Assembly (NCBI RefSeq): GCF_002845745.1
Contig: NZ_PIUM01000007.1
Span: forward strand, 63,309 to 127,308
DNA length: 64,000 nucleotides
Source: Telmatospirillum siberiense
Lineage (GTDB): Bacteria > Pseudomonadota > Alphaproteobacteria > Rhodospirillales > Magnetospirillaceae
Direction: 5' to 3'
The translations under genes and the position numbers were made by a program. The notes below the pieces were generated by a model, which was not told where the DNA came from, searched no databases, and saw nothing but the letters and a program-made list of their open reading frames with translations. Below are positions 1-64,000 of the stretch, piece by piece (position 1 is the stretch's first letter; each line of letters starts with the position of its first letter).

Positions 1-1
1 G

Positions 2-451
2 GAAACCGAGAACGACGCCCTGCGGATCAGGCGGCACGGCGTTCCGGCGGTGCAGATCACCACCGGCATGGCCTGCCATCTCGATGCCGCGATGGTGCAT
101 GACGCGCTGCATGATCTGTCCCTCGAGGGGATCGATTTGCTGTTCATCGAGAACGTCGGGAACCTGGTCTGCCCGGCGGGCTTCGCGCTCGGCCAGCATG
201 CCGACGTGGTGCTGCTTTCGGTCACCGAGGGCGACGACAAGCCGTCCAAATATCCGGTGATCTTCCGCCAGGCCAGTCGCGTGCTGATCACCAAGGCCGA
301 TCTGTTGGCCCATCTGGACGATTTCGATCCCCACCGTGCCGAAGACGCCGTTCATCGATTGTCCGCCGATTTGCCGATCGACGTGCTTTCGGCGAAAACG
401 GGGGCCGGAATGGCCGGTTGGCTCGACTGGCTGCGTGCACTTCGGCGATAG
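2..451 (+). CDS. hypB: Hydrogenase nickel-incorporation GTPase HypB, C-terminal part
   Basis: Only the last 149 codons are in the window; the gene begins upstream. HypB is the GTPase that, with HypA, delivers nickel to the active site of [NiFe] hydrogenase precursors in the cytoplasm. Visible are the segment ENVGNLVCPAGF with the conserved Cys-Pro metal-binding pair, TKADL in the place of the guanine-specificity NKxD motif, and SAKTG near the end. The P-loop and any histidine-rich N-terminus lie outside the window. Its position upstream of pyruvate formate-lyase fits a cell that makes formate and H2 or recycles hydrogen, but the hydrogenase itself is not seen. A GTG at position 50 is internal, not a start. 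The identification is firm; the family is well conserved in this region. Confidence 0.93.
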   Translation, partial: ETENDALRIRRHGVPAVQITTGMACHLDAAMVHDALHDLSLEGIDLLFIENVGNLVCPAGFALGQHADVVLLSVTEGDDKPSKYPVIFRQASRVLITKADLLAHLDDFDPHRAEDAVHRLSADLPIDVLSAKTGAGMAGWLDWLRALRR

Positions 452-524
452 AAGATTGAGCCTGGCCCTTTGCTGTGCCATGAGTGGCGTCGGCGTCCCC
501 GCCGGTGATCGCCTGGGCATGGCG

Positions 525-556
525 AAAGACCGGCAGGGGCGCCGGTCTTTCCCGTT
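525..556 (+). terminator. Hairpin terminator after hypB
   Basis: Arms AAAGACCGGC (525-534) and GCCGGTCTTT (541-550) form a perfect 10-bp stem with a 6-base loop, followed by a weak T-containing tail (CCCGTTT). It lies in the 165-base gap between hypB and the sensor kinase gene and most likely ends the hyp transcript. The tail is short of Ts, so termination may be partial. Confidence 0.6.
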
Positions 557-616
557 TCATGATAGGCCAGGCATGCTATCGCCCTTTTCGTCTCTTGCTG
601 CGCTTCGGCTGTTTCG

Positions 617-2311
617 ATGCTGATCAGCCAATTCAATCTGACTGTGGCGCTTCTGCAGCAGACCTGTGTTTATCTGGTCATCGCCTTCCTGATGAGCCGG
701 ACGCCGCTGTTCATCCCCTTGATGCACGTCACCATCCGCTTCCCCAACAAGGTGGCCTGTTATCTGGTTTTCTCGCTGTTCTGCGTCCTCGGCACCTATT
801 TCGGTCTCAGGGTCGACGATTCCATTGCCAATACGCGGGCCATCGGCGCCGGCTTGAGCGGCATCCTGGGCGGGCCGTGGGTGGGAATCGTCGTCGGGCT
901 GACCGGTGGGCTGCATCGCTATAGCATGGGGGGCATGAGCGCTCTCGCCTGTGCCATTTCGACCGTCTTTTCCGGACTGGTCGGCGGCATGATGCATCGC
1001 TACATGGTCCGCCGCGGCCAGAACGAGCTGCTGTTCGATCCCTTTCGCGTCGCCATCGTCAGCCTGTGTTCGGAAATCGTCCATATGCTGGTCATCCTGG
1101 CGCTGGCCCGGCCTTCCGACGCGGCGGCCAAGCTGGTCGCCGATATCGCCGTGCCGATGCTGATCGCCAATACGCTGGGGGCTGCGCTGTTCATGCGCAT
1201 CCTCTTGGACCGGCGGGTGATGTTCGAACGCCAGTCCGGGCTCTTCTCGGCGATGGCCTTGAAGATCGCCGCCCGCTCGGTCGGCGTGCTGCGCACCGGC
1301 TTCAACCAGGAAAACTCCATGCAGGTGGCCCGCATCATCCATGAGGAAACGGGGGTCGGTGCGGTGGCCATCACCGATCGGGAGAAGCTTCTGGCCTTCA
1401 TCGGCATCGGCGACGACCATCATCTGACGGGCATGCCGATTACACTGCCCCAGACATTGCAAGCCATCGCCAACAACGAAATCCTTTACGCCGACGGCAA
1501 CGAGCAGATTTTTCAATGCACCATCCGCCCCGATTGCCGGCTCGGCGCCACGCTGGTGGTGCCGCTGCACGACGAGCGGGAAAAGGTGATCGGGACCGTC
1601 AATCTCTATGAGCCCAGAACCAAGCTTTTCTCGACCATCAACCGTTCCCTCGGCGAAGGCATCGCACGGCTTTTGTCGACCCAGATCCTGGCGGGGCGCT
1701 ACGAGCAGCAGAAGCAATTGCTGACCCAGTCGGAGATCAAGCTTCTCCAGGCCCAGGTCAATCCCCATTTCCTGTTCAACGCCTTGAACACGCTCTCGGC
1801 GGTCATTCGCCTCGATCCCGAGAAGGCCCGCCACCTCGTGCAGAATCTATCGACGTTTTTCCGCAAGAACCTGAAGCGCTCCAGCGTGGAGGCCAGCCTT
1901 TCCGATGAAATCGAGCATGTGAACGCCTATTTGCAGATCGAACTGGCGCGGTTCTCGCCGCATCTGTCCGTCGATATCGACATGCCCGAGGAACTGCGCG
2001 AGGCGCGGATCCCCGCCTTCACCTTGCAGCCGATCGTCGAGAATGCGATCAAGCACGGCACATCCCAACTGATGTGCGACGGATTGATCAGGATCGAGGC
2101 CGTGCGCGATCATAGTGACCTGGTGGTCAGTGTGGAGGACAATGCCGGTTTGTTCGAAAAGTCTTCCGACGGAGACGGTATGGGGATGAGTTTGGTCGAT
2201 CGGCGCATCAAGAACCGTTACGGCGACGCCTACGGGGTCGAGGTCGAGTGCGTGCCCGACCGCTATACGCGCGTCAATCTGCGCATTCCCCTGGAGGAGG
2301 CGCATCCATGA
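617..2311 (+). CDS. LytS/BtsS-type membrane sensor histidine kinase
   Basis: A 564-residue sensor kinase. Residues about 1-200 are hydrophobic and match the 5TM receptor region of the LytS/BtsS/YpdA family (the Asn-Lys-Val-Ala and Gly-rich [14 protein letters not shown] segments), residues about 215-345 resemble a GAF domain, and the C-terminus is a His_kinase plus HATPase pair. The phospho-acceptor is His384 in [12 protein letters not shown], and the N-box is [11 protein letters not shown] around Asn476. The stop overlaps the start of the response regulator gene in ATGA, so the two are co-translated. In E. coli the relatives BtsS and YpdA respond to pyruvate; the ligand here is inferred only. 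The ATG at 617 has little Shine-Dalgarno sequence, but no better start precedes the first membrane helix. Confidence 0.9.
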
Positions 2312-3027
2312 TGAACATCCTGATCGTCGATGACGAAACGCTGGCTCGCCAGGAACTGCGCATTCTGCTGGAGGAGGCCGAGGATATCCGTATCGTCGGC
2401 GAATGCGCCAACGCGGTGGAGGCGGTGGCGGCGATCAACCGGCTGCAGCCCGACGTGGTGTTTCTCGATATTCAGATGCCCCGGGTGAGCGGTCTCGAAT
2501 TGCTTTCCATGCTTCCGCCCGAGCGGATGCCGCACATCGTCTTCCTGACGGCTCACGATGAATATGCCCTCCAGGCCTTCGAGGAACACGCCTTCGATTA
2601 TCTTTTGAAGCCGATCGATCCGGCCAGACTGGAAAAGACGCTGCATCGGCTGCGCCGGGACCGTTCGCCGCAGAACATGGCGGTGCTGCAGGATTCCAAC
2701 CAGTTGAAGCAGATCCCCTGCTCCGGTCTCAACCGGGTTTATCTGATGAAATTCGAGGAGATCGAATATGTCTCTTCGAAACAAAGCGGCGTCTACGTCG
2801 TCGGGGCCAACGGCCAGGAACGCTTCACCGAGCTTACCTTGCGGACCCTTGAGGAGAAGACGCCGCTGATCCGCTGCCATCGGCAGTATCTGATCAATCC
2901 CGACCGCATCAAGGAAATCCATTTCACCGATAACGGTCTGGCCGAGATTACCACCGCTGCCGGCCTGTCGGTGCCGGTCAGCCGCCGTTTCCTGAGTTCC
3001 CTCAAGGATCGCCTGGGGATCGTCTGA
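2308..3027 (+). CDS. LytTR-family response regulator (BtsR-like)
   Basis: A 239-residue two-domain regulator that should bind DNA when phosphorylated by the kinase just upstream. Residues 1-120 are a receiver domain with the acidic pair DDE near the start, the phosphorylation site Asp54 in FLDIQMP, and Lys near residue 105 in LLKPID. Residues about 140-238 form a LytTR DNA-binding domain ([23 protein letters not shown]). I chose the first of two adjacent ATG codons at 2308, 7 bases after CTGGAGGAGG. The kinase stop overlaps this start. No target promoter can be named, but the pyruvate formate-lyase gene lies 2.2 kb downstream. Confidence 0.92.
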
Positions 3028-3265
3028 TTTCCAGGCGGAACGTCCGTCGGGAAAACCCGTGCTTGACGAAATAGGGTGTTTGGTCCACACCTTTCACGCG
3101 GGGTAAATTCATGCATTCTTATAGATGAATTTGCGACATTTTAAATAAAAATAGATGTTTAGGGTGCGGGGAGATTGTTCGCGGGCGCGTCATCCGTTTG
3201 ATGAACGCGACCATAGGTTTCGCCTTTTTCAACGGGACTGTCCGTTCTGCGGCCGGGAGAATCTC

Positions 3266-4951
3266 ATGTCTTTTTTTGAAAATCTGAAGATCGCGACGAA
3301 GGTTACGGTTCTTCTCTGCGCCCTTGGCCTGTTCGCCATGGCGGCGACGGTGTTTTCCGCCAGTCGGATGGAGGCCATCGACGCCACTTATGCCCGTCTG
3401 CTGAGCAAGGACGCGAAGGGCGCCGTGACGGTTGCCCGCTTGAATGCCCGGCAGATCGAAACCGGCCGTCTGGTCTATCGCCTGATCGCCGAGGATGATC
3501 AGGCGAAGATGCGGGAGGTCGAGAGGGATATCGAGGCCACGGCCAAGCGGTTTCGCGATCTGATCGCAGAAACCAAGGCCGATCTGCCCGCCAAGGCGGC
3601 GGAGATCGAGAAGGTCGTGACCAGCTACGAGGCCTTGCTCAAGACCGTCCAGGATATCCGGGAACCGGCGTTCGCCAACAATAACACCGCGGCTCTGGCC
3701 ATGATGCGGGAGCGCTTCGATCCGCGGATGGAGGTATTGCGCAAGGATCTCTCCGTGCTGACCGATGTCTCGATCGCCAGTCTTGAGAAAGGGGCGTCGG
3801 ATGCCTCGGCCGAGACGGCGGCGATGATCCGCATGAGCTATATCGCCGAGGCCTTCGGCCTGGTGCTGGTTCTGTCCCTCGCGGTCTGGCTGACCAGCAA
3901 ATATCTCGCCCGTCCCATCGTGGCGATGGGCGGGGTGATGAAGCGTCTGGCCGAAAAGGATTATTCGGTCGAGGTGATCGGCACCGAGCGCAAGGACGAG
4001 GTCGGGGGCATGGCGAAAGCTCTCCATGTGTTCAAGGAAGGCATGATCCGTGCCGAGGCGGTGGAAGCCGAACAGCGGCGCGATCGGGCCGACCGCGAGC
4101 GCCGGGCCGAGCAGATCGAATCCATGACGCGCGCCTTCGATGAAAAAGTGATGGCCATTCTCGGTACGGTGGCCAAGTCCGGAACGGAGATGCGGGAAAT
4201 CGCCTCCTCGATGTCGGCGACGGCGGAGCAGACGACGCGTCAGGCCGCCATCGTCGCCTCGGCGGCCGAGGAAGCGTCCTCCAACGTGCAGACGGTGGCG
4301 GCGGCGTCCGAGGAGTTGGCCTCGTCGATCCAGGAGATCTCGCGCCAAGTCAATCATTCGGCGCAGGTGGCCTCGACGGCCGCGGACCAGAGCGCCAAGA
4401 CCGACGAACTGGTCCGGGGACTGGCGCAAAGCGCCCAGCGCATCGGCGAGGTGGTCAGCCTGATCAACGACATCGCCTCGCAGACCAATCTTCTGGCCTT
4501 GAACGCGACCATCGAGGCGGCGCGGGCCGGCGAGGCGGGGAAGGGGTTCGCGGTGGTGGCGGGCGAGGTGAAGACCCTGGCCAACCAGACGGGCAAGGCG
4601 ACCGACGAGATCGCCCAGCAGATCGCCACGGTGCAGGCCGCCACCGGTCAGGCCGTCGACGCCATTCACGGCATCGGCCAGACCATTTCGGAAATCAATC
4701 AGATTTCCACGGCGATCGCCTCGGCGGTCGAAGAGCAGGGCGCGGCGACCCGGGAAATCGCCCGCAATGTGCAGCAGGCGGCGGAGGGCACGCAGCAGGT
4801 GACGCAGAACATCGGCGGTGTCTCGGACGCGGCGACCGAGACCGGCCATTCGGCGCACGGCGTTCTGAACGCGGCGACCGGATTGACCCGGGAATCCGAT
4901 CAGTTGCGCGATGTCGTGCACGGTTTTCTCAAGGACGTGCGGGCGGTGTGA
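3266..4951 (+). CDS. Methyl-accepting chemotaxis protein
   Basis: A 561-residue transducer that controls CheA activity from the inner membrane. Helix 1 lies at about residues 11-32, followed by a short four-helix-bundle periplasmic domain, a second helix at about 193-213, a HAMP domain (about 214-268) and a long coiled-coil signalling domain. The tip contains the near-invariant stretch around [24 protein letters not shown], whose middle is shared by all such receptors. I use the ATG at 3266, preceded by GGGAGA and followed at once by a basic residue and a hydrophobic helix; longer in-frame extensions lack a membrane-protein character. The sensing domain does not reveal its ligand. No pentapeptide CheR tether is present at the C-terminus. 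Confidence 0.9.
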
Positions 4952-5281
4952 CGGGCGGGGGCGTGGGCGGCTTCCTCAAGCTTCGATCGCGGTTTCATAA
5001 GGGCCGATCGCCGCTCACCCGCGCATCGTCACCGCTCGCCCCTCGCATTTCGCCGTTCACTCCCCCATTCGGCCACTCCCCGGAAAGCCCCCCAGCCTAG
5101 TCCGTACCCGGAGTAAGGTGATTTCACGCTTTTGGACGAAAGTGGTGATGGGACACGCAAGCGCAGGTTTTGCTGTCGCGGTGCCGGCTTCCGAATAAGA
5201 CCTTGCCCGGCCAGACAGGCTTGAACCCCGTTGTCCATGTCATTGCAGCCCCCCCTCGAAGGCGAGATGAATTAGGAGTTC
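4952..5281. other. Non-coding gap upstream of pflB
   Basis: This 330-base gap between the chemoreceptor gene and pflB should hold the pfl promoter. A clear ribosome-binding site, AGGAGT, lies at 5274-5279, just before the ATG at 5282. I searched for an FNR box of the TTGAT-N4-ATCAA type and for a NarL-type heptamer pair and saw neither. No convincing sigma-70 or sigma-54 promoter or hairpin stands out. Confidence 0.5.
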
Positions 5282-7540
5282 ATGATGACTGCCGTTTCCC
5301 AGACCTCTCTTTCGGTCAATCCCTGGCGGGACTTCGCCGGCGACGCGTGGAAGACCCGTGTCGATGTCCGCGACTTCATTCAGAAGAACTATACGCCTTA
5401 TCTGGGCGACGGTTCCTTCCTGGCGGGGGCCACCGAACGGACCTTGAAGCTGTGGCAGACGCTGGGCGAATTCCTGAAACAGGAACGGGCCAAGGGCGTC
5501 CTCGACGTTTCCCTGGTGCCGACCTCGATCACCGCGCATGACGCCGGCTATATCGATCGCGCCAACGAGATCATCGTCGGCCTGCAGACCGATGCCCCCC
5601 TGAAGCGCGCCATTTTCCCGAACGGCGGACTGCGCATGGTCAAGGGCGGCCTCGAGGCTTATGGCTTCAAGCTCGACGCCGAAATCGAAGAGATCTGGCA
5701 TAAGTATCGCAAGGATCACAATTCCGGCGTCTTCGACATGTATACCCCGGACATCCTGGCGGCCCGCAAATCGGCGGTGATCACCGGCCTGCCCGACGCT
5801 TACGGCCGTGGCCGCATTATCGGCGACTATCGCCGCGTCGCCCTTTACGGCACCAACTTCCTGCGCGAGGAAAAGCAGCGCGAGTTCCATGAGCTGGACG
5901 AGGCGGTCTTCTCCGAAGACGTGCTGCGTCTGCGCGAAGAGCTGTCCGAACAGTTCCGCGCGCTCGACGAGCTGCGCGAGATGGGCGCCAAATACGGTTT
6001 CGACCTGTCCCGCCCGGCCGACAACGCCCGCGAGGCGATCCAATGGACCTATCTCGGCTATCTGGCCGCCGTCAAGGAACAGAACGGCGCCGCCATGTCG
6101 ATCGGCCGCATCTCCACCTTCCTCGACATCTATATCGAGCGCGATCTGGCAGCCGGCGTCCTGACCGAGGAACAGGCCCAGGAGATGATCGACGATCTGG
6201 TGATCAAGCTCCGCATCGTCCGTTTCCTGCGCACTCCCGAATATGACACCCTGTTCTCGGGCGATCCCACTTGGGTGACCGAATCCATCGGCGGCATCGG
6301 CGAGGACGGCCGTCCGCTGGTCTCCAAGAACAGCTTCCGTATCCTTCACACCCTCTACAATGTCGGGCCGGCCCCCGAGCCGAACCTCACCGTGTTGTGG
6401 AGCACCAGGCTGCCGGAGGCGTTCAAGGCCTTCTGCGCCAAGGTCTCGATCGACACCAGCGCGATCCAGTACGAAAACGACGACGTCATGCGTCCGCAGT
6501 GGGGCGACGATTACGGCATCGCCTGCTGCGTCTCCGCCATGCGCATCGGCAAGCAGATGCAGTTCTTCGGAGCGCGCGCCAATCTGGCCAAGGCTCTGCT
6601 TTACGCAATCAATGGCGGCGTCGACGAGAAGTCGGGCGCCAAGGTGGCCAAGGGCTTCGAGCCGATCACGGCGGACGTGCTGGACTATGACGAGGTCGTC
6701 GCCAAGTACGACAAGATGATGGATTGGTTGGCCGCGACCTATGTCAAGGCGCTCAACTGCATCCATTATTCGCACGACAAATACGCCTATGAGCGGATCG
6801 AGATGGCCCTGCACGACCGCGACATCCTGCGCACCATGGCTTGCGGCATCGCCGGCCTGTCGGTGGCGGCAGATTCGCTGTCGGCCATCAAGCATGCCAA
6901 GGTGCATGTGATCCGCGACGACAAGGGCCTGGCCGTCGATTACAAGATCGAGGGCGACTATCCGGCCTACGGCAACAACGACGACCGTGCCGACTCCATC
7001 GCCGTGTGGCTGACCGAGACCTTCATGGAGAAGATCAAGGCGCAGCCCAGCTTCTATCGCAACGCCCTGCCGACCCAGTCGGTGCTGACCATCACCTCGA
7101 ACGTCGTCTATGGCAAGAAGACCGGCAACACGCCGGACGGCCGCCGCGGCGGCACGCCGTTTGCCCCGGGTGCCAACCCGATGAACGGGCGCGACGTGAA
7201 GGGTTTCGTGGCCGCGGGCGCTTCCGTCGCCAAGCTGCCCTATTGCTCGGCCGTCGACGGCATCAGCTGGACCGCTTCGGCCACGCCGGGCGCTCTCGGC
7301 CATCTGCCGGAAGAACGCCAGAAGAACCTGGCCAATTGCCTGGACGCTTTCTCGGCCGCCGGTGGGCATCACGTCAACGTCAACGTGTTCAACCGCGATA
7401 CCCTTGTGGATGCCATGGATCATCCCGAGCTTTATCCGCAGTTGACCGTGCGCGTTTCCGGCTATGCTGTTAACTTCGTCAAGCTGACTCGCGAACAGCA
7501 GCTCGACGTGATCAGCCGCACCTTCCACGAGAAGGTGTGA
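5282..7540 (+). CDS. pflB: Formate acetyltransferase (pyruvate formate-lyase)
   Basis: A 752-residue glycyl-radical enzyme that cleaves pyruvate with CoA to acetyl-CoA and formate in the anoxic cytoplasm. The two active-site cysteines are adjacent, Cys415-Cys416 in IACCVSAM, and the radical glycine is Gly727 in RVSGYAVNF; both correspond closely to the E. coli enzyme (Cys418/419, Gly734) and the length matches. The start ATG-ATG at 5282 follows AGGAGT. The activase gene pflA lies 230 bases downstream, then ackA and pta, giving the full route from pyruvate to acetate. Some relatives are ketobutyrate lyases, but the context and full-length similarity favour pyruvate formate-lyase. The gene appears intact. 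Confidence 0.97.
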
Positions 7541-7558
7541 ACGCCTTCTGAAAGATTA

Positions 7559-7599
7559 AGACCAAGTCTCGATGAGGATGACGCATCGAGACTTGGTCT
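7559..7599 (+). terminator. Long perfect stem-loop after pflB
   Basis: AGACCAAGTCTCGATG (7559-7574) and its exact complement (7584-7599) form a 16-bp perfect stem with a 9-base loop, starting 18 bases after the pflB stop. There is no T-run after it, so it is more likely a 3'-end stabiliser or a processing or partial-termination site that keeps pflB transcript levels above those of pflA than a classical terminator. The function is inferred. Confidence 0.6.
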
Positions 7600-7700
7600 G
7601 GCCCATTGAGGGCCCGCGCCCCGCCGGCCTTGCCGGCAATTATCGCGAATGTGCGCGAAGCGCACAGGGCGTTGGCGCGAAGCCCAGGGATACGGAGTAT

Positions 7701-7745
7701 CCCGCCCGGCGATTGAGGGCTCGGTGATCGGTTTCGATCACCGAG
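7701..7745 (+). repeat. Conserved intergenic element with hairpin, copy 1 (pflB-pflA)
   Basis: The 20-mer CCCGCCCGGCGATTGAGGGC (7701-7720) is followed by a hairpin with 11-bp arms CTCGGTGATCG and CGATCACCGAG (7720-7730 and 7735-7745). The same 20-mer and a related hairpin ending in GATCACCGAG occur again after pta at 12036. The gap also holds smaller hairpins (TGTGCGC-GAA-GCGCACA; GGATAC-GGA-GTATCC) and a partial echo, ATTGAGGGC, near 7605. Its role is unknown. Confidence 0.7.
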
Positions 7746-7770
7746 AATTGGTATAAAAGGACACGAAGCC

Positions 7771-8544
7771 ATGGTCGCGGTCTCGTCGACGGCCTCCCCA
7801 GATCTGGTTCAAGCGCCGGTGGGCTATCTCCACTCGGTGGAATCGGGGGCGGCGGTCGACGGACCGGGCATGCGCTTCGTGTTCTTCGTTTCGGGCTGTC
7901 AGTTCCGCTGTCAATATTGCCATAACCCCGACACCTGGAAGCTGCACAACGGCCGCCAGGTGACGCTCGACGAGGCCTTGGCGGAAGTTCGCCCCTACGC
8001 CGGCTTCCTGAAAATCGCCGGCGGCGTCACCATCTCGGGCGGCGAGCCCCTGATGCAGGCGCCCTTCGTCGGAACCTTGTTTTCCAAGATAAAATCGGAA
8101 TTGGGCTTGCACACGGCGCTCGACACCCAGGGCTTCCTGGCGGGCAACGTGGCCGACGACTGGTTCGACCCTGTCGATCTGGTCCTTCTCGACATCAAAC
8201 AGATCGATCCCGAAAAGCATCTCGCCCTGACCGGTCATCCGGTGCAGCCGACCCTGGATTTCGCCCAGCGCCTGGTTCGGCTTGGCAAAAAGATGTGGAT
8301 TCGTTATGTTCTGGTCCCTGATATCACCGATAAAAGTGTGGATATTCTCAAGTTAGCCGATTTCGTGGTATCACTCGGTCCGGCGGTGGAGCGGGTCGAG
8401 GTTTTGCCTTTCCACCAGATGGGTGCGCACAAGTGGGAGAGCCTGGGGTTGACCTATCCCTTGGCGGGAACCCCAACGCCGACGCAAGACCAAGTCCAGC
8501 AGGCCAGAAGCCTGTTCGCGTCGCGCGGGCTTTTTGTGACCTGA
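7771..8544 (+). CDS. pflA: Pyruvate formate-lyase-activating enzyme
   Basis: A 257-residue radical-SAM enzyme that abstracts a hydrogen from the glycyl radical site of PflB, using a 4Fe-4S cluster and S-adenosylmethionine. The cluster ligands are Cys43, Cys47 and Cys50 in CQFRCQYC, followed by HNPDTW as in known activases. A glycine-rich SAM-binding segment, ITISGGEP, follows near residue 88. The length is close to the E. coli enzyme plus a short N-terminal extension. The ATG at 7771 is preceded by AAAAGGACA. The gene lies between pflB and ackA on the same strand and is probably cotranscribed with pflB, with the strong intergenic structures lowering its share. Confidence 0.96.
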   Translation: MVAVSSTASPDLVQAPVGYLHSVESGAAVDGPGMRFVFFVSGCQFRCQYCHNPDTWKLHNGRQVTLDEALAEVRPYAGFLKIAGGVTISGGEPLMQAPFVGTLFSKIKSELGLHTALDTQGFLAGNVADDWFDPVDLVLLDIKQIDPEKHLALTGHPVQPTLDFAQRLVRLGKKMWIRYVLVPDITDKSVDILKLADFVVSLGPAVERVEVLPFHQMGAHKWESLGLTYPLAGTPTPTQDQVQQARSLFASRGLFVT

Positions 8545-8602
8545 TCTGATTAGGCGTTCGTACTCTCCCCCTTATGATGCATTTATTTTTTTGGGATAAG
8601 TC

Positions 8603-9811
8603 ATGACGAAGAATGGATCCTTGATCCTCGTGATCAATTGCGGCAGCTCCTCCTTGAAGTTTGCCCTGTTTCCCGCTGGTGAGCAGACGCCCCTGATGTC
8701 CGGCCTGGCCGAGTGTCTGGGCGAGGCGGATGCCCGTATCACCGCGAAGATCAACGATGCCAAGACGACCGAGCAGTTGAACGGTCAGGGGCATGCGGCC
8801 GCGCTCGACGTTCTGCTGCGCATTCTCGCCGAACATGATTGGCTGACCTCGGTCAAGGCCGTCGGCCATCGCATGGTGCACGGCGGCGAGGCCTTCAAGG
8901 CCTCGGTGGTGGTCAACCAGGCCATCCTGGCCGAGATCGAGGCGCACAACAATCTGGCGCCGCTGCATAATCCGGCCAATCTGCTGGGCATCCGCACGGC
9001 GTTGGCGAAAATGCCGGAGATCCCCCAGGTCGTGGTCTTCGATACCGCTTTCCACCAGACCATGCCGCCGGCCGCCTATCTCTACGCGTTGCCGATGGCG
9101 CTCTATCGCGAGCATGGCGTCCGCCGCTACGGCTTCCACGGCACTAGCCACCGCTTCGTCGCGGAAGAGGCCGTTCGCCTGCTCAAGCTCGATCCCGAAG
9201 ACCATGGCCTGGTCATCGCGCATCTGGGCAACGGCGGTTCGGCCACGGCCGTGCTGAACGGCAAGAGCGTCGATACCACCATGGGCATGACCCCGCTGGA
9301 AGGTCTGGTCATGGGCACCCGCTCCGGCGACGTCGATCCCGGCGCCTTGATCCATCTGGCCCGCAATGCCGGCTGGGACATCAACGAGATGGACAATGTG
9401 CTGAACAAGAAAAGCGGTCTTCTCGGCATTTCCGAGCTGTCCAACGACATGCGCGCCATCGAGGGCGCCGCGGCCGAGGGCCATGACGGGGCGAAGAAAG
9501 CCCTCGACGTCTTCGTCCATCGTCTGGCCCGCCACATCGGCGGCCTCGCCACCTCGCTGCCGCGTCTCGACGCCGTCGTCTTCACCGGCGGTATCGGCGA
9601 AAATTCTTCGACGGTGCGCAAGCTGACCATCGATCGCCTGCATGTGTTCGGCATCGCGCTCGATGATGCCGCCAACGAAGCGACCATTCGCGGCAAATCC
9701 GGCGTGATCAGCAAGGGCAAGGGCCCCCTCGCCGTGGTGATCCCCACCAACGAGGAATGGATGATCGCCCGCGATGCCGCCGAGCTGGCCGGCCTGGTGG
9801 CCGCCCACTGA
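8603..9811 (+). CDS. ackA: Acetate kinase
   Basis: A 402-residue member of the acetokinase family, which makes ATP and acetate from acetyl phosphate and ADP. The N-terminal phosphate-binding segment ILVINCGSSSLKFALF and the later signatures HGTSH, HLGNGGS and FTGGIGEN are present. The start at 8603 is preceded by GGGATAAG. It lies 58 bases after pflA and before pta, completing a substrate-level phosphorylation module. The order ackA-pta is common in bacteria. A strong terminator-like hairpin follows the stop, so pta may have its own promoter or rely on readthrough. The gene looks intact and full length. Confidence 0.96.
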   Translation: MTKNGSLILVINCGSSSLKFALFPAGEQTPLMSGLAECLGEADARITAKINDAKTTEQLNGQGHAAALDVLLRILAEHDWLTSVKAVGHRMVHGGEAFKASVVVNQAILAEIEAHNNLAPLHNPANLLGIRTALAKMPEIPQVVVFDTAFHQTMPPAAYLYALPMALYREHGVRRYGFHGTSHRFVAEEAVRLLKLDPEDHGLVIAHLGNGGSATAVLNGKSVDTTMGMTPLEGLVMGTRSGDVDPGALIHLARNAGWDINEMDNVLNKKSGLLGISELSNDMRAIEGAAAEGHDGAKKALDVFVHRLARHIGGLATSLPRLDAVVFTGGIGENSSTVRKLTIDRLHVFGIALDDAANEATIRGKSGVISKGKGPLAVVIPTNEEWMIARDAAELAGLVAAH

Positions 9812-9819
9812 CGATCTTC

Positions 9820-9855
9820 AAAGGGCGATGGCGGTGGCCATCGCCCTTTACTTTT
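9820..9855 (+). terminator. Rho-independent terminator after ackA
   Basis: Arms AAAGGGCGATGGC (9820-9832) and GCCATCGCCCTTT (9837-9849) make a perfect 13-bp stem with a GGTG loop, followed by ACTTTT. It begins 9 bases after the ackA stop. This is the strongest terminator of the fermentation cluster and separates ackA from pta. Confidence 0.8.
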
Positions 9856-9931
9856 CCGCCGGATCGGCGGAATCCGTCTTCGATCCGAAATGTTGACTGT
9901 TTGAAAACGCCCGGATGAGAGAGCCGGGGGA

Positions 9932-12019
9932 GTGAACGACATGGGCCAGAATTCGAATCAACGTTCTTTTTTCCTTGCCCCGATGGCACACGACGTGGGC
10001 CTGACCTCGATGGCCTTGGGCCTGGTGCGCGCCCTCCAGCGCGACGGCATCGACGTCGGCTTCATCAAGCCGATCTCCCAGCCGGAAGCGGCCGAGGGAG
10101 AGGTCGACCTGTCCACCACCTTCGCCAAGAGCCTTTGCCACATCGACACCTGCGAGCCGATCACCTTCGCCCATGCCGAGGAAATGGTCCGGCAGGGCCA
10201 GTTGTCGGCGTTGCTGGAGGACGTGGTCGCGCTGGTCGAAACCGTCCGTGCGCGCAACGACGTGGTGGTCATCGAAGGTCTGATCCCCAATACCGATCTG
10301 CAAATCGCCTCGCTGCTCAATGCCGAAATGGCCCGCAGCCTGTCGGCCAATCTGATTCCGGTGATTTCCGCCGCCCATCGCGACGCCCATGATCTGGCCG
10401 AGCATATCGCCCTGGCCCAGCGTCAGTTCGGTGTCGGCGGGCAGCCCTTCGCCGGCATTCTCATCAACAAGCTGCCCGAAGGCGCCAAGGGCGAGCGGTT
10501 GCGCGAGGATCTGGCCCGCATCGACGGCGGTGTGCCGCTGCTCGCCGCCGTGCCTTTCTCGCCGCGCCTCAACGCGCCCCGTCTGCTCGATCTGGTCAAT
10601 GGTCTCGGCCTCAAGGTGGAACGTTCGGGCAATCTGGCGAGCCGTGTCCATGAAATCGTCGTCGCCGCGCGTTCCGTCGAGAACATGGTCGACCGGCTGC
10701 GTCCCGGCGCCCTGGTGGTGACCCCCGGCGATCGCAGCGACATCGTTCTGGCCACGGCGCTGGCCTCTTTGCGCGGCGTGCCGCTGGCCGGCCTGCTGCT
10801 GACCTGCGGCGAGCAGATGCCGCAATCCATCGCCTCGCTGATTCCGGCCAACTGGCTGAGCGGTTTGCCGATCCTTTCCTCCGAACTCGACACCTATGCC
10901 ACGACGGCCCGGCTGGCCAACCTGTCCAGCCATGTGGGCGGCGATGACGCCGAGCGGATGGAGCAGGTCATCGAGTATATTTCCGAACATGTGACGACGG
11001 CGCCTCTGAAGCAGAAGATCGGCGAACCGCGCGAACTCAAGATGCCGCCGCCGGCCTTCCGCAATCGGCTGGTGCAACTGGCCAAGCAGGCCAATAAGCG
11101 GGTGGTTCTGCCGGAAGGCGACGAGCCGCGTACTCTGCAGGCCGCCGTCATCTGTCATGAAAAGGGCTTGGCCCACTGCGTCCTTCTGGGCGATCCCACC
11201 CGGATCCGCCAGGTGGCCGACGCCCAGGGTTTGACCCTACCGGCCGACATCGAGATTCTCGACCCGGAGAAGATTCGCGAGAACTATGTCGCGCCGATGG
11301 TCGAGATGCGCAAATCCAAGGGTCTGACGCCGCAGCAGGCGTCCGCCCAGCTTGAGGACACCGTGGTCCTGGGTACCGTCATGCTGGCGGTGGGCGAGGT
11401 CGACGGCCTGGTTTCCGGCGCCGTGCATACGACGGCCAGCACCGTCCGCCCGGCCCTGCAACTGATCAAAACGGCGCCGGGGCAGAGCATCGTCTCCTCG
11501 GTGTTCTTCATGCTGATGCCCGATCAGGTGCTGGTCTACGGCGACTGCGCCATCAACCCCAACCCGTCGGCCGAGCAGTTGGCCGACATCGCCATCCAGT
11601 CGGCCGGTTCCGCCAAGGCCTTCGGTGTCGAGCCCCGGGTGGCGATGATCTCCTATTCGACGGGCACCTCGGGCGTCGGCGACGATGTCGAGAAGGTGCG
11701 CGAAGCCACCCGCATCGCCCGCGAGAAGTGCCCCGATCTGCTGATCGACGGTCCGATCCAGTACGATGCGGCGAGCGTCGAGAGCGTCGGCCGCCAGAAG
11801 GCGCCGGACAGCAAGGTGGCGGGCCGGGCGAACGTCTTCGTCTTCCCCGACCTCAACACCGGCAACACCACCTACAAGGCGGTGCAGCGTTCGGCCAACG
11901 TGGTCAGCGTCGGCCCGATGCTGCAGGGCCTGCGCAAGCCGGTGAACGATCTGTCGCGCGGCGCCCTGGTCGACGACATCGTCTACACCATCGCCCTGAC
12001 CGCCATTCAGGCGGTCTGA
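9932..12019 (+). CDS. pta: Phosphate acetyltransferase, long two-domain form
   Basis: A 695-residue enzyme that interconverts acetyl-CoA and acetyl phosphate, feeding AckA. The first half (about residues 1-360) is the BioD-like plus DRTGG regulatory region of long-form Pta, and the second half (about 370-695) is the PTA_PTB catalytic domain, with YSTGTSG and DGPIQYDAA visible. Two starts are possible: GTG at 9932, used here, with GAGAGAG 8 bases upstream, and ATG at 9941, with GGGGGAG 8 bases upstream. The two differ by only three residues. It follows ackA across 120 bases that contain the ackA terminator. The second copy of the conserved intergenic element and a terminator follow it. Confidence 0.96.
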   Translation: MNDMGQNSNQRSFFLAPMAHDVGLTSMALGLVRALQRDGIDVGFIKPISQPEAAEGEVDLSTTFAKSLCHIDTCEPITFAHAEEMVRQGQLSALLEDVVALVETVRARNDVVVIEGLIPNTDLQIASLLNAEMARSLSANLIPVISAAHRDAHDLAEHIALAQRQFGVGGQPFAGILINKLPEGAKGERLREDLARIDGGVPLLAAVPFSPRLNAPRLLDLVNGLGLKVERSGNLASRVHEIVVAARSVENMVDRLRPGALVVTPGDRSDIVLATALASLRGVPLAGLLLTCGEQMPQSIASLIPANWLSGLPILSSELDTYATTARLANLSSHVGGDDAERMEQVIEYISEHVTTAPLKQKIGEPRELKMPPPAFRNRLVQLAKQANKRVVLPEGDEPRTLQAAVICHEKGLAHCVLLGDPTRIRQVADAQGLTLPADIEILDPEKIRENYVAPMVEMRKSKGLTPQQASAQLEDTVVLGTVMLAVGEVDGLVSGAVHTTASTVRPALQLIKTAPGQSIVSSVFFMLMPDQVLVYGDCAINPNPSAEQLADIAIQSAGSAKAFGVEPRVAMISYSTGTSGVGDDVEKVREATRIAREKCPDLLIDGPIQYDAASVESVGRQKAPDSKVAGRANVFVFPDLNTGNTTYKAVQRSANVVSVGPMLQGLRKPVNDLSRGALVDDIVYTIALTAIQAV

Positions 12020-12035
12020 CGCGACGGCGGGGAAA

Positions 12036-12081
12036 CCCGCCCGGCGATTGAGGGCAGAGGTGATCGGGTCAGATCACCGAG
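12036..12081 (+). repeat. Conserved intergenic element with hairpin, copy 2 (after pta)
   Basis: The 20-mer CCCGCCCGGCGATTGAGGGC (12036-12055) is identical to 7701-7720, and is followed by a hairpin with arms GGTGATC (12059-12065) and GATCACC (12072-12078) and the shared ending GATCACCGAG. The loop differs from copy 1 (GGGTCA against GTTT) and the arm is shorter, while the flanks are kept. Both copies sit downstream of genes of the same pathway. Confidence 0.7.
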
Positions 12082-12093
12082 AGTAGGTATTCG

Positions 12094-12129
12094 ACGGCGC
12101 CGCCTTGAAACGCGGCGCCGTTCGCTTTT
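12094..12129 (+). terminator. Terminator after pta
   Basis: Arms ACGGCGCCGC (12094-12103) and GCGGCGCCGT (12112-12121) pair perfectly over 10 bp around an 8-base loop, followed by TCGCTTTT. It ends the fermentation cluster before the MerR promoter. Confidence 0.75.
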
Positions 12130-12152
12130 GTGGCCGGCCTCCGGAAACCCTA

Positions 12153-12183
12153 TTGACTTCGAGTGCGCTCGAACCCCTAGCCT
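12153..12183 (+). promoter_or_regulatory. MerR-type promoter with 19-bp spacer and operator palindrome
   Basis: TTGACT (12153-12158) and TAGCCT (12178-12183) are separated by 19 bases, the over-long spacer typical of promoters twisted open by MerR-family activators. The palindrome TTCGAG-TGCG-CTCGAA (12158-12173) fills the spacer. It lies 30 bases before the merR-like start codon, so the regulator probably controls its own operon. Confidence 0.75.
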
Positions 12184-12212
12184 CGATTGCGTCGTGACGA
12201 AAGAAGGCTGTC

Positions 12213-12620
12213 ATGAAGATCGGTGAACTGGCGAAGCGTTCGGGACTGTCGGCTCATACCATCCGTTATTATGAACGGATCGGGCTGCTGCCTTATGCCG
12301 ACCGGGACCGCTCCCGCCAACGCGATTACGATGCCTCCATCCTGGTCTGGATCGAATTTCTCGGACGCCTGAAGACGACCGGGATGCCGATCAGGGAAAT
12401 GCTCCGCTATGCCGCCTTGCGGGCGCGGGGCAAAGGCACGGAGGCGGAGCGCCGGGAGCTCCTGGAACGGCATCGCGAACACGTCCGCCACCATCTTGCC
12501 GAACTGCAGGCCAGCCTTCTCGTCCTTGACACCAAAATCGCCGGCTATGCCGGCACGGAACAGAGGATGATGGACAATGACGCAACAGCCCACCAACGAA
12601 AGCCGCCTGGAACGCGGTAA
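12213..12620 (+). CDS. MerR-family transcriptional regulator
   Basis: A 135-residue regulator. The N-terminal winged helix is typical: MKIGELAKRSGLSAHTIRYYERIGLLP (residues 1-27, the diagnostic IRYYE included), followed by a long coiled-coil dimerisation helix. There are no cysteines in the effector region, which argues against a metal sensor of the MerR/CueR kind and for the group that senses aldehydes, peroxides or organic compounds. The gene follows its own candidate promoter and overlaps the next gene by 44 bases, so the two are translated together and probably respond to the same signal. The effector is unknown. Confidence 0.9.
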   Translation: MKIGELAKRSGLSAHTIRYYERIGLLPYADRDRSRQRDYDASILVWIEFLGRLKTTGMPIREMLRYAALRARGKGTEAERRELLERHREHVRHHLAELQASLLVLDTKIAGYAGTEQRMMDNDATAHQRKPPGTR

Positions 12621-12966
12621 GCGCGCGCTCGCCGAAATAGACGGAGAGGCCGGACACAACGTCGTCGCCGCGCTGGCCGATATCGCTCCCGATTTCGCGA
12701 CCTACCTGTTCGAATTTCCCTTCGGCGATATCTACTGTCGGCCGGGCCTCGATCTGCGGAGTCGCGAGATCTCCACCATCGCCGCGTTGACGGCGATGGG
12801 AAACGCCAGTCCCCAGTTGAAGGTCCATATCGAGGCGGGCCTGAACGTCGGCCTGACCCGCGAGGAAATCACCGAGATCATCATGCAGATGGCCGTCTAT
12901 GCCGGTTTTCCGGCCGCGCTCAATGGCCTCTTCGCCGCCAAGGAGGTCTTCGCCCGCCGTGGATAA
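12577..12966 (+). CDS. Carboxymuconolactone decarboxylase-family protein
   Basis: A 129-residue all-helical protein of the CMD/AhpD superfamily. The segments LRSREISTIAALTAMGN and HIEAGLNVGLTREEITEIIMQM are typical of gamma-carboxymuconolactone decarboxylase-like proteins. It has no CxxC pair, so an AhpD-like peroxidase activity is unlikely; many such proteins beside MerR regulators have no known substrate. The ATG at 12577 lies inside the end of the merR gene. The insertions at 12999-15232 fall between this stop and a terminator at 15238 that probably once ended this operon. Confidence 0.85.
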   Translation: MTQQPTNESRLERGKRALAEIDGEAGHNVVAALADIAPDFATYLFEFPFGDIYCRPGLDLRSREISTIAALTAMGNASPQLKVHIEAGLNVGLTREEITEIIMQMAVYAGFPAALNGLFAAKEVFARRG

Positions 12967-12998
12967 AAGCGTGGCACCGGCAAGGATGCCCATATGCG

Positions 12999-13207
12999 CT
13001 AGGGCGTGTCGTCATTTACCGCTCTTCCGGTATTTTGGTTTGGCGATTCAATCAAAAGACGTCATGCCCGGCCTTGAGCCGGGCATCCACGCCCCCGAAC
13101 AAGTCTCCGCCGTTCGCTCCCACCACGTGGATGGCCGTGTCGAGCACGGCCATGACGGTTTTTGGGGCCATCAGCACGATATCCCGGCAACTGAGGACAC
13201 GCCCTAG
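12999..13207. mobile_element. Miniature inverted-repeat element with paired palindromes, copy A
   Basis: A 209-base non-coding element from CTAG (12999-13002) to CTAG (13204-13207). The ends are inverted repeats: CTAGGGCGTGTCGTCA on the left and, read from the right, CTAGGGCGTGTCCTCA, with similarity continuing for about 22 bases. Inside are two palindromes in opposite orientation: 13060-13091 (stem ATGCCCGGC/GCCGGGCAT, flanks CGTC and CCACG) and 13126-13157 (stem ATGGCCGTG/CACGGCCAT, flanks CGTGG and GACG). It carries no gene. A close relative lies at 29417-29618. CTAG is probably the duplicated target. Confidence 0.8.
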
Positions 13208-13230
13208 GGCGTGTCCTCAGTTGGGACTGC

Positions 13231-13342
13231 CGTCATTCCCGCGAAGGCGGGAATCCAGGCTCAGAGCCGCGTCCGCGGCGGGATGACTCTGTTTCCGTGC
13301 TTACGCACGTAAGAGTCTGGATTCCCGCCTGTGCGGGAATGA
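13231..13342. repeat. Inverted pair of palindromic repeats inside element B
   Basis: The left unit at 13231-13258 has stem ATTCCCGC/GCGGGAAT with loop GAAG and flanks CGTC and CCAG. The right unit at 13317-13342 has the same stem with loop CTGT and flank CTGG, and is cut by the intron after GA. The two units face each other across 58 bases. The flanks GTC and CCA are the same as in copies A and C although the stem bases differ. Confidence 0.75.
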
Positions 13343-15177
13343 GTGCGTCCGTGAGGACGCTTTGTCTGCACGGTGTAAGTCCGTGTCGGAGTCGGTCGCG
13401 GCTTCGTAATCGAAAGTAACTGCGTCGCCGCGAGGCGGGGTGGGGAGCAACTGGAGGTGAATCGGCAGTCCGTAGGATAACGAACCTGTTTCGGCGTGAT
13501 GCTGTGGCGAGCCTGCTCATTCATGGCGAAGCCTGGAAAGAATTGTTGGCGCTGATGCGACTGATAAAGCGACCAGCGGACAGATTGCGTGGTTGAGGTC
13601 GGAATGCCGGGAAGGCAAAGCGGAGTAAGCGGAGAGACCTGTCGGTCTGGGTGAGACCGGCAGGAGTCGGAACCCTCATAGTACTGGTGCCGCATCTGCG
13701 GTGAGAGGGGCGGGTAGCAAAGCCGCCCGTAGGGAAGGGGGGCAGGAAGTTGGATGCGAGAAGCCCGGAATGCAGCAAGACGTAGACTCGGAAGTGCCCG
13801 CGAGGGCTAAACAAGAGACAGAACCCCGCGACCCGAAATGGTGGTGGGCGGAAGCTTCGATCTGGACGGATCGCATGGTGTCGGCGCTGGTCAACGGCGT
13901 CAACGGAGGCAAATGGTTCAGCCTGATAGACAAGGTCATCCGGCCGACAACCTTGGATGCCGCGTGGCGGAAAGTTGCGCGGAACAAGGGTGCGGCTGGC
14001 GTGGATGGCCAAGGCATCGAACGATTCGCGGACCAAGCGGATCGATATCTGCTGGAACTTCACATCGCTTTGAAGGACGGTAGCTATCGGCCGAGCCCGG
14101 TCAAACGGGTGGAAATCCCCAAGGCTGACGGGCACACCCGTCCGCTCGGGATCCCAACGGTCAAGGATCGGATCGTACAGACGGCTCTCAAAATGGTCAT
14201 GGAGCCTATCTTTGAAGTGAACTTCCGCTCCGGCAGCTACGGCTTCCGTCCGGGACGAAGCTGCAAGGATGCGTTGCGGAAAGTCGACCAACTTTTGAGG
14301 GAAGGCTTCCACTACGTGGTGGACGCGGACCTCAAGAGCTACTTCGACACCATTCCGCACGAACAACTCATGGCCCAGGTGGAGATCCTGATCAGCGACG
14401 GGGTCGTCCTGGCGTTGCTCAAGAGCTTTCTTCAACAGGACATCATGAAGGGCATGACGAGTTGGACGCCGACGACGGGAACCCCGCAAGGGGCCGTGAT
14501 CTCGCCGCTGCTCTCCAACATCTACCTGCACCCGCTGGACCTCCTGATGGAGCAAAGCGGTCGCAAGATGGTGCGATATGCCGACGACTTCGTGATCCTC
14601 TGTCGGACGCAAGACGAGGCCATGGCCGCCCTTCGCCAAGTCGAGGCGTGGGTCACGGCTAACGGCCTGACGCTCCACCCGGACAAGACTCGGGTCGGCG
14701 ATAGCCGGCAACCGGGACAAGGATTTGACTTCCTTGGCTATCGGTTCGAAGCGGGTCAGCGACTTGTGCGCAAGAAGAGCCTGAAGGCGATCAAGGACAA
14801 ATTGAGGAGCCGGACGATCCGTAGCAGGGGTGACAGCCTGGAACGGATCATTGCCGACCTCAATCCGATGCTGAGAGGGTGGTTCGGCTACTTTAAACAC
14901 GCCACACCCGGAGTATTCGGCTTCATCGACGGCTTCGTCCGGCGACGGCTGCGCGCGATCCTGCGAAAGCACGATAAGCGGCCCGGCATCGGACGCTGCA
15001 AAGCCGACCATCAGCGCTGGCCCAACGCCTTCTTCGCGGGGAAAGGTCTCTTCACCCTCAATACAGCCTTTGCTCAAGCGAGACACTCCCGATGAGGAAA
15101 CCAACGACTGGAGAGCCGTGTGCGGGAGAACCGCACGCACGGTTCGGAGGGAGGGGAGGAAACTTCCCTACCCCTAC
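13343..15177 (+). mobile_element. Group II intron (bacterial class C-like), ribozyme plus maturase gene
   Basis: The 5' end is GTGCG (13343-13347), matching the GUGYG consensus. Domain V is at 15113-15145: an 8-bp lower stem opened by GAGCCGTG, with the catalytic AGC triad at 15114-15116, a CG bulge, and a 5-bp upper stem TGCGG/CCGCA with a GNRA-like loop. Domain VI follows, with a candidate branch-point A at 15170, 8 bases from the 3' end at 15177 (CCCCTAC). Joining the flanking bases gives ...GGGAATGA+CG..., which restores the palindromic repeat exactly, fixing both boundaries. Insertion just after a hairpin and a maturase without an endonuclease domain are traits of class C introns. The intron looks complete and possibly active. 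Confidence 0.88.
13701..15095 (+). CDS. ltrA: Group II intron reverse transcriptase/maturase
   Basis: A 464-residue intron-encoded protein that helps the RNA fold and splice and copies it into DNA. Reverse transcriptase blocks are present: GAAGVDGQGIERF, GIPTVKDRIVQTAL, the palm motif GTPQGAVISPLLSN, and the catalytic YADD at residues 293-296, followed by the thumb and the maturase X region (FLGYRFE, RGWFGYFKH). No HNH endonuclease domain follows, as in class C proteins. GTG at 13701 gives the longest frame, but an ATG near 13770 is an equally good start. The gene sits in domain IV, between the ribozyme 5' part and domain V. No frameshift is visible and YADD is intact, so the protein should be active. 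Confidence 0.93.
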   Translation: MRGAGSKAARREGGQEVGCEKPGMQQDVDSEVPARAKQETEPRDPKWWWAEASIWTDRMVSALVNGVNGGKWFSLIDKVIRPTTLDAAWRKVARNKGAAGVDGQGIERFADQADRYLLELHIALKDGSYRPSPVKRVEIPKADGHTRPLGIPTVKDRIVQTALKMVMEPIFEVNFRSGSYGFRPGRSCKDALRKVDQLLREGFHYVVDADLKSYFDTIPHEQLMAQVEILISDGVVLALLKSFLQQDIMKGMTSWTPTTGTPQGAVISPLLSNIYLHPLDLLMEQSGRKMVRYADDFVILCRTQDEAMAALRQVEAWVTANGLTLHPDKTRVGDSRQPGQGFDFLGYRFEAGQRLVRKKSLKAIKDKLRSRTIRSRGDSLERIIADLNPMLRGWFGYFKHATPGVFGFIDGFVRRRLRAILRKHDKRPGIGRCKADHQRWPNAFFAGKGLFTLNTAFAQARHSR

Positions 15178-15237
15178 CGTTGTTTTTACAAGAAAATTTC
15201 TCATGCAAGACGCAATTGAGGACACGCCCTAGCTTAA

Positions 15238-15272
15238 CCCTCGCCCGCAAGGGGCGAGGGGGTATTTTTCTT
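15238..15272 (+). terminator. Terminator, probably of the merR-CMD operon
   Basis: Arms CCCTCGCCC (15238-15246) and GGGCGAGGG (15252-15260) form a 9-bp stem, followed by GGTATTTTTCTT on the + strand only. It begins 6 bases after the right CTAG of element B. If the insertions are removed it lies about 40 bases after the CMD gene, so the elements have landed between that gene and its terminator. Confidence 0.75.
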
Positions 15273-15374
15273 ATGCCAGCGCTTATGGGCAAGGATGCCG
15301 GTGCCACCGGGGGATTGTCCGTTGCTGGCTCGTGAACGACGCGCTTTTCCGCTCTCATCAAAGAGACCCAAAGG

Positions 15375-17072
15375 TCATCCGGCTCTGACGCCATCCAGGA
15401 ACCGGGTGACCTCAAGGCGCATGGTCTCCGAGTTTTGGGCAAGTTCGCCCGCGGCGTTCAGCACTTGCTGGGAACCCGCCACCGCATTGTTGGTGGCCTC
15501 TGAAATTCCCACGACGTTTTGCGAGACGTCCTGGGTGCCCTGAGCCGCCTGCTGGACATTCCGGGCGATTTCCTGCGTGGCCGCGCCTTGCTGCTCGACG
15601 GCGGAGGCAATTCCCGATGAAATTTGGCGGACTTGCTCGATGATCGATCCGATGGTGCGGATGGCTTCCACCGTGCGTTTCGTTTCCTCCTGGACCGCGG
15701 TGATCTGACCGGAGATTTCCTCGGTGGCCTTGCCGGTCTGGTTGGCCAGGTTCTTCACCTCGCCGGCGACGACGGCGAAGCCCTTGCCGGCGTCGCCGGC
15801 GCGCGCCGCCTCGATGGTGGCGTTGAGCGCCAGAAGGTTGGTCTGGCTGGCGATGTCGTTGATCAATTGGACCACCTCGCCGATCTTGTCGGCGGCCTTG
15901 GCCAGGCCTTCCACCCGGATGTTGGTGGAGGAGGTCTCCTCGGACGCCGTGGCGGAAATTCTCGCGGCCTCGGCCACCTGACGGTTGATTTCGGAGATGG
16001 AGGAAGAAAGTTCTTCGGTGGCGGAGGCGACGGTCTGAACATTCGCCGAGGCCTGCTGGGCGCCGGCCGCGACCGTCGTCGCCTGTCCCGAGGCCTGCTG
16101 GGCCCCCGCCGCCAGGCTCTGGGCGGTTGCCTGCATCTCGGTCGCCTGCGTCGAAACGCCCTTGACCAGCCCCATCACCGAACTTTCGAACGAATCCGCC
16201 ATGGCGAGCATGGCGCGTTTGCGTTCGGCCTCGGCCCTCGCCGCGGCTTCCCCCTGTTCGCGCTCCATTTCCTTGATGCGCAGGGCGTTCTCCTTGAACA
16301 CCTGCACGGTCCGGGCCATCTGGCCGACCTCGTCTTTCCTGGCGGTGCCCTCGATGTTCGTGTCGAGGCGGCCTCCGGCCAGGTTTTCCATCTCCTTGCC
16401 GAGTATGGCCAGTGGTTTGGTGATGCCGCTGCGGACAATCCACAGCATGAGGGCGATCCCCAGGAACAAGCCGGCCACATTGCCCGCGAGCAGCAGGGTG
16501 GAGGTGTCCCGGGCGGTATTGGACGCGTCCGAGGCCCGCCGGTCGGCACCGGCAATAAGGGTGTTGGTCAGTTTGGTGAGGCTGCCCTGCGCCTCCGAGA
16601 GCTTCGGTTCACACTCGGTTTTCATGCGAAGCCCGACCTGCGCGATGTCTTCGGCGGTTGTGGCCTCGGCGGCCGCCTTCACAACCGGTCTGCAGGCTTC
16701 GATGCCGGCGCGGGATGGGGCATAGGCCCGCTCGACCTCCTCTCGGTAATTCGGAAGGAGGTCGAACACTTCCTTCTCCCTGGCCCAAAGCTCCTTTTCC
16801 GTCGCCTCGACCCGCGCCTTGGCCTTGGCGTTGCCCTCGGTGGTCGTTTCCATCACCAGGGAGTAGATGTCGCGCATATAGGCCGTCACGAAGCGGGCCG
16901 CACGCGCGTTGGTCAGCTTCACCGCCTCCTCATGGGCGATGATGTCGGAGAAGGTCTCCTGGACATGGATGATTTGCCGGCCGCCATAAATACTACCAAT
17001 GATAGAAATGACGGCAATGACCGCAATGGCGATCATGATCTTAATATTAATCTGAAGGTCACCAAGCGTCAT
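15375..17072 (-). CDS. Methyl-accepting chemotaxis protein
   Basis: A 565-residue chemoreceptor. It begins [22 protein letters not shown], so helix 1 lies near the very N-terminus; a periplasmic helical bundle (about residues 32-190) follows, then helix 2 at about 191-211, HAMP, and a signalling coiled coil with the conserved tip [19 protein letters not shown]. Its cytoplasmic half is close to that of the receptor at 3266-4951, suggesting duplication, while the sensing halves differ. Cys residues in the periplasmic part (for example in EACRPV and TECEPK) are unusual and might form a disulfide. It is transcribed away from the LuxR-type gene. The ligand is unknown. Confidence 0.9.
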
Positions 17073-17242
17073 GAGCGGATGTCCAGAAATTAATTTTAAT
17101 TAAAGGCGATTTTTCTGAATGAAGGAAAATCGCTACTCCATCTGGTATGACATTTTCGATCAAAAAAGGACAACCCCAAGAATCCTTGGAGGTAAGTTGA
17201 TTTATGAAAAAAATTGATCTAATTTTTTGATGAGATAGTGAA

Positions 17243-18019
17243 ATGATGACGACGAGGAAACGTCGCATGATAGATGGGCAGCAGCAGATTCTGCTTGATC
17301 TTATCGAGGTGATATCCGCATCAAAAAATTGTGACGGCGCTATTAATGCAATTAATCTGCACATTGAAAAATATTATTCAGTGAAGGCGCTTTCCATCGT
17401 CATCGCGCCATTTGATCGGCCGAGACGGCGTATTTTCAGCAGTACGGATCCCGCCTTGGGGCGGTTGTGGTTGGAAGTGGCGGACGAAAATCCGAATGGA
17501 ACCGTGGCCTTTGAAATAATGAAAAAAAGGCATTTCTCATTATTTCCCTGGGGGAGCGGTATTGGTCTTCTTTATATTAAAGATGAAAGATTACTTGAGT
17601 TTTTTGAAGAAATAGATGCGTCCGGTTTTAAATCGAATTTCTTCATTCCATTCTGGGGTGGCTCTCCAGATGATCATGCCATCGTTTCCTTATACTCCTC
17701 CCTTTCGGCAAGGGAGTTGTCTGGGTTGGCCTGGGAGCACGGCGCCGATCTCATCAGCATTGCCACGGCGCTCGCCATGCGTGTTTCGGCCGGTCTGGAA
17801 GCCGAGCGGCGGCAGGAGGCGCCCATTCTGACAAACCGGGAAATCGAGAGCCTTCATTGGCTGGCGTCGGGGTTGCGCCTCGACATCATAGCCTGTCGTT
17901 TAGGCATTTCCGAATGGACCGTCAGTTTTCATTTGAAGAATGCGCGGGACAAGCTGGGGGCCCGCACGAATGAGCAGGCGCTGGTGAAAGCCCTGACGTT
18001 CGGCCTGATTCATCCCTGA
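17243..18019 (+). CDS. LuxR-family transcriptional regulator without a nearby LuxI
   Basis: A 258-residue protein with a C-terminal LuxR-type HTH (about residues 190-255: LTNREIESLHWLASGLRLDIIACRLGISEWTVSFHLKNARDKLGA) and an N-terminal region of the size of an autoinducer-binding domain. I cannot see all the conserved Trp, Tyr and Asp residues of acyl-homoserine lactone receptors; WGSGIGLLY and WGGSPDDHAI are weakly similar. There is no luxI homologue in the window, so it would be an orphan or a sensor of another small molecule. The 5' half has AT-rich codons unlike the rest, a sign of less optimised or acquired DNA. The start codon is ATG-ATG, with only a weak ribosome-binding site. Confidence 0.78.
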   Translation: MMTTRKRRMIDGQQQILLDLIEVISASKNCDGAINAINLHIEKYYSVKALSIVIAPFDRPRRRIFSSTDPALGRLWLEVADENPNGTVAFEIMKKRHFSLFPWGSGIGLLYIKDERLLEFFEEIDASGFKSNFFIPFWGGSPDDHAIVSLYSSLSARELSGLAWEHGADLISIATALAMRVSAGLEAERRQEAPILTNREIESLHWLASGLRLDIIACRLGISEWTVSFHLKNARDKLGARTNEQALVKALTFGLIHP

Positions 18020-18064
18020 CGAAGGGACGGAGGCAATGCCCCATCCCCTCATCGAGACGTGATG

Positions 18065-18886
18065 TTACCAGGTCTGGGCCAGGCCCAACAGTTCCAGCAG
18101 GTGCCGCCGCAGTTCGACCAGCTTGGGGTCGCCGCGGTGGCGGGGGTAAGGCCGGTCGATCGGAATGTCGGCCTTCACCCGGGCCGGCCGTTCGCTGAAG
18201 ACGATCACTCTTGTCGCCATGAACAGCGCTTCCTCGATGTCGTGGGTGACCAGCAGGGTGGTGAAGCCCGAGCGTTGCCACAACTCGACCAGTTCTCCCT
18301 GCATGCTGATTCGGGTGAGGGAATCGAGCTTGCCCAGCGGTTCGTCGAGGATCAACAGCCGGGGATCGTTGACCAGAGCGCGGGCCAGGGCCACGCGCTG
18401 GGCCATGCCGCCCGACAACTGGTGGGGATAGGCCTTGGCGAATCCGGATAAGCCGACCAGAGCCAGGGCATCGTCGATGCGCGTTCTATGGCTTTTCAAA
18501 AGTCCCTGGGCTTCCGGGCCCAGCGCGACATTGTCGCGGACCGTTCGCCAGGGAAAAAGGGTGGGATCCTGGAAAACCACCACGCGCGAGGGATCCGGAC
18601 CGGTAATGGGCCGTCCGTCCTCGAGGATCTGCCCCTGGGTCGGCGGTTCCAGTCCGGCGACCAGGCGCAGCAAGGTGGATTTTCCGCAGCCGCTCGGCCC
18701 CAGGAGGGCGACGAACTCACCAGGCTCCACGTTGAACCGGATCTGTTCGAGAACCGGCAGCGGCCGGTCTTCGAGAGCGAACGCATGGTTGACGCCAAGG
18801 AAGTCGAGCCGCATTCCTTCGGCGTTATCGGGCGCGTCCAACCGGCGCGCGGCGGCGCTTACCATCGCAGTAATCCTTTCTGCCAA
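18065..18886 (-). CDS. ABC transporter ATP-binding protein, SsuB/TauB type
   Basis: A 273-residue ATPase of the nitrate/sulfonate/taurine/bicarbonate importer group, acting on the inner face of the membrane. The Walker A GPSGCGKSTLLR (near residue 59), the Q-loop VVFQDPTLFPW, the signature LSGGMAQR, Walker B LLILDEP and switch His in VTHD are all intact. The start overlaps the end of the permease gene by 28 bases, and the substrate-binding protein gene lies upstream, so the order is binding protein, permease, ATPase. The substrate is not determined by sequence; sulfonates are the commonest for this group. It converges with the LuxR-type gene across 45 bases. Confidence 0.9.
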   Translation of the reverse strand: MAERITAMVSAAARRLDAPDNAEGMRLDFLGVNHAFALEDRPLPVLEQIRFNVEPGEFVALLGPSGCGKSTLLRLVAGLEPPTQGQILEDGRPITGPDPSRVVVFQDPTLFPWRTVRDNVALGPEAQGLLKSHRTRIDDALALVGLSGFAKAYPHQLSGGMAQRVALARALVNDPRLLILDEPLGKLDSLTRISMQGELVELWQRSGFTTLLVTHDIEEALFMATRVIVFSERPARVKADIPIDRPYPRHRGDPKLVELRRHLLELLGLAQTW

Positions 18887-19869
18887 GCCAGAAGCCGGTC
18901 ACGGATCTTGAACAGCAGCGTGACGAGGCCCGAGCACATCACGGCCATCACCAGAAGGGCCGCGTACATATTGCCGTAGGCCGCCCAGCCCTGAGCCCAT
19001 TGCAGATACCAGCCGAGGCCGGCCTTGACCCCCATCATCTCGGCGACGACCAGTACCGAGAACGAGGACGCCAAGCCCATGAACAGGCCGACGAAGACGT
19101 GTGGCATGGCTGCCGGGACCGCCACCTTCAGCACCAGGAAACGTTGACTGGCGCCCAAGGTGCGCGCGATGTCGTAGAAGGCGCTGTTGACGCCGGCGAC
19201 GCCGGACCAGGTCAGGATGGCCACCGGAATGCCCGAGGCCAGGGCGATCAGGAAAACGCTGGCGCTCCAACTGGAGGGGAAGGCGAAAAAGGCGATGGGC
19301 AGCCAGGCGATGGCGGGCAATGGACCGATCAGCCGCAGAATGGGATGTCCCCAATAGCCGGCGATGCGGGACCAGCCCAGGGCCACCCCCGAGGCGAAGC
19401 CGAGCGCGGCGCCGATGAAAAAGCCGGGAGCCAGCAACAGAAGCGAGCGGATGACGCATTCGCCGAGCCGGCGCCAGTCCTCGAAATAGACCTCCAGAAA
19501 GGCTTGCGGCGGAGCGAAGAAGGGTCTGGGCAGCAGATTGAGTTTGGCCGTGAAAATTTCCCAGGAGGTCAACAACAGCGCCAATGCCACTAGCCATGGC
19601 GCCAGGGAGCGCAGGCGGTCGATGCCCGGCAGACGGCGCCCGGCGACGCTCGCGAACAGCAGTCCGCCACCCAGGGCGCCGGCGGCGGAGGCCAACTCGG
19701 TGGTATAGGCCCAATCATCGAAATTGGGCCAGAACTCGACCACCAAGGCGGCTGCCAGCCAGGCGATTCCGGCGCCGAGCCCCCCAAGCCAAAGACGAGG
19801 CGGGGCGTCTTCGGATGAGGCGACCTGGTCCGGGGCCAGCGTCGTCGTGCTTTCGATCGTGGCGTCCAC
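18859..19869 (-). CDS. ABC transporter permease, SsuC type with extra N-terminal helices
   Basis: A 336-residue inner-membrane protein. The BPD_transp_1 domain occupies about residues 140-325, with the EAA-like loop around ARTLGASQRFLVLKVAVPAAMPHVFVG. About 90 residues in front of the usual start carry three further hydrophobic helices (GGLGAGIAWLAAALVV, LGGGLLFASVAG, LAPWLVALALLLTSW), longer than SsuC (about 260 residues). The gene starts 12 bases after the binding-protein gene. Such extended permeases exist in this group, but their extra helices have no assigned role. The downstream ATPase gene overlaps it. Confidence 0.88.
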   Translation of the reverse strand: MDATIESTTTLAPDQVASSEDAPPRLWLGGLGAGIAWLAAALVVEFWPNFDDWAYTTELASAAGALGGGLLFASVAGRRLPGIDRLRSLAPWLVALALLLTSWEIFTAKLNLLPRPFFAPPQAFLEVYFEDWRRLGECVIRSLLLLAPGFFIGAALGFASGVALGWSRIAGYWGHPILRLIGPLPAIAWLPIAFFAFPSSWSASVFLIALASGIPVAILTWSGVAGVNSAFYDIARTLGASQRFLVLKVAVPAAMPHVFVGLFMGLASSFSVLVVAEMMGVKAGLGWYLQWAQGWAAYGNMYAALLVMAVMCSGLVTLLFKIRDRLLAWQKGLLRW

Positions 19870-19881
19870 GTTAAAACCTCC

Positions 19882-20910
19882 TCACGAGAGAACATCCTCG
19901 GTGATCTTCTCGGCGAACTTCACCGAATCGGTGGTCGGCCGGATCACGGAGACGAGCTTCAATTCATCGGTGTATTGGGCGAGTTGATGGCGCAGGACCG
20001 GGCCCAGAGCATGTTCGCCGTGGGTATGGGTCTTCAAGAGGGCGACGATATCCTCCTGGCTGGTGTTGGCGACATAGGGCGCATAGGATTCCGCCGTTTG
20101 TTCCGGGTGGGCCGCCGTCAGATCCTGCGCCTCCAGCAAGGCCCGGGTGATGGCCGCCGCGGTCGGACGATCCTCGCGCAGCAGGCTGCCGCGGATGCCC
20201 AGCACGCAGCAGACGCGATGGGCATATTCATCCGAGAGATTGGTGCCGATTTCGACCAGATCGGTCTTCTTCAGAAAGCGAAAGGTGTCCGGATCCTGGT
20301 GGGCGATGGCATGGGCTTCGCCTTTCTCCACGGCAAGCGGCAGCAGGTCGGCGGGATATTGGCGCCAGTCGATGTCCCGGGTGGGGTCGATGCCGCGCTT
20401 CAAAAGAACGATGGAAAAGAAATTCTTGGCCGGGCTGCTTTGATCGGTGACGGCGATGGTCTTGCCCTTGAGGCTCTCGTAGCTGGTGACCTTGGCGTCC
20501 TTGGAACCCAGCAGGCGCAGGCAGCCGCCATGGGTGCCGGTGGTCAGGCGGACGTCGAAGCCCTGTTCCAGCGGTTTCAGCCAGCGCAGCGCCATGCCGA
20601 CGCTGGCGTCGGCCTTGCCGGTCGACAAGGCTTCGAGAAGTTGATCGGTGGTGCCGGCCAGATTGACGAATTCAACGTCGAGATTGTGCTTGGTGAAAAT
20701 GCCGCGATGCTGCGCGGCGGCCACCGGCGACAGGCAGGCGGCGTTGGGAAACCAGGCGAGCTTGATCTTTTTCGGCTCCGCCGCATGCAAAATCGCTGGG
20801 CTGAACAGGCCCGTCGAAAGGCCGAGGCCGGCGGCCCCCGCCGTCTTTAAAAGGCCGCGCCGCGACAGCCCGCCGTTTCGTCCAAGCAATTTTCCGCCAA
20901 TGGTCCCCAT
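19882..20910 (-). CDS. ABC transporter substrate-binding protein, SsuA/NMT1-like, Tat-exported
   Basis: A 342-residue periplasmic protein and the first gene of the unit. The N-terminus has a twin-arginine signal (SRRGLLKTAGAAGLGLSTGLF, about residues 16-36), so it is probably exported folded by Tat. The mature part resembles NMT1/OpuAC-like binding proteins of sulfonate and nitrate importers (IKLAWFPNAACLSPVAAAQHRGIF, NLAGTTDQLLEALSTGKADASVGMALRWLKPL). The operon order is binding protein, permease, ATPase. A palindrome lies 39 bases upstream of the start. The ligand is inferred to be a sulfonate or related oxyanion; taurine, nitrate and pyrimidine precursors are alternatives. Confidence 0.88.
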   Translation of the reverse strand: MGTIGGKLLGRNGGLSRRGLLKTAGAAGLGLSTGLFSPAILHAAEPKKIKLAWFPNAACLSPVAAAQHRGIFTKHNLDVEFVNLAGTTDQLLEALSTGKADASVGMALRWLKPLEQGFDVRLTTGTHGGCLRLLGSKDAKVTSYESLKGKTIAVTDQSSPAKNFFSIVLLKRGIDPTRDIDWRQYPADLLPLAVEKGEAHAIAHQDPDTFRFLKKTDLVEIGTNLSDEYAHRVCCVLGIRGSLLREDRPTAAAITRALLEAQDLTAAHPEQTAESYAPYVANTSQEDIVALLKTHTHGEHALGPVLRHQLAQYTDELKLVSVIRPTTDSVKFAEKITEDVLS

Positions 20911-20949
20911 GACGCCGAATCCTTTCCTTCAAGTCCCCGCGCGGCAAAT

Positions 20950-20966
20950 AACATAAAAATTATGTT
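20950..20966. promoter_or_regulatory. Palindrome upstream of the SsuA-like gene
   Basis: AACATAA-AAA-TTATGTT is a perfect 7-bp inverted repeat with a 3-base centre in an AT-rich patch of the 221-base gap between the SsuA-like gene and the polar amino-acid permease gene. Its position 40 bases before the start codon suits an operator overlapping the promoter. The binding protein is unknown. The rest of the gap shows nothing clear. Confidence 0.45.
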
Positions 20967-21131
20967 TATAGTGCCCGATGAACAATCCATAGGGGGAATA
21001 TAACGGCATCACGGTGATGTGAGTCAATTAAATCTGTTAAATCAGTAGATTTATGGTCTGCTATCGCCTGACGGAGCCGAAGGTGTCGGATGCCGTTTCG
21101 CCGGTCGTGGTTTTTCCGCCGCTTTCTTCCG

Positions 21132-21806
21132 TCATCTGTTGGAGATGCTGCGCGCAATCAATGATAGAACGCTGCACAAAATAAAGTACAAAGCCGCGAT
21201 GGACAGAAATATTTCGGTCGGAAAAAGTTGTGTCCGGCTATTCACCTGGCTTGCCACCATGGTCAGTTCCGGAACGTTGACGATGAAGGCGAGCGACGTG
21301 TCCTTGATCAGGGAGGCAAACAATCCGACGAATGATGGGATGAGATTTTTCAGCGCCTGTGGCAGCAGGATCCAGCGTAATACCTGGAATTCCGTGAATC
21401 CCGAAGCAATGCCGGCTTCGTATTGACTGCACGGCAAAGCCTGCAGTCCGGCCAGGACGCTGTGCATGATGGCCGCCGAACTGAACCAGGCCAGGGCCAG
21501 AATTACCGAAAGCGCATTCGGTATGCCGCCGCCGAACAACGCCGGCACAAGAAAATAGAGCCAGAAGATAACGAAGATGAGCGGTACGCCTCGAATCAGC
21601 TCTGCCCACAGGAATAGAAGCTTGCGGGGGATTGCCGCATATCTCCAGGCGATCACCGCCAGGGTGATGCCGAGCAGCAAAGACAAGGCGCCGGCACTGA
21701 CGGCCATGATGACCGTCAGCAAGAGCCCCCCCAACTCACCTTCCGCCAGGCGCCCCCAAAGCAGATAATCGAGATTCCGAACGACAACGGTGAAGTCAAG
21801 GCCCAC
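21132..21806 (-). CDS. Polar amino-acid ABC transporter permease (second permease)
   Basis: A 224-residue His/Glu/Gln/Arg/opine-type permease of the inner membrane, with the helices and the EAA loop (EAGIASGFTEFQVLRWILLPQALKNLIPS) of the GltK/GlnP family. It pairs with the permease encoded just upstream on the same strand (11-base overlap) to form the heterodimeric channel. It ends the four-gene operon binding protein, ATPase, permease 1, permease 2. The substrate should be a polar amino acid or a sulfur-containing amino acid; the sequence alone does not decide. Confidence 0.88.
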   Translation of the reverse strand: MGLDFTVVVRNLDYLLWGRLAEGELGGLLLTVIMAVSAGALSLLLGITLAVIAWRYAAIPRKLLFLWAELIRGVPLIFVIFWLYFLVPALFGGGIPNALSVILALAWFSSAAIMHSVLAGLQALPCSQYEAGIASGFTEFQVLRWILLPQALKNLIPSFVGLFASLIKDTSLAFIVNVPELTMVASQVNSRTQLFPTEIFLSIAALYFILCSVLSLIARSISNR

Positions 21807-22557
21807 GACGGATCCCTCCCCGGATCATCGTTCCACTCCTTGGGCCGCAGCGGAGCAGGATCTGCCCCATCACCATGCCTATCGCCAGGTAAAGCAGCGT
21901 TCCCACGGCAAACGCCTCAAGGGCGTGGGAATTGTAGCTTTCGATCTGGCGGACTTGATAAGTGATCTCTGCGAGGCCGATGGCGGCCGCCAGAGAAGAC
22001 AGCTTCATCAGGTTAAGATATTGACCGACCACCGGTTGCCAAGCATTGGCCAGGGCCTGCGGCAAGAGGATATAACCGAGACAGCGCCAATGACCGAAAC
22101 CCTGGGCCAGCGCCGCTTCGCGTTGTCCGGGCGCCACGGCCATCAGGCCTGCGCGAATTTCCTCGGCGATGAAGACGCCGGAAAATACGCCAAGCCCCCA
22201 GGTCGCCGCCAGGAACTCCGGCGTCAGCAGCCCAACCCCGCCGGGTAACATGGCCCAGGAATGGTCATCGTTGATCCAGGCGCGCCAATCCGCCGGTAAA
22301 AGACCAAAACCGGCGAAATACCAGAAAAGGATCTGGACCAGGAGAGGCGTATTGCGGAAGACCGCGACAACGGTGATCGCCGGCCATTGGATGATCTGTT
22401 TTTCGGAAATCCGCAGGCCGAGTAATACGATGGCGATGAGAGTGGCGACGAGAAATCCGGCAAAAGTCACATAAAGGGTGGTCAGAACCCCGAGTTCCAA
22501 CCATTCGAGGGGGGCGCCGCCCAGCACGCCGATCCAGTCGAAGGTCAAGCCTCCCAT
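21796..22557 (-). CDS. Polar amino-acid ABC transporter permease (first permease)
   Basis: A 253-residue GltJ-like permease. Hydrophobic segments begin near residue 20 (LELGVLTTLYVTFAGFLVATLIAIVLLG). The conserved FRNTPLLVQILFWYF segment and the EAA loop REAALAQGFGHWRCLGYILLPQALANAWQP are present. Its start overlaps the ATPase stop by one base and its end overlaps the second permease gene by 11 bases, so the operon is tightly coupled. It is slightly longer than the second permease, as is usual for the GltJ member of such pairs. Confidence 0.88.
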   Translation of the reverse strand: MGGLTFDWIGVLGGAPLEWLELGVLTTLYVTFAGFLVATLIAIVLLGLRISEKQIIQWPAITVVAVFRNTPLLVQILFWYFAGFGLLPADWRAWINDDHSWAMLPGGVGLLTPEFLAATWGLGVFSGVFIAEEIRAGLMAVAPGQREAALAQGFGHWRCLGYILLPQALANAWQPVVGQYLNLMKLSSLAAAIGLAEITYQVRQIESYNSHALEAFAVGTLLYLAIGMVMGQILLRCGPRSGTMIRGGIRRGP

Positions 22558-23306
22558 CAGTCGTTTGCAGTATGCAGTGGCGAGAGCAATTGTCGGAGAA
22601 ATTGCCGGGTGCGCGGATGCTGGGGAGACAGGAAAAAGTCGGACGGTTTGGCATTCTCAAGAATAACGCCCTGGTCGATGAAGACCACAAGGTCGGCGAG
22701 TTCTCGGGCGAACCCCATTTCATGGGTGACCACCAGCATGGTGATGCCGCTCGTCGCCAAATCGCGCATCACGGTAAGTACTTCGCCAATCATTTCCGGA
22801 TCGAGGGCCGAGGTCGGCTCATCGAACAGCAGGATTTTGGGGCGCATGGCAAGCGTTCGGGCAATCGCCACCCGTTGTTGCTGGCCCCCCGAGAGCTGTG
22901 CCGGATAGGCCTGGCGCTTGTCGGCCAGTCCAACACGCTCAAGAAGCTCCACCGCCCTGAGCGTCGCGTCCTTGGGCGTGATGCTCAGGACTTTGCGCAA
23001 AGCAAGAGTGATGTTCTGTTCGGCAGTAAGATGGGGATAAAGGTTGAACTGCTGGAAGACAAACCCGATCTGGGTCCTGAGTTGCCGCAGCGACCGACTG
23101 CGGAGTGATGCAACGCTTTGTCCGTCGACAAGAATGTCTCCCCGGGACAGGATCTCCAATTGGTTGACGAGGCGAATGAGCGTGGACTTTCCCGAACCAG
23201 ACGGCCCACAGATGACAACCACCTCTCCCTTGGTGATCGACAAATCGATCCCGCGAATGACATGCAGTTTGTCGTAGAACTTATGCACGTCACGGAATTC
23301 AATCAT
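22557..23306 (-). CDS. Polar amino-acid ABC transporter ATP-binding protein (GlnQ/GltL type)
   Basis: A 249-residue ATPase with Walker A CGPSGSGKSTLIRLVN, the Q-loop FVFQQFNLYPHL, signature LSGGQQQR, Walker [15 protein letters not shown] and switch His in VTHEMGFA, all textbook for the PAAT family. I use the ATG at 23306, which gives the usual N-terminus MIEFRDVHKFY and follows GAGAG; a GTG at 23363 overlapping the binding-protein stop would add 19 residues. It energises uptake through the two permeases encoded downstream. Confidence 0.9.
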   Translation of the reverse strand: MIEFRDVHKFYDKLHVIRGIDLSITKGEVVVICGPSGSGKSTLIRLVNQLEILSRGDILVDGQSVASLRSRSLRQLRTQIGFVFQQFNLYPHLTAEQNITLALRKVLSITPKDATLRAVELLERVGLADKRQAYPAQLSGGQQQRVAIARTLAMRPKILLFDEPTSALDPEMIGEVLTVMRDLATSGITMLVVTHEMGFARELADLVVFIDQGVILENAKPSDFFLSPQHPRTRQFLRQLLSPLHTAND

Positions 23307-23359
23307 GGGAAGTCTCTCTTCCGGCGAACCGGAAGAGAGTAAGTCGGTTCCCGGATGGT

Positions 23360-24172
23360 TCACGGAGCAACGATCTTAAAGTTACGAGGTTCTGGTGCTT
23401 TGGTTCCTTTTCCAAACCAGCGCTCAAAGATCTGTCCCGCTTGGCCATCTTGTTCCAAGGAGACCAAAATCTTATTGACCTCGGCAAGCAGTGCCGTTTC
23501 ATCCTTCTTTACGCCGACGCCAATTTCTTCTTTGCTCAACAACTCGGGCAGAAGCCTGTACTTGTCCTTGTCCGGCGCGGCGGCAAGCAGGCCCGCTAGG
23601 ATTTCGGCATCCTGGGTAATGGCCTGGACAGAGCCATTGCGCAACGAGGCCAGCGCAAGCGGAACGTCGTCGTAGGAAAGGACGCGGGCCTGCGGGAAAC
23701 GCGTCTTCAAGGCCTGCTCTCCGGTTGTTCCCTTGACGGCGCCAATGCGAGCGGTGGCATAGCCGTCAAGTTTGTCAGGACTGCCGGCCGGGACGAGAAA
23801 CTGCTGGCCGGTAACGAAATAGGGGGTGCTGAAGTCAACGACCTTCGCGCGTTCGGGCGTGATCGTGATATCGGCAACGATCAGGTCGACCTTGCCCGAT
23901 GTCAAAAGCGGAATGCGGTTGGCGGGATTGGTCGGAACCAACTCTAACTTCACACCGATCTTGTCGGCGAAGGCTTTGGCGAAATCGATATCATAACCAA
24001 CCAGACTGTGGGTTTTCTCGTCGACCAGACCGAACGGTGGATTACTGTCGAACACGGCAGCGCGCAATACGCCGGCCTTCCGGATATCCGCCAATTGATC
24101 AGCGTGAGCCGCTCCGGTAAGGCCGAGGACCAGGGTGATCGCCGCGGTCAAATAGCGAAATTCAAAACCCAT
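23360..24172 (-). CDS. Polar amino-acid ABC transporter substrate-binding protein
   Basis: A 270-residue periplasmic protein of the SBP_bac_3 family. A Sec signal of about 24 residues ends at AAHA-DQ. The first lobe has the usual RAAVFDSNPPFGLVDEKT and VDLIVADITITPERAKVVDFSTPY, the latter holding the Thr and Arg that bind the ligand carboxylate, and the C-terminal ERWFGKG is typical. GAAGGGAA precedes the ATG. It is the first gene of the operon and is divergent from the metQ-like gene. Glutamate/aspartate, glutamine and cystine are all possible ligands. Confidence 0.9.
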   Translation of the reverse strand: MGFEFRYLTAAITLVLGLTGAAHADQLADIRKAGVLRAAVFDSNPPFGLVDEKTHSLVGYDIDFAKAFADKIGVKLELVPTNPANRIPLLTSGKVDLIVADITITPERAKVVDFSTPYFVTGQQFLVPAGSPDKLDGYATARIGAVKGTTGEQALKTRFPQARVLSYDDVPLALASLRNGSVQAITQDAEILAGLLAAAPDKDKYRLLPELLSKEEIGVGVKKDETALLAEVNKILVSLEQDGQAGQIFERWFGKGTKAPEPRNFKIVAP

Positions 24173-24478
24173 GGTAAATTCCCTTCTGCAGAATGAAGCC
24201 CCTTCCCCGGATAAACAGGGGAGCTTATTTGCGTCAGAATTTCACAGCCTATCATCTTAGTCAAAAAATTATCATAACAACATATATTTTAAGTTATTTC
24301 TCGGCTGAGAATGATCACCTGATTAAACGTGGGAAAATCGCGGCTTGTTACCGAAGGTTCACACTCGCAATGGTGTTATTTAACAAAATTTTGAAAAATC
24401 ATGGTTGTGTGTCGCGTAAAATCAGAATACTTAATTAATGGAGTATATATATGAACTACATTTTTTTGGAGTTCAATA
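24173..24478. promoter_or_regulatory. AT-rich divergent intergenic region
   Basis: This 306-base gap separates the amino-acid importer operon (-) from the metQ-like gene (+) and must hold both promoters. It is far richer in A and T than the flanking genes. I see no SAM riboswitch fold and no perfect palindrome long enough to be an operator. It contains a short leader open reading frame at its right edge, listed separately. Confidence 0.45.
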
Positions 24479-24495
24479 ATGATGCTGCGATATGA
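24451..24495 (+). CDS. Possible 14-residue leader peptide overlapping metQ
   Basis: ATG at 24451 is preceded by GGAG with a 7-base gap and opens the frame MNYIFLEFNNDAAI, ending at TGA 24493-24495, 17 bases inside the metQ-like gene (start 24479). The metQ ribosome-binding site GGAG lies inside this small frame, so its translation could control access to metQ. It has no Met, Cys or other run that would suggest attenuation by an amino acid. It may be chance. Confidence 0.3.
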   Translation: MNYIFLEFNNDAAI

Positions 24496-25291
24496 CCGGA
24501 TGTGGTTGCGGGGGCTTGGTTTTGTTGCCGGTTTGGCCGCCGTTTTGTTGACAACCTCGGCCCAGGCCGCTGAAAAGATCAAGCTTGGCGTTATCGGCGG
24601 AGCCGAGGAGGAAATCGCCGAGGTGGCAAAGAAAGTGGCCGCGACCAAAGGACTTGACGTTCAGTTGGTCGCTTTTTCGGACTACGTATTACCCAACGTA
24701 GCGCTCGATAACGGCGAACTCGATGCCAACGCGTTCCAGCACAAGCCCTATCTTGACGCTCAGATCAAGGCGCATGGCTACCACATCGTGCCCATCGGCT
24801 TCACCATCGTCGAGCCGATCGGCCTTTACTCGAAGAAGATCAAGGCCATCGATCAATTGCCTGAAGGGGCCAAGATCGGCATCCCAAACGACCCCAGCAA
24901 CGGTAGCCGGGCTCTCACTTTATTGGCGGCCAAGGGCCTGATCTCCATCAAGGAGGATAAGGTTCGGAGTCCGTCCGTCCTCGATATCTCCGGCAATCCG
25001 AAGGCCCTTAAATTCGTTGAATTGGACGCGGCGCAGCTCCCACGGTCGCTCGACGACTTCGACGCGGCGGTCATCAACACCAACTATGCCCTGGAAGGCG
25101 GTCTCAATCCCCAAAAAGACGTCCTGATCCAGGAGCCGAGGCAAAACAACCCCTACGGCAATTTCATTGCCGTCCGCGAAAAAGACAAAGATAAGCCGGT
25201 CTTCAAGATCCTTGTCGCCGCCTATCAATCAAAGGAAGTCGAAACTTTCATCGAGACCCGTTTCAAGGGCGCCATCCTGCCGGCGTGGTAG
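24479..25291 (+). CDS. MetQ/NlpA-family binding protein without a lipobox
   Basis: A 270-residue periplasmic binding protein. After a signal peptide ending near SAQA-AEK (about residue 31) comes the NlpA domain, with KIKLGVIGGAEEEIAEVAKKVA, ANAFQHKPYLDAQIKAHG and NTNYALEGGLNPQKDVLIQE as in D-methionine-binding MetQ. No cysteine stands at the cleavage site, so it should be free in the periplasm rather than lipid-anchored, unlike most MetQ proteins. No metN or metI genes follow: the next genes are a cystine-type importer. It may use an ATPase-permease pair elsewhere, or pair with a non-cognate one here. Confidence 0.86.
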   Translation: MMLRYDRMWLRGLGFVAGLAAVLLTTSAQAAEKIKLGVIGGAEEEIAEVAKKVAATKGLDVQLVAFSDYVLPNVALDNGELDANAFQHKPYLDAQIKAHGYHIVPIGFTIVEPIGLYSKKIKAIDQLPEGAKIGIPNDPSNGSRALTLLAAKGLISIKEDKVRSPSVLDISGNPKALKFVELDAAQLPRSLDDFDAAVINTNYALEGGLNPQKDVLIQEPRQNNPYGNFIAVREKDKDKPVFKILVAAYQSKEVETFIETRFKGAILPAW

Positions 25292-25387
25292 GCGGACACT
25301 CTTCGTTCCCGGTGGCGTGTCGGTCGGTCTTGGGGATCATCGGCATGCCGGCGGGCCCTTGCGTATTTCGAACAGGAGTGATCGACG

Positions 25388-26182
25388 ATGTCTTTCCGGC
25401 TTTCCCGTATCGTTTTCGGCGCCATTGTGCTTGCCGCCGGTTTCGGCATCGGCCCGAACGCCCATGCCGCGTCCGACACGCTCGCCAAAATCACGCAGCG
25501 CGGCACGTTACGCGTCGGGTTGGAAGGTACCTATCCGCCATTCAACTACCAGGACGAGAAAGGCGAACTGGTCGGCTTCGAGGTCGACTTCGCCAATGCC
25601 ATCGCCAAAAAATTGGGGGTCAAGACGGAGTTCCTGCCGACCAAATGGGATGGAATACTGGCGGCCTTGGATGCCGAGCGGTTCGACGTGGTCATCAATC
25701 AGGTGACCGTCAGTTCGGAACGGCGGCAGAAATATGATTTCAGCCAACCTTACACGATTTCGGGCATCCAGATCATTACGCGGCGGGGCAATGATCCGAA
25801 GATATCGAGCCCCGGGGATCTGACCGGCAAGAAGGTCGGCGTCGTGCTCGGCACCAATTACGAGCAATGGCTGAAGGCCAATTCCCCAAAGACCGACATT
25901 CGCACGTATGACGACGATTCCACTCGCAATCAGGATCTCCTTGCCGGCCGGATCGACGCCGTGCTCAACGACCGTTTGATCGTTGCCAATCTGGTCAAAC
26001 AATACAATGGAGAGATTGTGGCTTCCGGCGAGCCGTTCGCCAAGCAGGAGCAGTCGATCGCCTTCCGTAAGGGAGATCTGGTCCTGCGCGTGGCGGTTGA
26101 CAAGGCTATCGACGAATTACGCGGAGATGGAAGCCTCGCGAAAATTTCCGAAAAATGGTTTGGCTTCGATGTGACGAAGTAA
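25388..26182 (+). CDS. tcyJ: Cystine-type ABC transporter substrate-binding protein
   Basis: A 264-residue periplasmic protein of the SBP_bac_3 family close to FliY/TcyJ of the cystine importer. The signal peptide ends at NAHA-AS (about residue 27). Typical segments are TQRGTLRVGLEGTYPPFNYQDEKGELVGFEVDFANAIAKKLG, FDVVINQVTVSSERRQKYDFSQPY and KISEKWFGFDVT. Only 4 bases separate it from the permease gene, then the ATPase gene follows 6 bases later. Cystine is the likely substrate by family, with diaminopimelate or other sulfur compounds as alternatives. Confidence 0.87.
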   Translation: MSFRLSRIVFGAIVLAAGFGIGPNAHAASDTLAKITQRGTLRVGLEGTYPPFNYQDEKGELVGFEVDFANAIAKKLGVKTEFLPTKWDGILAALDAERFDVVINQVTVSSERRQKYDFSQPYTISGIQIITRRGNDPKISSPGDLTGKKVGVVLGTNYEQWLKANSPKTDIRTYDDDSTRNQDLLAGRIDAVLNDRLIVANLVKQYNGEIVASGEPFAKQEQSIAFRKGDLVLRVAVDKAIDELRGDGSLAKISEKWFGFDVTK

Positions 26183-26186
26183 CGTC

Positions 26187-26852
26187 GTGAACAATTCCAT
26201 TGATTTGCTGATACAGTCTCTCCCCTTTCTCCTGAAGGGGGCCGCCTACACCGTCGAGCTTGCGGTCGGTGGCATGCTTTTTGGCCTGATTCTAGGTTTC
26301 ATTTTGGCCTTGATGCGGAGGTCATCGGTTTCCCTTCTTAAAGGGGGGGCTCGCTTTTACGTCTCCTTCATTCGCGGGACGCCTCTTCTGGTCCAACTGT
26401 TCGTTATTTACTATGGTTTTCCGCAGTTCGGTCTGCGGCTCGATCCCATTCCCTCGGCGTTGATCGGTCTTTCGCTCAATGTCGGGGGATATACGGCCGA
26501 GATTTGGCGCGCGGCCATCGCTTCGGTCGATCGGGGGCAGATCGAGGCCGCCGAATCACTCGGCATGACACCATTTCAAACGATGATGCGAACGGTCCTG
26601 CCACAGGCGACACGGCTTGCCTTGCCGCCGTTGGGAAATACTTTTATCAGTCTGGTAAAAGACACCGCATTGGCTGCGACGATTCAAGTGCCGGAATTAT
26701 TCAGACAGGCGCAATTGATTACGGCAAGAACCTACCAGGTTTTCACGATGTATCTGGCAGCGGCGGCACTTTACTGGGTGCTGTCGGGTGTATTGGGGTG
26801 GCTGCAGCTTCGCCTGGAGGCCCGTGTCTCCCTCCATGTCCAAGAGACCTGA
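26187..26852 (+). CDS. tcyL: Cystine-type ABC transporter permease
   Basis: A 221-residue single-permease type (homodimer) inner-membrane protein with the PAAT family loop AESLGMTPFQTMMRTVLPQATRLALPPLGN and the preceding FIRGTPLLVQLFVIYYG. The start codon is GTG at 26187, 4 bases after the tcyJ stop; no strong ribosome-binding site precedes it, so translation is probably coupled. It closely resembles YecS/TcyL. The C-terminus is followed 6 bases later by the ATPase gene. Confidence 0.88.
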   Translation: MNNSIDLLIQSLPFLLKGAAYTVELAVGGMLFGLILGFILALMRRSSVSLLKGGARFYVSFIRGTPLLVQLFVIYYGFPQFGLRLDPIPSALIGLSLNVGGYTAEIWRAAIASVDRGQIEAAESLGMTPFQTMMRTVLPQATRLALPPLGNTFISLVKDTALAATIQVPELFRQAQLITARTYQVFTMYLAAAALYWVLSGVLGWLQLRLEARVSLHVQET

Positions 26853-26858
26853 CGGACC

Positions 26859-27617
26859 ATGATCGACGTTCAGTCTTTGACGAAACATTTTGGCGGCACT
26901 CCGATCCTGCAGGGGCTCGACCTCGCGGTGGCCAAGGGGGAGGTATTGGCCATCATCGGGCCAAGCGGTTCGGGCAAGACAACCTTGCTGCGCTGCCTCA
27001 ATTTTCTGGAAATACCGACCAGCGGGCGAATCAAGGTGGGGGCGATCGAGGTGGACGGCGCCTTGGGCTTGCAACACCAGAAAGCCCAGATCCGCAACTT
27101 GCGTCAGCATGTCGGTTTCGTTTTTCAGAATTTCAATTTGTTCCCGCATCGAACCGCCTTGGGAAACGTCATCGAGGGACCGATCATCGTAAAAAAGGAA
27201 TCCCGTGACGTGGCCGTGGCACGCGGTCGGGAATTGTTGGCCAAGGTCGGCTTGGCCAACAAGGCGGATGTCTATCCGTCACGCTTGTCCGGCGGGCAGC
27301 AGCAGCGCGTCGCCATCGCTCGTGCCCTGGCCATGCAGCCCGATGTGTTGTTGTTCGATGAGCCAACGTCGGCCTTGGATCCGGAATTGGTTGGCGAGGT
27401 TCTTGTGACGATCCGCGCCCTCGCCGACGAGCACCGCACGATGATTGTCGTGACTCATGAAATGTCCTTTGCCCGTCATGCGGCGGATCGCGTCATTTTC
27501 ATGGAGGCCGGCGCCATCATCGAACAAGGGACGGCGACCGAGGTTTTTGACAATCCACGGGAGGAACGAACCCAGCGTTTTCTTCGCAAATTGCGTGACC
27601 GCGGAGGTGCCGCGTGA
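26859..27617 (+). CDS. tcyN: Cystine-type ABC transporter ATP-binding protein
   Basis: A 252-residue ATPase with Walker [13 protein letters not shown] (around residue 34), Q-loop [13 protein letters not shown], signature LSGGQQQR, Walker [15 protein letters not shown] and switch His in VTHEM. It resembles YecC/TcyN and completes a tcyJLN-like importer. After its stop lies an AT-rich gap before the porin gene. The gene order and the tight spacing (4 and 6 bases) show one transcription unit. Confidence 0.9.
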
Positions 27618-27737
27618 TTGGGCGGCGGATAACGCGAGCCTTTTGGGACCAGGCGAAAAATTGACGACGCGTGAGTACATTCCACCGAACCCAAAAGGCG
27701 GAAACTCCTAAAATTATTTATAAAAACAAGTAATACT

Positions 27738-27759
27738 ATATCTATATAAATATAGATAT
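27738..27759. promoter_or_regulatory. 22-base palindrome in the porin promoter region
   Basis: ATATCTATAT-AA-ATATAGATAT is a perfect 10-bp inverted repeat with a 2-base centre, about 170 bases before the porin start. In a high-GC genome a symmetric AT-only site of this size is notable and may be an operator or an HNS-like or IHF-like bending site. The protein that binds is unknown. Confidence 0.5.
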
Positions 27760-27853
27760 TATATGTTATCTGTATAGTATATGTGATAGTTCTTAATTTC
27801 CAACGTATTTTGGGGTGTTATAAATGATTACGTGTATAAATACATACTGTTGA

Positions 27854-27904
27854 CTGAAGTTGGTGAGGCGGTATTTATTAAAATGCGGGCCTCGCCAACT
27901 TCAG
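27854..27904 (+). ncRNA. Stem-loop in the 5' leader of the porin mRNA
   Basis: CTGAAGTTGGTGAGGC (27854-27869) pairs with 27889-27904 over 16 bp, 15 Watson-Crick pairs and one G-U, around a 19-base AU-rich loop. It ends 11 bases before the ribosome-binding site AGGAGG (27916-27921). Such leaders can protect abundant outer-membrane protein mRNAs or respond to a regulator; which applies here cannot be seen. Confidence 0.65.
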
Positions 27905-27926
27905 AAAATATTTTTAGGAGGTTAAG

Positions 27927-29420
27927 TTGGCGCGCAATAGAATGCGAATGCTATCCATTTTGGCATTGGGGGTGGGAGCCGCGACATCTCCCATCCCGGC
28001 ACATGCTGATGAAATCGGTGACTTGAAGGCTCTGGTCAACGAGTTGAAAAGTCAGGTCCTGGAGCAGAGAGCCCAAGTCAAGGACCTGAAGGCGCAGATC
28101 AACAACCTGAATGCCCAGGTGACGGATCAGAAGCAGCAGGTCAACGCCCAGAGCGCCCAGGTGCAAAGCCAGAGCAGCGCCCTGCAAAAAGTCGAAGCCC
28201 AGCAGCAGGTTCTCGAACAGAAACAGGTCACCCCCGCACCGGTTCCGACGCTTGCCGCCAATACCGGTAAACCCGGCTATTTAGCCATTCCCGGCACGAA
28301 TACGTCGGTGAAGATCGGCGGTTACGTGAAGCTCGATGTCACCGACGACGTCAGCAGCAACATTTCCGGGTCCGGCGCTAGCGGCAATCCGGCTTCTTAC
28401 AACAGAAGCAATTTCGACCCCACGGCAATCCCGCTCGACAAGTCGGCGGCGTCCCATCGTAACGGTCAGGTGAATTTCAGTGCACAGGAAAGCCGGCTCA
28501 ATCTGACGACATTGACCAACACGGATCGTTTGGGCGAAGTGAAGAGCGTCATCGAAGGCGATTTCTATAACACCAGCAGCAATGGCAATTTCTTCCGCTT
28601 GCGTCACGCCTATGTGAGCGCCGCCGGTTTCACCGCCGGCCAGACCTGGTCGACCTTCAGCGACCTCGATACCGGTGGTCCGGAAACCCTCGATTTCGGT
28701 GGTCCGGTCGGTTGGGCGGCGACTCGTCAGGCGCAGTTGCGCTATACTGCGGCGCTTCCCACCGGCAGCCTCGATGTGGCCGTCGAAAGACCCTCTGCCG
28801 ACCTAAAGACGGCGACCGGCGTGACCGACAATCATATCGACAGAATCCCCGACGTCGTCGTCCGCTATAGCGTCGATCCGTCCTGGGGACACGTCGCTGT
28901 CGCCGGTCTGGGCCGTTATCTGACCAACGACGCGGGAACGACCGTAGACCAGCAGCACGCCAACAAGCTGGTCTACGGCGTGCTGGCCGGCGTCGGCATC
29001 AAGACCATCGGCAAGGATAAGCTGGTGTTGCAGACCGTCGATGGCAATGGTATCGGCCGCTATCTTGAGCAAGGAGAAGGAGTCTCTGCCGTCCTTCTCA
29101 ATGGCGCCATCAAGCCGATCGATATCTGGGGCGGTGTCGTCGGTTACACGCATTTTTGGACCGATGCTCTACGCAGCAGCGCTGCTTATGGTTACGATCA
29201 TTTCAGTACGCCGAGCGGCGACACCCAGAAACCGATCAAGAGCTTGAGTTCGGTACATGTCAACTTGATCTGGAGCCCAATCTCCAGCACGGACGTCGGT
29301 ATCGAATACATTTACGGTCATATCGAAACGTCATCGCCACAATCGGACACAGCCACGGGGACGACGGCTTCGAAGGGGTCTGCCAGTCGCGTCGAGGGAA
29401 GTGTGAAGTACTCCTTCTAG
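27927..29420 (+). CDS. DcaP-like outer-membrane porin with N-terminal coiled coil
   Basis: A 497-residue outer-membrane protein. The start is TTG at 27927, chosen because AGGAGG lies 5 bases upstream and a signal peptide follows (MARNRMRMLSILALGVGAA, cleaved near AHA-DE). Residues about 31-98 form a heptad-rich coiled coil (many Gln, Val, Leu), then a beta-barrel begins with KIGGYVKLDVTDDV and ends SVKYSF, the terminal Phe needed for barrel assembly. The architecture matches DcaP-type trimeric channels for dicarboxylates and small acids. Its TAG stop lies in CTAG 29417-29420, the left target site of the miniature element, so insertion did not truncate the protein. Confidence 0.87.
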   Translation: MARNRMRMLSILALGVGAATSPIPAHADEIGDLKALVNELKSQVLEQRAQVKDLKAQINNLNAQVTDQKQQVNAQSAQVQSQSSALQKVEAQQQVLEQKQVTPAPVPTLAANTGKPGYLAIPGTNTSVKIGGYVKLDVTDDVSSNISGSGASGNPASYNRSNFDPTAIPLDKSAASHRNGQVNFSAQESRLNLTTLTNTDRLGEVKSVIEGDFYNTSSNGNFFRLRHAYVSAAGFTAGQTWSTFSDLDTGGPETLDFGGPVGWAATRQAQLRYTAALPTGSLDVAVERPSADLKTATGVTDNHIDRIPDVVVRYSVDPSWGHVAVAGLGRYLTNDAGTTVDQQHANKLVYGVLAGVGIKTIGKDKLVLQTVDGNGIGRYLEQGEGVSAVLLNGAIKPIDIWGGVVGYTHFWTDALRSSAAYGYDHFSTPSGDTQKPIKSLSSVHVNLIWSPISSTDVGIEYIYGHIETSSPQSDTATGTTASKGSASRVEGSVKYSF

Positions 29421-29618
29421 GGCCTGTCGTCAGTTACCGCTCTCGCGGCTTTTTCAACCAAAAGACGTCATGCCCGGCCCTGAGCCGGGCATCCACGCCC
29501 CGAACAAGTCTCCGTCGTTCGTTCCCATCACGTGGATGGTCGTGTGCTCGACACGGCCATGACGGTTTTTGGGGCCATCAGCACGATATCAGTCGCTAAC
29601 CGACGACACGGACCCTAG
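29417..29618. mobile_element. Miniature inverted-repeat element with paired palindromes, copy C
   Basis: This 202-base element runs from CTAG (29417-29420) to CTAG (29615-29618). It aligns along its length with copy A at 12999. The left end reads CTAGGGCCTGTCGTCAGTTA and the right end, inversely, CTAGGGTCCGTGTCGTC. The palindromes are 29466-29497 (stem ATGCCCGGC/GCCGGGCAT) and 29531-29564 (stem ATGGTCGTGT/ACACGGCCAT with one G-T pair). Changes against copy A leave the stems able to pair. It contains no gene. An IS701-family element abuts the right CTAG. Confidence 0.8.
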
Positions 29619-30516
29619 TCTTACTGCGTCATAAAATTGGTTGATTCGTCGGCTTGATTGGCCTGGCACAGCAGGGACATCGTGCCAGTCGTCTGGCCAG
29701 AGCGACGGCGATCCGTCGTCGCATCGTGGTGATTGAGTTGGGGATGTGCCGCTGCGGCCGGATCGGCGGCGGCTCTGGGTCGATAACCTTCGGGAACGGC
29801 AGATTTCGTGAATTTCGCGGCGCAACGTGGTCCTGAGGGGGGAATAGTCTCCCTTTCGGAGATCAGGAAGCCGTAGGCGGCGATGCAGAGTGTGGCGTGA
29901 TGGTGAAACCCTCGCCAACCTCGCCCTTCATAGTGCCCAGCCCGACCTCTTGCTTGAGATCCTGGTAATCGCGCTCGATGCGCCAACGCAGCTTGGTCAG
30001 GTCGATCAGGCGGTCGAAAGCGATGTTTTCGGGAAGGGTGGAAAGCCAATATTTGATTGGTTCAGCCTCATCAGCGGGCCACTCGATGATCAACCACTCT
30101 TGCGGACGCGGCGCGGCCAGCAAATTGTCGCGATGGGCGGTAGCACCAGATCCCGCACCCTGGACAACATCGCCGCGTCCGACCACGGCGCGTTACCGAT
30201 AGAATGAAGCAGCGACTGGTGTTGTGCAGGAACGCGCGCTGGCGCCGTTACCGCCGCCATCGGCTCGACGCTTTTGCGCTCGCCCGGCATCAAAAGGCCA
30301 ACGCAGTAATCCCTCAGTGGTTCCGCTCGGTCGCTGTGGCCGACCACCGCCACAAGCGCATCGACATAGGATTCAAAACGCGATCCACTGTCCAGACTCG
30401 CAACGAGATCCATATCAGCCTTCTCCTGCTGAAGCATGAATCTTCCCCTTATACCTCATTTTGCGATACAAGAACCATACATATACAAAATGTAGATATT
30501 TTGTGACTCAGTAAGA
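29619..30516 (-). mobile_element. Decayed IS701-family insertion sequence
   Basis: This 898-base element lies between CTAG 29615-29618 and CTAG 30517-30520, the 4-base target typical of the IS701 family. The terminal inverted repeats are TCTTACTGCGTCATAAA (left) and TCTTACTGAGTCACAAA (right end read inversely), with two mismatches in 17. It holds only fragments of a transposase on the minus strand, so it cannot move by itself. It has a shorter body than full IS701 elements (about 1.4 kb). Confidence 0.82.
29621..30437 (-). pseudogene. IS701-family DDE transposase, frameshifted and internally deleted
   Basis: The N-terminal part (from 30437: LDSGSRFESYVDALVAVVGH, LMPGERKSVEPMAA, HQSLLHSIGNAPWSD) is in one frame, the middle (30124-29935: PQEWLIIEWP, YWLSTLPENI, LRWRIERDYQDLKQEVGLG) in a second, and the end (from about 29935: HYEGRGWRGFHHHATLCIAAYGFL, SERETIPP) in a third. 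The summed length is about 270 codons against about 430 for intact relatives; the section after VRDLVLPP, which carries catalytic aspartates, is missing. One deletion and at least two frameshifts mark it as dead. Confidence 0.85.
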
Positions 30517-31629
30517 CTAGTGGCAGATGCCATATCCGGCGCCCACCGCTATTCCGGTCGGATGTCCATCCAATGCGATCACCGAGGACAGGCGACGGTT
30601 ACGCGCATCGATCACCGCGATGGCGCTTTTGTCTTTCAGGGGAAGGTATAACTTCGTGCCGTCGGCGGTGACGGTTCCCGGGCCGGGGACGGCCGGCAGG
30701 GAAATATCTCCGCCTTTCGACATGCGCCACAGATCGTAGACGAGCAGGGTGCGCTTGTCGGCGCTGGGGACGAAGGCCACCGAATCGAACCAGCCGGTAT
30801 AGGTTGTCCCCAAGCCGGATGCGGCCGCCAATTCGGCGCCGGGGGTCAAATCATCGCCGTGAACGATGGAAAAACTGCGTTTCGATTCGTTGGTAAGCAG
30901 AAGGTAGGCCCCGCTTCCCGATGGGGTGGCGGTGACGGCGCCGGGACCCGCCTGGATGGAAGGCAGGGGTTTCCCTGCGCGCAAATCGATCACCCCGATC
31001 AGTCCCGATTTTTCGCTGCGGGCGAAGATCAGGCGGCCGTTGGCGGAGCGGGTGATGCTGCTGATCCGCTGGGCCGCATCCGGTTCAGGGGTGATCTTCG
31101 CGGTCATCTTTCCCTGCGCGATGTCGATGACGCCGAGACCGTCCAGGTCATTCGAGGCAATGAACAAGGCCGATCCGTCGCCGGCGAAAAGCAGATCCGA
31201 AAGTACGGGCAGGCCCGACAGATTGGCCAAAGCCCGTCCGCTGGGCAGGCTGAAGACCGCCACATGCCCGCCCGTCAGATCGGATACGGCCAGCTTCTGC
31301 CCATCCGGGCTGGTCAGCAGGCGGCGCGCCGGAAAGGACAGCGAAATGTCGGAGGTTCGCCCTGCCGCCAGATCGGCGAGAACGACGCGGTTGGATCGGC
31401 CATCCGTCGCCGCCAGCACCGGCGATGCCTGGGATATTTCGATCTGGCTGGGTTTCAGCCCCAGTTCGACCCCTCCGACGACTTGGTCTTTGTCGATGTC
31501 GATCACCGTGAGCTTACTGGTATCGCTCAGTGTTGCAAAGGCCAGGTGGCTGATATCAGGGAAAGTTTCGGCTTGCGCCACGGTTGCATGGGCGAGCAGC
31601 AGGACGCAAGCGAGGTATGTCGGGCGCAT
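30517..31629 (-). CDS. YncE-like periplasmic beta-propeller protein
   Basis: A 370-residue secreted protein with a Sec signal (MRPTYLACVLLLAHATVAQA-ET) and about seven repeats of the YVTN/PQQ-like propeller type, each with a core like KLTVIDIDKDQVVGGVELG, LGVIDIAQGKMTAKI or IAVIDARNRRLSSVIAL. YncE-like proteins bind DNA, cofactors or quinoprotein partners; no specific role can be given here. It ends GAGYGICH, and its TAG stop is the rightmost CTAG (30517-30520) of the IS701 element. It reads toward the porin gene, with the two mobile elements between. The start ATG at 31629 has no good ribosome-binding site. Confidence 0.78.
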   Translation of the reverse strand: MRPTYLACVLLLAHATVAQAETFPDISHLAFATLSDTSKLTVIDIDKDQVVGGVELGLKPSQIEISQASPVLAATDGRSNRVVLADLAAGRTSDISLSFPARRLLTSPDGQKLAVSDLTGGHVAVFSLPSGRALANLSGLPVLSDLLFAGDGSALFIASNDLDGLGVIDIAQGKMTAKITPEPDAAQRISSITRSANGRLIFARSEKSGLIGVIDLRAGKPLPSIQAGPGAVTATPSGSGAYLLLTNESKRSFSIVHGDDLTPGAELAAASGLGTTYTGWFDSVAFVPSADKRTLLVYDLWRMSKGGDISLPAVPGPGTVTADGTKLYLPLKDKSAIAVIDARNRRLSSVIALDGHPTGIAVGAGYGICH

Positions 31630-31787
31630 TCAACAAAAATTCCATGCATAATATGATTGAAATACAACAGTATTATCCTGGCTATGTTAAATCTATAAAA
31701 TTAATGTATATCGATGCCGGGCTTTCCCTTTCCGCGAAGGCGAGCCTTGGCAATAAGGGGGCGGCCTCGGTCAGGCTGGCAGCCGCA

Positions 31788-32933
31788 TCAGCGTTTCGAG
31801 CCGGTGGTGACGTCGAGCCAGACGGCGAGCAGAAGAATCGCGCCCTTGACGATCATCTGCCAGAAATTGTCGACGTCCAGCATCGACATGCCGTTGTCGA
31901 GGCTGGCCATGATCAGGGCGCCGATCAGCGCACCGAAGACGGTCCCCGAGCCACCCCGCATGGAGGTGCCGCCGATGATACAGGAGGCGATGGCGTCCAA
32001 CTCGCCCAGGCTGCCGGCCGAAGGCGATCCCGCCGCCAGGCGTGCCGTCGTGGTGATGCCGGCGAAGGCGCACATCACCCCCATCAGCACGAAAATCAGC
32101 AGCTTTACCTGCTGGACGTTGACCCCCGACAGCCTGGTGGCTTCGAGATTGCCGCCGATCGCGTAGATGCGCCGTCCGAATACCGTGCGGTTGGCCATGA
32201 TGGAGAACAGGCCCAGGATCAGCAACAGGATCAGCACGGGGATGGGGACGCCGCGATAGGCGTCGAACATGGTGATGAAGCCGGCGATGATCGCTCCGGT
32301 TCCGACCAGTTTGGTCAGATCCTGCCACAACGGCGGCACATGAAGCAGTAAGGCGCGGTGCCGCTTGCGTGAGCGGAACGTCGTCCAGACCAGCAAGACG
32401 AACAGCACGCCGGCCAGTCCCTTGCCGACCAGGAACGGCAGATAGCCCTGGCCGACCAGGACCAGGGCGCCGGAAACCGGGGCGACGGTCGAGCCGTCTG
32501 TGACACCCAGCAGGATCCCCCGGAAGGCCATCAGGCCCGCCAGTCCGACGATGAAGGAGGGGACGCGCTGGTAGGCGACCCAATAGCCGTTGGCCAGTCC
32601 GATCAGCCCGCCCAGTCCGATGACCAGCATCAGGGTGACGACGATCGGCAGGTGAAACCGAAGGTCGAGGATCGCCGCGATTCCACCCAGGAGACCGAGG
32701 AGCGAGCCCACCGACAGATCGATCTCGCCGGCGATGATGACGAACACCATTCCCGCCGCCAGCATGCCGGTGATCGCCATCTGCCGCAGCAGGTTGGAAA
32801 AATTCCTGGGGGTCAGGAAGTCGCCGCCGGTCATATAGGTGAACAGGCCCCAGATCACCGAGATCGCCAGAAGCAGGGTCAAAATCTTGTAACGCGAGAA
32901 AACGTCCTTCAGGCGCTTGAAAGCAAAAATCAT
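31788..32933 (-). CDS. xylH: D-xylose ABC transporter permease
   Basis: A 381-residue inner-membrane permease of the ribose/xylose (CUT2) group, with about ten hydrophobic helices. Segments such as GEIDLSVGSLLGLLGG, FGRRIYAIGGNLEATRLSGV and GALIMASLDNGMSMLDVDNFWQMIVKG are typical for XylH, and the long cytosolic loop between helices (TFRSRKRHRALLLHVPPLWQDL) distinguishes XylH from RbsC. It is the last gene of xylFGH, 23 bases after xylG. The ligand assignment rests mainly on the neighbouring xylose catabolic genes. Confidence 0.92.
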   Translation of the reverse strand: MIFAFKRLKDVFSRYKILTLLLAISVIWGLFTYMTGGDFLTPRNFSNLLRQMAITGMLAAGMVFVIIAGEIDLSVGSLLGLLGGIAAILDLRFHLPIVVTLMLVIGLGGLIGLANGYWVAYQRVPSFIVGLAGLMAFRGILLGVTDGSTVAPVSGALVLVGQGYLPFLVGKGLAGVLFVLLVWTTFRSRKRHRALLLHVPPLWQDLTKLVGTGAIIAGFITMFDAYRGVPIPVLILLLILGLFSIMANRTVFGRRIYAIGGNLEATRLSGVNVQQVKLLIFVLMGVMCAFAGITTTARLAAGSPSAGSLGELDAIASCIIGGTSMRGGSGTVFGALIGALIMASLDNGMSMLDVDNFWQMIVKGAILLLAVWLDVTTGSKR

Positions 32934-32956
32934 GATCGTCGTCTCCTGCGGAACCC

Positions 32957-34492
32957 TTATCCGGCGAGCGGCAGTTGAGTGATGGCGGCGGCCAATATTT
33001 TCTCCTGAGTGAGAGATTCGTTGATGAAATCGCCGCGCAATTGTCCCTCGCCCATCACCAGGACGCGGTCGCTGATCCCCAGAATTTCGGGGAGTTCCGA
33101 CGACACCATGATGATCGACATGCCCTGGCGGGCCAGTTCAAACATCAGTTTGTAGATCTCGTACTTGGCGCCCACGTCGACGCCTCGCGTCGGTTCATCG
33201 AGAATGAGGATGCGGGGCAGGGGCATCAGCATCTTGGAAATGACGGCCTTCTGCTGATTGCCGCCCGACAGGCTGGAAATCGGCAGGGCCGGGCTGCCGG
33301 CCTTGATGCCGAGCCGGCGGATCTCCTCCAGCATTGCCTGAAGCTCGACTTCCTCGTTGATCAGAAGGGAGGGCGCGAAGCGCGGCAGTGTCGAGAGGGT
33401 GATATTGTGCCCGATCGCCATCTGGGGGACGATTCCATGGTGCTTGCGGTCTTCGGGCACCATGCAGATGCCCTTGGCGACGGCGGCGCGCGGCGATGAG
33501 ATGCGCAACACCTCACCATCGAGGCGGATCTCGCCCTCGCTACGCCCCGGATAGGCGCCGAAGAGCGCGCTGACCAGTTCCGTCCGTCCCGCCCCGATCA
33601 GTCCGGCGATGCCCAGGATCTCGCCATGGCGCAGAGTGAAGGAGACGTTGTCCACACGCTTGTGCGCGGGATTGTCGATGTCATAGCAGGTAATGCCGCG
33701 AGCCTCGAAAATGACATCGCCGACAGGATGGGGTTCGCGCGGATAGAGATTCTTGATCTCGCGCCCGACCATCATCCGGATGATCTCGTCCACCGACAGA
33801 TCGGCCATGGGAGCCGTGCCGACAAGGGTTCCATCACGGATGACCGTGACCCGATCGGCGATGGCGGCCACCTCCTCAAGCTTGTGGGAGATATAGACGC
33901 AGGCGGTTCCCTTGGCCCTCAGGCCGTCGATCAGGCGCAGCAGGCCGTCGATCTCGCTCTTGGTCAGGGAGGAGGACGGCTCGTCCAGGATCAGGAGTTT
34001 CGCGTTCTTGTTGAGCGCCTTGGCGATTTCGATCAACTGCTGCTGGCCGCCGCCGAAATAGGATACCGGCAGGGCCGTCTTGATCTGCGGCATGCCGACC
34101 TCGGCCATCAGCTGCGCGGCCCGCGAGTACATGGTTTCGAAGTCGATCAGGCCGCCGGGCAGGGTCGGCTCATGTCCCAGGAAAATGTTTTCTGCGACGG
34201 AGAGCTGTGGGACCAGCATCAGTTCCTGATGGATGATGACGATGCCGGCCCGCTCGGTATCGCGAATCGACGACGCCTTCAGTTCCCGGCCTTCCCACAG
34301 AATGGTGCCGTCCCAGGTACCATAGGGATAGACGGCGGAAAGAACCTTGACCAGCGTCGACTTTCCCGCGCCGTTCTCGCCGCACAAGGCCATGACCTCG
34401 CCCCGGCGGACCTTGAGGTCGATGCCGTCGACGGCCTTGACGCCGGAGAATTCTTTGACGATTCCCCGCATTTCAAGGAGATATTCAGCCAT
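32957..34492 (-). CDS. xylG: D-xylose ABC transporter ATP-binding protein
   Basis: A 511-residue ATPase with two nucleotide-binding domains, as usual for CUT2 importers. The first has Walker [15 protein letters not shown] (near residue 36), signature FGGGQQQL and Walker B LLILDEP. The second, from about residue 260, has the degenerate Walker [13 protein letters not shown], signature LSGGNQQK and Walker [15 protein letters not shown]. The length agrees with E. coli XylG (513 residues). It drives XylH with XylF-bound xylose. Upstream lies a 12-bp hairpin after xylF that probably reduces expression relative to the binding protein. Confidence 0.94.
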
Positions 34493-34525
34493 CGTTCACG
34501 CTCTTCTGCTGGCGGAAAAATGAGA

Positions 34526-34553
34526 GACCGGGGGACTTTGAAGTCCCCCGGTC
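34526..34553 (-). terminator. Intercistronic hairpin between xylF and xylG
   Basis: GACCGGGGGACT (34526-34537) and AGTCCCCCGGTC (34542-34553) form a perfect 12-bp stem with a 4-base loop directly after the xylF stop. On the minus strand it is followed by TCTCATTTTT, making it terminator-like. It probably lets part of the transcripts stop after xylF, so the binding protein is made in excess over XylG and XylH. Confidence 0.7.
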
Positions 34554-34559
34554 CGGTCA

Positions 34560-35585
34560 TCATTTGCCGTCGATCTGCTGTTGCGTGAAAAAGCCGTCCT
34601 TGATCAGTAGGGAAACGTTTTCTTTGGTGATAGGCGTCGGCGTCAGCAGCAGGCTGTCGACGGGCTTCATGCCGTTGTCGAGTTTGTTGTTGTATGTCGG
34701 CTTTTCACCGCGGACCAATTGCACCGAAAGCTTGGCTGCTTCCGAGGCGATCAGTTTCAGCGGCTTATAGACGGATAGGGTCTGAGTGCCGGCGTTGACC
34801 CGCTGGATCGCCGCCAGATCGGCATCCTGGCCGGAAATGGCGACTTTGCCCGCCAGGCCCTGTGCGCTCAAGGCCTGGATGGCGCCACCAGCCGTGGCGT
34901 CGTTCGAGGCGACGATGGCGTCGATCTTGTTGTCGTTGGCGGTGAGAGCGTTTTCGACGATCTGTAAGGCCTCCGTGGGGTTCCATTCCTTGACCCACTG
35001 GCTGCCGACCACCTTGATGTCGCCCTTATCGATCAGGGGCTGGAGGACCTTGAGCTGGCCATTGCGCAAAAGCTTGGCATTGTTGTCGGTGGGGGCGCCG
35101 CCCAGCAGATAGTAGTTCCCCTTCGGCTTGACCTTGACGACGCCCTGGGCCTGGATCTCGCCGACCCGCTCGTTGTCGAAGGAAATATAGGCGTCGACAT
35201 CGGCGTTCAGGATCAGCCGGTCGTAGGAGACGACCTTGATATTGGCCTTTTTCGCCTCGGCGATGACGTTGGTCAGGACCTTCGAGTTGAAGGGCACGAT
35301 GACGATGGCATCGACTTTCTTGGAGATCAGATTTTCGATTTGCGAGATTTGGCGCTGTTCATTGGCGTCGGCCGACTGCACGTCGACGGTGGCCCCCAGC
35401 GTCTTGGCCGCTTCGATGAAGTAGTCGCGATCCCGCGCCCAGCGTTCCAGGCGCAAATCATCGATGGAGAAACCGATTTTCGGATGGGCCTGGTCGGCCA
35501 TCGCGGGGCCGGCGGCCAGGGCGAGAGACGCAGCGCACGCGACGCTGCCGATCAGGCGCGTGAGGAAACTCCACATTCTCTTCAT
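34560..35585 (-). CDS. xylF: D-xylose-binding periplasmic protein
   Basis: A 341-residue protein with a Sec signal (cleaved near PAMA-DQ, residue 30) and the Peripla_BP_4 fold. Signature segments are IGFSIDDLRLERWARDRDYFIEAAKTLGATVDVQSADANEQRQISQIENLI and YDRLILNADVDAYISFDNERVG, which match XylF closely. It is the first gene of xylFGH and is separated from the divergently transcribed lacI-type gene by 423 bases. It captures D-xylose and delivers it to XylGH. Confidence 0.94.
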   Translation of the reverse strand: MKRMWSFLTRLIGSVACAASLALAAGPAMADQAHPKIGFSIDDLRLERWARDRDYFIEAAKTLGATVDVQSADANEQRQISQIENLISKKVDAIVIVPFNSKVLTNVIAEAKKANIKVVSYDRLILNADVDAYISFDNERVGEIQAQGVVKVKPKGNYYLLGGAPTDNNAKLLRNGQLKVLQPLIDKGDIKVVGSQWVKEWNPTEALQIVENALTANDNKIDAIVASNDATAGGAIQALSAQGLAGKVAISGQDADLAAIQRVNAGTQTLSVYKPLKLIASEAAKLSVQLVRGEKPTYNNKLDNGMKPVDSLLLTPTPITKENVSLLIKDGFFTQQQIDGK

Positions 35586-36008
35586 TCCTTCCCAGAAAAT
35601 TATGAGATCTTCTTTTGGGCTTCTTCGGCACTCGGATCAGTCATGGCACCCGCGGGAGGTGCGACGGTTCCGTTTCCTTTCCTTGCTTCGATTCCATGGC
35701 CTTCCCGGAGTACGGGTGAAACCTGGCGACGTAAGCGCCCGGTCTGCCCGCCATCGAGACATATTAAAACTATCACGTGTGAAGAGCGTACATCAATTAT
35801 TTCCCCATATGACCTTTGTTTACGTTTACTTAAGATCGTGTCCTGCGGTGGTTTCTATAAAAAATGGCGGAAAAGGCCGAATTTTAAGAAAATCATGAGT
35901 GGCGAAATGATGATTTACGTACCTCATGCATCGTGCTACTGAATCGAGTGCCGCCGGGGTTTCGGACGCCCATGGCGGGTATGTGCGGATTTCGAGGAGC
36001 GATCCCAA
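35586..36008. promoter_or_regulatory. Divergent control region between xylF and the xyl regulator
   Basis: This 423-base gap holds the promoters of xylFGH (-) and of the regulator-xylB-xylA unit (+). It includes an AT-rich stretch (about 35750-35940) with the direct repeat GTTTAC-GTTTAC near 35820 and TACGTA near 35918. A LacI-type operator is expected here, but I see no perfect palindrome of 14-16 bases. GAGGAG at 35994 is the ribosome-binding site of the regulator. Confidence 0.5.
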
Positions 36009-37037
36009 GTGAGGCGAGTGACGGTCCATGACGTGGCGGCCGAAGCCGGGGTTAGCCTGGCCACCGTGGATCGGGTGATCAACGGCCGGAAGGGCGTGAG
36101 CGCGACAACCGTTCAGCGTGTCAACAAGGTGATCGAGCGGCTTGACTTTCGTCGTGACGTCTTCGCGGCCAGTCTGGCCACCAGCCGCGAATACCGGTTC
36201 AAGTTCGTCCTGCCGGAGGTGGCCGGCAACACTTTCATGACCCATCTCGGGCAGCAGGTGCGGACCGCCGCCCGCCGCCTGGCCGATCAGCGCATCCTGG
36301 TAAGCGAGATCCATTATCGCGAATTCGACAGCGTCGATCTTTGTCGGGTGCTGGGCTGCATCGATCTTGCTGAAACCATGGGTGTGGCGGTCGTCGCCAT
36401 CGACACGCCGGAGGTCCGTGAAGCCATCGATGCCCTGGTCGAGCGCGGCATCGGGGTGGTGACCCTGGTTTCCGACGTCACGCCGTCCCGCCGTCTGGAC
36501 TGTATCGGGATCAACAATCTGGCGGCGGGGCGTGTCGCCGCGTCGCTCCTGGGGCGTTTCCTGGGCGGGCGGACGGGCAGCATAGCGCTGATCGCCGGCT
36601 TTCTGATGTTGGACGATCATGTCGCCCGCCGCCTGGGATTCGAGCAGACCATGCTGCGCGATTTCCCCGGGCAGACCCTCTTGCCGGTGGTCGAAGGGCG
36701 CGACGACAGCCGGGTGACCGCGCCACTGGTCGGCAGCCTGTTGGACGAGCATCCCGACCTGATCGGCCTCTATAGCATGGGAGCGGGGAACCGGGGGATC
36801 ATCGAGGCGCTGGAGAGGCGCGGCCGTCAGCGCGATGTGGCGGTCGTCGCCCATGAGCTGACCCCGCATTCCCGGCGCGCGCTGATCTCCGGGACCTTCG
36901 ACGCGGTTATCCATCAGGAGGCCGGTGACGAAGTGGAAAATGCCGTGCAGACACTGAAGGCGTTCAGCGACGGGCGCGCCGGTTTCATTCCACCCCGGGT
37001 ACGCATCGACATATTCGTCCGGGACAACCTGCCGTAA
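36009..37037 (+). CDS. LacI-family regulator of xylose genes
   Basis: A 342-residue regulator. The HTH is MRRVTVHDVAAEAGVSLATVDRVINGRKGVSATTVQRVNKVIERL (residues 1-45), with a Peripla_BP_4-type effector domain after it. The start codon is GTG at 36009, 9 bases after GAGGAG; no upstream ATG fits the HTH better. It replaces the AraC-type XylR found in E. coli; LacI-type control of xyl genes is common in alphaproteobacteria. It should repress xylFGH and xylBA until xylose or a derivative binds; that role is inferred from position. xylB follows after 45 bases. Confidence 0.88.
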   Translation: MRRVTVHDVAAEAGVSLATVDRVINGRKGVSATTVQRVNKVIERLDFRRDVFAASLATSREYRFKFVLPEVAGNTFMTHLGQQVRTAARRLADQRILVSEIHYREFDSVDLCRVLGCIDLAETMGVAVVAIDTPEVREAIDALVERGIGVVTLVSDVTPSRRLDCIGINNLAAGRVAASLLGRFLGGRTGSIALIAGFLMLDDHVARRLGFEQTMLRDFPGQTLLPVVEGRDDSRVTAPLVGSLLDEHPDLIGLYSMGAGNRGIIEALERRGRQRDVAVVAHELTPHSRRALISGTFDAVIHQEAGDEVENAVQTLKAFSDGRAGFIPPRVRIDIFVRDNLP

Positions 37038-37082
37038 CCCCGTTCCCCATGGCGGGAGAAAAGGGAGGCGGCCTGGGAGGCG

Positions 37083-38546
37083 ATGATGTTTGTAGGACTC
37101 GATCTCGGCACTTCTTCCGTCAAAGGGATCCTGATGACCGAAGGTCAGCAGGTCATCGGCAGCGCCAGCGCGCCGCTGACGGTCAGCCGTCCTCATCCCG
37201 GTTGGTCGGAACAGGATCCCGAGGACTGGTGGCGGGCAAGCCTTGCCGTTCTCGACGCGCTGGCGGCGGCGCATCCGGCGGAGATCTGTGCCGTGGAAGG
37301 CATCGGTCTGTCCGGCCAGATGCATGGGGCGACGGTCCTCGATGGCGCGGATCGTCCCTTGCGCCCGGCAATTCTGTGGAACGACACCAGGAGCGCCGCC
37401 GAATGCGTCGCCCTGGAAACGGCATTCCCCGACATCCGGCGGATTACCGGCAATGTCGTCATGCCGGGATTCACCGCGCCGAAGCTGATTTGGCTGGCCC
37501 GGCACGAGCCGGATGTCTTTCGGCGCGTCGAGAAGGTACTGCTGCCCAAGGACTTCATCCGTCTGCGGCTGACCGGTGAGCATGTCAGCGACATGTCGGA
37601 CGCCGCCGGCACCTGTTGGCTGGATGTCGGGCGGCGCGCCTGGTCGGATCAGGCGCTCGAGCATTGCGGATTGTCCCGCCGCCAGATGCCGCGTCTGGTC
37701 GAAGGGGGAGAGGTGTCGGGAACGCTGTTGCCGTCGGTTGCCGCCCGCTACGGCATGACCCGGACGGTGGCCATCGCCGGCGGCGGCGGAGACAACGCGG
37801 CCGCCGCCTGCGGCATTGGCGCCGTTCGACCGGGCGACGCCTTTCTGTCGCTGGGCACGTCGGGAGTCCTGTTCGCCCCGACCGCCCGCTTTGCGCCCAA
37901 CACGGAGGCGGGCGTTCATGCCTTCTGCCACGCCGTTCCGAATATGTGGTGCCAAATGGGCGTGATCCTGGCCGCGACCGACAGTCTGCGCTGGCTGTCG
38001 GACCTGTTCGGCATCGACGCGCCGCAGCTTACGGACGCGCTCGGCGACCGTCTGGGCGGGCCCGGCGAGGCGATGTTCCTGCCCTACCTGGGCGGCGAAC
38101 GGACCCCCCACAACCAGGCTGACTTGCGCGGCGCCTTCGTTGGGCTGGGACACGCGACCGACCGTGGGGCTCTGACCCGCGCGGTGATGGAGGGCGTGGC
38201 CTTCGCCTTCCGGGACTGCCTTCGCGTCCTGGCCGACGCCGGCACCGAGATCCCCCGCGCCTGGGCTGTGGGGGGCGGTTCCCAGTCGCGGTTGTGGTTG
38301 AAGATTATCGCGACGGTTCTCGACCGGCCGCTGGATCTGCCCGCCGGGGGCGAACTTGGGGCGGCCTTCGGTGCGGCAAGGCTGGCGCTGTGCGCGGTTC
38401 GTCAGGCCGACACAAGCAGCGTTTGCACGCCTCCTCCCGTGGCCGCGACCATCGCTCCCGACCGGGAGTGGACCGCGGCCTATGACGACGCCTATGGGCG
38501 TTACCGTCGGCTCTACCCCGCACTCAAGGAGTTCGCCCAATCATGA
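37083..38546 (+). CDS. xylB: Xylulokinase
   Basis: A 487-residue FGGY-family sugar kinase that makes D-xylulose 5-phosphate from D-xylulose and ATP. The N-terminal [15 protein letters not shown] binds phosphate, [11 protein letters not shown] contains the substrate loop typical of xylulokinases, and the C-terminal ATP site [12 protein letters not shown] is present. Length agrees with E. coli XylB (484). The stop overlaps the xylA start in ATGA. The order regulator, xylB, xylA suggests one transcription unit. No truncation is visible. Confidence 0.95.
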
Positions 38547-39856
38547 AAACGGCATTCTTTGGCGACATCGCTCCAATTCGTTTCGAAGGACCCGACAGCT
38601 CCAATCCCCTGGCCTATCGCTGGTATCAGCCGGACCGCGTGGTGCTCGGCAAGCGGATGGAGGATCACTTGCGCTTCGCCGTCTGCTATTGGCACAGCTT
38701 CTGCCTGACCGGGAGCGATCCGTTCGGTCAGGCGACGTTCGACCGGCCGTGGCAGGGAGGCGACGGCCTGGCCGGCGCGCGGCTGAAGGCCGATGTGGCC
38801 TTCGACGCCTTCGAACTGCTGGGCGTGCCATTCTTTACCTTTCACGATCGGGACGTCGCGCCCGAAGGGGCCGATTTCGCGGAATCGCTGCGCAATTTTC
38901 AGGTCATGGCCGACGTCCTCGCCGGCAAGATCGAGGAGAGCGGCGTCCGCCTGCTTTGGGGAACTGCCAATCTGTTCTCCCATCCGCGCTTCATGGCGGG
39001 TGCGGCGACCAACCCCGATCCGCAGGTCTTTGCCTACGCCGCCGCCACGGTCAAGAATTGCCTCGACGTGACCCGGCGGCTGGGCGGACGGAATTACGTG
39101 CTGTGGGGCGGCCGCGAGGGGTACGAGACGCTGCTCAACACCGACCTCAGGCGCGAACTCGACCAGTTGGGACGTTTCCTCTCCCTGGTCGTCGACTACA
39201 AGCACAAGATTGGTTTCGACGGCACCATTCTGATCGAGCCCAAACCCAAAGAACCGACCAAGCATCAGTACGATTTCGATACCGCGACCGTCTACGGTTT
39301 CCTCAAGCGCTATGGCCTGGAACAGGAGGTCAAGGTCAACATCGAGGCCAACCACGCCATGCTGGCCGGCCACACCTTCGAGCACGAGATCGCGTTGGCC
39401 AACGCGCTGGGGATTTTCGGTTCGCTCGACGTCAATCGTGGTGACGGCCTGTTGGGGTGGGATACGGATCAATTCCCCAACAATGTGGAAGACGTCGCCC
39501 TGCCGCTTTATCACGTGCTGCAAGGGGGCGGCTTCGTCAATGGAGGCCTTAATTTCGACGCCAAGATCCGTCGGCAGTCGATCGACCCCGTCGATCTGCT
39601 GTATGCCCATGTCGGCGGTATCGATATCTGCGCCCGCGCCTTGCTGGTTGCCGCGGAGATGATCGAAAGCGGCCGCCTGGCGGGGCACGTGGCCGACCGC
39701 TACGCCGGATGGGAGACCCCCGAGGGGCAGGCCCTGCTGAAGGGTGAGCTGTCGCTGGCCGATATCGCCGCCGACGTGGAGCGGCGCAACACCGAGCCGC
39801 GCGCACAGTCGGGCCGTCAGGAATATCTGGAAAATATGGTCGCGCGCTATCTGTGA
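38543..39856 (+). CDS. xylA: Xylose isomerase
   Basis: A 437-residue class II xylose isomerase that converts D-xylose to D-xylulose with two divalent metal ions. The N-terminal [23 protein letters not shown], catalytic [11 protein letters not shown] (His and Asp), [13 protein letters not shown], metal ligand region [17 protein letters not shown] and [19 protein letters not shown] are all intact. The length is close to E. coli XylA (440). Together with XylFGH and XylB it carries external xylose to the pentose phosphate pathway. The start overlaps the xylB stop. Confidence 0.97.
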
Positions 39857-39865
39857 TACCGGTGG

Positions 39866-40106
39866 GCCCCCGGGACCCGAGGTAAGAGGGGAAAATGGGC
39901 GGGCAAAAGCCCTTCTCCCCTCGTGGGAGAAGGGTTGGGATGAGGGGGCATCCCGCCGACAGGCGGAAGAAAACTCTCAGGTATCGTGCGACTTTTCCCC
40001 CTCACCCTCCCGCGAGAGCGGGTCCCTCCCTCTCCCACAAGGGGCGAGGGAGAAGACGGTGAAGCCCGGCCTTTTACCCCTCTTACCCCCCGAGGCCCGG
40101 GGGGGG
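39866..40106. repeat. Nested inverted repeat between xylA and the NCS2 permease gene
   Basis: The left border (39866-39904, containing CGAGGTAAGAGGGG and AATGGGCGGGC) and the right border (40064-40106, containing GCCCGGCCTTTTACCCC and TCTTACCCCCCGAGG) are imperfect inverted copies of about 40 bases. Inside are the hairpin CCCTTCTCCC/GGGAGAAGGG (39910-39919 and 39925-39934) and a second inverted copy of it near 40030-40055. It lies between convergent genes and may act as a bidirectional terminator; it is similar in style to dispersed intergenic repeats of alphaproteobacteria. Confidence 0.65.
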
Positions 40107-40124
40107 ACGGAGTACTCAGCGGCC

Positions 40125-41417
40125 TCAGGCGGCCTTTTCGCGCAGCAACTGATAGAGGATGATGGCGCCGAAGGTGGCGGTGCCGATGCCCCCCAGGGTG
40201 AACCCGCCCAGGTGGAGGGTGAGATCGCCGGCCCCGGCGGTCAGGGTGACTGCCGCCGTGATCAGGTTGCGGGGGCTGGAGAAGTCGACCTTGTTCTCCA
40301 CCCAGATGCGTCCCGCCGTGGCCGAGATCAGGCCGAAAATCACCAGTTCCAGACCACCGATGACGGGGCCGGGAATGGTCAGGATCAGCATGCCGAATTT
40401 CGGCGAGAAGCCGAGCACGATGGCGAACAGGCCGGCGACGACGAAGGCCAGGGTCGAGAAGATCTTGGTGGCCGCCATCACGCCCATGTTTTCCGCATAG
40501 GTGGTGACGCCGGTGCCGCCCCCGAAGGCCGAGACGATGGTGGCGATGCCGTCGCCGATGAAGGCGCGTCCCAGATAGGCGTCCAGATTGCGTCCGGTCA
40601 TGGCGCCGATCGCCTTGATATGTCCAAGGTTCTCAGCCACCAGGATGACCGCGATAGGGGCGATCAGCCCCATGGCGGAACCGGAGAAGACCGGTGCGGT
40701 GAAATTCGGCAGGCCGAACCAGGCCGCCTGGGCGACACCGGAAAAGTCGATCGCCTTGCCGAACCCCAATCCGTTGGCCGCGACCAGATAGAGAAGATAG
40801 CTGGCCAGGCCGCCCAAAAGAATCGGCAGGCGCCGGGCCATGCCGGGGGCATAGACGGCGAAACCGCCGACGAAGACGACCGTGGCCAGCCCGATGAAGC
40901 TGTTGAATCCCGATCCGCTGGCGCTTTTCACGGCGAGCGGCGCCAGGTTGAGGCCGATGGCGGCCACCACCGCGCCGGTGACCAGCGGCGGCATCAGCTT
41001 TTCCACCCAGGCATATCCGACGACGGTGACGATGGCGCCGATCAGCACATAGACGACGCCCGCCGCGATGATGCCGCCCAGCGCCAATCCGATGTTGGGA
41101 TTGGGGCCGCTGCCGGCATAGCCGGTCACCGCCATCACCACGGCGATGAAGGCGAAACTCGATCCGAGATAACTGGGCACCCGGCCGCCGACGATCAGAA
41201 AGAAGATCAGGGTGCCGATGCCCGAAAACAGGATCGACACGTTGGGATCGAAGCCCATGATGATCGGAGCCAGCGCGGTCGAGCCGAACATGGCGACCAC
41301 ATGCTGGATTCCGACGATGATGGTCTGCGCCCAGGGTAAACGTTCATCCGGGGCGATGACGCCTCCGGTTTTCAGTTTCCAACACGGTAAAAATCCGTCT
41401 TTCGACGAGTCCGACAT
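40125..41417 (-). CDS. NCS2-family uracil/xanthine permease
   Basis: A 430-residue inner-membrane transporter with about 14 hydrophobic segments. The family motif QHVVAMFGSTALAPIIMGFDP is near residue 35, and ALGGIIAAGVVYVLIGAI and FIAVVMAVTGYAGSGPNPN are typical of UraA/RutG. I chose ATG 41417, with GGGGGAA just upstream, instead of a GTG nine codons earlier that starts within the same patch. No pyrimidine or purine catabolic gene stands next to it, so uracil versus xanthine cannot be decided. It is convergent with xylA. Confidence 0.88.
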   Translation of the reverse strand: MSDSSKDGFLPCWKLKTGGVIAPDERLPWAQTIIVGIQHVVAMFGSTALAPIIMGFDPNVSILFSGIGTLIFFLIVGGRVPSYLGSSFAFIAVVMAVTGYAGSGPNPNIGLALGGIIAAGVVYVLIGAIVTVVGYAWVEKLMPPLVTGAVVAAIGLNLAPLAVKSASGSGFNSFIGLATVVFVGGFAVYAPGMARRLPILLGGLASYLLYLVAANGLGFGKAIDFSGVAQAAWFGLPNFTAPVFSGSAMGLIAPIAVILVAENLGHIKAIGAMTGRNLDAYLGRAFIGDGIATIVSAFGGGTGVTTYAENMGVMAATKIFSTLAFVVAGLFAIVLGFSPKFGMLILTIPGPVIGGLELVIFGLISATAGRIWVENKVDFSSPRNLITAAVTLTAGAGDLTLHLGGFTLGGIGTATFGAIILYQLLREKAA

Positions 41418-41595
41418 GACTTCCCCCAAAAATGATGGGGGCACATTGCCTCAGGACGGGAAGATTCTCAAAACATTCCGCCCTTTTTTGCATTTTTCTC
41501 AGAGATCCTTTGGTTGGCCGGACGAGTTTGGATAGGATCCGCACCTTGCCCCGCCATGGGCTGTTTCCGACCGGGGCCTGCACGGGAATTCTTCG

Positions 41596-42810
41596 ATGGA
41601 CATCGTTTCCTCCGACCGACAATTGCTAAGGCAGGATGCCTTGACCATCGGCCTGATCGGCCTCGCCCATCTGATCAGCCATTTCTTCCAGCTATCGTTG
41701 GCGCCGCTGTTTCCCAGCCTGCATGAGGCTTTTTCCGTCAGCTATCTGGAATTGGGCTCGCTTTCGACGGCCTTCTATCTCACCTCCGGCATCTGTCAGG
41801 CGTTCGCCGGCATTCTGGTCGACCGCTATGGCGCGCGGCCGGCGTTGCTGGCCGGCGTCACGGTGATGGCCGCTTGCGTCGGCTTGTCCGGATTGGTCAC
41901 TGCTTTTTGGATGTTCTATCCGCTGGCGGTTTTGGCGGGCGTCGGCAACAGCGTCTTTCATCCGGCGGATTTTTCCCTGCTTTCGTCGCGCGTTTCGAAG
42001 CAGCGGCTGGGGCGGGCCTATGGGGTGCACGCCTTTTTGGGGACCATCGGGTTCGCCCTGGCGCCCGTGGTGATCGGCGGTCTCTCGGTGACCGTCGGCT
42101 GGCGGGTGGCTTTGCTTTCCGCCGGTCTGTCCGGGCTTGTGGTGATCGCCCTGCTGGTTCGTTACGGCGCGGTCCTGGGCGATCCGGTGGGGCATCGGGA
42201 TGGACTGGATAAACAAAGCGGATCCATTCCCTATGCCCGGCTGATCGCCTCGCCGGCGATCATGATGGCCTTTGGCTACTTTTTGCTGACCGCGTTGGCG
42301 GGAACCGGATTTCAGACCTTTTCAACCGCCTCGCTGATCGAATTTTACGGGGTGAGCCTGCAGACCGCGGCCACCGCGCTGACCGCCTATCTGGTCGGTT
42401 CCGCCCTGGGGATCTTGCTGGGCGGACAACTGGCGGATCGCACCAGCCGCCATGTGGAAGTGGCGATCGGCGGCCTTGCCGTCTGTGCGGCGCTTCTGAT
42501 TGTCGTCGCCGGCGGTTTCATGCCCTTCATCGGGGCTGCGGCGATCGTCTTTTTCGCCGGACTGGCGCAGGGCTGCACCGCGCCTTCGCGCGATATCCTG
42601 GTCAAGAGGGCGACGCCGCCCGGGGCGACCGGCAAGGTGTTCGGGTTCGTCTATTCCGGGCTCGATGCCGGTTCGACCGCGGCCCCGCTGCTGTTTGGCG
42701 CTCTGTTGGACCACCATGCGTTCCATCTGATTTTCCTGGCCATCGGGTTGCTTTACGCTGCTGCGATTTTCTCGGTCCTGACGGTCAGCCGTCGTCCGCA
42801 GGCGTCATGA
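41596..42810 (+). CDS. MFS transporter, fosmidomycin-resistance-like
   Basis: A 404-residue major facilitator protein with about 12 helices. The start of helix 1, IGLIGLAHLISHFFQLSLAPLFPSLHEAF, and the ASP-rich loop DRYGARPALL are typical of the Fsr and related drug or metabolite exporter group. The end of each half is well preserved and no frameshift is visible. It stands alone between the NCS2 permease (divergent) and a GntR-type gene 79 bases downstream. The substrate is unknown. Confidence 0.8.
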   Translation: MDIVSSDRQLLRQDALTIGLIGLAHLISHFFQLSLAPLFPSLHEAFSVSYLELGSLSTAFYLTSGICQAFAGILVDRYGARPALLAGVTVMAACVGLSGLVTAFWMFYPLAVLAGVGNSVFHPADFSLLSSRVSKQRLGRAYGVHAFLGTIGFALAPVVIGGLSVTVGWRVALLSAGLSGLVVIALLVRYGAVLGDPVGHRDGLDKQSGSIPYARLIASPAIMMAFGYFLLTALAGTGFQTFSTASLIEFYGVSLQTAATALTAYLVGSALGILLGGQLADRTSRHVEVAIGGLAVCAALLIVVAGGFMPFIGAAAIVFFAGLAQGCTAPSRDILVKRATPPGATGKVFGFVYSGLDAGSTAAPLLFGALLDHHAFHLIFLAIGLLYAAAIFSVLTVSRRPQAS

Positions 42811-42888
42811 TGCCGCACTTTTTTGATTGCCCCCGACGGCCTGCTCCGGTTCATTTGTTCGTTCGTCTTTGAAAAGTGGTTTGCCGAT

Positions 42889-43614
42889 ATGGGCAACGTC
42901 GATCAACGCCTTCCTCTTTATCAGCGTCTGCGCGATGAAATCGCCGCTCAGATCGCGTCCCACGTCTGGCGGCCGGGAGAGGCCATTCCCACCGAGGCGG
43001 AACTGGCGGCCAGCCACAGTGTCGCCGTCGGAACGGTCAGGAAGGCGATCCAGACGCTGGTGGACGAGGGGCTGGTCGAGCGTTTCCAGGGGCGCGGCAC
43101 CTTCGTTCGCCGGCCGAGTTTCGATTCCTCGCTTTTTCGTTTCCTGCGCTTTCATGGTCCGGAAGGACGTCACGAGGTGCCGGAGAGCAAGATTCTCGAT
43201 CGCTCCGGCCTGATCGGCCCCGACCCGGTGATCAAGGCCTTGCGCCTGCCGACCGGCACCGAGGTGATCCGCCTGTTGCGTCAACGCCTGATCAAGGGAT
43301 GGCCGGTTCTCGCCGAGGAGATCTGGCTGCCGCGCGCCCGTTTCGAACCGATTCTCACCATGCCTCTCGATGAAATGGGCGCCCTGCTTTATCCGGCCTA
43401 TGAAAGGTTCTGCGGCGAAATCGTCGCTTCCGCCGAGGAGACCCTGACGGTGGAGGGGGTGGCCGCCCCCTTCGATACCATCCTCTCGCTGCCGCAGGCA
43501 TCCCCTGTCGTGGTGATCGAGCGATTGGCCTTCGGCTATCATGGGGGACCTTTGGAATGGCGGCGGTCCTGCGCCCCCGCATCGACCTTTCGCTATCACA
43601 TTGAAATTCGCTGA
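42889..43614 (+). CDS. GntR-family regulator, HutC/UTRA type
   Basis: A 241-residue regulator. The winged helix spans about residues 1-70 (LYQRLRDEIAAQIASHVWRPGEAIPTEAELAASHSVAVGTVRKAIQTLVDEGLVERFQGRGTFV) and the UTRA effector domain about 85-240. The start at 42889 gives the usual short N-terminus before PLYQRLRDEI; a longer frame begins further upstream but adds unusual residues. The MFS and amidohydrolase genes follow on the same strand, so it probably controls uptake and use of a ring or lactone compound. The effector is unknown. Confidence 0.87.
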   Translation: MGNVDQRLPLYQRLRDEIAAQIASHVWRPGEAIPTEAELAASHSVAVGTVRKAIQTLVDEGLVERFQGRGTFVRRPSFDSSLFRFLRFHGPEGRHEVPESKILDRSGLIGPDPVIKALRLPTGTEVIRLLRQRLIKGWPVLAEEIWLPRARFEPILTMPLDEMGALLYPAYERFCGEIVASAEETLTVEGVAAPFDTILSLPQASPVVVIERLAFGYHGGPLEWRRSCAPASTFRYHIEIR

Positions 43615-43749
43615 CAATCTCGATTTCACTCCGCGGTTGCTCTTCCTGTCGACACGCCAACCATTGACAATGGGCGGTCGGGCTGGTTCCTTATTCATAT
43701 AAATGACTATCTCTTATGGTCCTGTCGTTTCACGAGGGGGGGAGCCGGC

Positions 43750-45012
43750 ATGTTTCAATGGTATCGGCAGATCACGCCGGTTGAGCAGCGCACCTTCTGG
43801 GCCTGCTTTGGCGGTTGGGCGATGGACGCCCTCGACATGCAGATGTTCGGTCTGGTCATTCCCGCCCTGATCGCCAGTTGGAGCGTCAGCAAGACCGATG
43901 CCGGGCTGATCAGCGGTCTGACCCTCATCACCTCGGCCTTGGGCGGGTGGCTGGGGGGAGCCCTTTCGGACCGGATCGGACGGGTCAAAGCCCTGCAGAT
44001 CGCCATCATCTGGTTCGCCGCCGCGACTTTCCTCGCCGCTTTTTGCCAGAATTTCGAACAGTTGCTGATCCTGAAGGCCATGCAGGGCCTGGGCTTCGGC
44101 GGCGAATGGGCGGCCGGAGCGGTATTGATCGCCGAAATCATCCGCCCTGAGCATCGCGGCAAGGCCCTGGGCACGGTCCAGAGCGGTTGGGCCGTCGGGT
44201 GGGGCGCCGCCGTCCTGCTCTATGCGGCGGTCTTCTCGCTGGTACCGCAGGATCTCGCCTGGCGGGTCATGTTCGGCATCGGTCTGATCCCCGCCCTTCT
44301 GGTCATCTATGTGCAGAGGGCCATCCCCGAGCCCACCAGGGCCGCCGCCGCCACATCCGGTTCCAAACAGGGGTTCACCACCTCGCTGCTGGGCATTTTC
44401 TCCCCCAAAACCCTGCGCGTGACCTTGATCGGCGGTCTTTTCGGTTTCGGCGCGCACGGCGGCTATTACGGCCTGTTCACCTGGCTGCCGACCTTTCTCA
44501 AGACCGAGCGCGGTCTTTCGGTCATGGGCACCGGCCTTTATCTGGGCGTCATCATCGTCGCCTTCGGCTGCGGTTGTCTGGCGGCGGGGCAACTGCTCGA
44601 CCGTATCGGACGCCGGCGGACGGTGGCCCTGTTCGCGGTGGGATGCACGGCGGTCACGGTTTCCTATCTGTTGTTGCCGATCGGCGGTGGGTTGATGCTG
44701 GCCCTGGGCTTCCCCCTCGGTTTCTGCGCGGCGGGCATTCCCGCCAGCATGGGGGCGTTGTTCAACGAGTTGTATCCGGCCGGCATTCGCGGGTCCGGCG
44801 TCGGCTTTTGCTATAATTTCGGCCGAATTCTGGCGGCCGGCCTACCGGTCCTGATCGGCCATATGAGCGGCAGCATGTCTTTGGGGGCGGCCATCGGCAT
44901 CGATGCCAGCATCGCTTACAGTCTCGTCGTTCTGGCCGTCCTCATGCTGCCCGAAACCCGCGGCAAGGCGCTTGACGGGGCGGTCGGCTCGGGAACGTTC
45001 TCAAAAGACTGA
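43750..45012 (+). CDS. MFS metabolite:H+ symporter
   Basis: A 420-residue major facilitator protein of the sugar/metabolite or aromatic acid symporter type, with ACFGGWAMDALDMQMFGLVIPALIASW (the conserved Asp pair of helix 1), DRIGRVKALQ (loop 2-3) and DRIGRRRTVAL (loop 8-9). The start follows CGAGGGGGGGA. Fourteen bases separate it from the amidohydrolase gene, so they are one operon. It likely imports the compound that the hydrolase opens. The exact substrate is unknown. Confidence 0.82.
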   Translation: MFQWYRQITPVEQRTFWACFGGWAMDALDMQMFGLVIPALIASWSVSKTDAGLISGLTLITSALGGWLGGALSDRIGRVKALQIAIIWFAAATFLAAFCQNFEQLLILKAMQGLGFGGEWAAGAVLIAEIIRPEHRGKALGTVQSGWAVGWGAAVLLYAAVFSLVPQDLAWRVMFGIGLIPALLVIYVQRAIPEPTRAAAATSGSKQGFTTSLLGIFSPKTLRVTLIGGLFGFGAHGGYYGLFTWLPTFLKTERGLSVMGTGLYLGVIIVAFGCGCLAAGQLLDRIGRRRTVALFAVGCTAVTVSYLLLPIGGGLMLALGFPLGFCAAGIPASMGALFNELYPAGIRGSGVGFCYNFGRILAAGLPVLIGHMSGSMSLGAAIGIDASIAYSLVVLAVLMLPETRGKALDGAVGSGTFSKD

Positions 45013-45026
45013 CCGAGGAGGACTTT

Positions 45027-45827
45027 GTGGCCATCGATTGCCACGCTCATGTCTTTACGCGCGATTTGCCGCTGGCCGGGGAACGTCGCTACGCCCCCGA
45101 CTACGATGCGACGATCGCGCAATATCTGGCGATGCTCGATGACAACGGCATGTCACACGGCGTGTTGGTGCAGCCGAGTTTTCTCGGCACCGACAACAGC
45201 TATATGCTGGAAGCGCTGACATCGATGCCGTCGCGTCTGCGCGGTATCGCCGTGGTGGCGCCCGATATCGAGACAGATGCCTTGCAGGTCTTGGATCGGC
45301 AAGGTGTCGTCGGAGTGCGCCTCAATCTTCTGGGGAGGCCCGATCCTGTTTTCACTAGCCGGGAATGGAGCCGCCATCTCGGGGATATCTCCCGCCTCGG
45401 CTGGCAGGTCGAGCTGCAGGCGGAGGCCGGCCGTCTACCGGCACTCTTGCCTCCTCTGCTGGCCAGTGGCTGCACCGTGGTCGTCGATCATTTCGGCAAG
45501 CCCGACCCGGTGGCGGGCATCGATGACCCGGGCTTCCGTTACCTTCTGTCGGTCGGCAAAAGCCGCCAGGTCTGGGTGAAGCTGTCGGCGGCCTATCGCA
45601 ATGGCTCCGCCGGCAGGGCGATCGCACAGGCGGCAATTCCCCTACTGAAAGCGGAATTCGGCCTGGATCGATTGGTCTGGGGCAGTGACTGGCCGCACAC
45701 CCAGTTCGAAAGGGTGGCCAATCCGGCCGAGGCCCGTCAAATTCTCAGTATATGGCTGCCCAACGCCGCCGAATGCGACCAGGTTCTGGACGGTTCGCCA
45801 CGCAAGCTGTTTCGCTTCGGGGGATAG
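45027..45827 (+). CDS. Amidohydrolase_2-family lactonase-like protein
   Basis: A 266-residue TIM-barrel metal hydrolase of COG3618, the group that includes 2-pyrone-4,6-dicarboxylate lactonase and sugar lactonases such as L-fuconolactonase. It starts AIDCHAHVFTRDLP, with the metal-binding HxH, and ends with LVWGSDWPHT, whose Asp is catalytic; VDHFGKPDPVAG is a third motif. The start codon is GTG at 45027, 8 bases after GAGGAGG. Its operon partner is the MFS importer. L-fuconate dehydratase is encoded 7 kb further on, which makes a sugar lactone a reasonable guess for the substrate, but not a demonstrated one. Confidence 0.82.
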   Translation: MAIDCHAHVFTRDLPLAGERRYAPDYDATIAQYLAMLDDNGMSHGVLVQPSFLGTDNSYMLEALTSMPSRLRGIAVVAPDIETDALQVLDRQGVVGVRLNLLGRPDPVFTSREWSRHLGDISRLGWQVELQAEAGRLPALLPPLLASGCTVVVDHFGKPDPVAGIDDPGFRYLLSVGKSRQVWVKLSAAYRNGSAGRAIAQAAIPLLKAEFGLDRLVWGSDWPHTQFERVANPAEARQILSIWLPNAAECDQVLDGSPRKLFRFGG

Positions 45828-45918
45828 CTGGTCGAGGACCAGGTGCCGGGAGGCGGGCTCGAAGAGGCAAGCCCGCCTCGGCGATGGCGGCGGTTCCTTG
45901 TGCTGAACCGGTGGAGTT

Positions 45919-46302
45919 TCAGGACGCCGCGGATTCGGCGGCCAGGGCGCGGGCCAGCTGGCTCAAGGCCTCCTGGTGGCGTTCGTTGACGATGCTTGAG
46001 AAGTTCCTGGCCAGTTCCAGGCACATGCGCTGCCGGGATGTCAGATCCTGGTTGCGCTGCTCATCCAGTCCTTCAAAAAAATAGCCGACCGGCACGCCCA
46101 GAACATGCGCGGTCTGATGAAGGCGTCCGGCGGAAATCCGATTGATGCCGCGTTCGTACTTATGCGCCTGCTGATAGGTAACTCCGATCAGGTCGGCCAT
46201 CTGCTGTTGGGAAAGACCCAGCATAATGCGGCGTTCACGAATGCGGGCGCCGACATAATGATCCGCGTCATTGGCCCGGGGACGGGTCGGTGTGTTTGCC
46301 AT
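45919..46302 (-). CDS. XRE-family HTH protein
   Basis: A 127-residue protein with a Cro/C1-type HTH at about residues 17-70 (VGARIRERRIMLGLSQQQMADLIGVTYQQAHKYERGINRISAGRLHQTAHVLGV) and a helical tail that could dimerise. Similar small proteins of alphaproteobacteria control cell-cycle or stress genes, but no single target is known. It is transcribed away from the MarR-type gene across a 231-base region that holds a near-palindrome at 46397-46416. Confidence 0.85.
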   Translation of the reverse strand: MANTPTRPRANDADHYVGARIRERRIMLGLSQQQMADLIGVTYQQAHKYERGINRISAGRLHQTAHVLGVPVGYFFEGLDEQRNQDLTSRQRMCLELARNFSSIVNERHQEALSQLARALAAESAAS

Positions 46303-46396
46303 CGTAATTCTATCCTTAAGCCGGCCCAGGGGGGGGCGATAGGGGGATCGCGGACCCGGTCGGCATCCATAGGTTGTTATCTCTGGCCGAAAAAAA

Positions 46397-46416
46397 ACGT
46401 GAACTCGCGCTCACGT
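46397..46416. promoter_or_regulatory. Inverted repeat between the XRE and MarR genes
   Basis: ACGTGA-ACTCGCGC-TCACGT has 6-bp perfect arms and an inner core that is nearly symmetric. Its central location suits an operator for either regulator. A run of seven As precedes it at 46391. No further support is available. Confidence 0.4.
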
Positions 46417-46533
46417 CATACGGCACGCATGGAGAATAGCGCGAAAGGCATATACTTGCAATATGCAAACATGTGACCGAGAGTTGGGCTGCCCTGCATA
46501 ACGCTTCCGGTGCGCAAAAGTTGAAGCAGTGCT

Positions 46534-47013
46534 ATGAATGAGTCCGACACAGCCTTAGGGGACAATCGCGTGAGGCCAAACAACGCCTCCGCTTTGGCGA
46601 TCGCGGCTTTGGTCGAGCAATTGGGGCGTCAGGTCCAGAATCTCTGCTTTACGAGAGAGCTGGCCCCGGTCCAGTGGTCGGCCTTGCGCTACTTTGCCAA
46701 GGCGGGTTCATCTGCACGAACGGTCAGCGGGTTGGCCGCTTACACGGGCGTCAACGTCAGTTCCGCGTCGCGGACCATCCAGCTTTTGTTGACCAAGGGG
46801 CTGGTGAGAACGGAGCCGGATCTTGGTGATAGCCGTATCCGCGTGGTGTCCTTGAGCCAGGCCGGACTGGACTTGCTGAACCGCGATCCGTTGGCCGCCC
46901 TGGCGAACGCGCTGCACACTCTTGATCATGAGGAGCAGGCGTCGTTACGGGATCTTCTGGAAAAAGTTCTGTTCGAGCTGTTTCCCAAGCCGTTCAAGAC
47001 GGATGGCGCGTGA
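46534..47013 (+). CDS. MarR-family transcriptional regulator
   Basis: A 159-residue protein with the winged helix at about residues 45-110 (VQWSALRYFAKAG, VSGLAAYTGVNVSSASRTIQLLLTKGLVRTEPDLGDSRIRVVSLSQAG), including the wing Asp-Arg motif D-SRIR-V typical of MarR. It has no cysteine placed as in OhrR apart from a Cys in LCFTREL, near residue 40, which could be redox-active but is not at the expected position. Its 3' end overlaps the convergent receiver gene by 20 bases. Confidence 0.85.
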   Translation: MNESDTALGDNRVRPNNASALAIAALVEQLGRQVQNLCFTRELAPVQWSALRYFAKAGSSARTVSGLAAYTGVNVSSASRTIQLLLTKGLVRTEPDLGDSRIRVVSLSQAGLDLLNRDPLAALANALHTLDHEEQASLRDLLEKVLFELFPKPFKTDGA

Positions 47014-47377
47014 GCCGCGCGACGGCAGCCAGGAGGTCTGCGTCTTCGAACGGCTTGATCAGAACGGCGTCGGCTCCGTGCGCTTCGACCACGGAAAGCG
47101 ACAGTTCGATCGGCGGGAAGGCCGGGCCGCCTCCGGTCACGACGATGACCGGCAGGTCGGGACGCTTGGCCTTGGCCTTTCTCAGGAAGGCGATACCGTC
47201 TTCTCCCGGCATCCAGATATCGGTAATCGCCAGATCGATTTCCTGTTGGTCGAGGATTTCCAGTGCCGATCCACCGTCGGCGGCCGACAGCACGTCGTGC
47301 CCACCAAGGGTGGCGAGGACCGCGACGATGGCGCGTCGCACCGCGTCGGCATCTTCCACGACCAATATTTTCGCCAT
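46994..47377 (-). CDS. Single-domain response regulator
   Basis: A 127-residue receiver domain with no output domain. The acidic pocket (VVEDAD), the phosphorylation site in AITDIWMPGEDG, the Thr in VVTGGG and the Lys in LIKPFED are all present. It lies 112 bases after the sensor kinase gene on the same strand, so it is probably its partner. Without DNA-binding output it may pass phosphate on or act by protein contact, as FixJ- or CheY-like stand-alone receivers do. The gene overlaps the MarR gene tail by 20 bases in convergent orientation. Confidence 0.9.
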   Translation of the reverse strand: MAKILVVEDADAVRRAIVAVLATLGGHDVLSAADGGSALEILDQQEIDLAITDIWMPGEDGIAFLRKAKAKRPDLPVIVVTGGGPAFPPIELSLSVVEAHGADAVLIKPFEDADLLAAVARLTRHPS

Positions 47378-47489
47378 TTCGTTCGATCTCTTTAAGCTGC
47401 TTTGCCGGGAATGGACCCCGCCATCTCCGTCCGCGGTTCAATAATAGAGAATAGGACGTGGCGCTTCTCAACGCGCCCTTGATGGAAAC

Positions 47490-49640
47490 CTAGCACAGGG
47501 ATTTCTCACTGGGGAAAAGAATCCTTATGGATGTTCCCTTGCCGAGGGTGGAGGACAAGCTGATGCTTCCCTCGAAACTGGCGACGATGCTTTGCACGGT
47601 CGACAAACCCAGTCCGACGCCTTTTCCGAAAGGCTTGGTGGTGAAAAAAGGATCGAGAGCCCGGAGTACGATCTCGCGCTCCATGCCGGCACCGGTGTCG
47701 ATCACCAGCAATTGCACATGGTTGCCGGGTGACAGACCGAGGACGACCGATTCGATCAGGTCGATCTCGCAAGGGGTGAGTTCGATGCGAATAGTGCCCG
47801 ATCCCTCGATGGCATCTATGGCGTTACGCACCAGATTGCTGAGGATCTGAAACATCTCTCCCGATGCCAAGGGGGCCCGCCAGCCGGTGGCATGGAGATC
47901 GGTGTCAAGCGTGATACGATCCGGGACGGTGGGTCTGATCAGGTCGAGGGCGCCGCGTAATTCCTCTTCCACCGATCGCTGTTCGCGGGACACGGTCTTG
48001 TTTCCCGCCAGTGTCAGGACCGAGCGCACGATCTCCCTCCCGGCGCGAACGCCTTTCTGGATCTCGTGCAGATGTGTCGCGGCCTGTTCGTTGTCGGGGG
48101 CGGCATGCAGCGCCAGGGAGGCGTGGCTCAGGATCGGTTGCAAGACATTGTTGATTTCGTGGGCGATCTGTCCGGCCATGCGTCCCAGTGCCTCGAACAG
48201 ATGGCGCTCGGATTCACGCAGCGCCGCCGAGCGTCTGGCCGCCATGTCGAGGGTGGTGACCAGAATGGAACCGGGCGGGGCGTTTTTGCCTTCGACCGGG
48301 GTGAACAGCAGTTGCGTCTCGGTGGGGCCGTGGGGCGTGTCGAGAATGATTTCGCAGCGCACTCCCTTCGGATCGTCGATGGAATGGGGCAGAGGACTCG
48401 ATGAGGCGCCCTCCAGAAGGGGGCGAAGCGGCTGGTCGAGAATATCGGGCAGGGAACGGCCGAAAAGGTCGGCGAAATGGGAATTGGCGGCGTCGATGAC
48501 GAAGGGCCCTTCGGCGGAGCGCCGCAACGTGGCGAGAGATCTGGGGCTGGCGTCGATCAGGGACTGCATCGCCTCGCTCTTGGCATCGAGCCGGGCCGTC
48601 TGGTCGGATTGATACATGACGACCAGCAGCAAGAGAGAGATGATGAGGGTCGCGGCGATGATCAGGATCATCTGGGCGCGCCAGACCGTCAGAATGGCGG
48701 CCTCCGGCATGGAGATCGCCACGAAGACGGGAAAGCTGTCGAGCACGCGTCCGCCGAGAACGCGGGCATCGCCGGTCACCACGCTGATATTCCGGGAAAC
48801 CGCGACCTTATTGCTCTGCAACATGCGGGAGATGTGGCCGTTCAACAGCCTTTTTCCGAGAAGGGTCTCGTCAAAAGGATTTCGCGACAGGACCATGCTG
48901 TCGCGGCGGAGCAGGGTGACGGCGCTGCCGCTGACCAGATCCAAGTCGCGGAACAGGGCCATGAAAAACGCCGGATCCAGGGCCGCCATGACGGCGCCGC
49001 GGAAACTGTGATCGGGGTTTTCCAGGCGCAGGCTCAAGGGGATAAGCCAACTTCCCGGTGAAAAGCTGCTTTTCATCGGTGGAGAAATGATCAGGTCGCG
49101 TGTCGGCGTATCCCGGGTCGAGGCGAACCACTCCCGGGTCGTCACTGTGTGATCGTCCGCCGGCTGGGGAAAGTTGTTGAGATAACGGAAACGCCCCTCG
49201 GCATCGACGATGGAGACGGAATGAAGATAGGGCGCGAGTGCCTGGCGGGAGGTGAGCAGTTGTTCGGCCTTGGCCAGTTCGAACCCGTTGTCGCTTTCAA
49301 TGATATGGCGGGTGGCGAGCAGGATCGTTTCCGTATCGCGGAACACCACTTCGCTTTCCGCCGCGATGACCCGGGTCATGTTGCGGATATCGGTCTCCGC
49401 ATCCTTGATGGCGGCGTTGCGCAGATAGACCGCGGCGAGAAGGGCGCCGCCCCAGATCAGGATCAGCAGCGACCAGGAGCCCCAAGTCATCGGCGATAAG
49501 CGGATGGCGGCCCAGGCTTTCACGCATTTGCGCTCGATGATCTGTTTCAGCGTCGCCTCGCTCGCAGGATGGTCTTGTTTAACGCCGCCAATTCCTTTCC
49601 GCAATGCTCCCCCCTTTCCGAATGCCGTCGCGCGCCACAT
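47490..49640 (-). CDS. Membrane sensor histidine kinase with periplasmic Cache-like domain
   Basis: A 716-residue kinase. A hydrophobic helix at about 52-74 (MTWGSWSLLILIWGGALLAAVYL) is followed by a periplasmic PDC/Cache-like domain (ETILLATRHII, YLHSVSIVDAEGRFRYLNNFPQP), a second helix at about 325-345 (LIIAATLIISLLLLVVM), a PAS-like part and a HisKA-HATPase pair. The phospho-acceptor is His494 in IAHEINNVLQP, and the ATP lid and G-boxes (DTGAGMEREI, FGKGVGLGLSTV) are intact. It resembles C4-dicarboxylate or NtrB-type sensors. The ATG at 49640 is used, but Met51 may be the true start. It is divergent from the desaturase gene with little room between them. Confidence 0.85.
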   Translation of the reverse strand: MWRATAFGKGGALRKGIGGVKQDHPASEATLKQIIERKCVKAWAAIRLSPMTWGSWSLLILIWGGALLAAVYLRNAAIKDAETDIRNMTRVIAAESEVVFRDTETILLATRHIIESDNGFELAKAEQLLTSRQALAPYLHSVSIVDAEGRFRYLNNFPQPADDHTVTTREWFASTRDTPTRDLIISPPMKSSFSPGSWLIPLSLRLENPDHSFRGAVMAALDPAFFMALFRDLDLVSGSAVTLLRRDSMVLSRNPFDETLLGKRLLNGHISRMLQSNKVAVSRNISVVTGDARVLGGRVLDSFPVFVAISMPEAAILTVWRAQMILIIAATLIISLLLLVVMYQSDQTARLDAKSEAMQSLIDASPRSLATLRRSAEGPFVIDAANSHFADLFGRSLPDILDQPLRPLLEGASSSPLPHSIDDPKGVRCEIILDTPHGPTETQLLFTPVEGKNAPPGSILVTTLDMAARRSAALRESERHLFEALGRMAGQIAHEINNVLQPILSHASLALHAAPDNEQAATHLHEIQKGVRAGREIVRSVLTLAGNKTVSREQRSVEEELRGALDLIRPTVPDRITLDTDLHATGWRAPLASGEMFQILSNLVRNAIDAIEGSGTIRIELTPCEIDLIESVVLGLSPGNHVQLLVIDTGAGMEREIVLRALDPFFTTKPFGKGVGLGLSTVQSIVASFEGSISLSSTLGKGTSIRILFPSEKSLC

Positions 49641-49666
49641 GTTTAGGGTCTGGAAAGGGAGAGTTC

Positions 49667-50521
49667 ATGATTGACGCGGCGGTGATCAAGACCTTGACGG
49701 TGCGCGATGGGCGGAAGGCGGTCTTCGCCATTCTGCGGGATTGGGTGGGGATTTTCGCCGCCATCGCCATCGCGCAATGGGCAGGGAATCCGCTGGTGAC
49801 GATTGCCGCCCTGTGGGTGATCGGGGCGTTCCAATATGCTTTGGGGGATGCCCTGCTGCATGAGGGGGCGCATGGCAATTTGTTTGCCGAGAGGAAACTC
49901 AACGAGCGGCTGGACGTTGTCTATGGATTGCCCTTCCTGCGCACCATGGAGGCGTTCAAGACCGAACATCTGCGCCACCATGGCCAACTGGGCAAGTCCG
50001 GAGATTATCTTGTCGAGGATTATCGACGCTTCGGATTAGATCGTCCGCATAATATCGCCTGGGTCTGGCTTTTGCGGCCCCTGATCGGCTGGCCCGCATG
50101 GCATTATCTTCGGCAATTGCGCGGATTATCGCCTAAAAGCGCCCGGCGTCTGGCGACAGCCTGGGGGGTGGCTTTCGCTGTCGCTTGGGCCACCGGCCTG
50201 CTGGGGCCATTTCTGTTGTATTGGGTTGTGCCCTTGCTCTGGTGCCGGTACGCGTTCTTTTACTGGTCCGAGATCGCCGATCACTACAACACCGTGGCGG
50301 GGGTTCGGACCCGGTTGCATCCCGTGCTGAACTGGTTTCAGCACAACAAGGGCTACCACGCGGCGCATCACCGTTTTCCGGCGGTACCATGGTTCAATCT
50401 GCCGGTTGCCCACATTCAACTCGATCAGATCGAGACTGCGGATTTATCCTCCGGTCCGTTGGAGACCTGGAGACAGCTCCGCCGCGCGCACGGCGGAGCC
50501 TCTCCGGTTGACGCCATTTGA
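49667..50521 (+). CDS. Membrane fatty acid desaturase/hydroxylase-family protein
   Basis: A 284-residue membrane enzyme with di-iron histidine motifs: HEGAHGN (near His65), HLRHHGQ (near residue 103) and HNKGYHAAHH (near residue 225), with four or more hydrophobic stretches. Such enzymes introduce double bonds or hydroxyls into lipids or other membrane substrates with O2. I start at ATG 49667, preceded by AAGGGAGAG, rather than at the longer frame. It stands alone; its true substrate is unknown, and a beta-carotene or sterol-type hydroxylase is an alternative. Confidence 0.82.
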   Translation: MIDAAVIKTLTVRDGRKAVFAILRDWVGIFAAIAIAQWAGNPLVTIAALWVIGAFQYALGDALLHEGAHGNLFAERKLNERLDVVYGLPFLRTMEAFKTEHLRHHGQLGKSGDYLVEDYRRFGLDRPHNIAWVWLLRPLIGWPAWHYLRQLRGLSPKSARRLATAWGVAFAVAWATGLLGPFLLYWVVPLLWCRYAFFYWSEIADHYNTVAGVRTRLHPVLNWFQHNKGYHAAHHRFPAVPWFNLPVAHIQLDQIETADLSSGPLETWRQLRRAHGGASPVDAI

Positions 50522-50546
50522 TGGCGCCTATCGCTCGCAGCGAAAC

Positions 50547-51563
50547 TCAGCGCTCGATCATGACCTTGACCGTCCGGTCCCGTTCTGCGGCCCAGTAGGG
50601 CAGGGCCTTGGCGGCGTCGTTGAAAAGGAAAACCTTGGAAATGAGATCGTCCGGTGATTCGGAGCGGTTCTCCAGATAGGTGATGACGTCTTCGAAATCC
50701 GCCGCCGTGGCGTTGCGCGAGCCCATGATGTCCAGTTCCTTCAGATTGAAGAACTGGGTCTTGTAGGAGACGGGCTCCTTGGCATAGCCGATATAGACGA
50801 CGCGCCCGGAGAACCCGGCGAGATCGATGGCCTGGGTGAAGGTGGCGGGCAGTCCCACCGCCTCGATGACGACATCGGCCCCATCCCCCGCTGTCAATTC
50901 CATCACGCGCTCGATGACGTTCTCGTCCCTCGCGTCGATGGTATGGCGGGCGCCGTAGCGTTTGGCCAGATCCGTCTTGGCGGCTCCGATGTCGATGGCG
51001 ATCACTTCGGCGCCGCGATGAGCCGCGCCGGCGATGGCACCCATGCCGATCATGCCGCAACCGATGACGACCACCTTGTCCGTGGCTTCCACCCGGCCGC
51101 GCCTCACCGCGTGGAAGCCGACCGACAGCGGTTCCACCAGGGCCAGATGACGGGGGGCGAGGGTGTCGTTCAGAATCAACTTCCCATAAGGCAGCGCGAT
51201 CCGTTCGGCCAATCCGCCATTTTGCTGGACGCCGAGCGTGCGGTTGCTGCGGCAGGCGTTGAATCGTCCCTTGCGGCAGGACGGACAGGTCCCGCAACTG
51301 GTATAGGGAACGACGATCGCCCGTTTGCCGGGGGCAAAGGCGGCGGGAACGCCGGGGCCGACGGCCTCGATCTCGCCGCCGATCTCGTGGCCGGGAATCC
51401 GGGGAAGTTCGACCAGCGGATTCAGCCCCTTGAAGGTGGCGAGATCGGATCCGCACAAGCTGACGTGACGAACCGCCAGCAGCACCTCGCCCGGACCCGG
51501 CAGAGGATCCTCCACCTCGTGGAGTGCGCAGGCGTTAACGCCCTCGATCATCAAAGCTTTCAT
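50547..51563 (-). CDS. Zinc-binding alcohol dehydrogenase of the RspB/sugar-acid type
   Basis: A 338-residue NAD(P)-dependent dehydrogenase. Catalytic zinc is bound by residues in SLCGSDLATFKG and PGHEIGGEIEAVGPG; structural zinc by the four Cys of CGTCPSCRKGRFNAC; the Rossmann motif is VVIGCGMIGMGAIAG. ATG 51563 is preceded by GGGAGAG and gives the typical MKALMIEGV start. It is divergent from the GntR regulator gene and shares its control region, so it is probably part of the sugar-acid module with the dehydratase and transporter. Relatives oxidise L-galactonate, L-idonate or L-fuconate derivatives; which one here is not shown. Confidence 0.86.
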   Translation of the reverse strand: MKALMIEGVNACALHEVEDPLPGPGEVLLAVRHVSLCGSDLATFKGLNPLVELPRIPGHEIGGEIEAVGPGVPAAFAPGKRAIVVPYTSCGTCPSCRKGRFNACRSNRTLGVQQNGGLAERIALPYGKLILNDTLAPRHLALVEPLSVGFHAVRRGRVEATDKVVVIGCGMIGMGAIAGAAHRGAEVIAIDIGAAKTDLAKRYGARHTIDARDENVIERVMELTAGDGADVVIEAVGLPATFTQAIDLAGFSGRVVYIGYAKEPVSYKTQFFNLKELDIMGSRNATAADFEDVITYLENRSESPDDLISKVFLFNDAAKALPYWAAERDRTVKVMIER

Positions 51564-51620
51564 TTCCGAACTCTCCCGTTCCCGGAAGCGGATCACTTTT
51601 TGTGGATACCGCCCTCCGGC

Positions 51621-51704
51621 TAAAAAACTATTATCGATAAAAAACAATTTGACCGGTCAGTTGTCAAAATGTTTTTTAACGACTAAAATCTTTCTGTAAA
51701 AAAC
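51621..51704. promoter_or_regulatory. Cluster of TAAAAAAC motifs between the dehydrogenase and GntR genes
   Basis: The 8-mer TAAAAAAC occurs at 51621-51628, 51638-51645 and 51697-51704, and inverted (GTTTTTTA) at 51671-51678, all inside the 185-base gap. A fifth copy lies at 52798-52805 upstream of the dehydratase gene. Between them are TTTGAC (51648-51653) and GTCAAA (51663-51668), also an inverted pair. These are candidate operators for the GntR-type protein encoded next door. Confidence 0.5.
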
Positions 51705-51748
51705 AACCGGCTTGTGCGTCTCTATTTTGAGAGCGAGGGCGTACGGCA

Positions 51749-52660
51749 ATGAAGACGAATACAATTTTTAAACGTGCCTATAACCGCTGCCTGGCCGGCA
51801 TCGCGGAGCGCCGGATCGGTGACGACCTGGGGCCGGAGACGGCTTTGGCCCAATCGCTGGCGATCAGCCGGACCACCGTTCGTTCAATTCTCGACGCGCT
51901 TATCGACGCCGGCATCGTAACGGTGGCGGGACGGCAAAAAATTGTGACCCGCTATCCAGAAGAAGTAGAGTATTTTCCAGACTTTCAGACGGAATCCGTC
52001 GAGGAAATTATTGAGAGAAAGTTTATGGAGTGGACTCTGCGTGGTGATTGCCGTGCGGGTCAGCACATAAATGGACTTGATCTGGCCAGGCAGTTTGGTG
52101 TTTCGCCTTCAGCCATTCGAGAATATCTTAATAGATTTAGCCATTATGGATTTATTCAACGGATGCCCAACAGCAGTTGGGTCTTTCTCGGGTTCAATAA
52201 CGACTTTGCCGAGGAGCTCTGCGATGTTCGTGAACTTTTTGAATTAAGGGCGGCTCAACAGTATTGCGAATTGGATAAAGCTCATCCTGTATGGAAAAAA
52301 TTAGATATTTTGGAGCGTCAGCACATACTTCTTCTCTCTGAAATAGAGACGAGATTCTGTGATTTTTCGGAACTCGACGAACGGTTTCATCGTCTTATCT
52401 ATAGTGCATCGCATAACAGGTTCATGGATAATTTCCATGCCACAATGAGAATTGTCTTTCATTATCATTACCTGTGGAACAAGGCGGATGAAAAAGAACG
52501 CAATATTGTGGCGATCCAGGAGCATCTCGCCTATATCGCGGCGCTGAAAAGCGGGGATCGGGAAGCCTGTCTGACGGCCGCCCGGGCTCATATGCGGACG
52601 GTTCGCGCCACCATGCTCAGTTCCATCACCCTCTCCCCCACCGCCCTCACCGGGGGCTGA
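51749..52660 (+). CDS. GntR-family regulator with two winged-helix domains and an FCD domain
   Basis: A 303-residue regulator. The first HTH-like unit (about residues 5-70: LGPETALAQSLAISRTTVRSILDALIDAGIVTV) is followed by a second (about 85-150: GQHINGLDLARQFGVSPSAIREYLNRFSHYGFIQR) and then an FCD-like helical effector domain (about 160-290: ELCDVRELFELRAAQQYC, FSELDERFHRLIYSASHNRFM). Usual FadR/FCD regulators have only one HTH. The middle of the gene is AT-rich compared with its neighbours, a possible sign of transfer. It lies between the dehydrogenase (divergent) and dehydratase genes and probably controls both. Confidence 0.84.
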   Translation: MKTNTIFKRAYNRCLAGIAERRIGDDLGPETALAQSLAISRTTVRSILDALIDAGIVTVAGRQKIVTRYPEEVEYFPDFQTESVEEIIERKFMEWTLRGDCRAGQHINGLDLARQFGVSPSAIREYLNRFSHYGFIQRMPNSSWVFLGFNNDFAEELCDVRELFELRAAQQYCELDKAHPVWKKLDILERQHILLLSEIETRFCDFSELDERFHRLIYSASHNRFMDNFHATMRIVFHYHYLWNKADEKERNIVAIQEHLAYIAALKSGDREACLTAARAHMRTVRATMLSSITLSPTALTGG

Positions 52661-52912
52661 TCCGCCTATTTCGGCGGCTGATCGTTTTCCGAAATATCGG
52701 ACGGGCGTTGATCGCGCGATGGCGGTGTTCTTCCGAATTATTCACTTAAAACGAGTGTTGATAAGCCATTGTGGTTTTTTCAAATACATTTTGTCATTAA
52801 AAAACATATTGAGATGTGGTGAATTTTTATGTTTTTAATCATTAGAGAACAACATCGGATGGGGTTAGAGGCCTGATTGAGCGGGCCCGCCCCCCGGTTA
52901 TCGGAGAATGAA

Positions 52913-54220
52913 ATGTCCACGACGATCACCAGGGTCACAGCCCGAGATATCCGTTTCCCCACATCGAAAAGCCTCGACGGATCCGACGCGATGAACGCCA
53001 CGTCGGACTATTCGGCCACCTATGTGACGTTGGAAACCGATTCTTCCCTGGGTTTGCAGGGCCATGGCCTGACCTTCACCATCGGACGCGGCAACGAACT
53101 GTGCGTGGAGGCGGTGAAGTCGCTTGCGAAGCTGTTCGTTGTCGGCCGGACGCTGGAGGACATCACCGCCAATTTCGGCGCTTATTGGCATGAGATCGTC
53201 GCCGGTGACTGCCAGTTGCGATGGGTCGGTCCCGAAAAGGGCGTCATTCATCTGGCCACGGCGGCCATCATCAATGCGATTTGGGACCTTTGGGCCAAGC
53301 AGGCCGGCAAGCCGGTGTGGAAGCTGCTGGTCGACATGTCGCCGGAAGAATTGGTCCGCTGCGTCGACTTCACCTATCTGACCGACGTGCTCACGCCCGA
53401 GGAGGCGATCGCCCTTCTGCGCCGGGTGGAACCCGGCAAGGCGGCCCGCGAACGTGAAATGCTGGAACAGGGTTTCCCCGGCTATACCACGGCTGCCGGG
53501 TGGCTCGGTTATTCCGAGGAGAAGATGCGCACCCTGGCGCGCGCGGCGGTGGCCGACGGCTGGACTCATCTCAAGCAGAAGGTCGGCGCGGATATCGAAC
53601 AGGATCTCCGCCGGGCCCGCATCCTGCGCGAGGAACTGGGGTGGGACCGCAAACTGATGATGGACGCCAACCAGACATGGGATGTCGATCAGGCCGTCGA
53701 GAACATGCGCAAGCTGGCGGCGTTCGATCCCTGGTGGATCGAGGAACCGACCAGTCCCGACGACGTTCTGGGGCATGCCGAGATTCGCCGGCGCATCCAT
53801 CCCATCGGCGTGGCCACCGGGGAACATGCCCATAACCGGGTGATGTTCAAGCAGTTCTTCCAGGCCAAGGCTTTCGATTTCTGCCAGTTGGATCCGGCCC
53901 GCCTGGGTGGCCTGAACGAGGTTCTCGCCGTGGTTCTGATGGCAGCGAAGTTCGGGGTTCCGGTCTGCCCGCATGGCGGTGGCGTCGGCCTTTGCCAGTA
54001 TTCCCAGAACATCGTTCTGTTCGATTACATCGCGGTGGCGGCATCCCTGGAAAACCGGGTTTTGGAATATGTCGATCATCTTCACGAGAATTTCGTGGAA
54101 CCGATCGTGATCAGGCGCGGCCGCTACATGCCGCCCAAGCTTCCCGGATACAGCGTCACGATGAAGGAGCAGTCCCTGGACCGCTTCGCCTATCCGCACG
54201 GCGCGGAGTGGATCTCCTGA
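52913..54220 (+). CDS. L-fuconate dehydratase (enolase superfamily)
   Basis: A 435-residue enolase-superfamily enzyme very close to L-fuconate dehydratase of Xanthomonas: DIRFPTSKSLDGSDAMNATSDYSATYV, LVFTIGRGN-like LTFTIGRGNELC, RWVGPEKGVIH, HLKQKVGADI with the catalytic Lys pair, DANQTWDV, EEPTSPDDVLGH, GEHAHNRV and FPHGGG-like CPHGGGVGLC (metal ligands Asp, Glu, Glu; His catalytic). It converts L-fuconate to 2-keto-3-deoxy-L-fuconate. The start ATG 52913 follows GGAGA. An MFS importer follows, a zinc dehydrogenase and regulator precede. Other sugar acids such as L-galactonate are possible substrates. Confidence 0.9.
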   Translation: MSTTITRVTARDIRFPTSKSLDGSDAMNATSDYSATYVTLETDSSLGLQGHGLTFTIGRGNELCVEAVKSLAKLFVVGRTLEDITANFGAYWHEIVAGDCQLRWVGPEKGVIHLATAAIINAIWDLWAKQAGKPVWKLLVDMSPEELVRCVDFTYLTDVLTPEEAIALLRRVEPGKAAREREMLEQGFPGYTTAAGWLGYSEEKMRTLARAAVADGWTHLKQKVGADIEQDLRRARILREELGWDRKLMMDANQTWDVDQAVENMRKLAAFDPWWIEEPTSPDDVLGHAEIRRRIHPIGVATGEHAHNRVMFKQFFQAKAFDFCQLDPARLGGLNEVLAVVLMAAKFGVPVCPHGGGVGLCQYSQNIVLFDYIAVAASLENRVLEYVDHLHENFVEPIVIRRGRYMPPKLPGYSVTMKEQSLDRFAYPHGAEWIS

Positions 54221-54298
54221 AGCTCCATCCTACTGAAGCAAAATAAAAAAATGCCGCCGCCATCGGGTGATGGACCGGGGCATCGTCAAACGGAGGAA

Positions 54299-55633
54299 AT
54301 GATGACTACGACGGCGACGGTTCACGCGGACGCCCTGGCGAGGGCGATCAAAAAATCGGCGGTACGGCTGCTTCCATTCCTGGCCCTCATGTATGCGTTG
54401 TCCTTCGTCGATCGGGCCAATGTCGGATTTGCCAAGATCGCCTATCAGGCAGATACGGGCATCAGCAATGCCGCCTATGCCTTCGGTGCCGGCATCTTCT
54501 TCATCGGCTACGCCATCTTCGAAGTGCCCAGCAATCTGATCCTGCACAAGATCGGCGCGAAGATCTGGATGAGCCGGATCATGGTGACCTGGGGCATGGT
54601 TTCCGCCTCCATGATTTTCGCGACGACCGAAACCTCCTTTTATGTCGTAAGGTTCCTGCTGGGAGCGTCCGAAGCCGGTTTCTTCCCCGGCGTCATTCTG
54701 TTCCTGACCTATTGGTTCCCGGCCAAGCAGCGTTCCCGCGCCTTGGGCTTGTTCTATTTCGGCGTGCCTTTGGCCATGCTGTTCGGCAGCCCCCTTTCGG
54801 GCTACCTGCTGGATATGCACGGCATGTTCGGCTTCACCAACTGGCAATGGATGTTCATCGTCGAGGGGCTGTCGGCTTCGGTCGTCGGCGTCATCGCCTT
54901 CTTTTACCTGGACAGCCGTCCGAAAACGGCCAAATGGCTGGCCGAGGACGAGCGGGCCGCGCTGATCTCGGAAATCGAGGCGGAAGAGGCGGTCAAGGTG
55001 AAGAACGCCCCCAACTCGGTGTTCGGCGTGTTGAAAAGCGGCCGTGTCCTGCTGTTCATCGCCATATATTTCTGCATCCAGATCGGCAATGCGCCCCTGG
55101 CCTTCTATCTTCCCTCGAAGCTCGCCTCCTCGATGGGCGGGCAGGTTAATTTCATGGTCGGTCTGCTGCTGTCGGTTCCATGGCTTTGCACCATCTTCGC
55201 CATGCGTCTGGCCACCAAATTCGCCGATCGCCACGACAATCACCGCGTGGTCGCCACCTGCATGCTGGCGGCCGGCATTCTGGCTTTCGCCTCGCTGTCG
55301 GTGATCACCACTCCGGTCCTGACGGTTCTCGCCTTCTGCATCGCCATTCCCGGATTGGTGGCCTGCCAGCCGGTGTTCTGGAGCCTGCCCACCCGTTATC
55401 TGGGGGGAACGGGCGCCGCCAGCGGGATCGCCTTCATCGTGTCCATCGGTAATCTGGGCGGCTTCGTTTCGCCGCAGATCAAAGCCTATGCCGACACCCT
55501 TTCCGGAAACACCAATACCGGCTTCCTGGTGGTGGCCATCCTGTGCTTCGTCAGCGTGTTGCTGATGTGCACTCTTCCCCATCAGCCGGCGGCCAAGCCG
55601 GTGGCGGTCGGCTCCGAGGTGGAAACCGCCTGA
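54299..55633 (+). CDS. MFS transporter of the anion:cation symporter (ACS) family
   Basis: A 444-residue 12-helix transporter of the hexuronate/phthalate-permease type: LPFLALMYALSFVDRANVGFAK at helix 1, FEVPSNLILHKIGAKIWMSRIMVTWG at loop 2-3, and RFLLGASEAGFFPGVILFLTYWFP. These are standard for sugar-acid importers such as ExuT, GudP and DgoT. ATG-ATG at 54299 follows CGGAGG. It is 78 bases after the dehydratase gene and ends in a strong terminator. The likely cargo is the sugar acid used by the dehydratase. Confidence 0.87.
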   Translation: MMTTTATVHADALARAIKKSAVRLLPFLALMYALSFVDRANVGFAKIAYQADTGISNAAYAFGAGIFFIGYAIFEVPSNLILHKIGAKIWMSRIMVTWGMVSASMIFATTETSFYVVRFLLGASEAGFFPGVILFLTYWFPAKQRSRALGLFYFGVPLAMLFGSPLSGYLLDMHGMFGFTNWQWMFIVEGLSASVVGVIAFFYLDSRPKTAKWLAEDERAALISEIEAEEAVKVKNAPNSVFGVLKSGRVLLFIAIYFCIQIGNAPLAFYLPSKLASSMGGQVNFMVGLLLSVPWLCTIFAMRLATKFADRHDNHRVVATCMLAAGILAFASLSVITTPVLTVLAFCIAIPGLVACQPVFWSLPTRYLGGTGAASGIAFIVSIGNLGGFVSPQIKAYADTLSGNTNTGFLVVAILCFVSVLLMCTLPHQPAAKPVAVGSEVETA

Positions 55634-55660
55634 TTGCCGAACGGTTTCCGTGTAAGAAAA

Positions 55661-55702
55661 AAGAAGCGTGTTCCGCGTAATCGGGACACGCTTCTTCTTT
55701 TT
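55661..55702 (+). terminator. Terminator after the sugar-acid importer
   Basis: AAGAAGCGTGTTCC (55661-55674) pairs with GGGACACGCTTCTT (55683-55696) over 14 bp with one G-U, around an 8-base loop, followed by CTTTTT. An A-run on the left (55656-55661) makes it potentially bidirectional. Confidence 0.82.
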
Positions 55703-55823
55703 CATCCCGCAAGATGATATTGAGGGCGCTTCGACTTCGCCTGCGAAATTTGCGCTTCACGCGCGGACATTGACATGAGAAACGCCGCTGAGGCACTCTC
55801 GCGGGCCACGGAGAAGGGCTAGA

Positions 55824-56270
55824 ATGCTTTCGGCAAAAGCGAAATATGGTCTCAAGGCGGCGCTCTATCTGGCCGAACGGGAAGGTGAGGGCGGTATTCT
55901 GGTGGCGGATATTGCCGAAAGTCAGCGAATTCCCAAGAAGTTCCTCGACACCATCCTGCTCGAACTGAAGAACAACGGTCTGTTGTCCAGCAAGAAGGGC
56001 AAGGGGGGGGGATATATGTTGGCCCGCCCCGCGTCCAAGGTGATGGTCGGGCAGATCGTGCGTATTCTGGACGGACCCATTGCGCCGGTGGCCTGCGTCA
56101 GTCAGACCGCCTATCGTCCTTGCACCGACTGCACCAGCGAAGACGCCTGCCTGATCCGGCGGGTCATGCAGCGTGTGCGCGACGCGACGGCCGAAATTCT
56201 CGACAACACCAGTTTACGCGATATGGCGACCGCGCCGCGACCTCCGGCCGTTCTCAATTACGAAATCTGA
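55824..56270 (+). CDS. Rrf2-family regulator with four C-terminal cysteines
   Basis: A 148-residue winged-helix regulator (MLSAKAKYGLKAALYLA, FLDTILLELKNNGLLSSKKGKGGGYMLARP). It has Cys91, Cys100, Cys103 and Cys109 in the stretch CVSQTAYRPCTDCTSEDAC, a pattern suited to an iron-sulfur cluster as in IscR/NsrR-type members, though spacing differs from IscR. It may sense Fe-S status, NO or sulfide; which is not known. It is monocistronic, with convergent small gene next. Confidence 0.87.
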   Translation: MLSAKAKYGLKAALYLAEREGEGGILVADIAESQRIPKKFLDTILLELKNNGLLSSKKGKGGGYMLARPASKVMVGQIVRILDGPIAPVACVSQTAYRPCTDCTSEDACLIRRVMQRVRDATAEILDNTSLRDMATAPRPPAVLNYEI

Positions 56271-56289
56271 TCGCCCTTCCGGGCGGGCG

Positions 56290-56490
56290 TCATCGCGTCG
56301 GATGGGGCTTTTCGACCAGCCGCCATTCGAAGTGCGGGGTGTTGTCATAGACCCGGACGAGCGCGCGGGAGGCCTCGTCGCCGTTATTGAGATGTCGGGA
56401 CAGGGGCCAGGCGATGGCCATGACACCTGCCGCGATCAGCAGGGCCTGGCGATATTGGCCGATCAAATCGCGCAGTTGACGAACCCACAT
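56290..56490 (-). CDS. Small membrane protein of unknown function
   Basis: A 66-residue protein with one hydrophobic helix at about residues 15-31 (ALLIAAGVMAIAWPL) flanked by charges. GGAG is 7 bases before its ATG. It has no recognisable family and lies 19 bases from the convergent Rrf2 gene. The frame is GC-typical and could be coding; I do not assign a function. Confidence 0.55.
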   Translation of the reverse strand: MWVRQLRDLIGQYRQALLIAAGVMAIAWPLSRHLNNGDEASRALVRVYDNTPHFEWRLVEKPHPTR

Positions 56491-56699
56491 TTTCCATCTC
56501 CGTAGTCCAGGCCGTCGGCAAGCGTGACGGATCTCCTGTTTCCAGAACGTTTTGCGGCTTGTTGTTCAAGCCCTTGGCCTTGGCGCACGCCTCTGCGTGC
56601 TTGGCCCGAGAAGCGTCATCGGCAACTGTAGGGCCTTTCCCCGTAAGGCTTCGACGGGGGAATTCATCAAAATTCCATAAACGTCCGGCCGTTGTGCGC

Positions 56700-57518
56700 T
56701 CAGATGCTGTAATCATCATGACGGGGCAGGCGGGTGGTGAAGGTCCCGCCCAGCAGACCCGCCAGCAGACGCAAGTCGGGCAGGATGTCGAGAAGCAGTG
56801 TCTCGGCGCCACCGCCCAGCAGAATGCCGGTTCCGCCATCTTCCGTCATCAGTTCCAGCCCGGTGCGGCCGATCTGGTCGATCGGCGCCTGCGGGGCGTC
56901 GATGGCATAGCTGATCATGTAGGGAACCTTGAGAGTCTCCAGCAGCAACGCCGCATCGATGGCAAAAGTGGGGTCGCGGGCGTCGTCCGCCGGCGGATCG
57001 ATGAAGACGAAATCGGGGGCCGCCCGCAGCGAGAGTTGCGAGCGCAGGAACGAAAACCAGTCCAGGCTCCAGAAGCGGACCCAGGTTCCCTCGCGGTAGC
57101 CCCGTCCCTTGGCGACCAGGGTCGCGTCGATGTCATTAACGTCGATTTCGACCACCAGGCGTTCGCCGCCGGCCGACCCGATCACCCGCCCTGCCAGCAC
57201 CCAGGAGCCGGGATGCTCATCGTCCGGTAGATGCGGTTCCAGCCCGGCGAAATAATCATCGGCGGCAAAGGAACGCCGTTCGGCGAACAGACGATCGAGG
57301 AGTGGACCGGGTTTGGGAATACGGCCCGAACCGGCATGGGTGTCCACATAGCAGAACGGAATGGCGCCATCGGCCGCCTGGGCAGCGGTCATCCTGGCCA
57401 TTCGTCCCAGCGCCCGTGCCAGGATGAAATGATTCCACAAGGTCCTTCGGGCATCCGCCATCGTGGTAGCCGTCCAGACATGAGAAAGCGCAGCCGCCAT
57501 AATCAGCATTAATTTCAT
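56700..57518 (-). CDS. RlmJ-like SAM-dependent methyltransferase homologue
   Basis: A 272-residue protein with motifs seen in RlmJ (23S rRNA A2030 N6-methyltransferase): FCYVDTHAGSGRIPKPG (compare YLDTHAGAGRY), and FVFIDPPADD in place of the catalytic DPPY. It departs from the family in the residue after DPP (Ala, not Tyr) and in the N-terminus, so activity on rRNA is uncertain; the tyrosine normally stacks on the target base. ATG 57518 follows from the end of the homologous part; a longer frame extends to 57722. Its neighbours give no clue. Confidence 0.6.
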   Translation of the reverse strand: MKLMLIMAAALSHVWTATTMADARRTLWNHFILARALGRMARMTAAQAADGAIPFCYVDTHAGSGRIPKPGPLLDRLFAERRSFAADDYFAGLEPHLPDDEHPGSWVLAGRVIGSAGGERLVVEIDVNDIDATLVAKGRGYREGTWVRFWSLDWFSFLRSQLSLRAAPDFVFIDPPADDARDPTFAIDAALLLETLKVPYMISYAIDAPQAPIDQIGRTGLELMTEDGGTGILLGGGAETLLLDILPDLRLLAGLLGGTFTTRLPRHDDYSI

Positions 57519-57670
57519 GTTATTACTAATTGAAATAACATAGCACAGATGTTTTGAGGGAGGGAAACGTCCATCGCTATGCCTTTCGCGAGGGAGTTGC
57601 CGGTTCTTGGATCTTTCCGCGCGCAAAGGGCGATCTGGCGAAAGGCCCATTGAAAGCGCATATTTTCCAA

Positions 57671-58351
57671 ATGAAGACCGTAAAATCAGACTGGCTACCT
57701 CTTTTTCCTCAATTCCAGGCACTGGACGCCGAGACCGCTCGCTCGCTGAGGGACGGCGCCCGGCTGGTCACTCTGCCGGCGGGGACGGTCCTGTTCCGCG
57801 AAGGAGAGCTTTGCGACAATTTCCTGCTGTTGCTGCATGGCAAGGTCCGCGTCCAGAAGGTCGCCGCGTCAGGACGCGAGATGGTGCTCTATCGGGTGGA
57901 AAGCGGCGAAAGTTGCATCCTGACCACCTCCTGCCTGATGGCCAGCGAGGCCTATAGTGCCGAAGGCGTCGCTGAAACCGAGGTTCGAGCGGCCGTCGTC
58001 GGCGATGCCCTGTTCCACGATCTGCTCGGGCGGTCGGCGGTTTTCCGACGTTTCGTCTTCGGTGCCTGCGGTCAGCGTCTGGCCGATCTGCTGTGTCTGC
58101 TCCAGGAGGTGGCTTTCGGCCGTATCGATGTTCGTCTCGCCCAGATACTGCTCGATCAGCCCGTCAGGGAGGGAGCGATCCGGACCACCCATCAGACGCT
58201 GTCGGTCGAATTGGGGACCGCCCGCGAGGTGGTCAGCCGTCAGTTGAAGGATTTCGAACGCCGCGGTTGGGTGAAGCTGGGGCGCGGATCCATCGTACTC
58301 TTGCAGCCGGACGCATTGGCGGCCGTGAGCGATCCCCGCTCCCTCCTGTGA
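57671..58351 (+). CDS. Crp/Fnr-family transcriptional regulator
   Basis: A 226-residue regulator: a cyclic-nucleotide-binding-like domain (about residues 12-125, PAGTVLFREGELCDNFLLLLHGKVRV) and an HTH_Crp domain at the end (HQTLSVELGTAREVVSRQLKDFERRGWVKL). It has several cysteines but not the N-terminal cluster of FNR, so oxygen sensing by Fe-S is not supported. ATG 57671 gives the standard length; the frame upstream is longer. The three genes after it concern sulfur or membrane transport, so it may respond to a sulfur or redox signal. Confidence 0.86.
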   Translation: MKTVKSDWLPLFPQFQALDAETARSLRDGARLVTLPAGTVLFREGELCDNFLLLLHGKVRVQKVAASGREMVLYRVESGESCILTTSCLMASEAYSAEGVAETEVRAAVVGDALFHDLLGRSAVFRRFVFGACGQRLADLLCLLQEVAFGRIDVRLAQILLDQPVREGAIRTTHQTLSVELGTAREVVSRQLKDFERRGWVKLGRGSIVLLQPDALAAVSDPRSLL

Positions 58352-58473
58352 CTAGGTTACAGACGGAGGCCCCTTTTGGATGGTCTCCTCTCCGTCGTTA
58401 TTCCAAGCAACCAAGGGCTCATGAAACGATGACGCATCGTTTCTCGGCTCCTTGATGGTGGAGGACCACGCGG

Positions 58474-58668
58474 ATGTTCGGAAAAAATATCGGTCTTATC
58501 GATCGAGCCGCCCGGGCCGTGCTCGGATTAGCTTTGATCATCTGGGCTCTTCTCGGCGGGCCGCTGTGGGCCTGGATCGGCGTCTTGCCTCTGGCGACGG
58601 CGGCGGTTTCCTTTTGCCCTGCCTATGCCCTATTGGGGCTGCGGACCTGTCCCCGACCGAAAAGCTGA
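58474..58668 (+). CDS. DUF2892 (YgaP-like) inner-membrane protein
   Basis: A 64-residue protein with two hydrophobic helices (AVLGLALIIWALLGG and AWIGVLPLATAAVSFCPAYALLG) and the DUF2892 core N-IGLIDRAARA-LG and FCPAY. The family often occurs with rhodanese or with sulfur-metabolism genes. It is 8 bases before the first YeeE half gene and about 120 bases after the Crp/Fnr gene. Cys residues at CPAY and near the end may bind a persulfide, an inference from YgaP. Confidence 0.82.
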   Translation: MFGKNIGLIDRAARAVLGLALIIWALLGGPLWAWIGVLPLATAAVSFCPAYALLGLRTCPRPKS

Positions 58669-58676
58669 AATCCGTC

Positions 58677-59084
58677 ATGTGGCATGACATCGTGTTGGCC
58701 TTGGCCGGCGGCTGCTTGATTGGCCTGGCGGCGGGTCTGTTCTATCTGGTCAACGGACGGATTCTGGGCATCAGCGGTCTTGCCCAATCGCTGCTCGGTC
58801 GCTGGCCGGCCCGGGCGTCGGAGTCCGTGCTGTTTTTCGCAGGCTTGCTGGTTGGCGCGCTGGTTCTTGCCGATCCGGCCAGATCCCTTGCCCTGGTTCC
58901 CACGCCCAGGCTGCTTTTCGCCGGTCTGCTTGTCGGGATCGGCGTTCGCCTGGCCAATGGATGCACCAGTGGCCATGCGGTTTGCGGGCTGGCCAGGGGG
59001 GCGCGGCGTTCTTTGGCCGCGACCGCGTTTTTCATGGCGAGCGCCGCGCTGACCGTCATCCTGGTGAAAGTGATCGGATCATGA
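58677..59084 (+). CDS. YeeE/YedE-family transporter, first half
   Basis: A 135-residue membrane protein with four helices, matching the N-terminal half of the YeeE/YedE (TsuA) thiosulfate transporter family. The Cys in GCTSGHAVCGLAR (near residue 98) is the conserved persulfide-interacting type. The start at 58677 is short of a clear ribosome-binding site. Its stop overlaps the start of the second half in ATGA, so the two must be made together. Confidence 0.85.
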   Translation: MWHDIVLALAGGCLIGLAAGLFYLVNGRILGISGLAQSLLGRWPARASESVLFFAGLLVGALVLADPARSLALVPTPRLLFAGLLVGIGVRLANGCTSGHAVCGLARGARRSLAATAFFMASAALTVILVKVIGS

Positions 59085-59503
59085 TGCGGAGTGTCGTTGC
59101 TGTCGTCGCCGGCCTGCTGTTCGGGGCCGGCCTGGCACTGTCGGGGATGGTCGACCCCGCCAAGGTTCTTGGCTTTCTCGATATCACCGGGGCATGGGAT
59201 CCCAGCCTCGGAGGTGTGATGGCGGCGGCGATCCCGATGACCGCGTTATTCTATTATCTGGGACGCCGTCGGGGCGTTTCTCTGTCGGGCTCGCCTTTGC
59301 CCGAACCGCCTTCGAAGGTGATCGACGCCCGTCTGATCGGTGGCTCCATCATCTTCGGCATCGGATGGGGGTTGGCCGGGTTGTGCCCCGGGCCGGCCAT
59401 CGCCGATCTCGCCCTGGATGGGCGGGTGCTGCCGTTCGTCGTCGCCATGGCGGTCGGCATGATCCTGGTAAAAGCGATCCGGAGAATTCCCATCATTCAT
59501 TGA
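59081..59503 (+). CDS. YeeE/YedE-family transporter, second half
   Basis: A 140-residue membrane protein with four helices; it has GLALSGMVDPAKVLGFLDITGAWDPSLGGVM and the cysteine motif GLAGLCPGPAIADL, matching the C-terminal half of YeeE/YedE. It overlaps the preceding half gene in ATGA. In E. coli the two halves are fused in TsuA; here, as in PmpA/PmpB-type proteins, they are separate and should form a complex. The likely cargo is thiosulfate or a sulfide-derived species, inferred from the family. Confidence 0.85.
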   Translation: MMRSVVAVVAGLLFGAGLALSGMVDPAKVLGFLDITGAWDPSLGGVMAAAIPMTALFYYLGRRRGVSLSGSPLPEPPSKVIDARLIGGSIIFGIGWGLAGLCPGPAIADLALDGRVLPFVVAMAVGMILVKAIRRIPIIH

Positions 59504-59680
59504 TTATCCCGGCGAGCCGTTGATCTGGGCTGTTCGCCGCTAAGGGCCCGTTCCGCGATAACCGCGCCGACGTGGTGGTCGCGGGCACTAAGCCCGAGTG
59601 GCGTCTGAGCCAGGGTTTCCGCGGATGCGGAAACTCAACACTGATGACTTCAAGGGCCGTTATAATAAGGAGAGAGCACG

Positions 59681-60028
59681 ATGGTTAAGGATTGGCAGAA
59701 GATCGCGGGCGACCTGGGCGGGGCCATCGCCAAGCTGCATACGGGCATTCCCGATGTGATGAAGGCGTTCCGCGCCATGGACGCCGCCGTGTCCACCGAC
59801 GCGGCCTTGTCGCCGAAGACCAAGGAACTGATCGCCCTCGCCCTCGGCGTCGCCGCCCGCTGTGACGGCTGTCTGGCCTTCCATGCCAAGGCCGCCCGCA
59901 AACATGGCGCCGCGCGCGAGGAAATTCTCGAGACCATCGGCATGGCCATCTACATGGGCGGTGGCCCCTCGGTCATCTATGGCGCCCAGGCCTTGGAGGC
60001 CTTCGATCAGTTCAGCGCCGCCGACTGA
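59681..60028 (+). CDS. AhpD-like carboxymuconolactone decarboxylase-family protein with CxxC
   Basis: A 115-residue helical protein with the AhpD signature CDGCLAFHAKAARKHGAAREEILE (Cys61-Cys64, His68), followed by AIYMGGGPSVIYG. AhpD-type proteins act as thiol-disulfide reductants of peroxide or sulfur substrates. The start is ATG 59681, with AAGGAGAGAG just upstream. The 177-base gap after YeeE2 contains a small hairpin, GTTTCCGC-GGAT-GCGGAAAC, at 59615-59634. Adjacent sulfur transport genes suggest a link to persulfide or thiosulfate stress. Confidence 0.86.
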   Translation: MVKDWQKIAGDLGGAIAKLHTGIPDVMKAFRAMDAAVSTDAALSPKTKELIALALGVAARCDGCLAFHAKAARKHGAAREEILETIGMAIYMGGGPSVIYGAQALEAFDQFSAAD

Positions 60029-60049
60029 TAGACCTTTACAGGATTCATC

Positions 60050-60067
60050 TTGTCATCGGAGTGTCAC
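60050..60067 (+). promoter_or_regulatory. Candidate Pho box upstream of pstS
   Basis: TTGTCATCGGAGTGTCAC matches the PhoB consensus CTGTCATAWAWCTGTCAY at the two direct TGTCA repeats with exact 11-base spacing, though the centre is GC-rich instead of AT. It starts 83 bases before the pstS ATG, a normal position for PhoB activation. Confidence 0.7.
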
Positions 60068-60132
60068 GTGGCTGTGGAGGAGGAAAGAGGCAGTATGTGC
60101 CCGTCTTTTTCCACAGCCAGGAAATTCCGGTT

Positions 60133-61152
60133 ATGAATGCCAAGATGTTCGTTTTCGCCGCCATGGCGACGGTGGCCCTGACGGCCAATGCCGAGGCCCG
60201 CGATCAGATCAGGATCGTCGGTTCCTCGACGGTTTATCCCTTCGCCACGACCGTTGCCGAGAATTTCGGCAAGACATCCGGCTTCAAGACGCCGGTGGTC
60301 GAAAGCACCGGATCGGGCGGCGGCTTCAAGCTGTTCTGTGCTGGCGCCGATGAGAACACTCCCGACGTCACCAACGCCTCCCGCCGCGTTACCGCCGGCG
60401 AAGTGGCGGCCTGTGCCGCCAACGGCGTCAAGGACATCACCGAAATCGTCATCGGATACGACGGCATCGTGATCGCCAATGCCAAGGCCGGTCCGAAATA
60501 TGCCCTGACCAAGGAACAGATTTTCAAGGCGATCGCCAAGACTGTCCCCGTTGACGGCAAGCTGGTGCCCAACCCCTATAAGAAGTGGAGCGACGTCGAT
60601 CCCTCCCTGCCGGCTGAAGCCATCGTCGTCTTCGGCCCCGCCTCCAACCATGGCACCCGCGACGCCCTGGTCGAGCTGGTGATGGACGAGGCCTGCCCCA
60701 AGTTCCCCGAGATCAAGGCGCTCTCCGGCGATGCCAAGAAGGTGGCCTGTGATGCGGTGCGCGAAGACGGCGCCTTCATCGAGGTTTCGGAAGACTATAG
60801 CCTGGTCATGCAGAAGCTGCAGAGCCAGCCGCACGCCGTCGGTGTCCTGACCTTCAGCTATCTCGATCAGAATGGCGACAAGATCAAGGCGGCGACCGTC
60901 GACGGCCAGACCGCGACCTACGAGAATATCGCCAGCAGCAAATATCCGGTGTCCCGTCCGCTCTATTTCTACGTCAAGAAGAGCCACGTCGGCGTGATCC
61001 CCGGCATCAAGGAATACATTGCCGAATTCACCTCCGAGAAGGCGTGGGGCAAGAACGGTTATCTGGCGAGCAAGGGCCTGATCGCCATGCCTGACGACCA
61101 GCGCAAGGCGGAAGCGGCGAAGGGCAAGGATCTGAGCAATCTGGCCCTGTGA
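60133..61152 (+). CDS. pstS: PstS-family phosphate-binding protein
   Basis: A 339-residue periplasmic protein. A Sec signal (cleaved near AEA-RD, residue 22) precedes IRIVGSSTVYPFATTVAENF, typical of PstS-like proteins. The ligand loop FVESTGSGGGFKLFCAG contains the phosphate-binding TGSGGG, and ASNHGTRDAL has the corresponding Thr and Arg. A Pho box lies upstream. No pstCAB follow, so uptake components must be elsewhere, or this is an additional, high-affinity scavenger. The paired cysteines in CAGADEN and CAANG may form a disulfide. A strong terminator follows. Confidence 0.9.
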   Translation: MNAKMFVFAAMATVALTANAEARDQIRIVGSSTVYPFATTVAENFGKTSGFKTPVVESTGSGGGFKLFCAGADENTPDVTNASRRVTAGEVAACAANGVKDITEIVIGYDGIVIANAKAGPKYALTKEQIFKAIAKTVPVDGKLVPNPYKKWSDVDPSLPAEAIVVFGPASNHGTRDALVELVMDEACPKFPEIKALSGDAKKVACDAVREDGAFIEVSEDYSLVMQKLQSQPHAVGVLTFSYLDQNGDKIKAATVDGQTATYENIASSKYPVSRPLYFYVKKSHVGVIPGIKEYIAEFTSEKAWGKNGYLASKGLIAMPDDQRKAEAAKGKDLSNLAL

Positions 61153-61198
61153 TTGACTTCCGGCGCTCGTGTTTCACGGGTGCCGGTTCCTTTTCAAA

Positions 61199-61237
61199 CC
61201 CGGCGCGGGGACATCTCCCGCGCCGGGTTTCCTGTTT
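61199..61237 (+). terminator. Terminator after pstS
   Basis: CCCGGCGCGGG (61199-61209) and CCCGCGCCGGG (61217-61227) form a perfect 11-bp stem with a 7-base loop, followed by TTTCCTGTTT. It also lies just past the end of the convergent TSUP gene. Confidence 0.8.
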
Positions 61238-62009
61238 AAAACGGCAGAAAGCCTTTCTGCCAGAAATAACGGCCGACCATCGAGAAGCAGACGACGACGA
61301 TGAGCGGGCGGATCAGGCGCGCGCCGCCCTTGATGGCCGCGTGCGTGCCGGCGTAGGCGCCGATGACCTGGCCGCAGACCATCACCATGCCGACCAGCCA
61401 GAGCACCTTGCCGCCGGCGATGAACAGAATGAGCGAGGCGATGTTGGTGGCGAAGTTCAGGACCTTCGCGACCGCCGTCGCGCCGATCAGGCTCTGTCCA
61501 CGGAGCGAGACGCCGACCAGCGAGAAGAAGGATCCCGTCCCCGGTCCGAAGAAGCCGTCATAGAAGCCGATGATCGGCACCAGCACGAAACGATAGAGGC
61601 CGCCGCCGAGCCGGGGTTTGCCGTCAACCTCCCCGGCATTGGGAGCCAGCAGGAAATAGAAGCCGATTCCCAGCAGGATCAGCGGAATGATGGCGTCCAG
61701 GGCCTTGGGGTTGATCTGCTGTACGGCGATGGTGCCGAGCGCCGCCCCGAGGAAGGCGGCGATGAACGGGACCCGGACGTCGGCGAAGCGGACCTGGCGC
61801 TTCTTCAACATGGTGAGGGCTGCGGTGAAGCTGCCGGAACAGCCCTGCAATTTGTTGGTGCCGAGCGCCAGCAGGGGCGGAAGCTGCACCAGAAGCAGCG
61901 CCGGGATGGTGATCAGTCCGCCACCGCCGGCCATGGCGTCGATGAAGCCGGCGGCCATGGCCACGAAAAACAGCAAAGCGAGCACGTCACCGTGGAGTGT
62001 GAAGTCCAT
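61236..62009 (-). CDS. TSUP-family (TauE/SafE) membrane permease
   Basis: A 257-residue membrane protein with about eight helices. The repeats GFIDAMAGGGGLITIPALLLV (first half) and GFYDGFFGPGTGSFFSLVGV (second half) are the TSUP signatures; family members export or import sulfite, sulfoacetate and other organosulfur or organic acids. ATG 62009 is used (AGG at about 62020); a GTG nine bases earlier is possible. It is most like YfcA-type permeases. It converges with pstS and precedes no clear partner. Confidence 0.86.
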   Translation of the reverse strand: MDFTLHGDVLALLFFVAMAAGFIDAMAGGGGLITIPALLLVQLPPLLALGTNKLQGCSGSFTAALTMLKKRQVRFADVRVPFIAAFLGAALGTIAVQQINPKALDAIIPLILLGIGFYFLLAPNAGEVDGKPRLGGGLYRFVLVPIIGFYDGFFGPGTGSFFSLVGVSLRGQSLIGATAVAKVLNFATNIASLILFIAGGKVLWLVGMVMVCGQVIGAYAGTHAAIKGGARLIRPLIVVVCFSMVGRYFWQKGFLPF

Positions 62010-62127
62010 TGAAGACACCTGGATTGCGCGCCGATCGACGCGGTGGGGCGTCGCCGCGCCCCTGAGGGAAGCGAATGGAAAATCCAGGGCAGGTGATACA
62101 GCATGCGTGATCGCGGGTCGAGAGGGG

Positions 62128-62943
62128 TCAGTCGATCAGGCTGCCGTCCTTGAAGAAGGGATGCCGCGCCCCGTAGTCGCCGATCACCATGGTATGGGTG
62201 ACCAGGCCGGACCTCGGCACCCAGAGATGCAGAAGATAACCGGGGGGTTCCATGATGAAACGCGACGGAGCGTCCGGCGCCAGGTCAAGGGCCACCTGAT
62301 GGGCTGGGCTGGGGGCGCTGACCACCGGACGCCCGCCGACCTGGGCGTGGATCGGACGGTGCAGGTGCCCGCAAAGAATCCGCTGGATGTGGGGGTGTCG
62401 GGCCACCACCGCGGCGAAATCCGGAGCGTTGTCGAGGGAAATGGCGTCCATGTGAGTGACGCCGCAAAGAAATGGCGGATGATGCATGGCGACGATGGTC
62501 GGTTGCCCGGGCTTTTCCGCCAGCGTCGAGTCCAGCCAGGCAAGGTCCTCCGGATCGAGGTGACCGCCCCCCGATCCGGGACGCAGGGTATCCAGGCAGA
62601 TGATGCGGATCGGCCAGTTTTCGATGACCGAATGCAGACGGCCGGGGCGCCTGGCCCAAGGCGCGTCCGGCCAGGCGGCGCGCATGGCCTCCCGGTCGTC
62701 GTGATTGCCGGGCAGCAGATAGACCGGCAGGCCGAGGGGGGCCAGCAATTGCTTGAAATGGGCGTATTCGTCCGGCGTACCGAAGTCGGCGAGATCCCCG
62801 GTGAAGAGCACCAGATCGGGTTGAGTGTCCTGGCGTGCGAGATGGGCGAGGCAGGCCGTCAGCGCGGTCGAGGTATCGACTTGGCCGTAGGCCAACCGTC
62901 CGGGCGTCTTGATATGGGTATCGGATATCTGGGCGATCAGCAT
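62128..62943 (-). CDS. GpdQ-like calcineurin-type phosphodiesterase
   Basis: A 271-residue metallophosphoesterase. The metal-binding blocks are all present: AQISDTHIK, LFTGDLADFG, LLPGNHDDRE, AMHHPPF and CGHLHRP, in the order and spacing of GpdQ/CpdA (class III phosphodiesterases). GpdQ hydrolyses glycerophosphodiesters; CpdA hydrolyses cAMP. Position beside an ABC ATPase gene and near pstS favours a phosphodiester-scavenging role, which is inference. ATG 62943 is preceded by AAGGACGG; it starts 11 bases after the end of the ATPase gene. Confidence 0.88.
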   Translation of the reverse strand: MLIAQISDTHIKTPGRLAYGQVDTSTALTACLAHLARQDTQPDLVLFTGDLADFGTPDEYAHFKQLLAPLGLPVYLLPGNHDDREAMRAAWPDAPWARRPGRLHSVIENWPIRIICLDTLRPGSGGGHLDPEDLAWLDSTLAEKPGQPTIVAMHHPPFLCGVTHMDAISLDNAPDFAAVVARHPHIQRILCGHLHRPIHAQVGGRPVVSAPSPAHQVALDLAPDAPSRFIMEPPGYLLHLWVPRSGLVTHTMVIGDYGARHPFFKDGSLID

Positions 62944-62954
62944 CGGTCCGTCCT

Positions 62955-64000
62955 TCACGAAGGCATGACGCCCGTCTCCCGCGGAGAAGACGTGCTGGTA
63001 AGCGAGAGGATTTCCAACGGTACCGTCGCGCCGACGGCGAGGTCAACCGGCCCCATCAGGTCGACGGTGACCGGCCCGGCACCGATGCCGTCGATCAGAA
63101 GGCGGGTGCGATCTCCAAGAAAGAAGGCGGCGCTCAAGGTTCCCCGGACATGGGCCCGTTCCGTTTGGGTCAGGCGGGCATGTTCGGGGCGGAACAAGGC
63201 GTTACCCGGACCGTCGGATCCGGGGACGCCGTTGGCGCCGGCGGGAATGCGTCCTCCGGCGCAATGAAGCCAGCCATCCTTCCATTCACCGTCGACCCGG
63301 TTCATCAGGCCGACGAATTCGGCGACGAACAGGTCGGACGGCTGATGATAGATCTGATGCGGCGTGCCGATCTGGGCAATGCGGCCGTGACTCATCACGA
63401 CGATCCGCTCGCCCAGGGCCATCGCCTCGGCCTGGTCGTGGGTGACATAGACGGCGGTGGTGCCCAGTTGCCGCAGCAAGCCGTTGATTTCGACGCGAAG
63501 GGTTTCGCGCAGTTTGGCGTCGAGCGCCGTCAGCGGTTCGTCGAACAGCAACAGCCTGGGGCGCGGCGCGATGGCGCGGGCCAGGGCGACCCGTTGCCTT
63601 TGTCCGCCCGACAACTGATCGATGGAGCGCCCGGCCAGCGCCTCGATGCGCATCATGGCCAGCAGTTCATCGACCCGTTTGCGGCGTCGCTCCCTCGGCA
63701 TGCCGGCGATCTTGAGGCCGTAGCCGACGTTCTCGGCCACCGTCATGTTGGGGAACAGGGCATAGCTTTGGAACACCATGCCGACCTTCCGCCGTTCGAT
63801 CGGCGCTGCCGTCACGTCCTGGTCGTCGAACCACACCCGGCCACCGGGGTCGGGGATGTCGAGCCCGGCGATCAAACGGAGAAGTGTGGTCTTGCCGCAG
63901 CCCGACGGTCCCAGGAAAGCCAGCGTCTCTCCGGCTCCGATGGAAAGGTCGAGCGGCTGGAGCGCTTTCGTGCCGTCCGGGAACGTCTTGGCGCAGCCTT
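62955..64000 (-). CDS. ABC transporter ATP-binding protein with TOBE-like end, partial
   Basis: The gene runs off the right edge; about 348 codons are visible, from an upstream portion through Walker A GPSGCGKTTLLRLIAG, Q-loop VFQSYALFPNMTVAEN, signature LSGGQRQR, Walker B LLLFDEPLTALDAKL and switch His in VTHDQAEAM, into a C-terminal TOBE-type domain. It belongs to the CUT1/polyamine/phosphonate/iron group. With the GpdQ-like gene after it, import of glycerol-phosphate esters or phosphonates is likely, but the permease and binding protein genes are outside the window. Confidence 0.88.
   Translation of the reverse strand, partial: GCAKTFPDGTKALQPLDLSIGAGETLAFLGPSGCGKTTLLRLIAGLDIPDPGGRVWFDDQDVTAAPIERRKVGMVFQSYALFPNMTVAENVGYGLKIAGMPRERRRKRVDELLAMMRIEALAGRSIDQLSGGQRQRVALARAIAPRPRLLLFDEPLTALDAKLRETLRVEINGLLRQLGTTAVYVTHDQAEAMALGERIVVMSHGRIAQIGTPHQIYHQPSDLFVAEFVGLMNRVDGEWKDGWLHCAGGRIPAGANGVPGSDGPGNALFRPEHARLTQTERAHVRGTLSAAFFLGDRTRLLIDGIGAGPVTVDLMGPVDLAVGATVPLEILSLTSTSSPRETGVMPS

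Follow-up and report, generated by a model that had tools for sequence, protein, structure and literature searches.

A MITE family with IS5-type ends carries CGTC REP dimers in Telmatospirillum siberiense

Results

Elements A, B and C combine IS5-type ends with paired REP palindromes

Three short elements (A, B and C) in a 64-kb window of the Telmatospirillum siberiense genome, that is, the whole stretch of 64,000 nucleotides analyzed here, are most probably miniature inverted-repeat transposable elements (MITEs) with the ends of an IS5-family insertion sequence (IS), carrying older dimers of CGTC-type REP palindromes and moved in trans by the IS transposase. The element is multicopy, shares its ends with an IS5-family IS, faces one uninterrupted site in a congener, and has counterparts of its dimer elsewhere that lack the surrounding shell. 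From these observations we infer transposition in trans by such an IS and capture of the dimer by its ends.

A sequence-only reading of this DNA had described A and C as CTAG-bounded elements with inverted ends and two opposed palindromes, and inspection confirmed their coordinates and layout (Table 1). It had also noted that each stem is matched by its complement, with one G-T pair in C; folding of the five hairpins of A, C and B reproduced the stems it had written, with 0, 0, 2, 0 and 0 shuffles per 200 folding equally well, and the fold of the whole of copy A had a z of -6.4 relative to shuffles.

Table 1. Features of the window and copies of the second MITE family
Feature	Coordinates	Strand	Remarks
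MITE copy A	12999..13207	+	borders CTAG (12999-13002) and CTAG (13204-13207); ~20-bp imperfect terminal inverted repeats GGGCGTGTCGTCATTTACCG / CGGCAACTGAGGACACGCCC
CGTC-type REP 1 of A	13061..13089	+	stem ATGCCCGGC, loop CTTGA
CGTC-type REP 2 of A	13128..13156	-	stem ATGGCCGTG; head-to-head with REP 1
Element B	13204..15232	+	second MITE, same terminal sequence; abuts A at a common CTAG; split by group II intron
CGTC-1-like REP 1 of B	13232..13257	+	stem ATTCCCGC
REP 2 of B	13318..13342	-	CGTC foot cut by intron: ATGA before it, C at 15178
Group II intron	13343..15177	+	5' GTGCG; at foot of REP hairpin; RF02001 13424-13623, RF00029 15111-15177
Intron-encoded reverse transcriptase/maturase	13701..15095	+	RVT_1, GIIM; TIGR04416 390.5 bits (cut-off 300)
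MITE copy C	29417..29618	+	borders CTAG (29417-29420) and CTAG (29615-29618); left border holds TAG stop of ORF 27927-29420
REP 1 of C	29467..29495	+	
REP 2 of C	29533..29563	-	10-bp stem, one G-T pair
Family-2 copies	L016 1652-1880; L020, L022, L030, L093, L098-L100, L105, L107, L112; L236		

Two features of the surroundings deserve mention in their own right. A 906-bp IS701-like remnant (29615-30520; DDE_5 match, 23-bp inverted ends CTAGTCTTACTGCGTCATAAAAT) adjoins copy C at a common CTAG, and its end also begins contig C44 and seven contigs of G001. Around A and B, 30-nt arms beginning GTGGCACCGGCAAGGATGCC (12971-13000 and 15278-15307, 83% complementary) bracket the A+B block and look like the CACCGGC..GCCGGTG palindromes next to the RAYT-like gene of this genome, which would fit entry of A and B into a hairpin of that kind.

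The family is multicopy in the source genome, and its REP pair is widespread in the order

Searching the source genome (6.2 Mb, 81 contigs) with copy A, with 40 of 102 first-pass candidates scored, returned at least 52 matches, 19 of them 128-214 bp long and spread over 13 contigs. At about 205 bp, short, multicopy and bounded by terminal inverted repeats (TIRs), the element has the properties of a MITE. The remaining matches comprised the ends or the internal pair alone, and many of them belong to a second family described below. The end pattern CTAGGGCSTGTCNTCA had 12 exact sites and 11 with one mismatch; when two mismatches were allowed the total was 46, compared with 29 for the reversed pattern, so that two-mismatch sites by themselves carry little weight. 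A pattern scan of the genome contigs for the long TIR gave 0 sites, and copy A had no match among plasmids and phages. The proposal of a non-autonomous mobile family was borne out by a multicopy element with TA/CTAG-type borders, as was the absence of its mover from the 64-kb window.

Of 61 genomes of the order, the source genome included, 39 matched A when 13 candidates were scored per genome. Among the matches listed for the 38 of 60 other genomes, all fell within query positions 48-169, which is the REP dimer; the REP pair is therefore old and widespread in the order, and the shell was seen, among these 61 genomes, in the source genome only.

Copies are bordered by YTAR sites

Borders were tabulated for 18 MITE copies, several of them set by hand and that of L011 shifted by one base. 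Both borders were readable in 12, of which 10 had TA on both sides and six had identical 4-mers, so the CTAG borders described earlier hold as TA-containing YTAR sites but not strictly as CTAG. Unequal pairs, among them TTAG/CTAG in L006 and CTAG/CTAA in L009, point to duplication of the TA, with the outer letters coming from target and element, although mutation could also account for them; any duplication would measure 2 or 4 bp.

Six insertion sites were queried in relatives, and two were decided: L002 by alignment and L004 by flank spacing. At L002, where the insertion directly follows an open frame, G002 aligns through the junction without the insert over 303 bases (about 76% identity, two one-base gaps), which provides an uninterrupted site in a relative; the congener reads CTGA, not a YTAR sequence, where the source genome has CTAG, so the duplication is not directly readable from G002. 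The distance between the L004 flanks is 124 bases in G001 and 184 in G004 (156 and 223 in the joined query), too short for the insert to be present.

In four of 13 copies (L002, L008, L009 and L020), and also in C, the TAG or TAA of the border ends a frame of more than 100 codons; at L017, a frame ends with TGA at a doubtful border. We rejected the idea that insertion at stop codons is special, since across the window the same holds for 26 of 100 YTAR sites and 9 of 17 CTAG sites.

The ends match those of an IS5-family insertion sequence

The MITE terminal sequence also occurs at the ends of contigs C4 and C6, where coding sequence for the C-terminus of an IS5-type transposase follows it, terminating in LKQFRAIATRFDKTARNFLAAVHLAASVVWLN; the ends of contigs C32 and C47 bear the opposite end of the IS. 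Contigs stopping inside such ends would fit a multicopy IS collapsed in the draft assembly. A complete copy of the IS with MITE-type ends was not found in this assembly, in which the transposase-side end lies at two contig ends only, so that an active transposase is something we infer. In another genome of the order, locus L142 holds a complete IS of about 850 bp with CTAG at both borders and ends GGGCGTATCGTCAATT and GGGCGTGTCGTCATTT; its two overlapping frames match the two halves of the NF033580 IS5 transposase (137 and 134 bits, cut-off 110). The ends of the MITEs agree with those of the IS, both at the contig ends of the source genome and at L142/L140, for about 20 bp and then diverge. 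We take this IS5-family IS to be IS427-like.

The association of these ends with REPs did not depend on searching with the REPs: when only the ends were used (pairs 80-450 bp apart), nine of 10 first-family pairs enclosed a REP pair. The one exception, at L044 (974-1314), consists of 341 bp between IS5-type ends, one of the type CTAGGGCGTGTGGACA, lacks REPs and adjoins the MITE copy of L005.

Several candidates were rejected. As transposase models for the mover, PF13586 gave 0 matches and PF13546 matched only the IS701-like remnant beside C. The second IS end, which had no match in plasmids, was considered as a different IS until comparison with L142 and L139 showed both ends to belong to one kind of IS. 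Apart from these candidates, a repeat of about 130 bp in the left flank of L009, beside its MITE copy, and at L116 (query 630-765) has dozens of matches in the source genome, G001, G002 and G004.

Palindromes covary across the REP population, not within the MITE family

The palindromes have the features given for CGTC REPs in the part of Di Nocera et al. 2013 (PMC3733652) from which we took our criteria: a CGTC foot, an AT stem base, a stem of 8-9 bp, a loop of 4-5 nt, a CCA tail and head-to-head dimers, with REP 2 of C departing from them in its longer stem. A REP pattern allowing at most one mismatch found 122 sites in the source genome, compared with 0 for the control. In the genome's 29 distinct REP variants, pairing is kept in 96.2% of stem cells. 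Both-sided change affects 43 cells (mean of 14.9 in shuffles), and the covariation score is 0.430, compared with 0.120 for shuffled and 0.000-0.077 for slid alignments. Of the five covariation measures, two cruder ones did not exceed the shuffles: pairs with both-sided change (4 versus 4.0; 462/500) and further pair types (10 versus 9.0; 157/500).

The sequence-only reading had taken co-varying palindromes as a property of the family and compensatory change as a sign that the hairpin itself is what matters. The former stands for the 29 REP variants but fails within the family, and the latter is not supported: the 16 MITE copies have 0 both-sided stem changes and nine single ones (six broken pairs, three wobbles), and what distinguishes A from C is a single stem change, confined to one side, together with changes in the loops. 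Stems diverging without complementary change, which that reading had named as the observation that would count against it, are therefore what the copies contain. The contrast between the left and right palindromes is instead that of two distinct REP types which the dimer already combined, and the same two types are also paired in G014, L064. Stem differences between elements seem to reflect capture or exchange of whole REPs; that whole REPs are exchanged is indicated by two mixed structures, L018, in which by eye the MITE shell surrounds a family-2 core, and L019, which joins half of each.

Within the family, the REPs are nonetheless the least diverged part. In 11 well-aligned copies, 6 of 638 REP cells were changed, compared with 53 of 1147 in the rest of the interior and 34 of 391 in the TIRs, and 5 of 58 sites were variable in the REPs compared with 27 of 106; cells share ancestry, so that Fisher values on this divergence overstate certainty. 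Such conservation is unexpected for a pure passenger unless REP-REP recombination homogenizes the REPs or the search favored intact cores, and the pattern fits either of these as well as constraint. The hairpins may thus still matter, while it is the ends, not the hairpins, that explain transposition.

A group II intron splits element B at the foot of a REP hairpin

In a further correction to the sequence-only reading, element B runs from 13204 to 15232 and is split by a group II intron, whose ends we placed from the sequence and the Rfam matches. Inside the same ends it carries another, CGTC-1-like REP type, and the intron is inserted at the foot of its second hairpin (ATGA^C). The shell of B turned up in no further copy, the eight matches being B, its reverse and six stretches of 24-36 bases at REPs.

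We examined 80 loci encoding related intron proteins; 40 could be aligned at the start of the intron, and in 38 the 5' end could be placed. In 25 of these 38, a hairpin with 6 or more base pairs precedes the intron and ends no more than 8 nt from it, compared with 5 of 190 positions picked at random from these loci; a single genome contributed seven of the 38, so they are not independent cases. The introns thus tend to lie directly 3' of a hairpin, that of the window included, with 13 of 38 lacking one, and the GGAT..ATGA REP signature was present at six related-intron loci. Separately, Desulfosarcina alkanivorans has eight loci with related intron proteins (L152-L158, L164), and of the seven tested, six follow a GC-rich, repeat-like hairpin. 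REPs have been recorded as group II intron sites before: two of nine in P. putida, as tabulated in the available part of Tobes & Pareja 2006 (PMC1525189).

A second MITE family with IS4-type ends also carries and targets REPs

Many of the core-only matches to A come from a second family, whose members measure 227-229 bp, have the ends ACGGCTGTCCGGCAC and contain a REP dimer of their own. With up to two mismatches, these ends were found 36 times in the source genome and 0 times as the reversed control, and eight times in three of 40 other genomes. Inspected by eye, 10 of 11 copies, all from loci fetched for their REPs, have REP halves on at least one flank, and 11-bp duplications across the REP loop are exact in two and have one mismatch in three. 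The ends-only search recovered six elements of this family, all enclosing a REP pair, again with two exact and three one-mismatch 11-bp duplications; five of the six are also among the 11 copies above. One element (L016 1652-1880) sits in REP 2 of a first-family MITE. At L226 (G024), the same 15-bp ends bound an IS4-family element of about 1280 bp lying between REP halves (NF033592, 249.9 bits, cut-off 115).

Of the 122 CGTC REPs, 100 were listed with their surroundings, and 63 of these lie in or beside the two families: 28 in first-family elements (two of them also near a family-2 end) and a further 35 no more than 200 bp from such an end. The other 37 are near neither family, with some (L097, L101, L106, L108) showing family-2-like flanks by eye.

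Alternative explanations

Covarying hairpins across the REP population, dimers free of a shell both in the source genome (L094, L103 and L104, by eye) and in relatives, and REPs that are the most conserved part of the MITE copies could all be accommodated if the REP dimer itself were mobile, as a REPIN moved by a RAYT-type Y1 transposase recognizing the hairpins, with the TIR shell incidental. We regard this as improbable. The MITE copies have borders, ends and subterminal DNA in common, so that the unit copied is the whole MITE; the only Y1_Tnp gene found in the genome (L061 1381-1830), although RAYT-like, reaches 70.6 bits with REP_Tyr_transpos, below the cut-off of 80, and is flanked by CACCGGCACGGAGGCCGGTG palindromes, not by GTCAT..ATCCA; and CGTC repeats do not flank tyrosine transposase genes according to the part of PMC3733652 that treats them. 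The likeness to REPINs seen earlier accordingly holds for the REP pair inside, but the whole is an IS5-type MITE with a CGTC-REP dimer as cargo and not a REP doublet with CTAG ends; likewise, of the two kinds of enzyme suggested for a search by end sequence, an IS5-family IS does share the ends, but the RAYT-like gene has other palindromes beside it.

The low divergence of the REPs and the strong fold of the whole element would also be expected if the palindromes had a function in the MITE, in its movement or as a host-selected terminator or mRNA-stabilizing hairpin, and were kept by selection. This is hardly more probable, if slightly so: L017 has no REP 2, a REP of L016 is split by another element, and recombination among the more than 100 genomic REPs could likewise keep them alike. 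As for movement, IS5-family transposases are DDE enzymes that act on double-stranded ends. Finally, CTAG does draw several elements, as the abutment of A with B and of C with the IS701-like remnant illustrates, and one could imagine that unrelated repeats came together at such sites by chance or through the genome assembly. With 19 long copies on 13 contigs, a REP pattern control of zero and the uninterrupted site in G002, such an assemblage has next to no probability.

Discussion

We therefore return to MITEs with IS5-type ends and REP cargo, for which the following course of events is envisaged. An IS5-family IS, presumably IS427-like, would insert at YTAR, its ends being those of A, B and C, and its transposase is predicted to bind the ends of about 20 bp in trans and to move the MITE. 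The head-to-head CGTC REP pair would be older passenger DNA that fell between two IS-like ends and has since been copied with the MITE, and stem differences would combine capture or exchange of whole REPs with long-term covariation of the REP population. CGTC REPs could thus spread both by riding in unrelated elements and by serving them as landing sites, the elements being IS5-type and IS4-type MITEs and a group II intron.

The elements resemble MITEs of the IS5 family (presumably IS427-like) in their IS-type terminal repeats, YTAR/TA target, multiple copies and the lack of any coding capacity noted, but their interior is a REP heterodimer and not an IS remnant, only the ends of about 20 bp matching an IS. 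With the CGTC REPs of Di Nocera et al. 2013 (PMC3733652), as far as the available text describes them, they share the CGTC foot, AT stem base, CCA tail, head-to-head heterodimers and the lack of a transposase alongside, as well as dimensions (stems of 9 bp and loops of 5 nt in A, 8 bp and 4 nt in B). In that text, associations of CGTC elements with other transposase genes are few and fortuitous, the CGTC-1 dimers of H. neapolitanus all lie within 41-bp palindromes, and the spread of these REPs, which have no dedicated transposase, is left open, with a broad spectrum of transposases suggested as movers; the difference here is that two transposon shells contain or adjoin 63 of the 100 REPs listed. 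REPINs, in the portion of Bertels & Rainey 2011 (PMC3116915) available, likewise consist of an inverted REP pair and a spacer able to fold into a long hairpin, but in our case no cognate RAYT was found in the genome and the copied unit reaches IS-type ends. REP-targeting insertion sequences, such as ISRm22 (IS4), with 10 of 10 copies in REPs by the table and nine copies in the text of the available part of Tobes & Pareja 2006 (PMC1525189), offer a parallel to family 2 and the IS4-family element of L226, which sit in REP loops too; family 2 differs in being a derivative of about 228 bp that carries its own target, a REP dimer. A survey of open-licence literature, mostly at the level of titles and abstract openings, yielded no account of an IS5-type MITE with a REP dimer in its interior, and PMC10969869 held nothing relevant.

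Our results suggest that CGTC REPs spread in the source genome by passive transport inside MITEs. A more general model, which we put forward tentatively and rate at slightly under an even chance, is that CGTC REPs persist as passengers and landing pads: dimers would be trapped between the ends of different DDE transposons, travel in the resulting MITEs and pass from shell to shell by REP-REP recombination, and IS4-type MITEs and group II introns, themselves carrying further REPs or adjoining them, would insert into the hairpins and loops of the dimers, so that REP abundance would be transposon-driven and the 41-bp palindromes of H. neapolitanus would be MITE shells. Covarying hairpins, then, need not be the moving unit. 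With 63 of the 100 listed REPs tied to MITE families that have identifiable transposon relatives, how CGTC REPs spread becomes a directly testable question.
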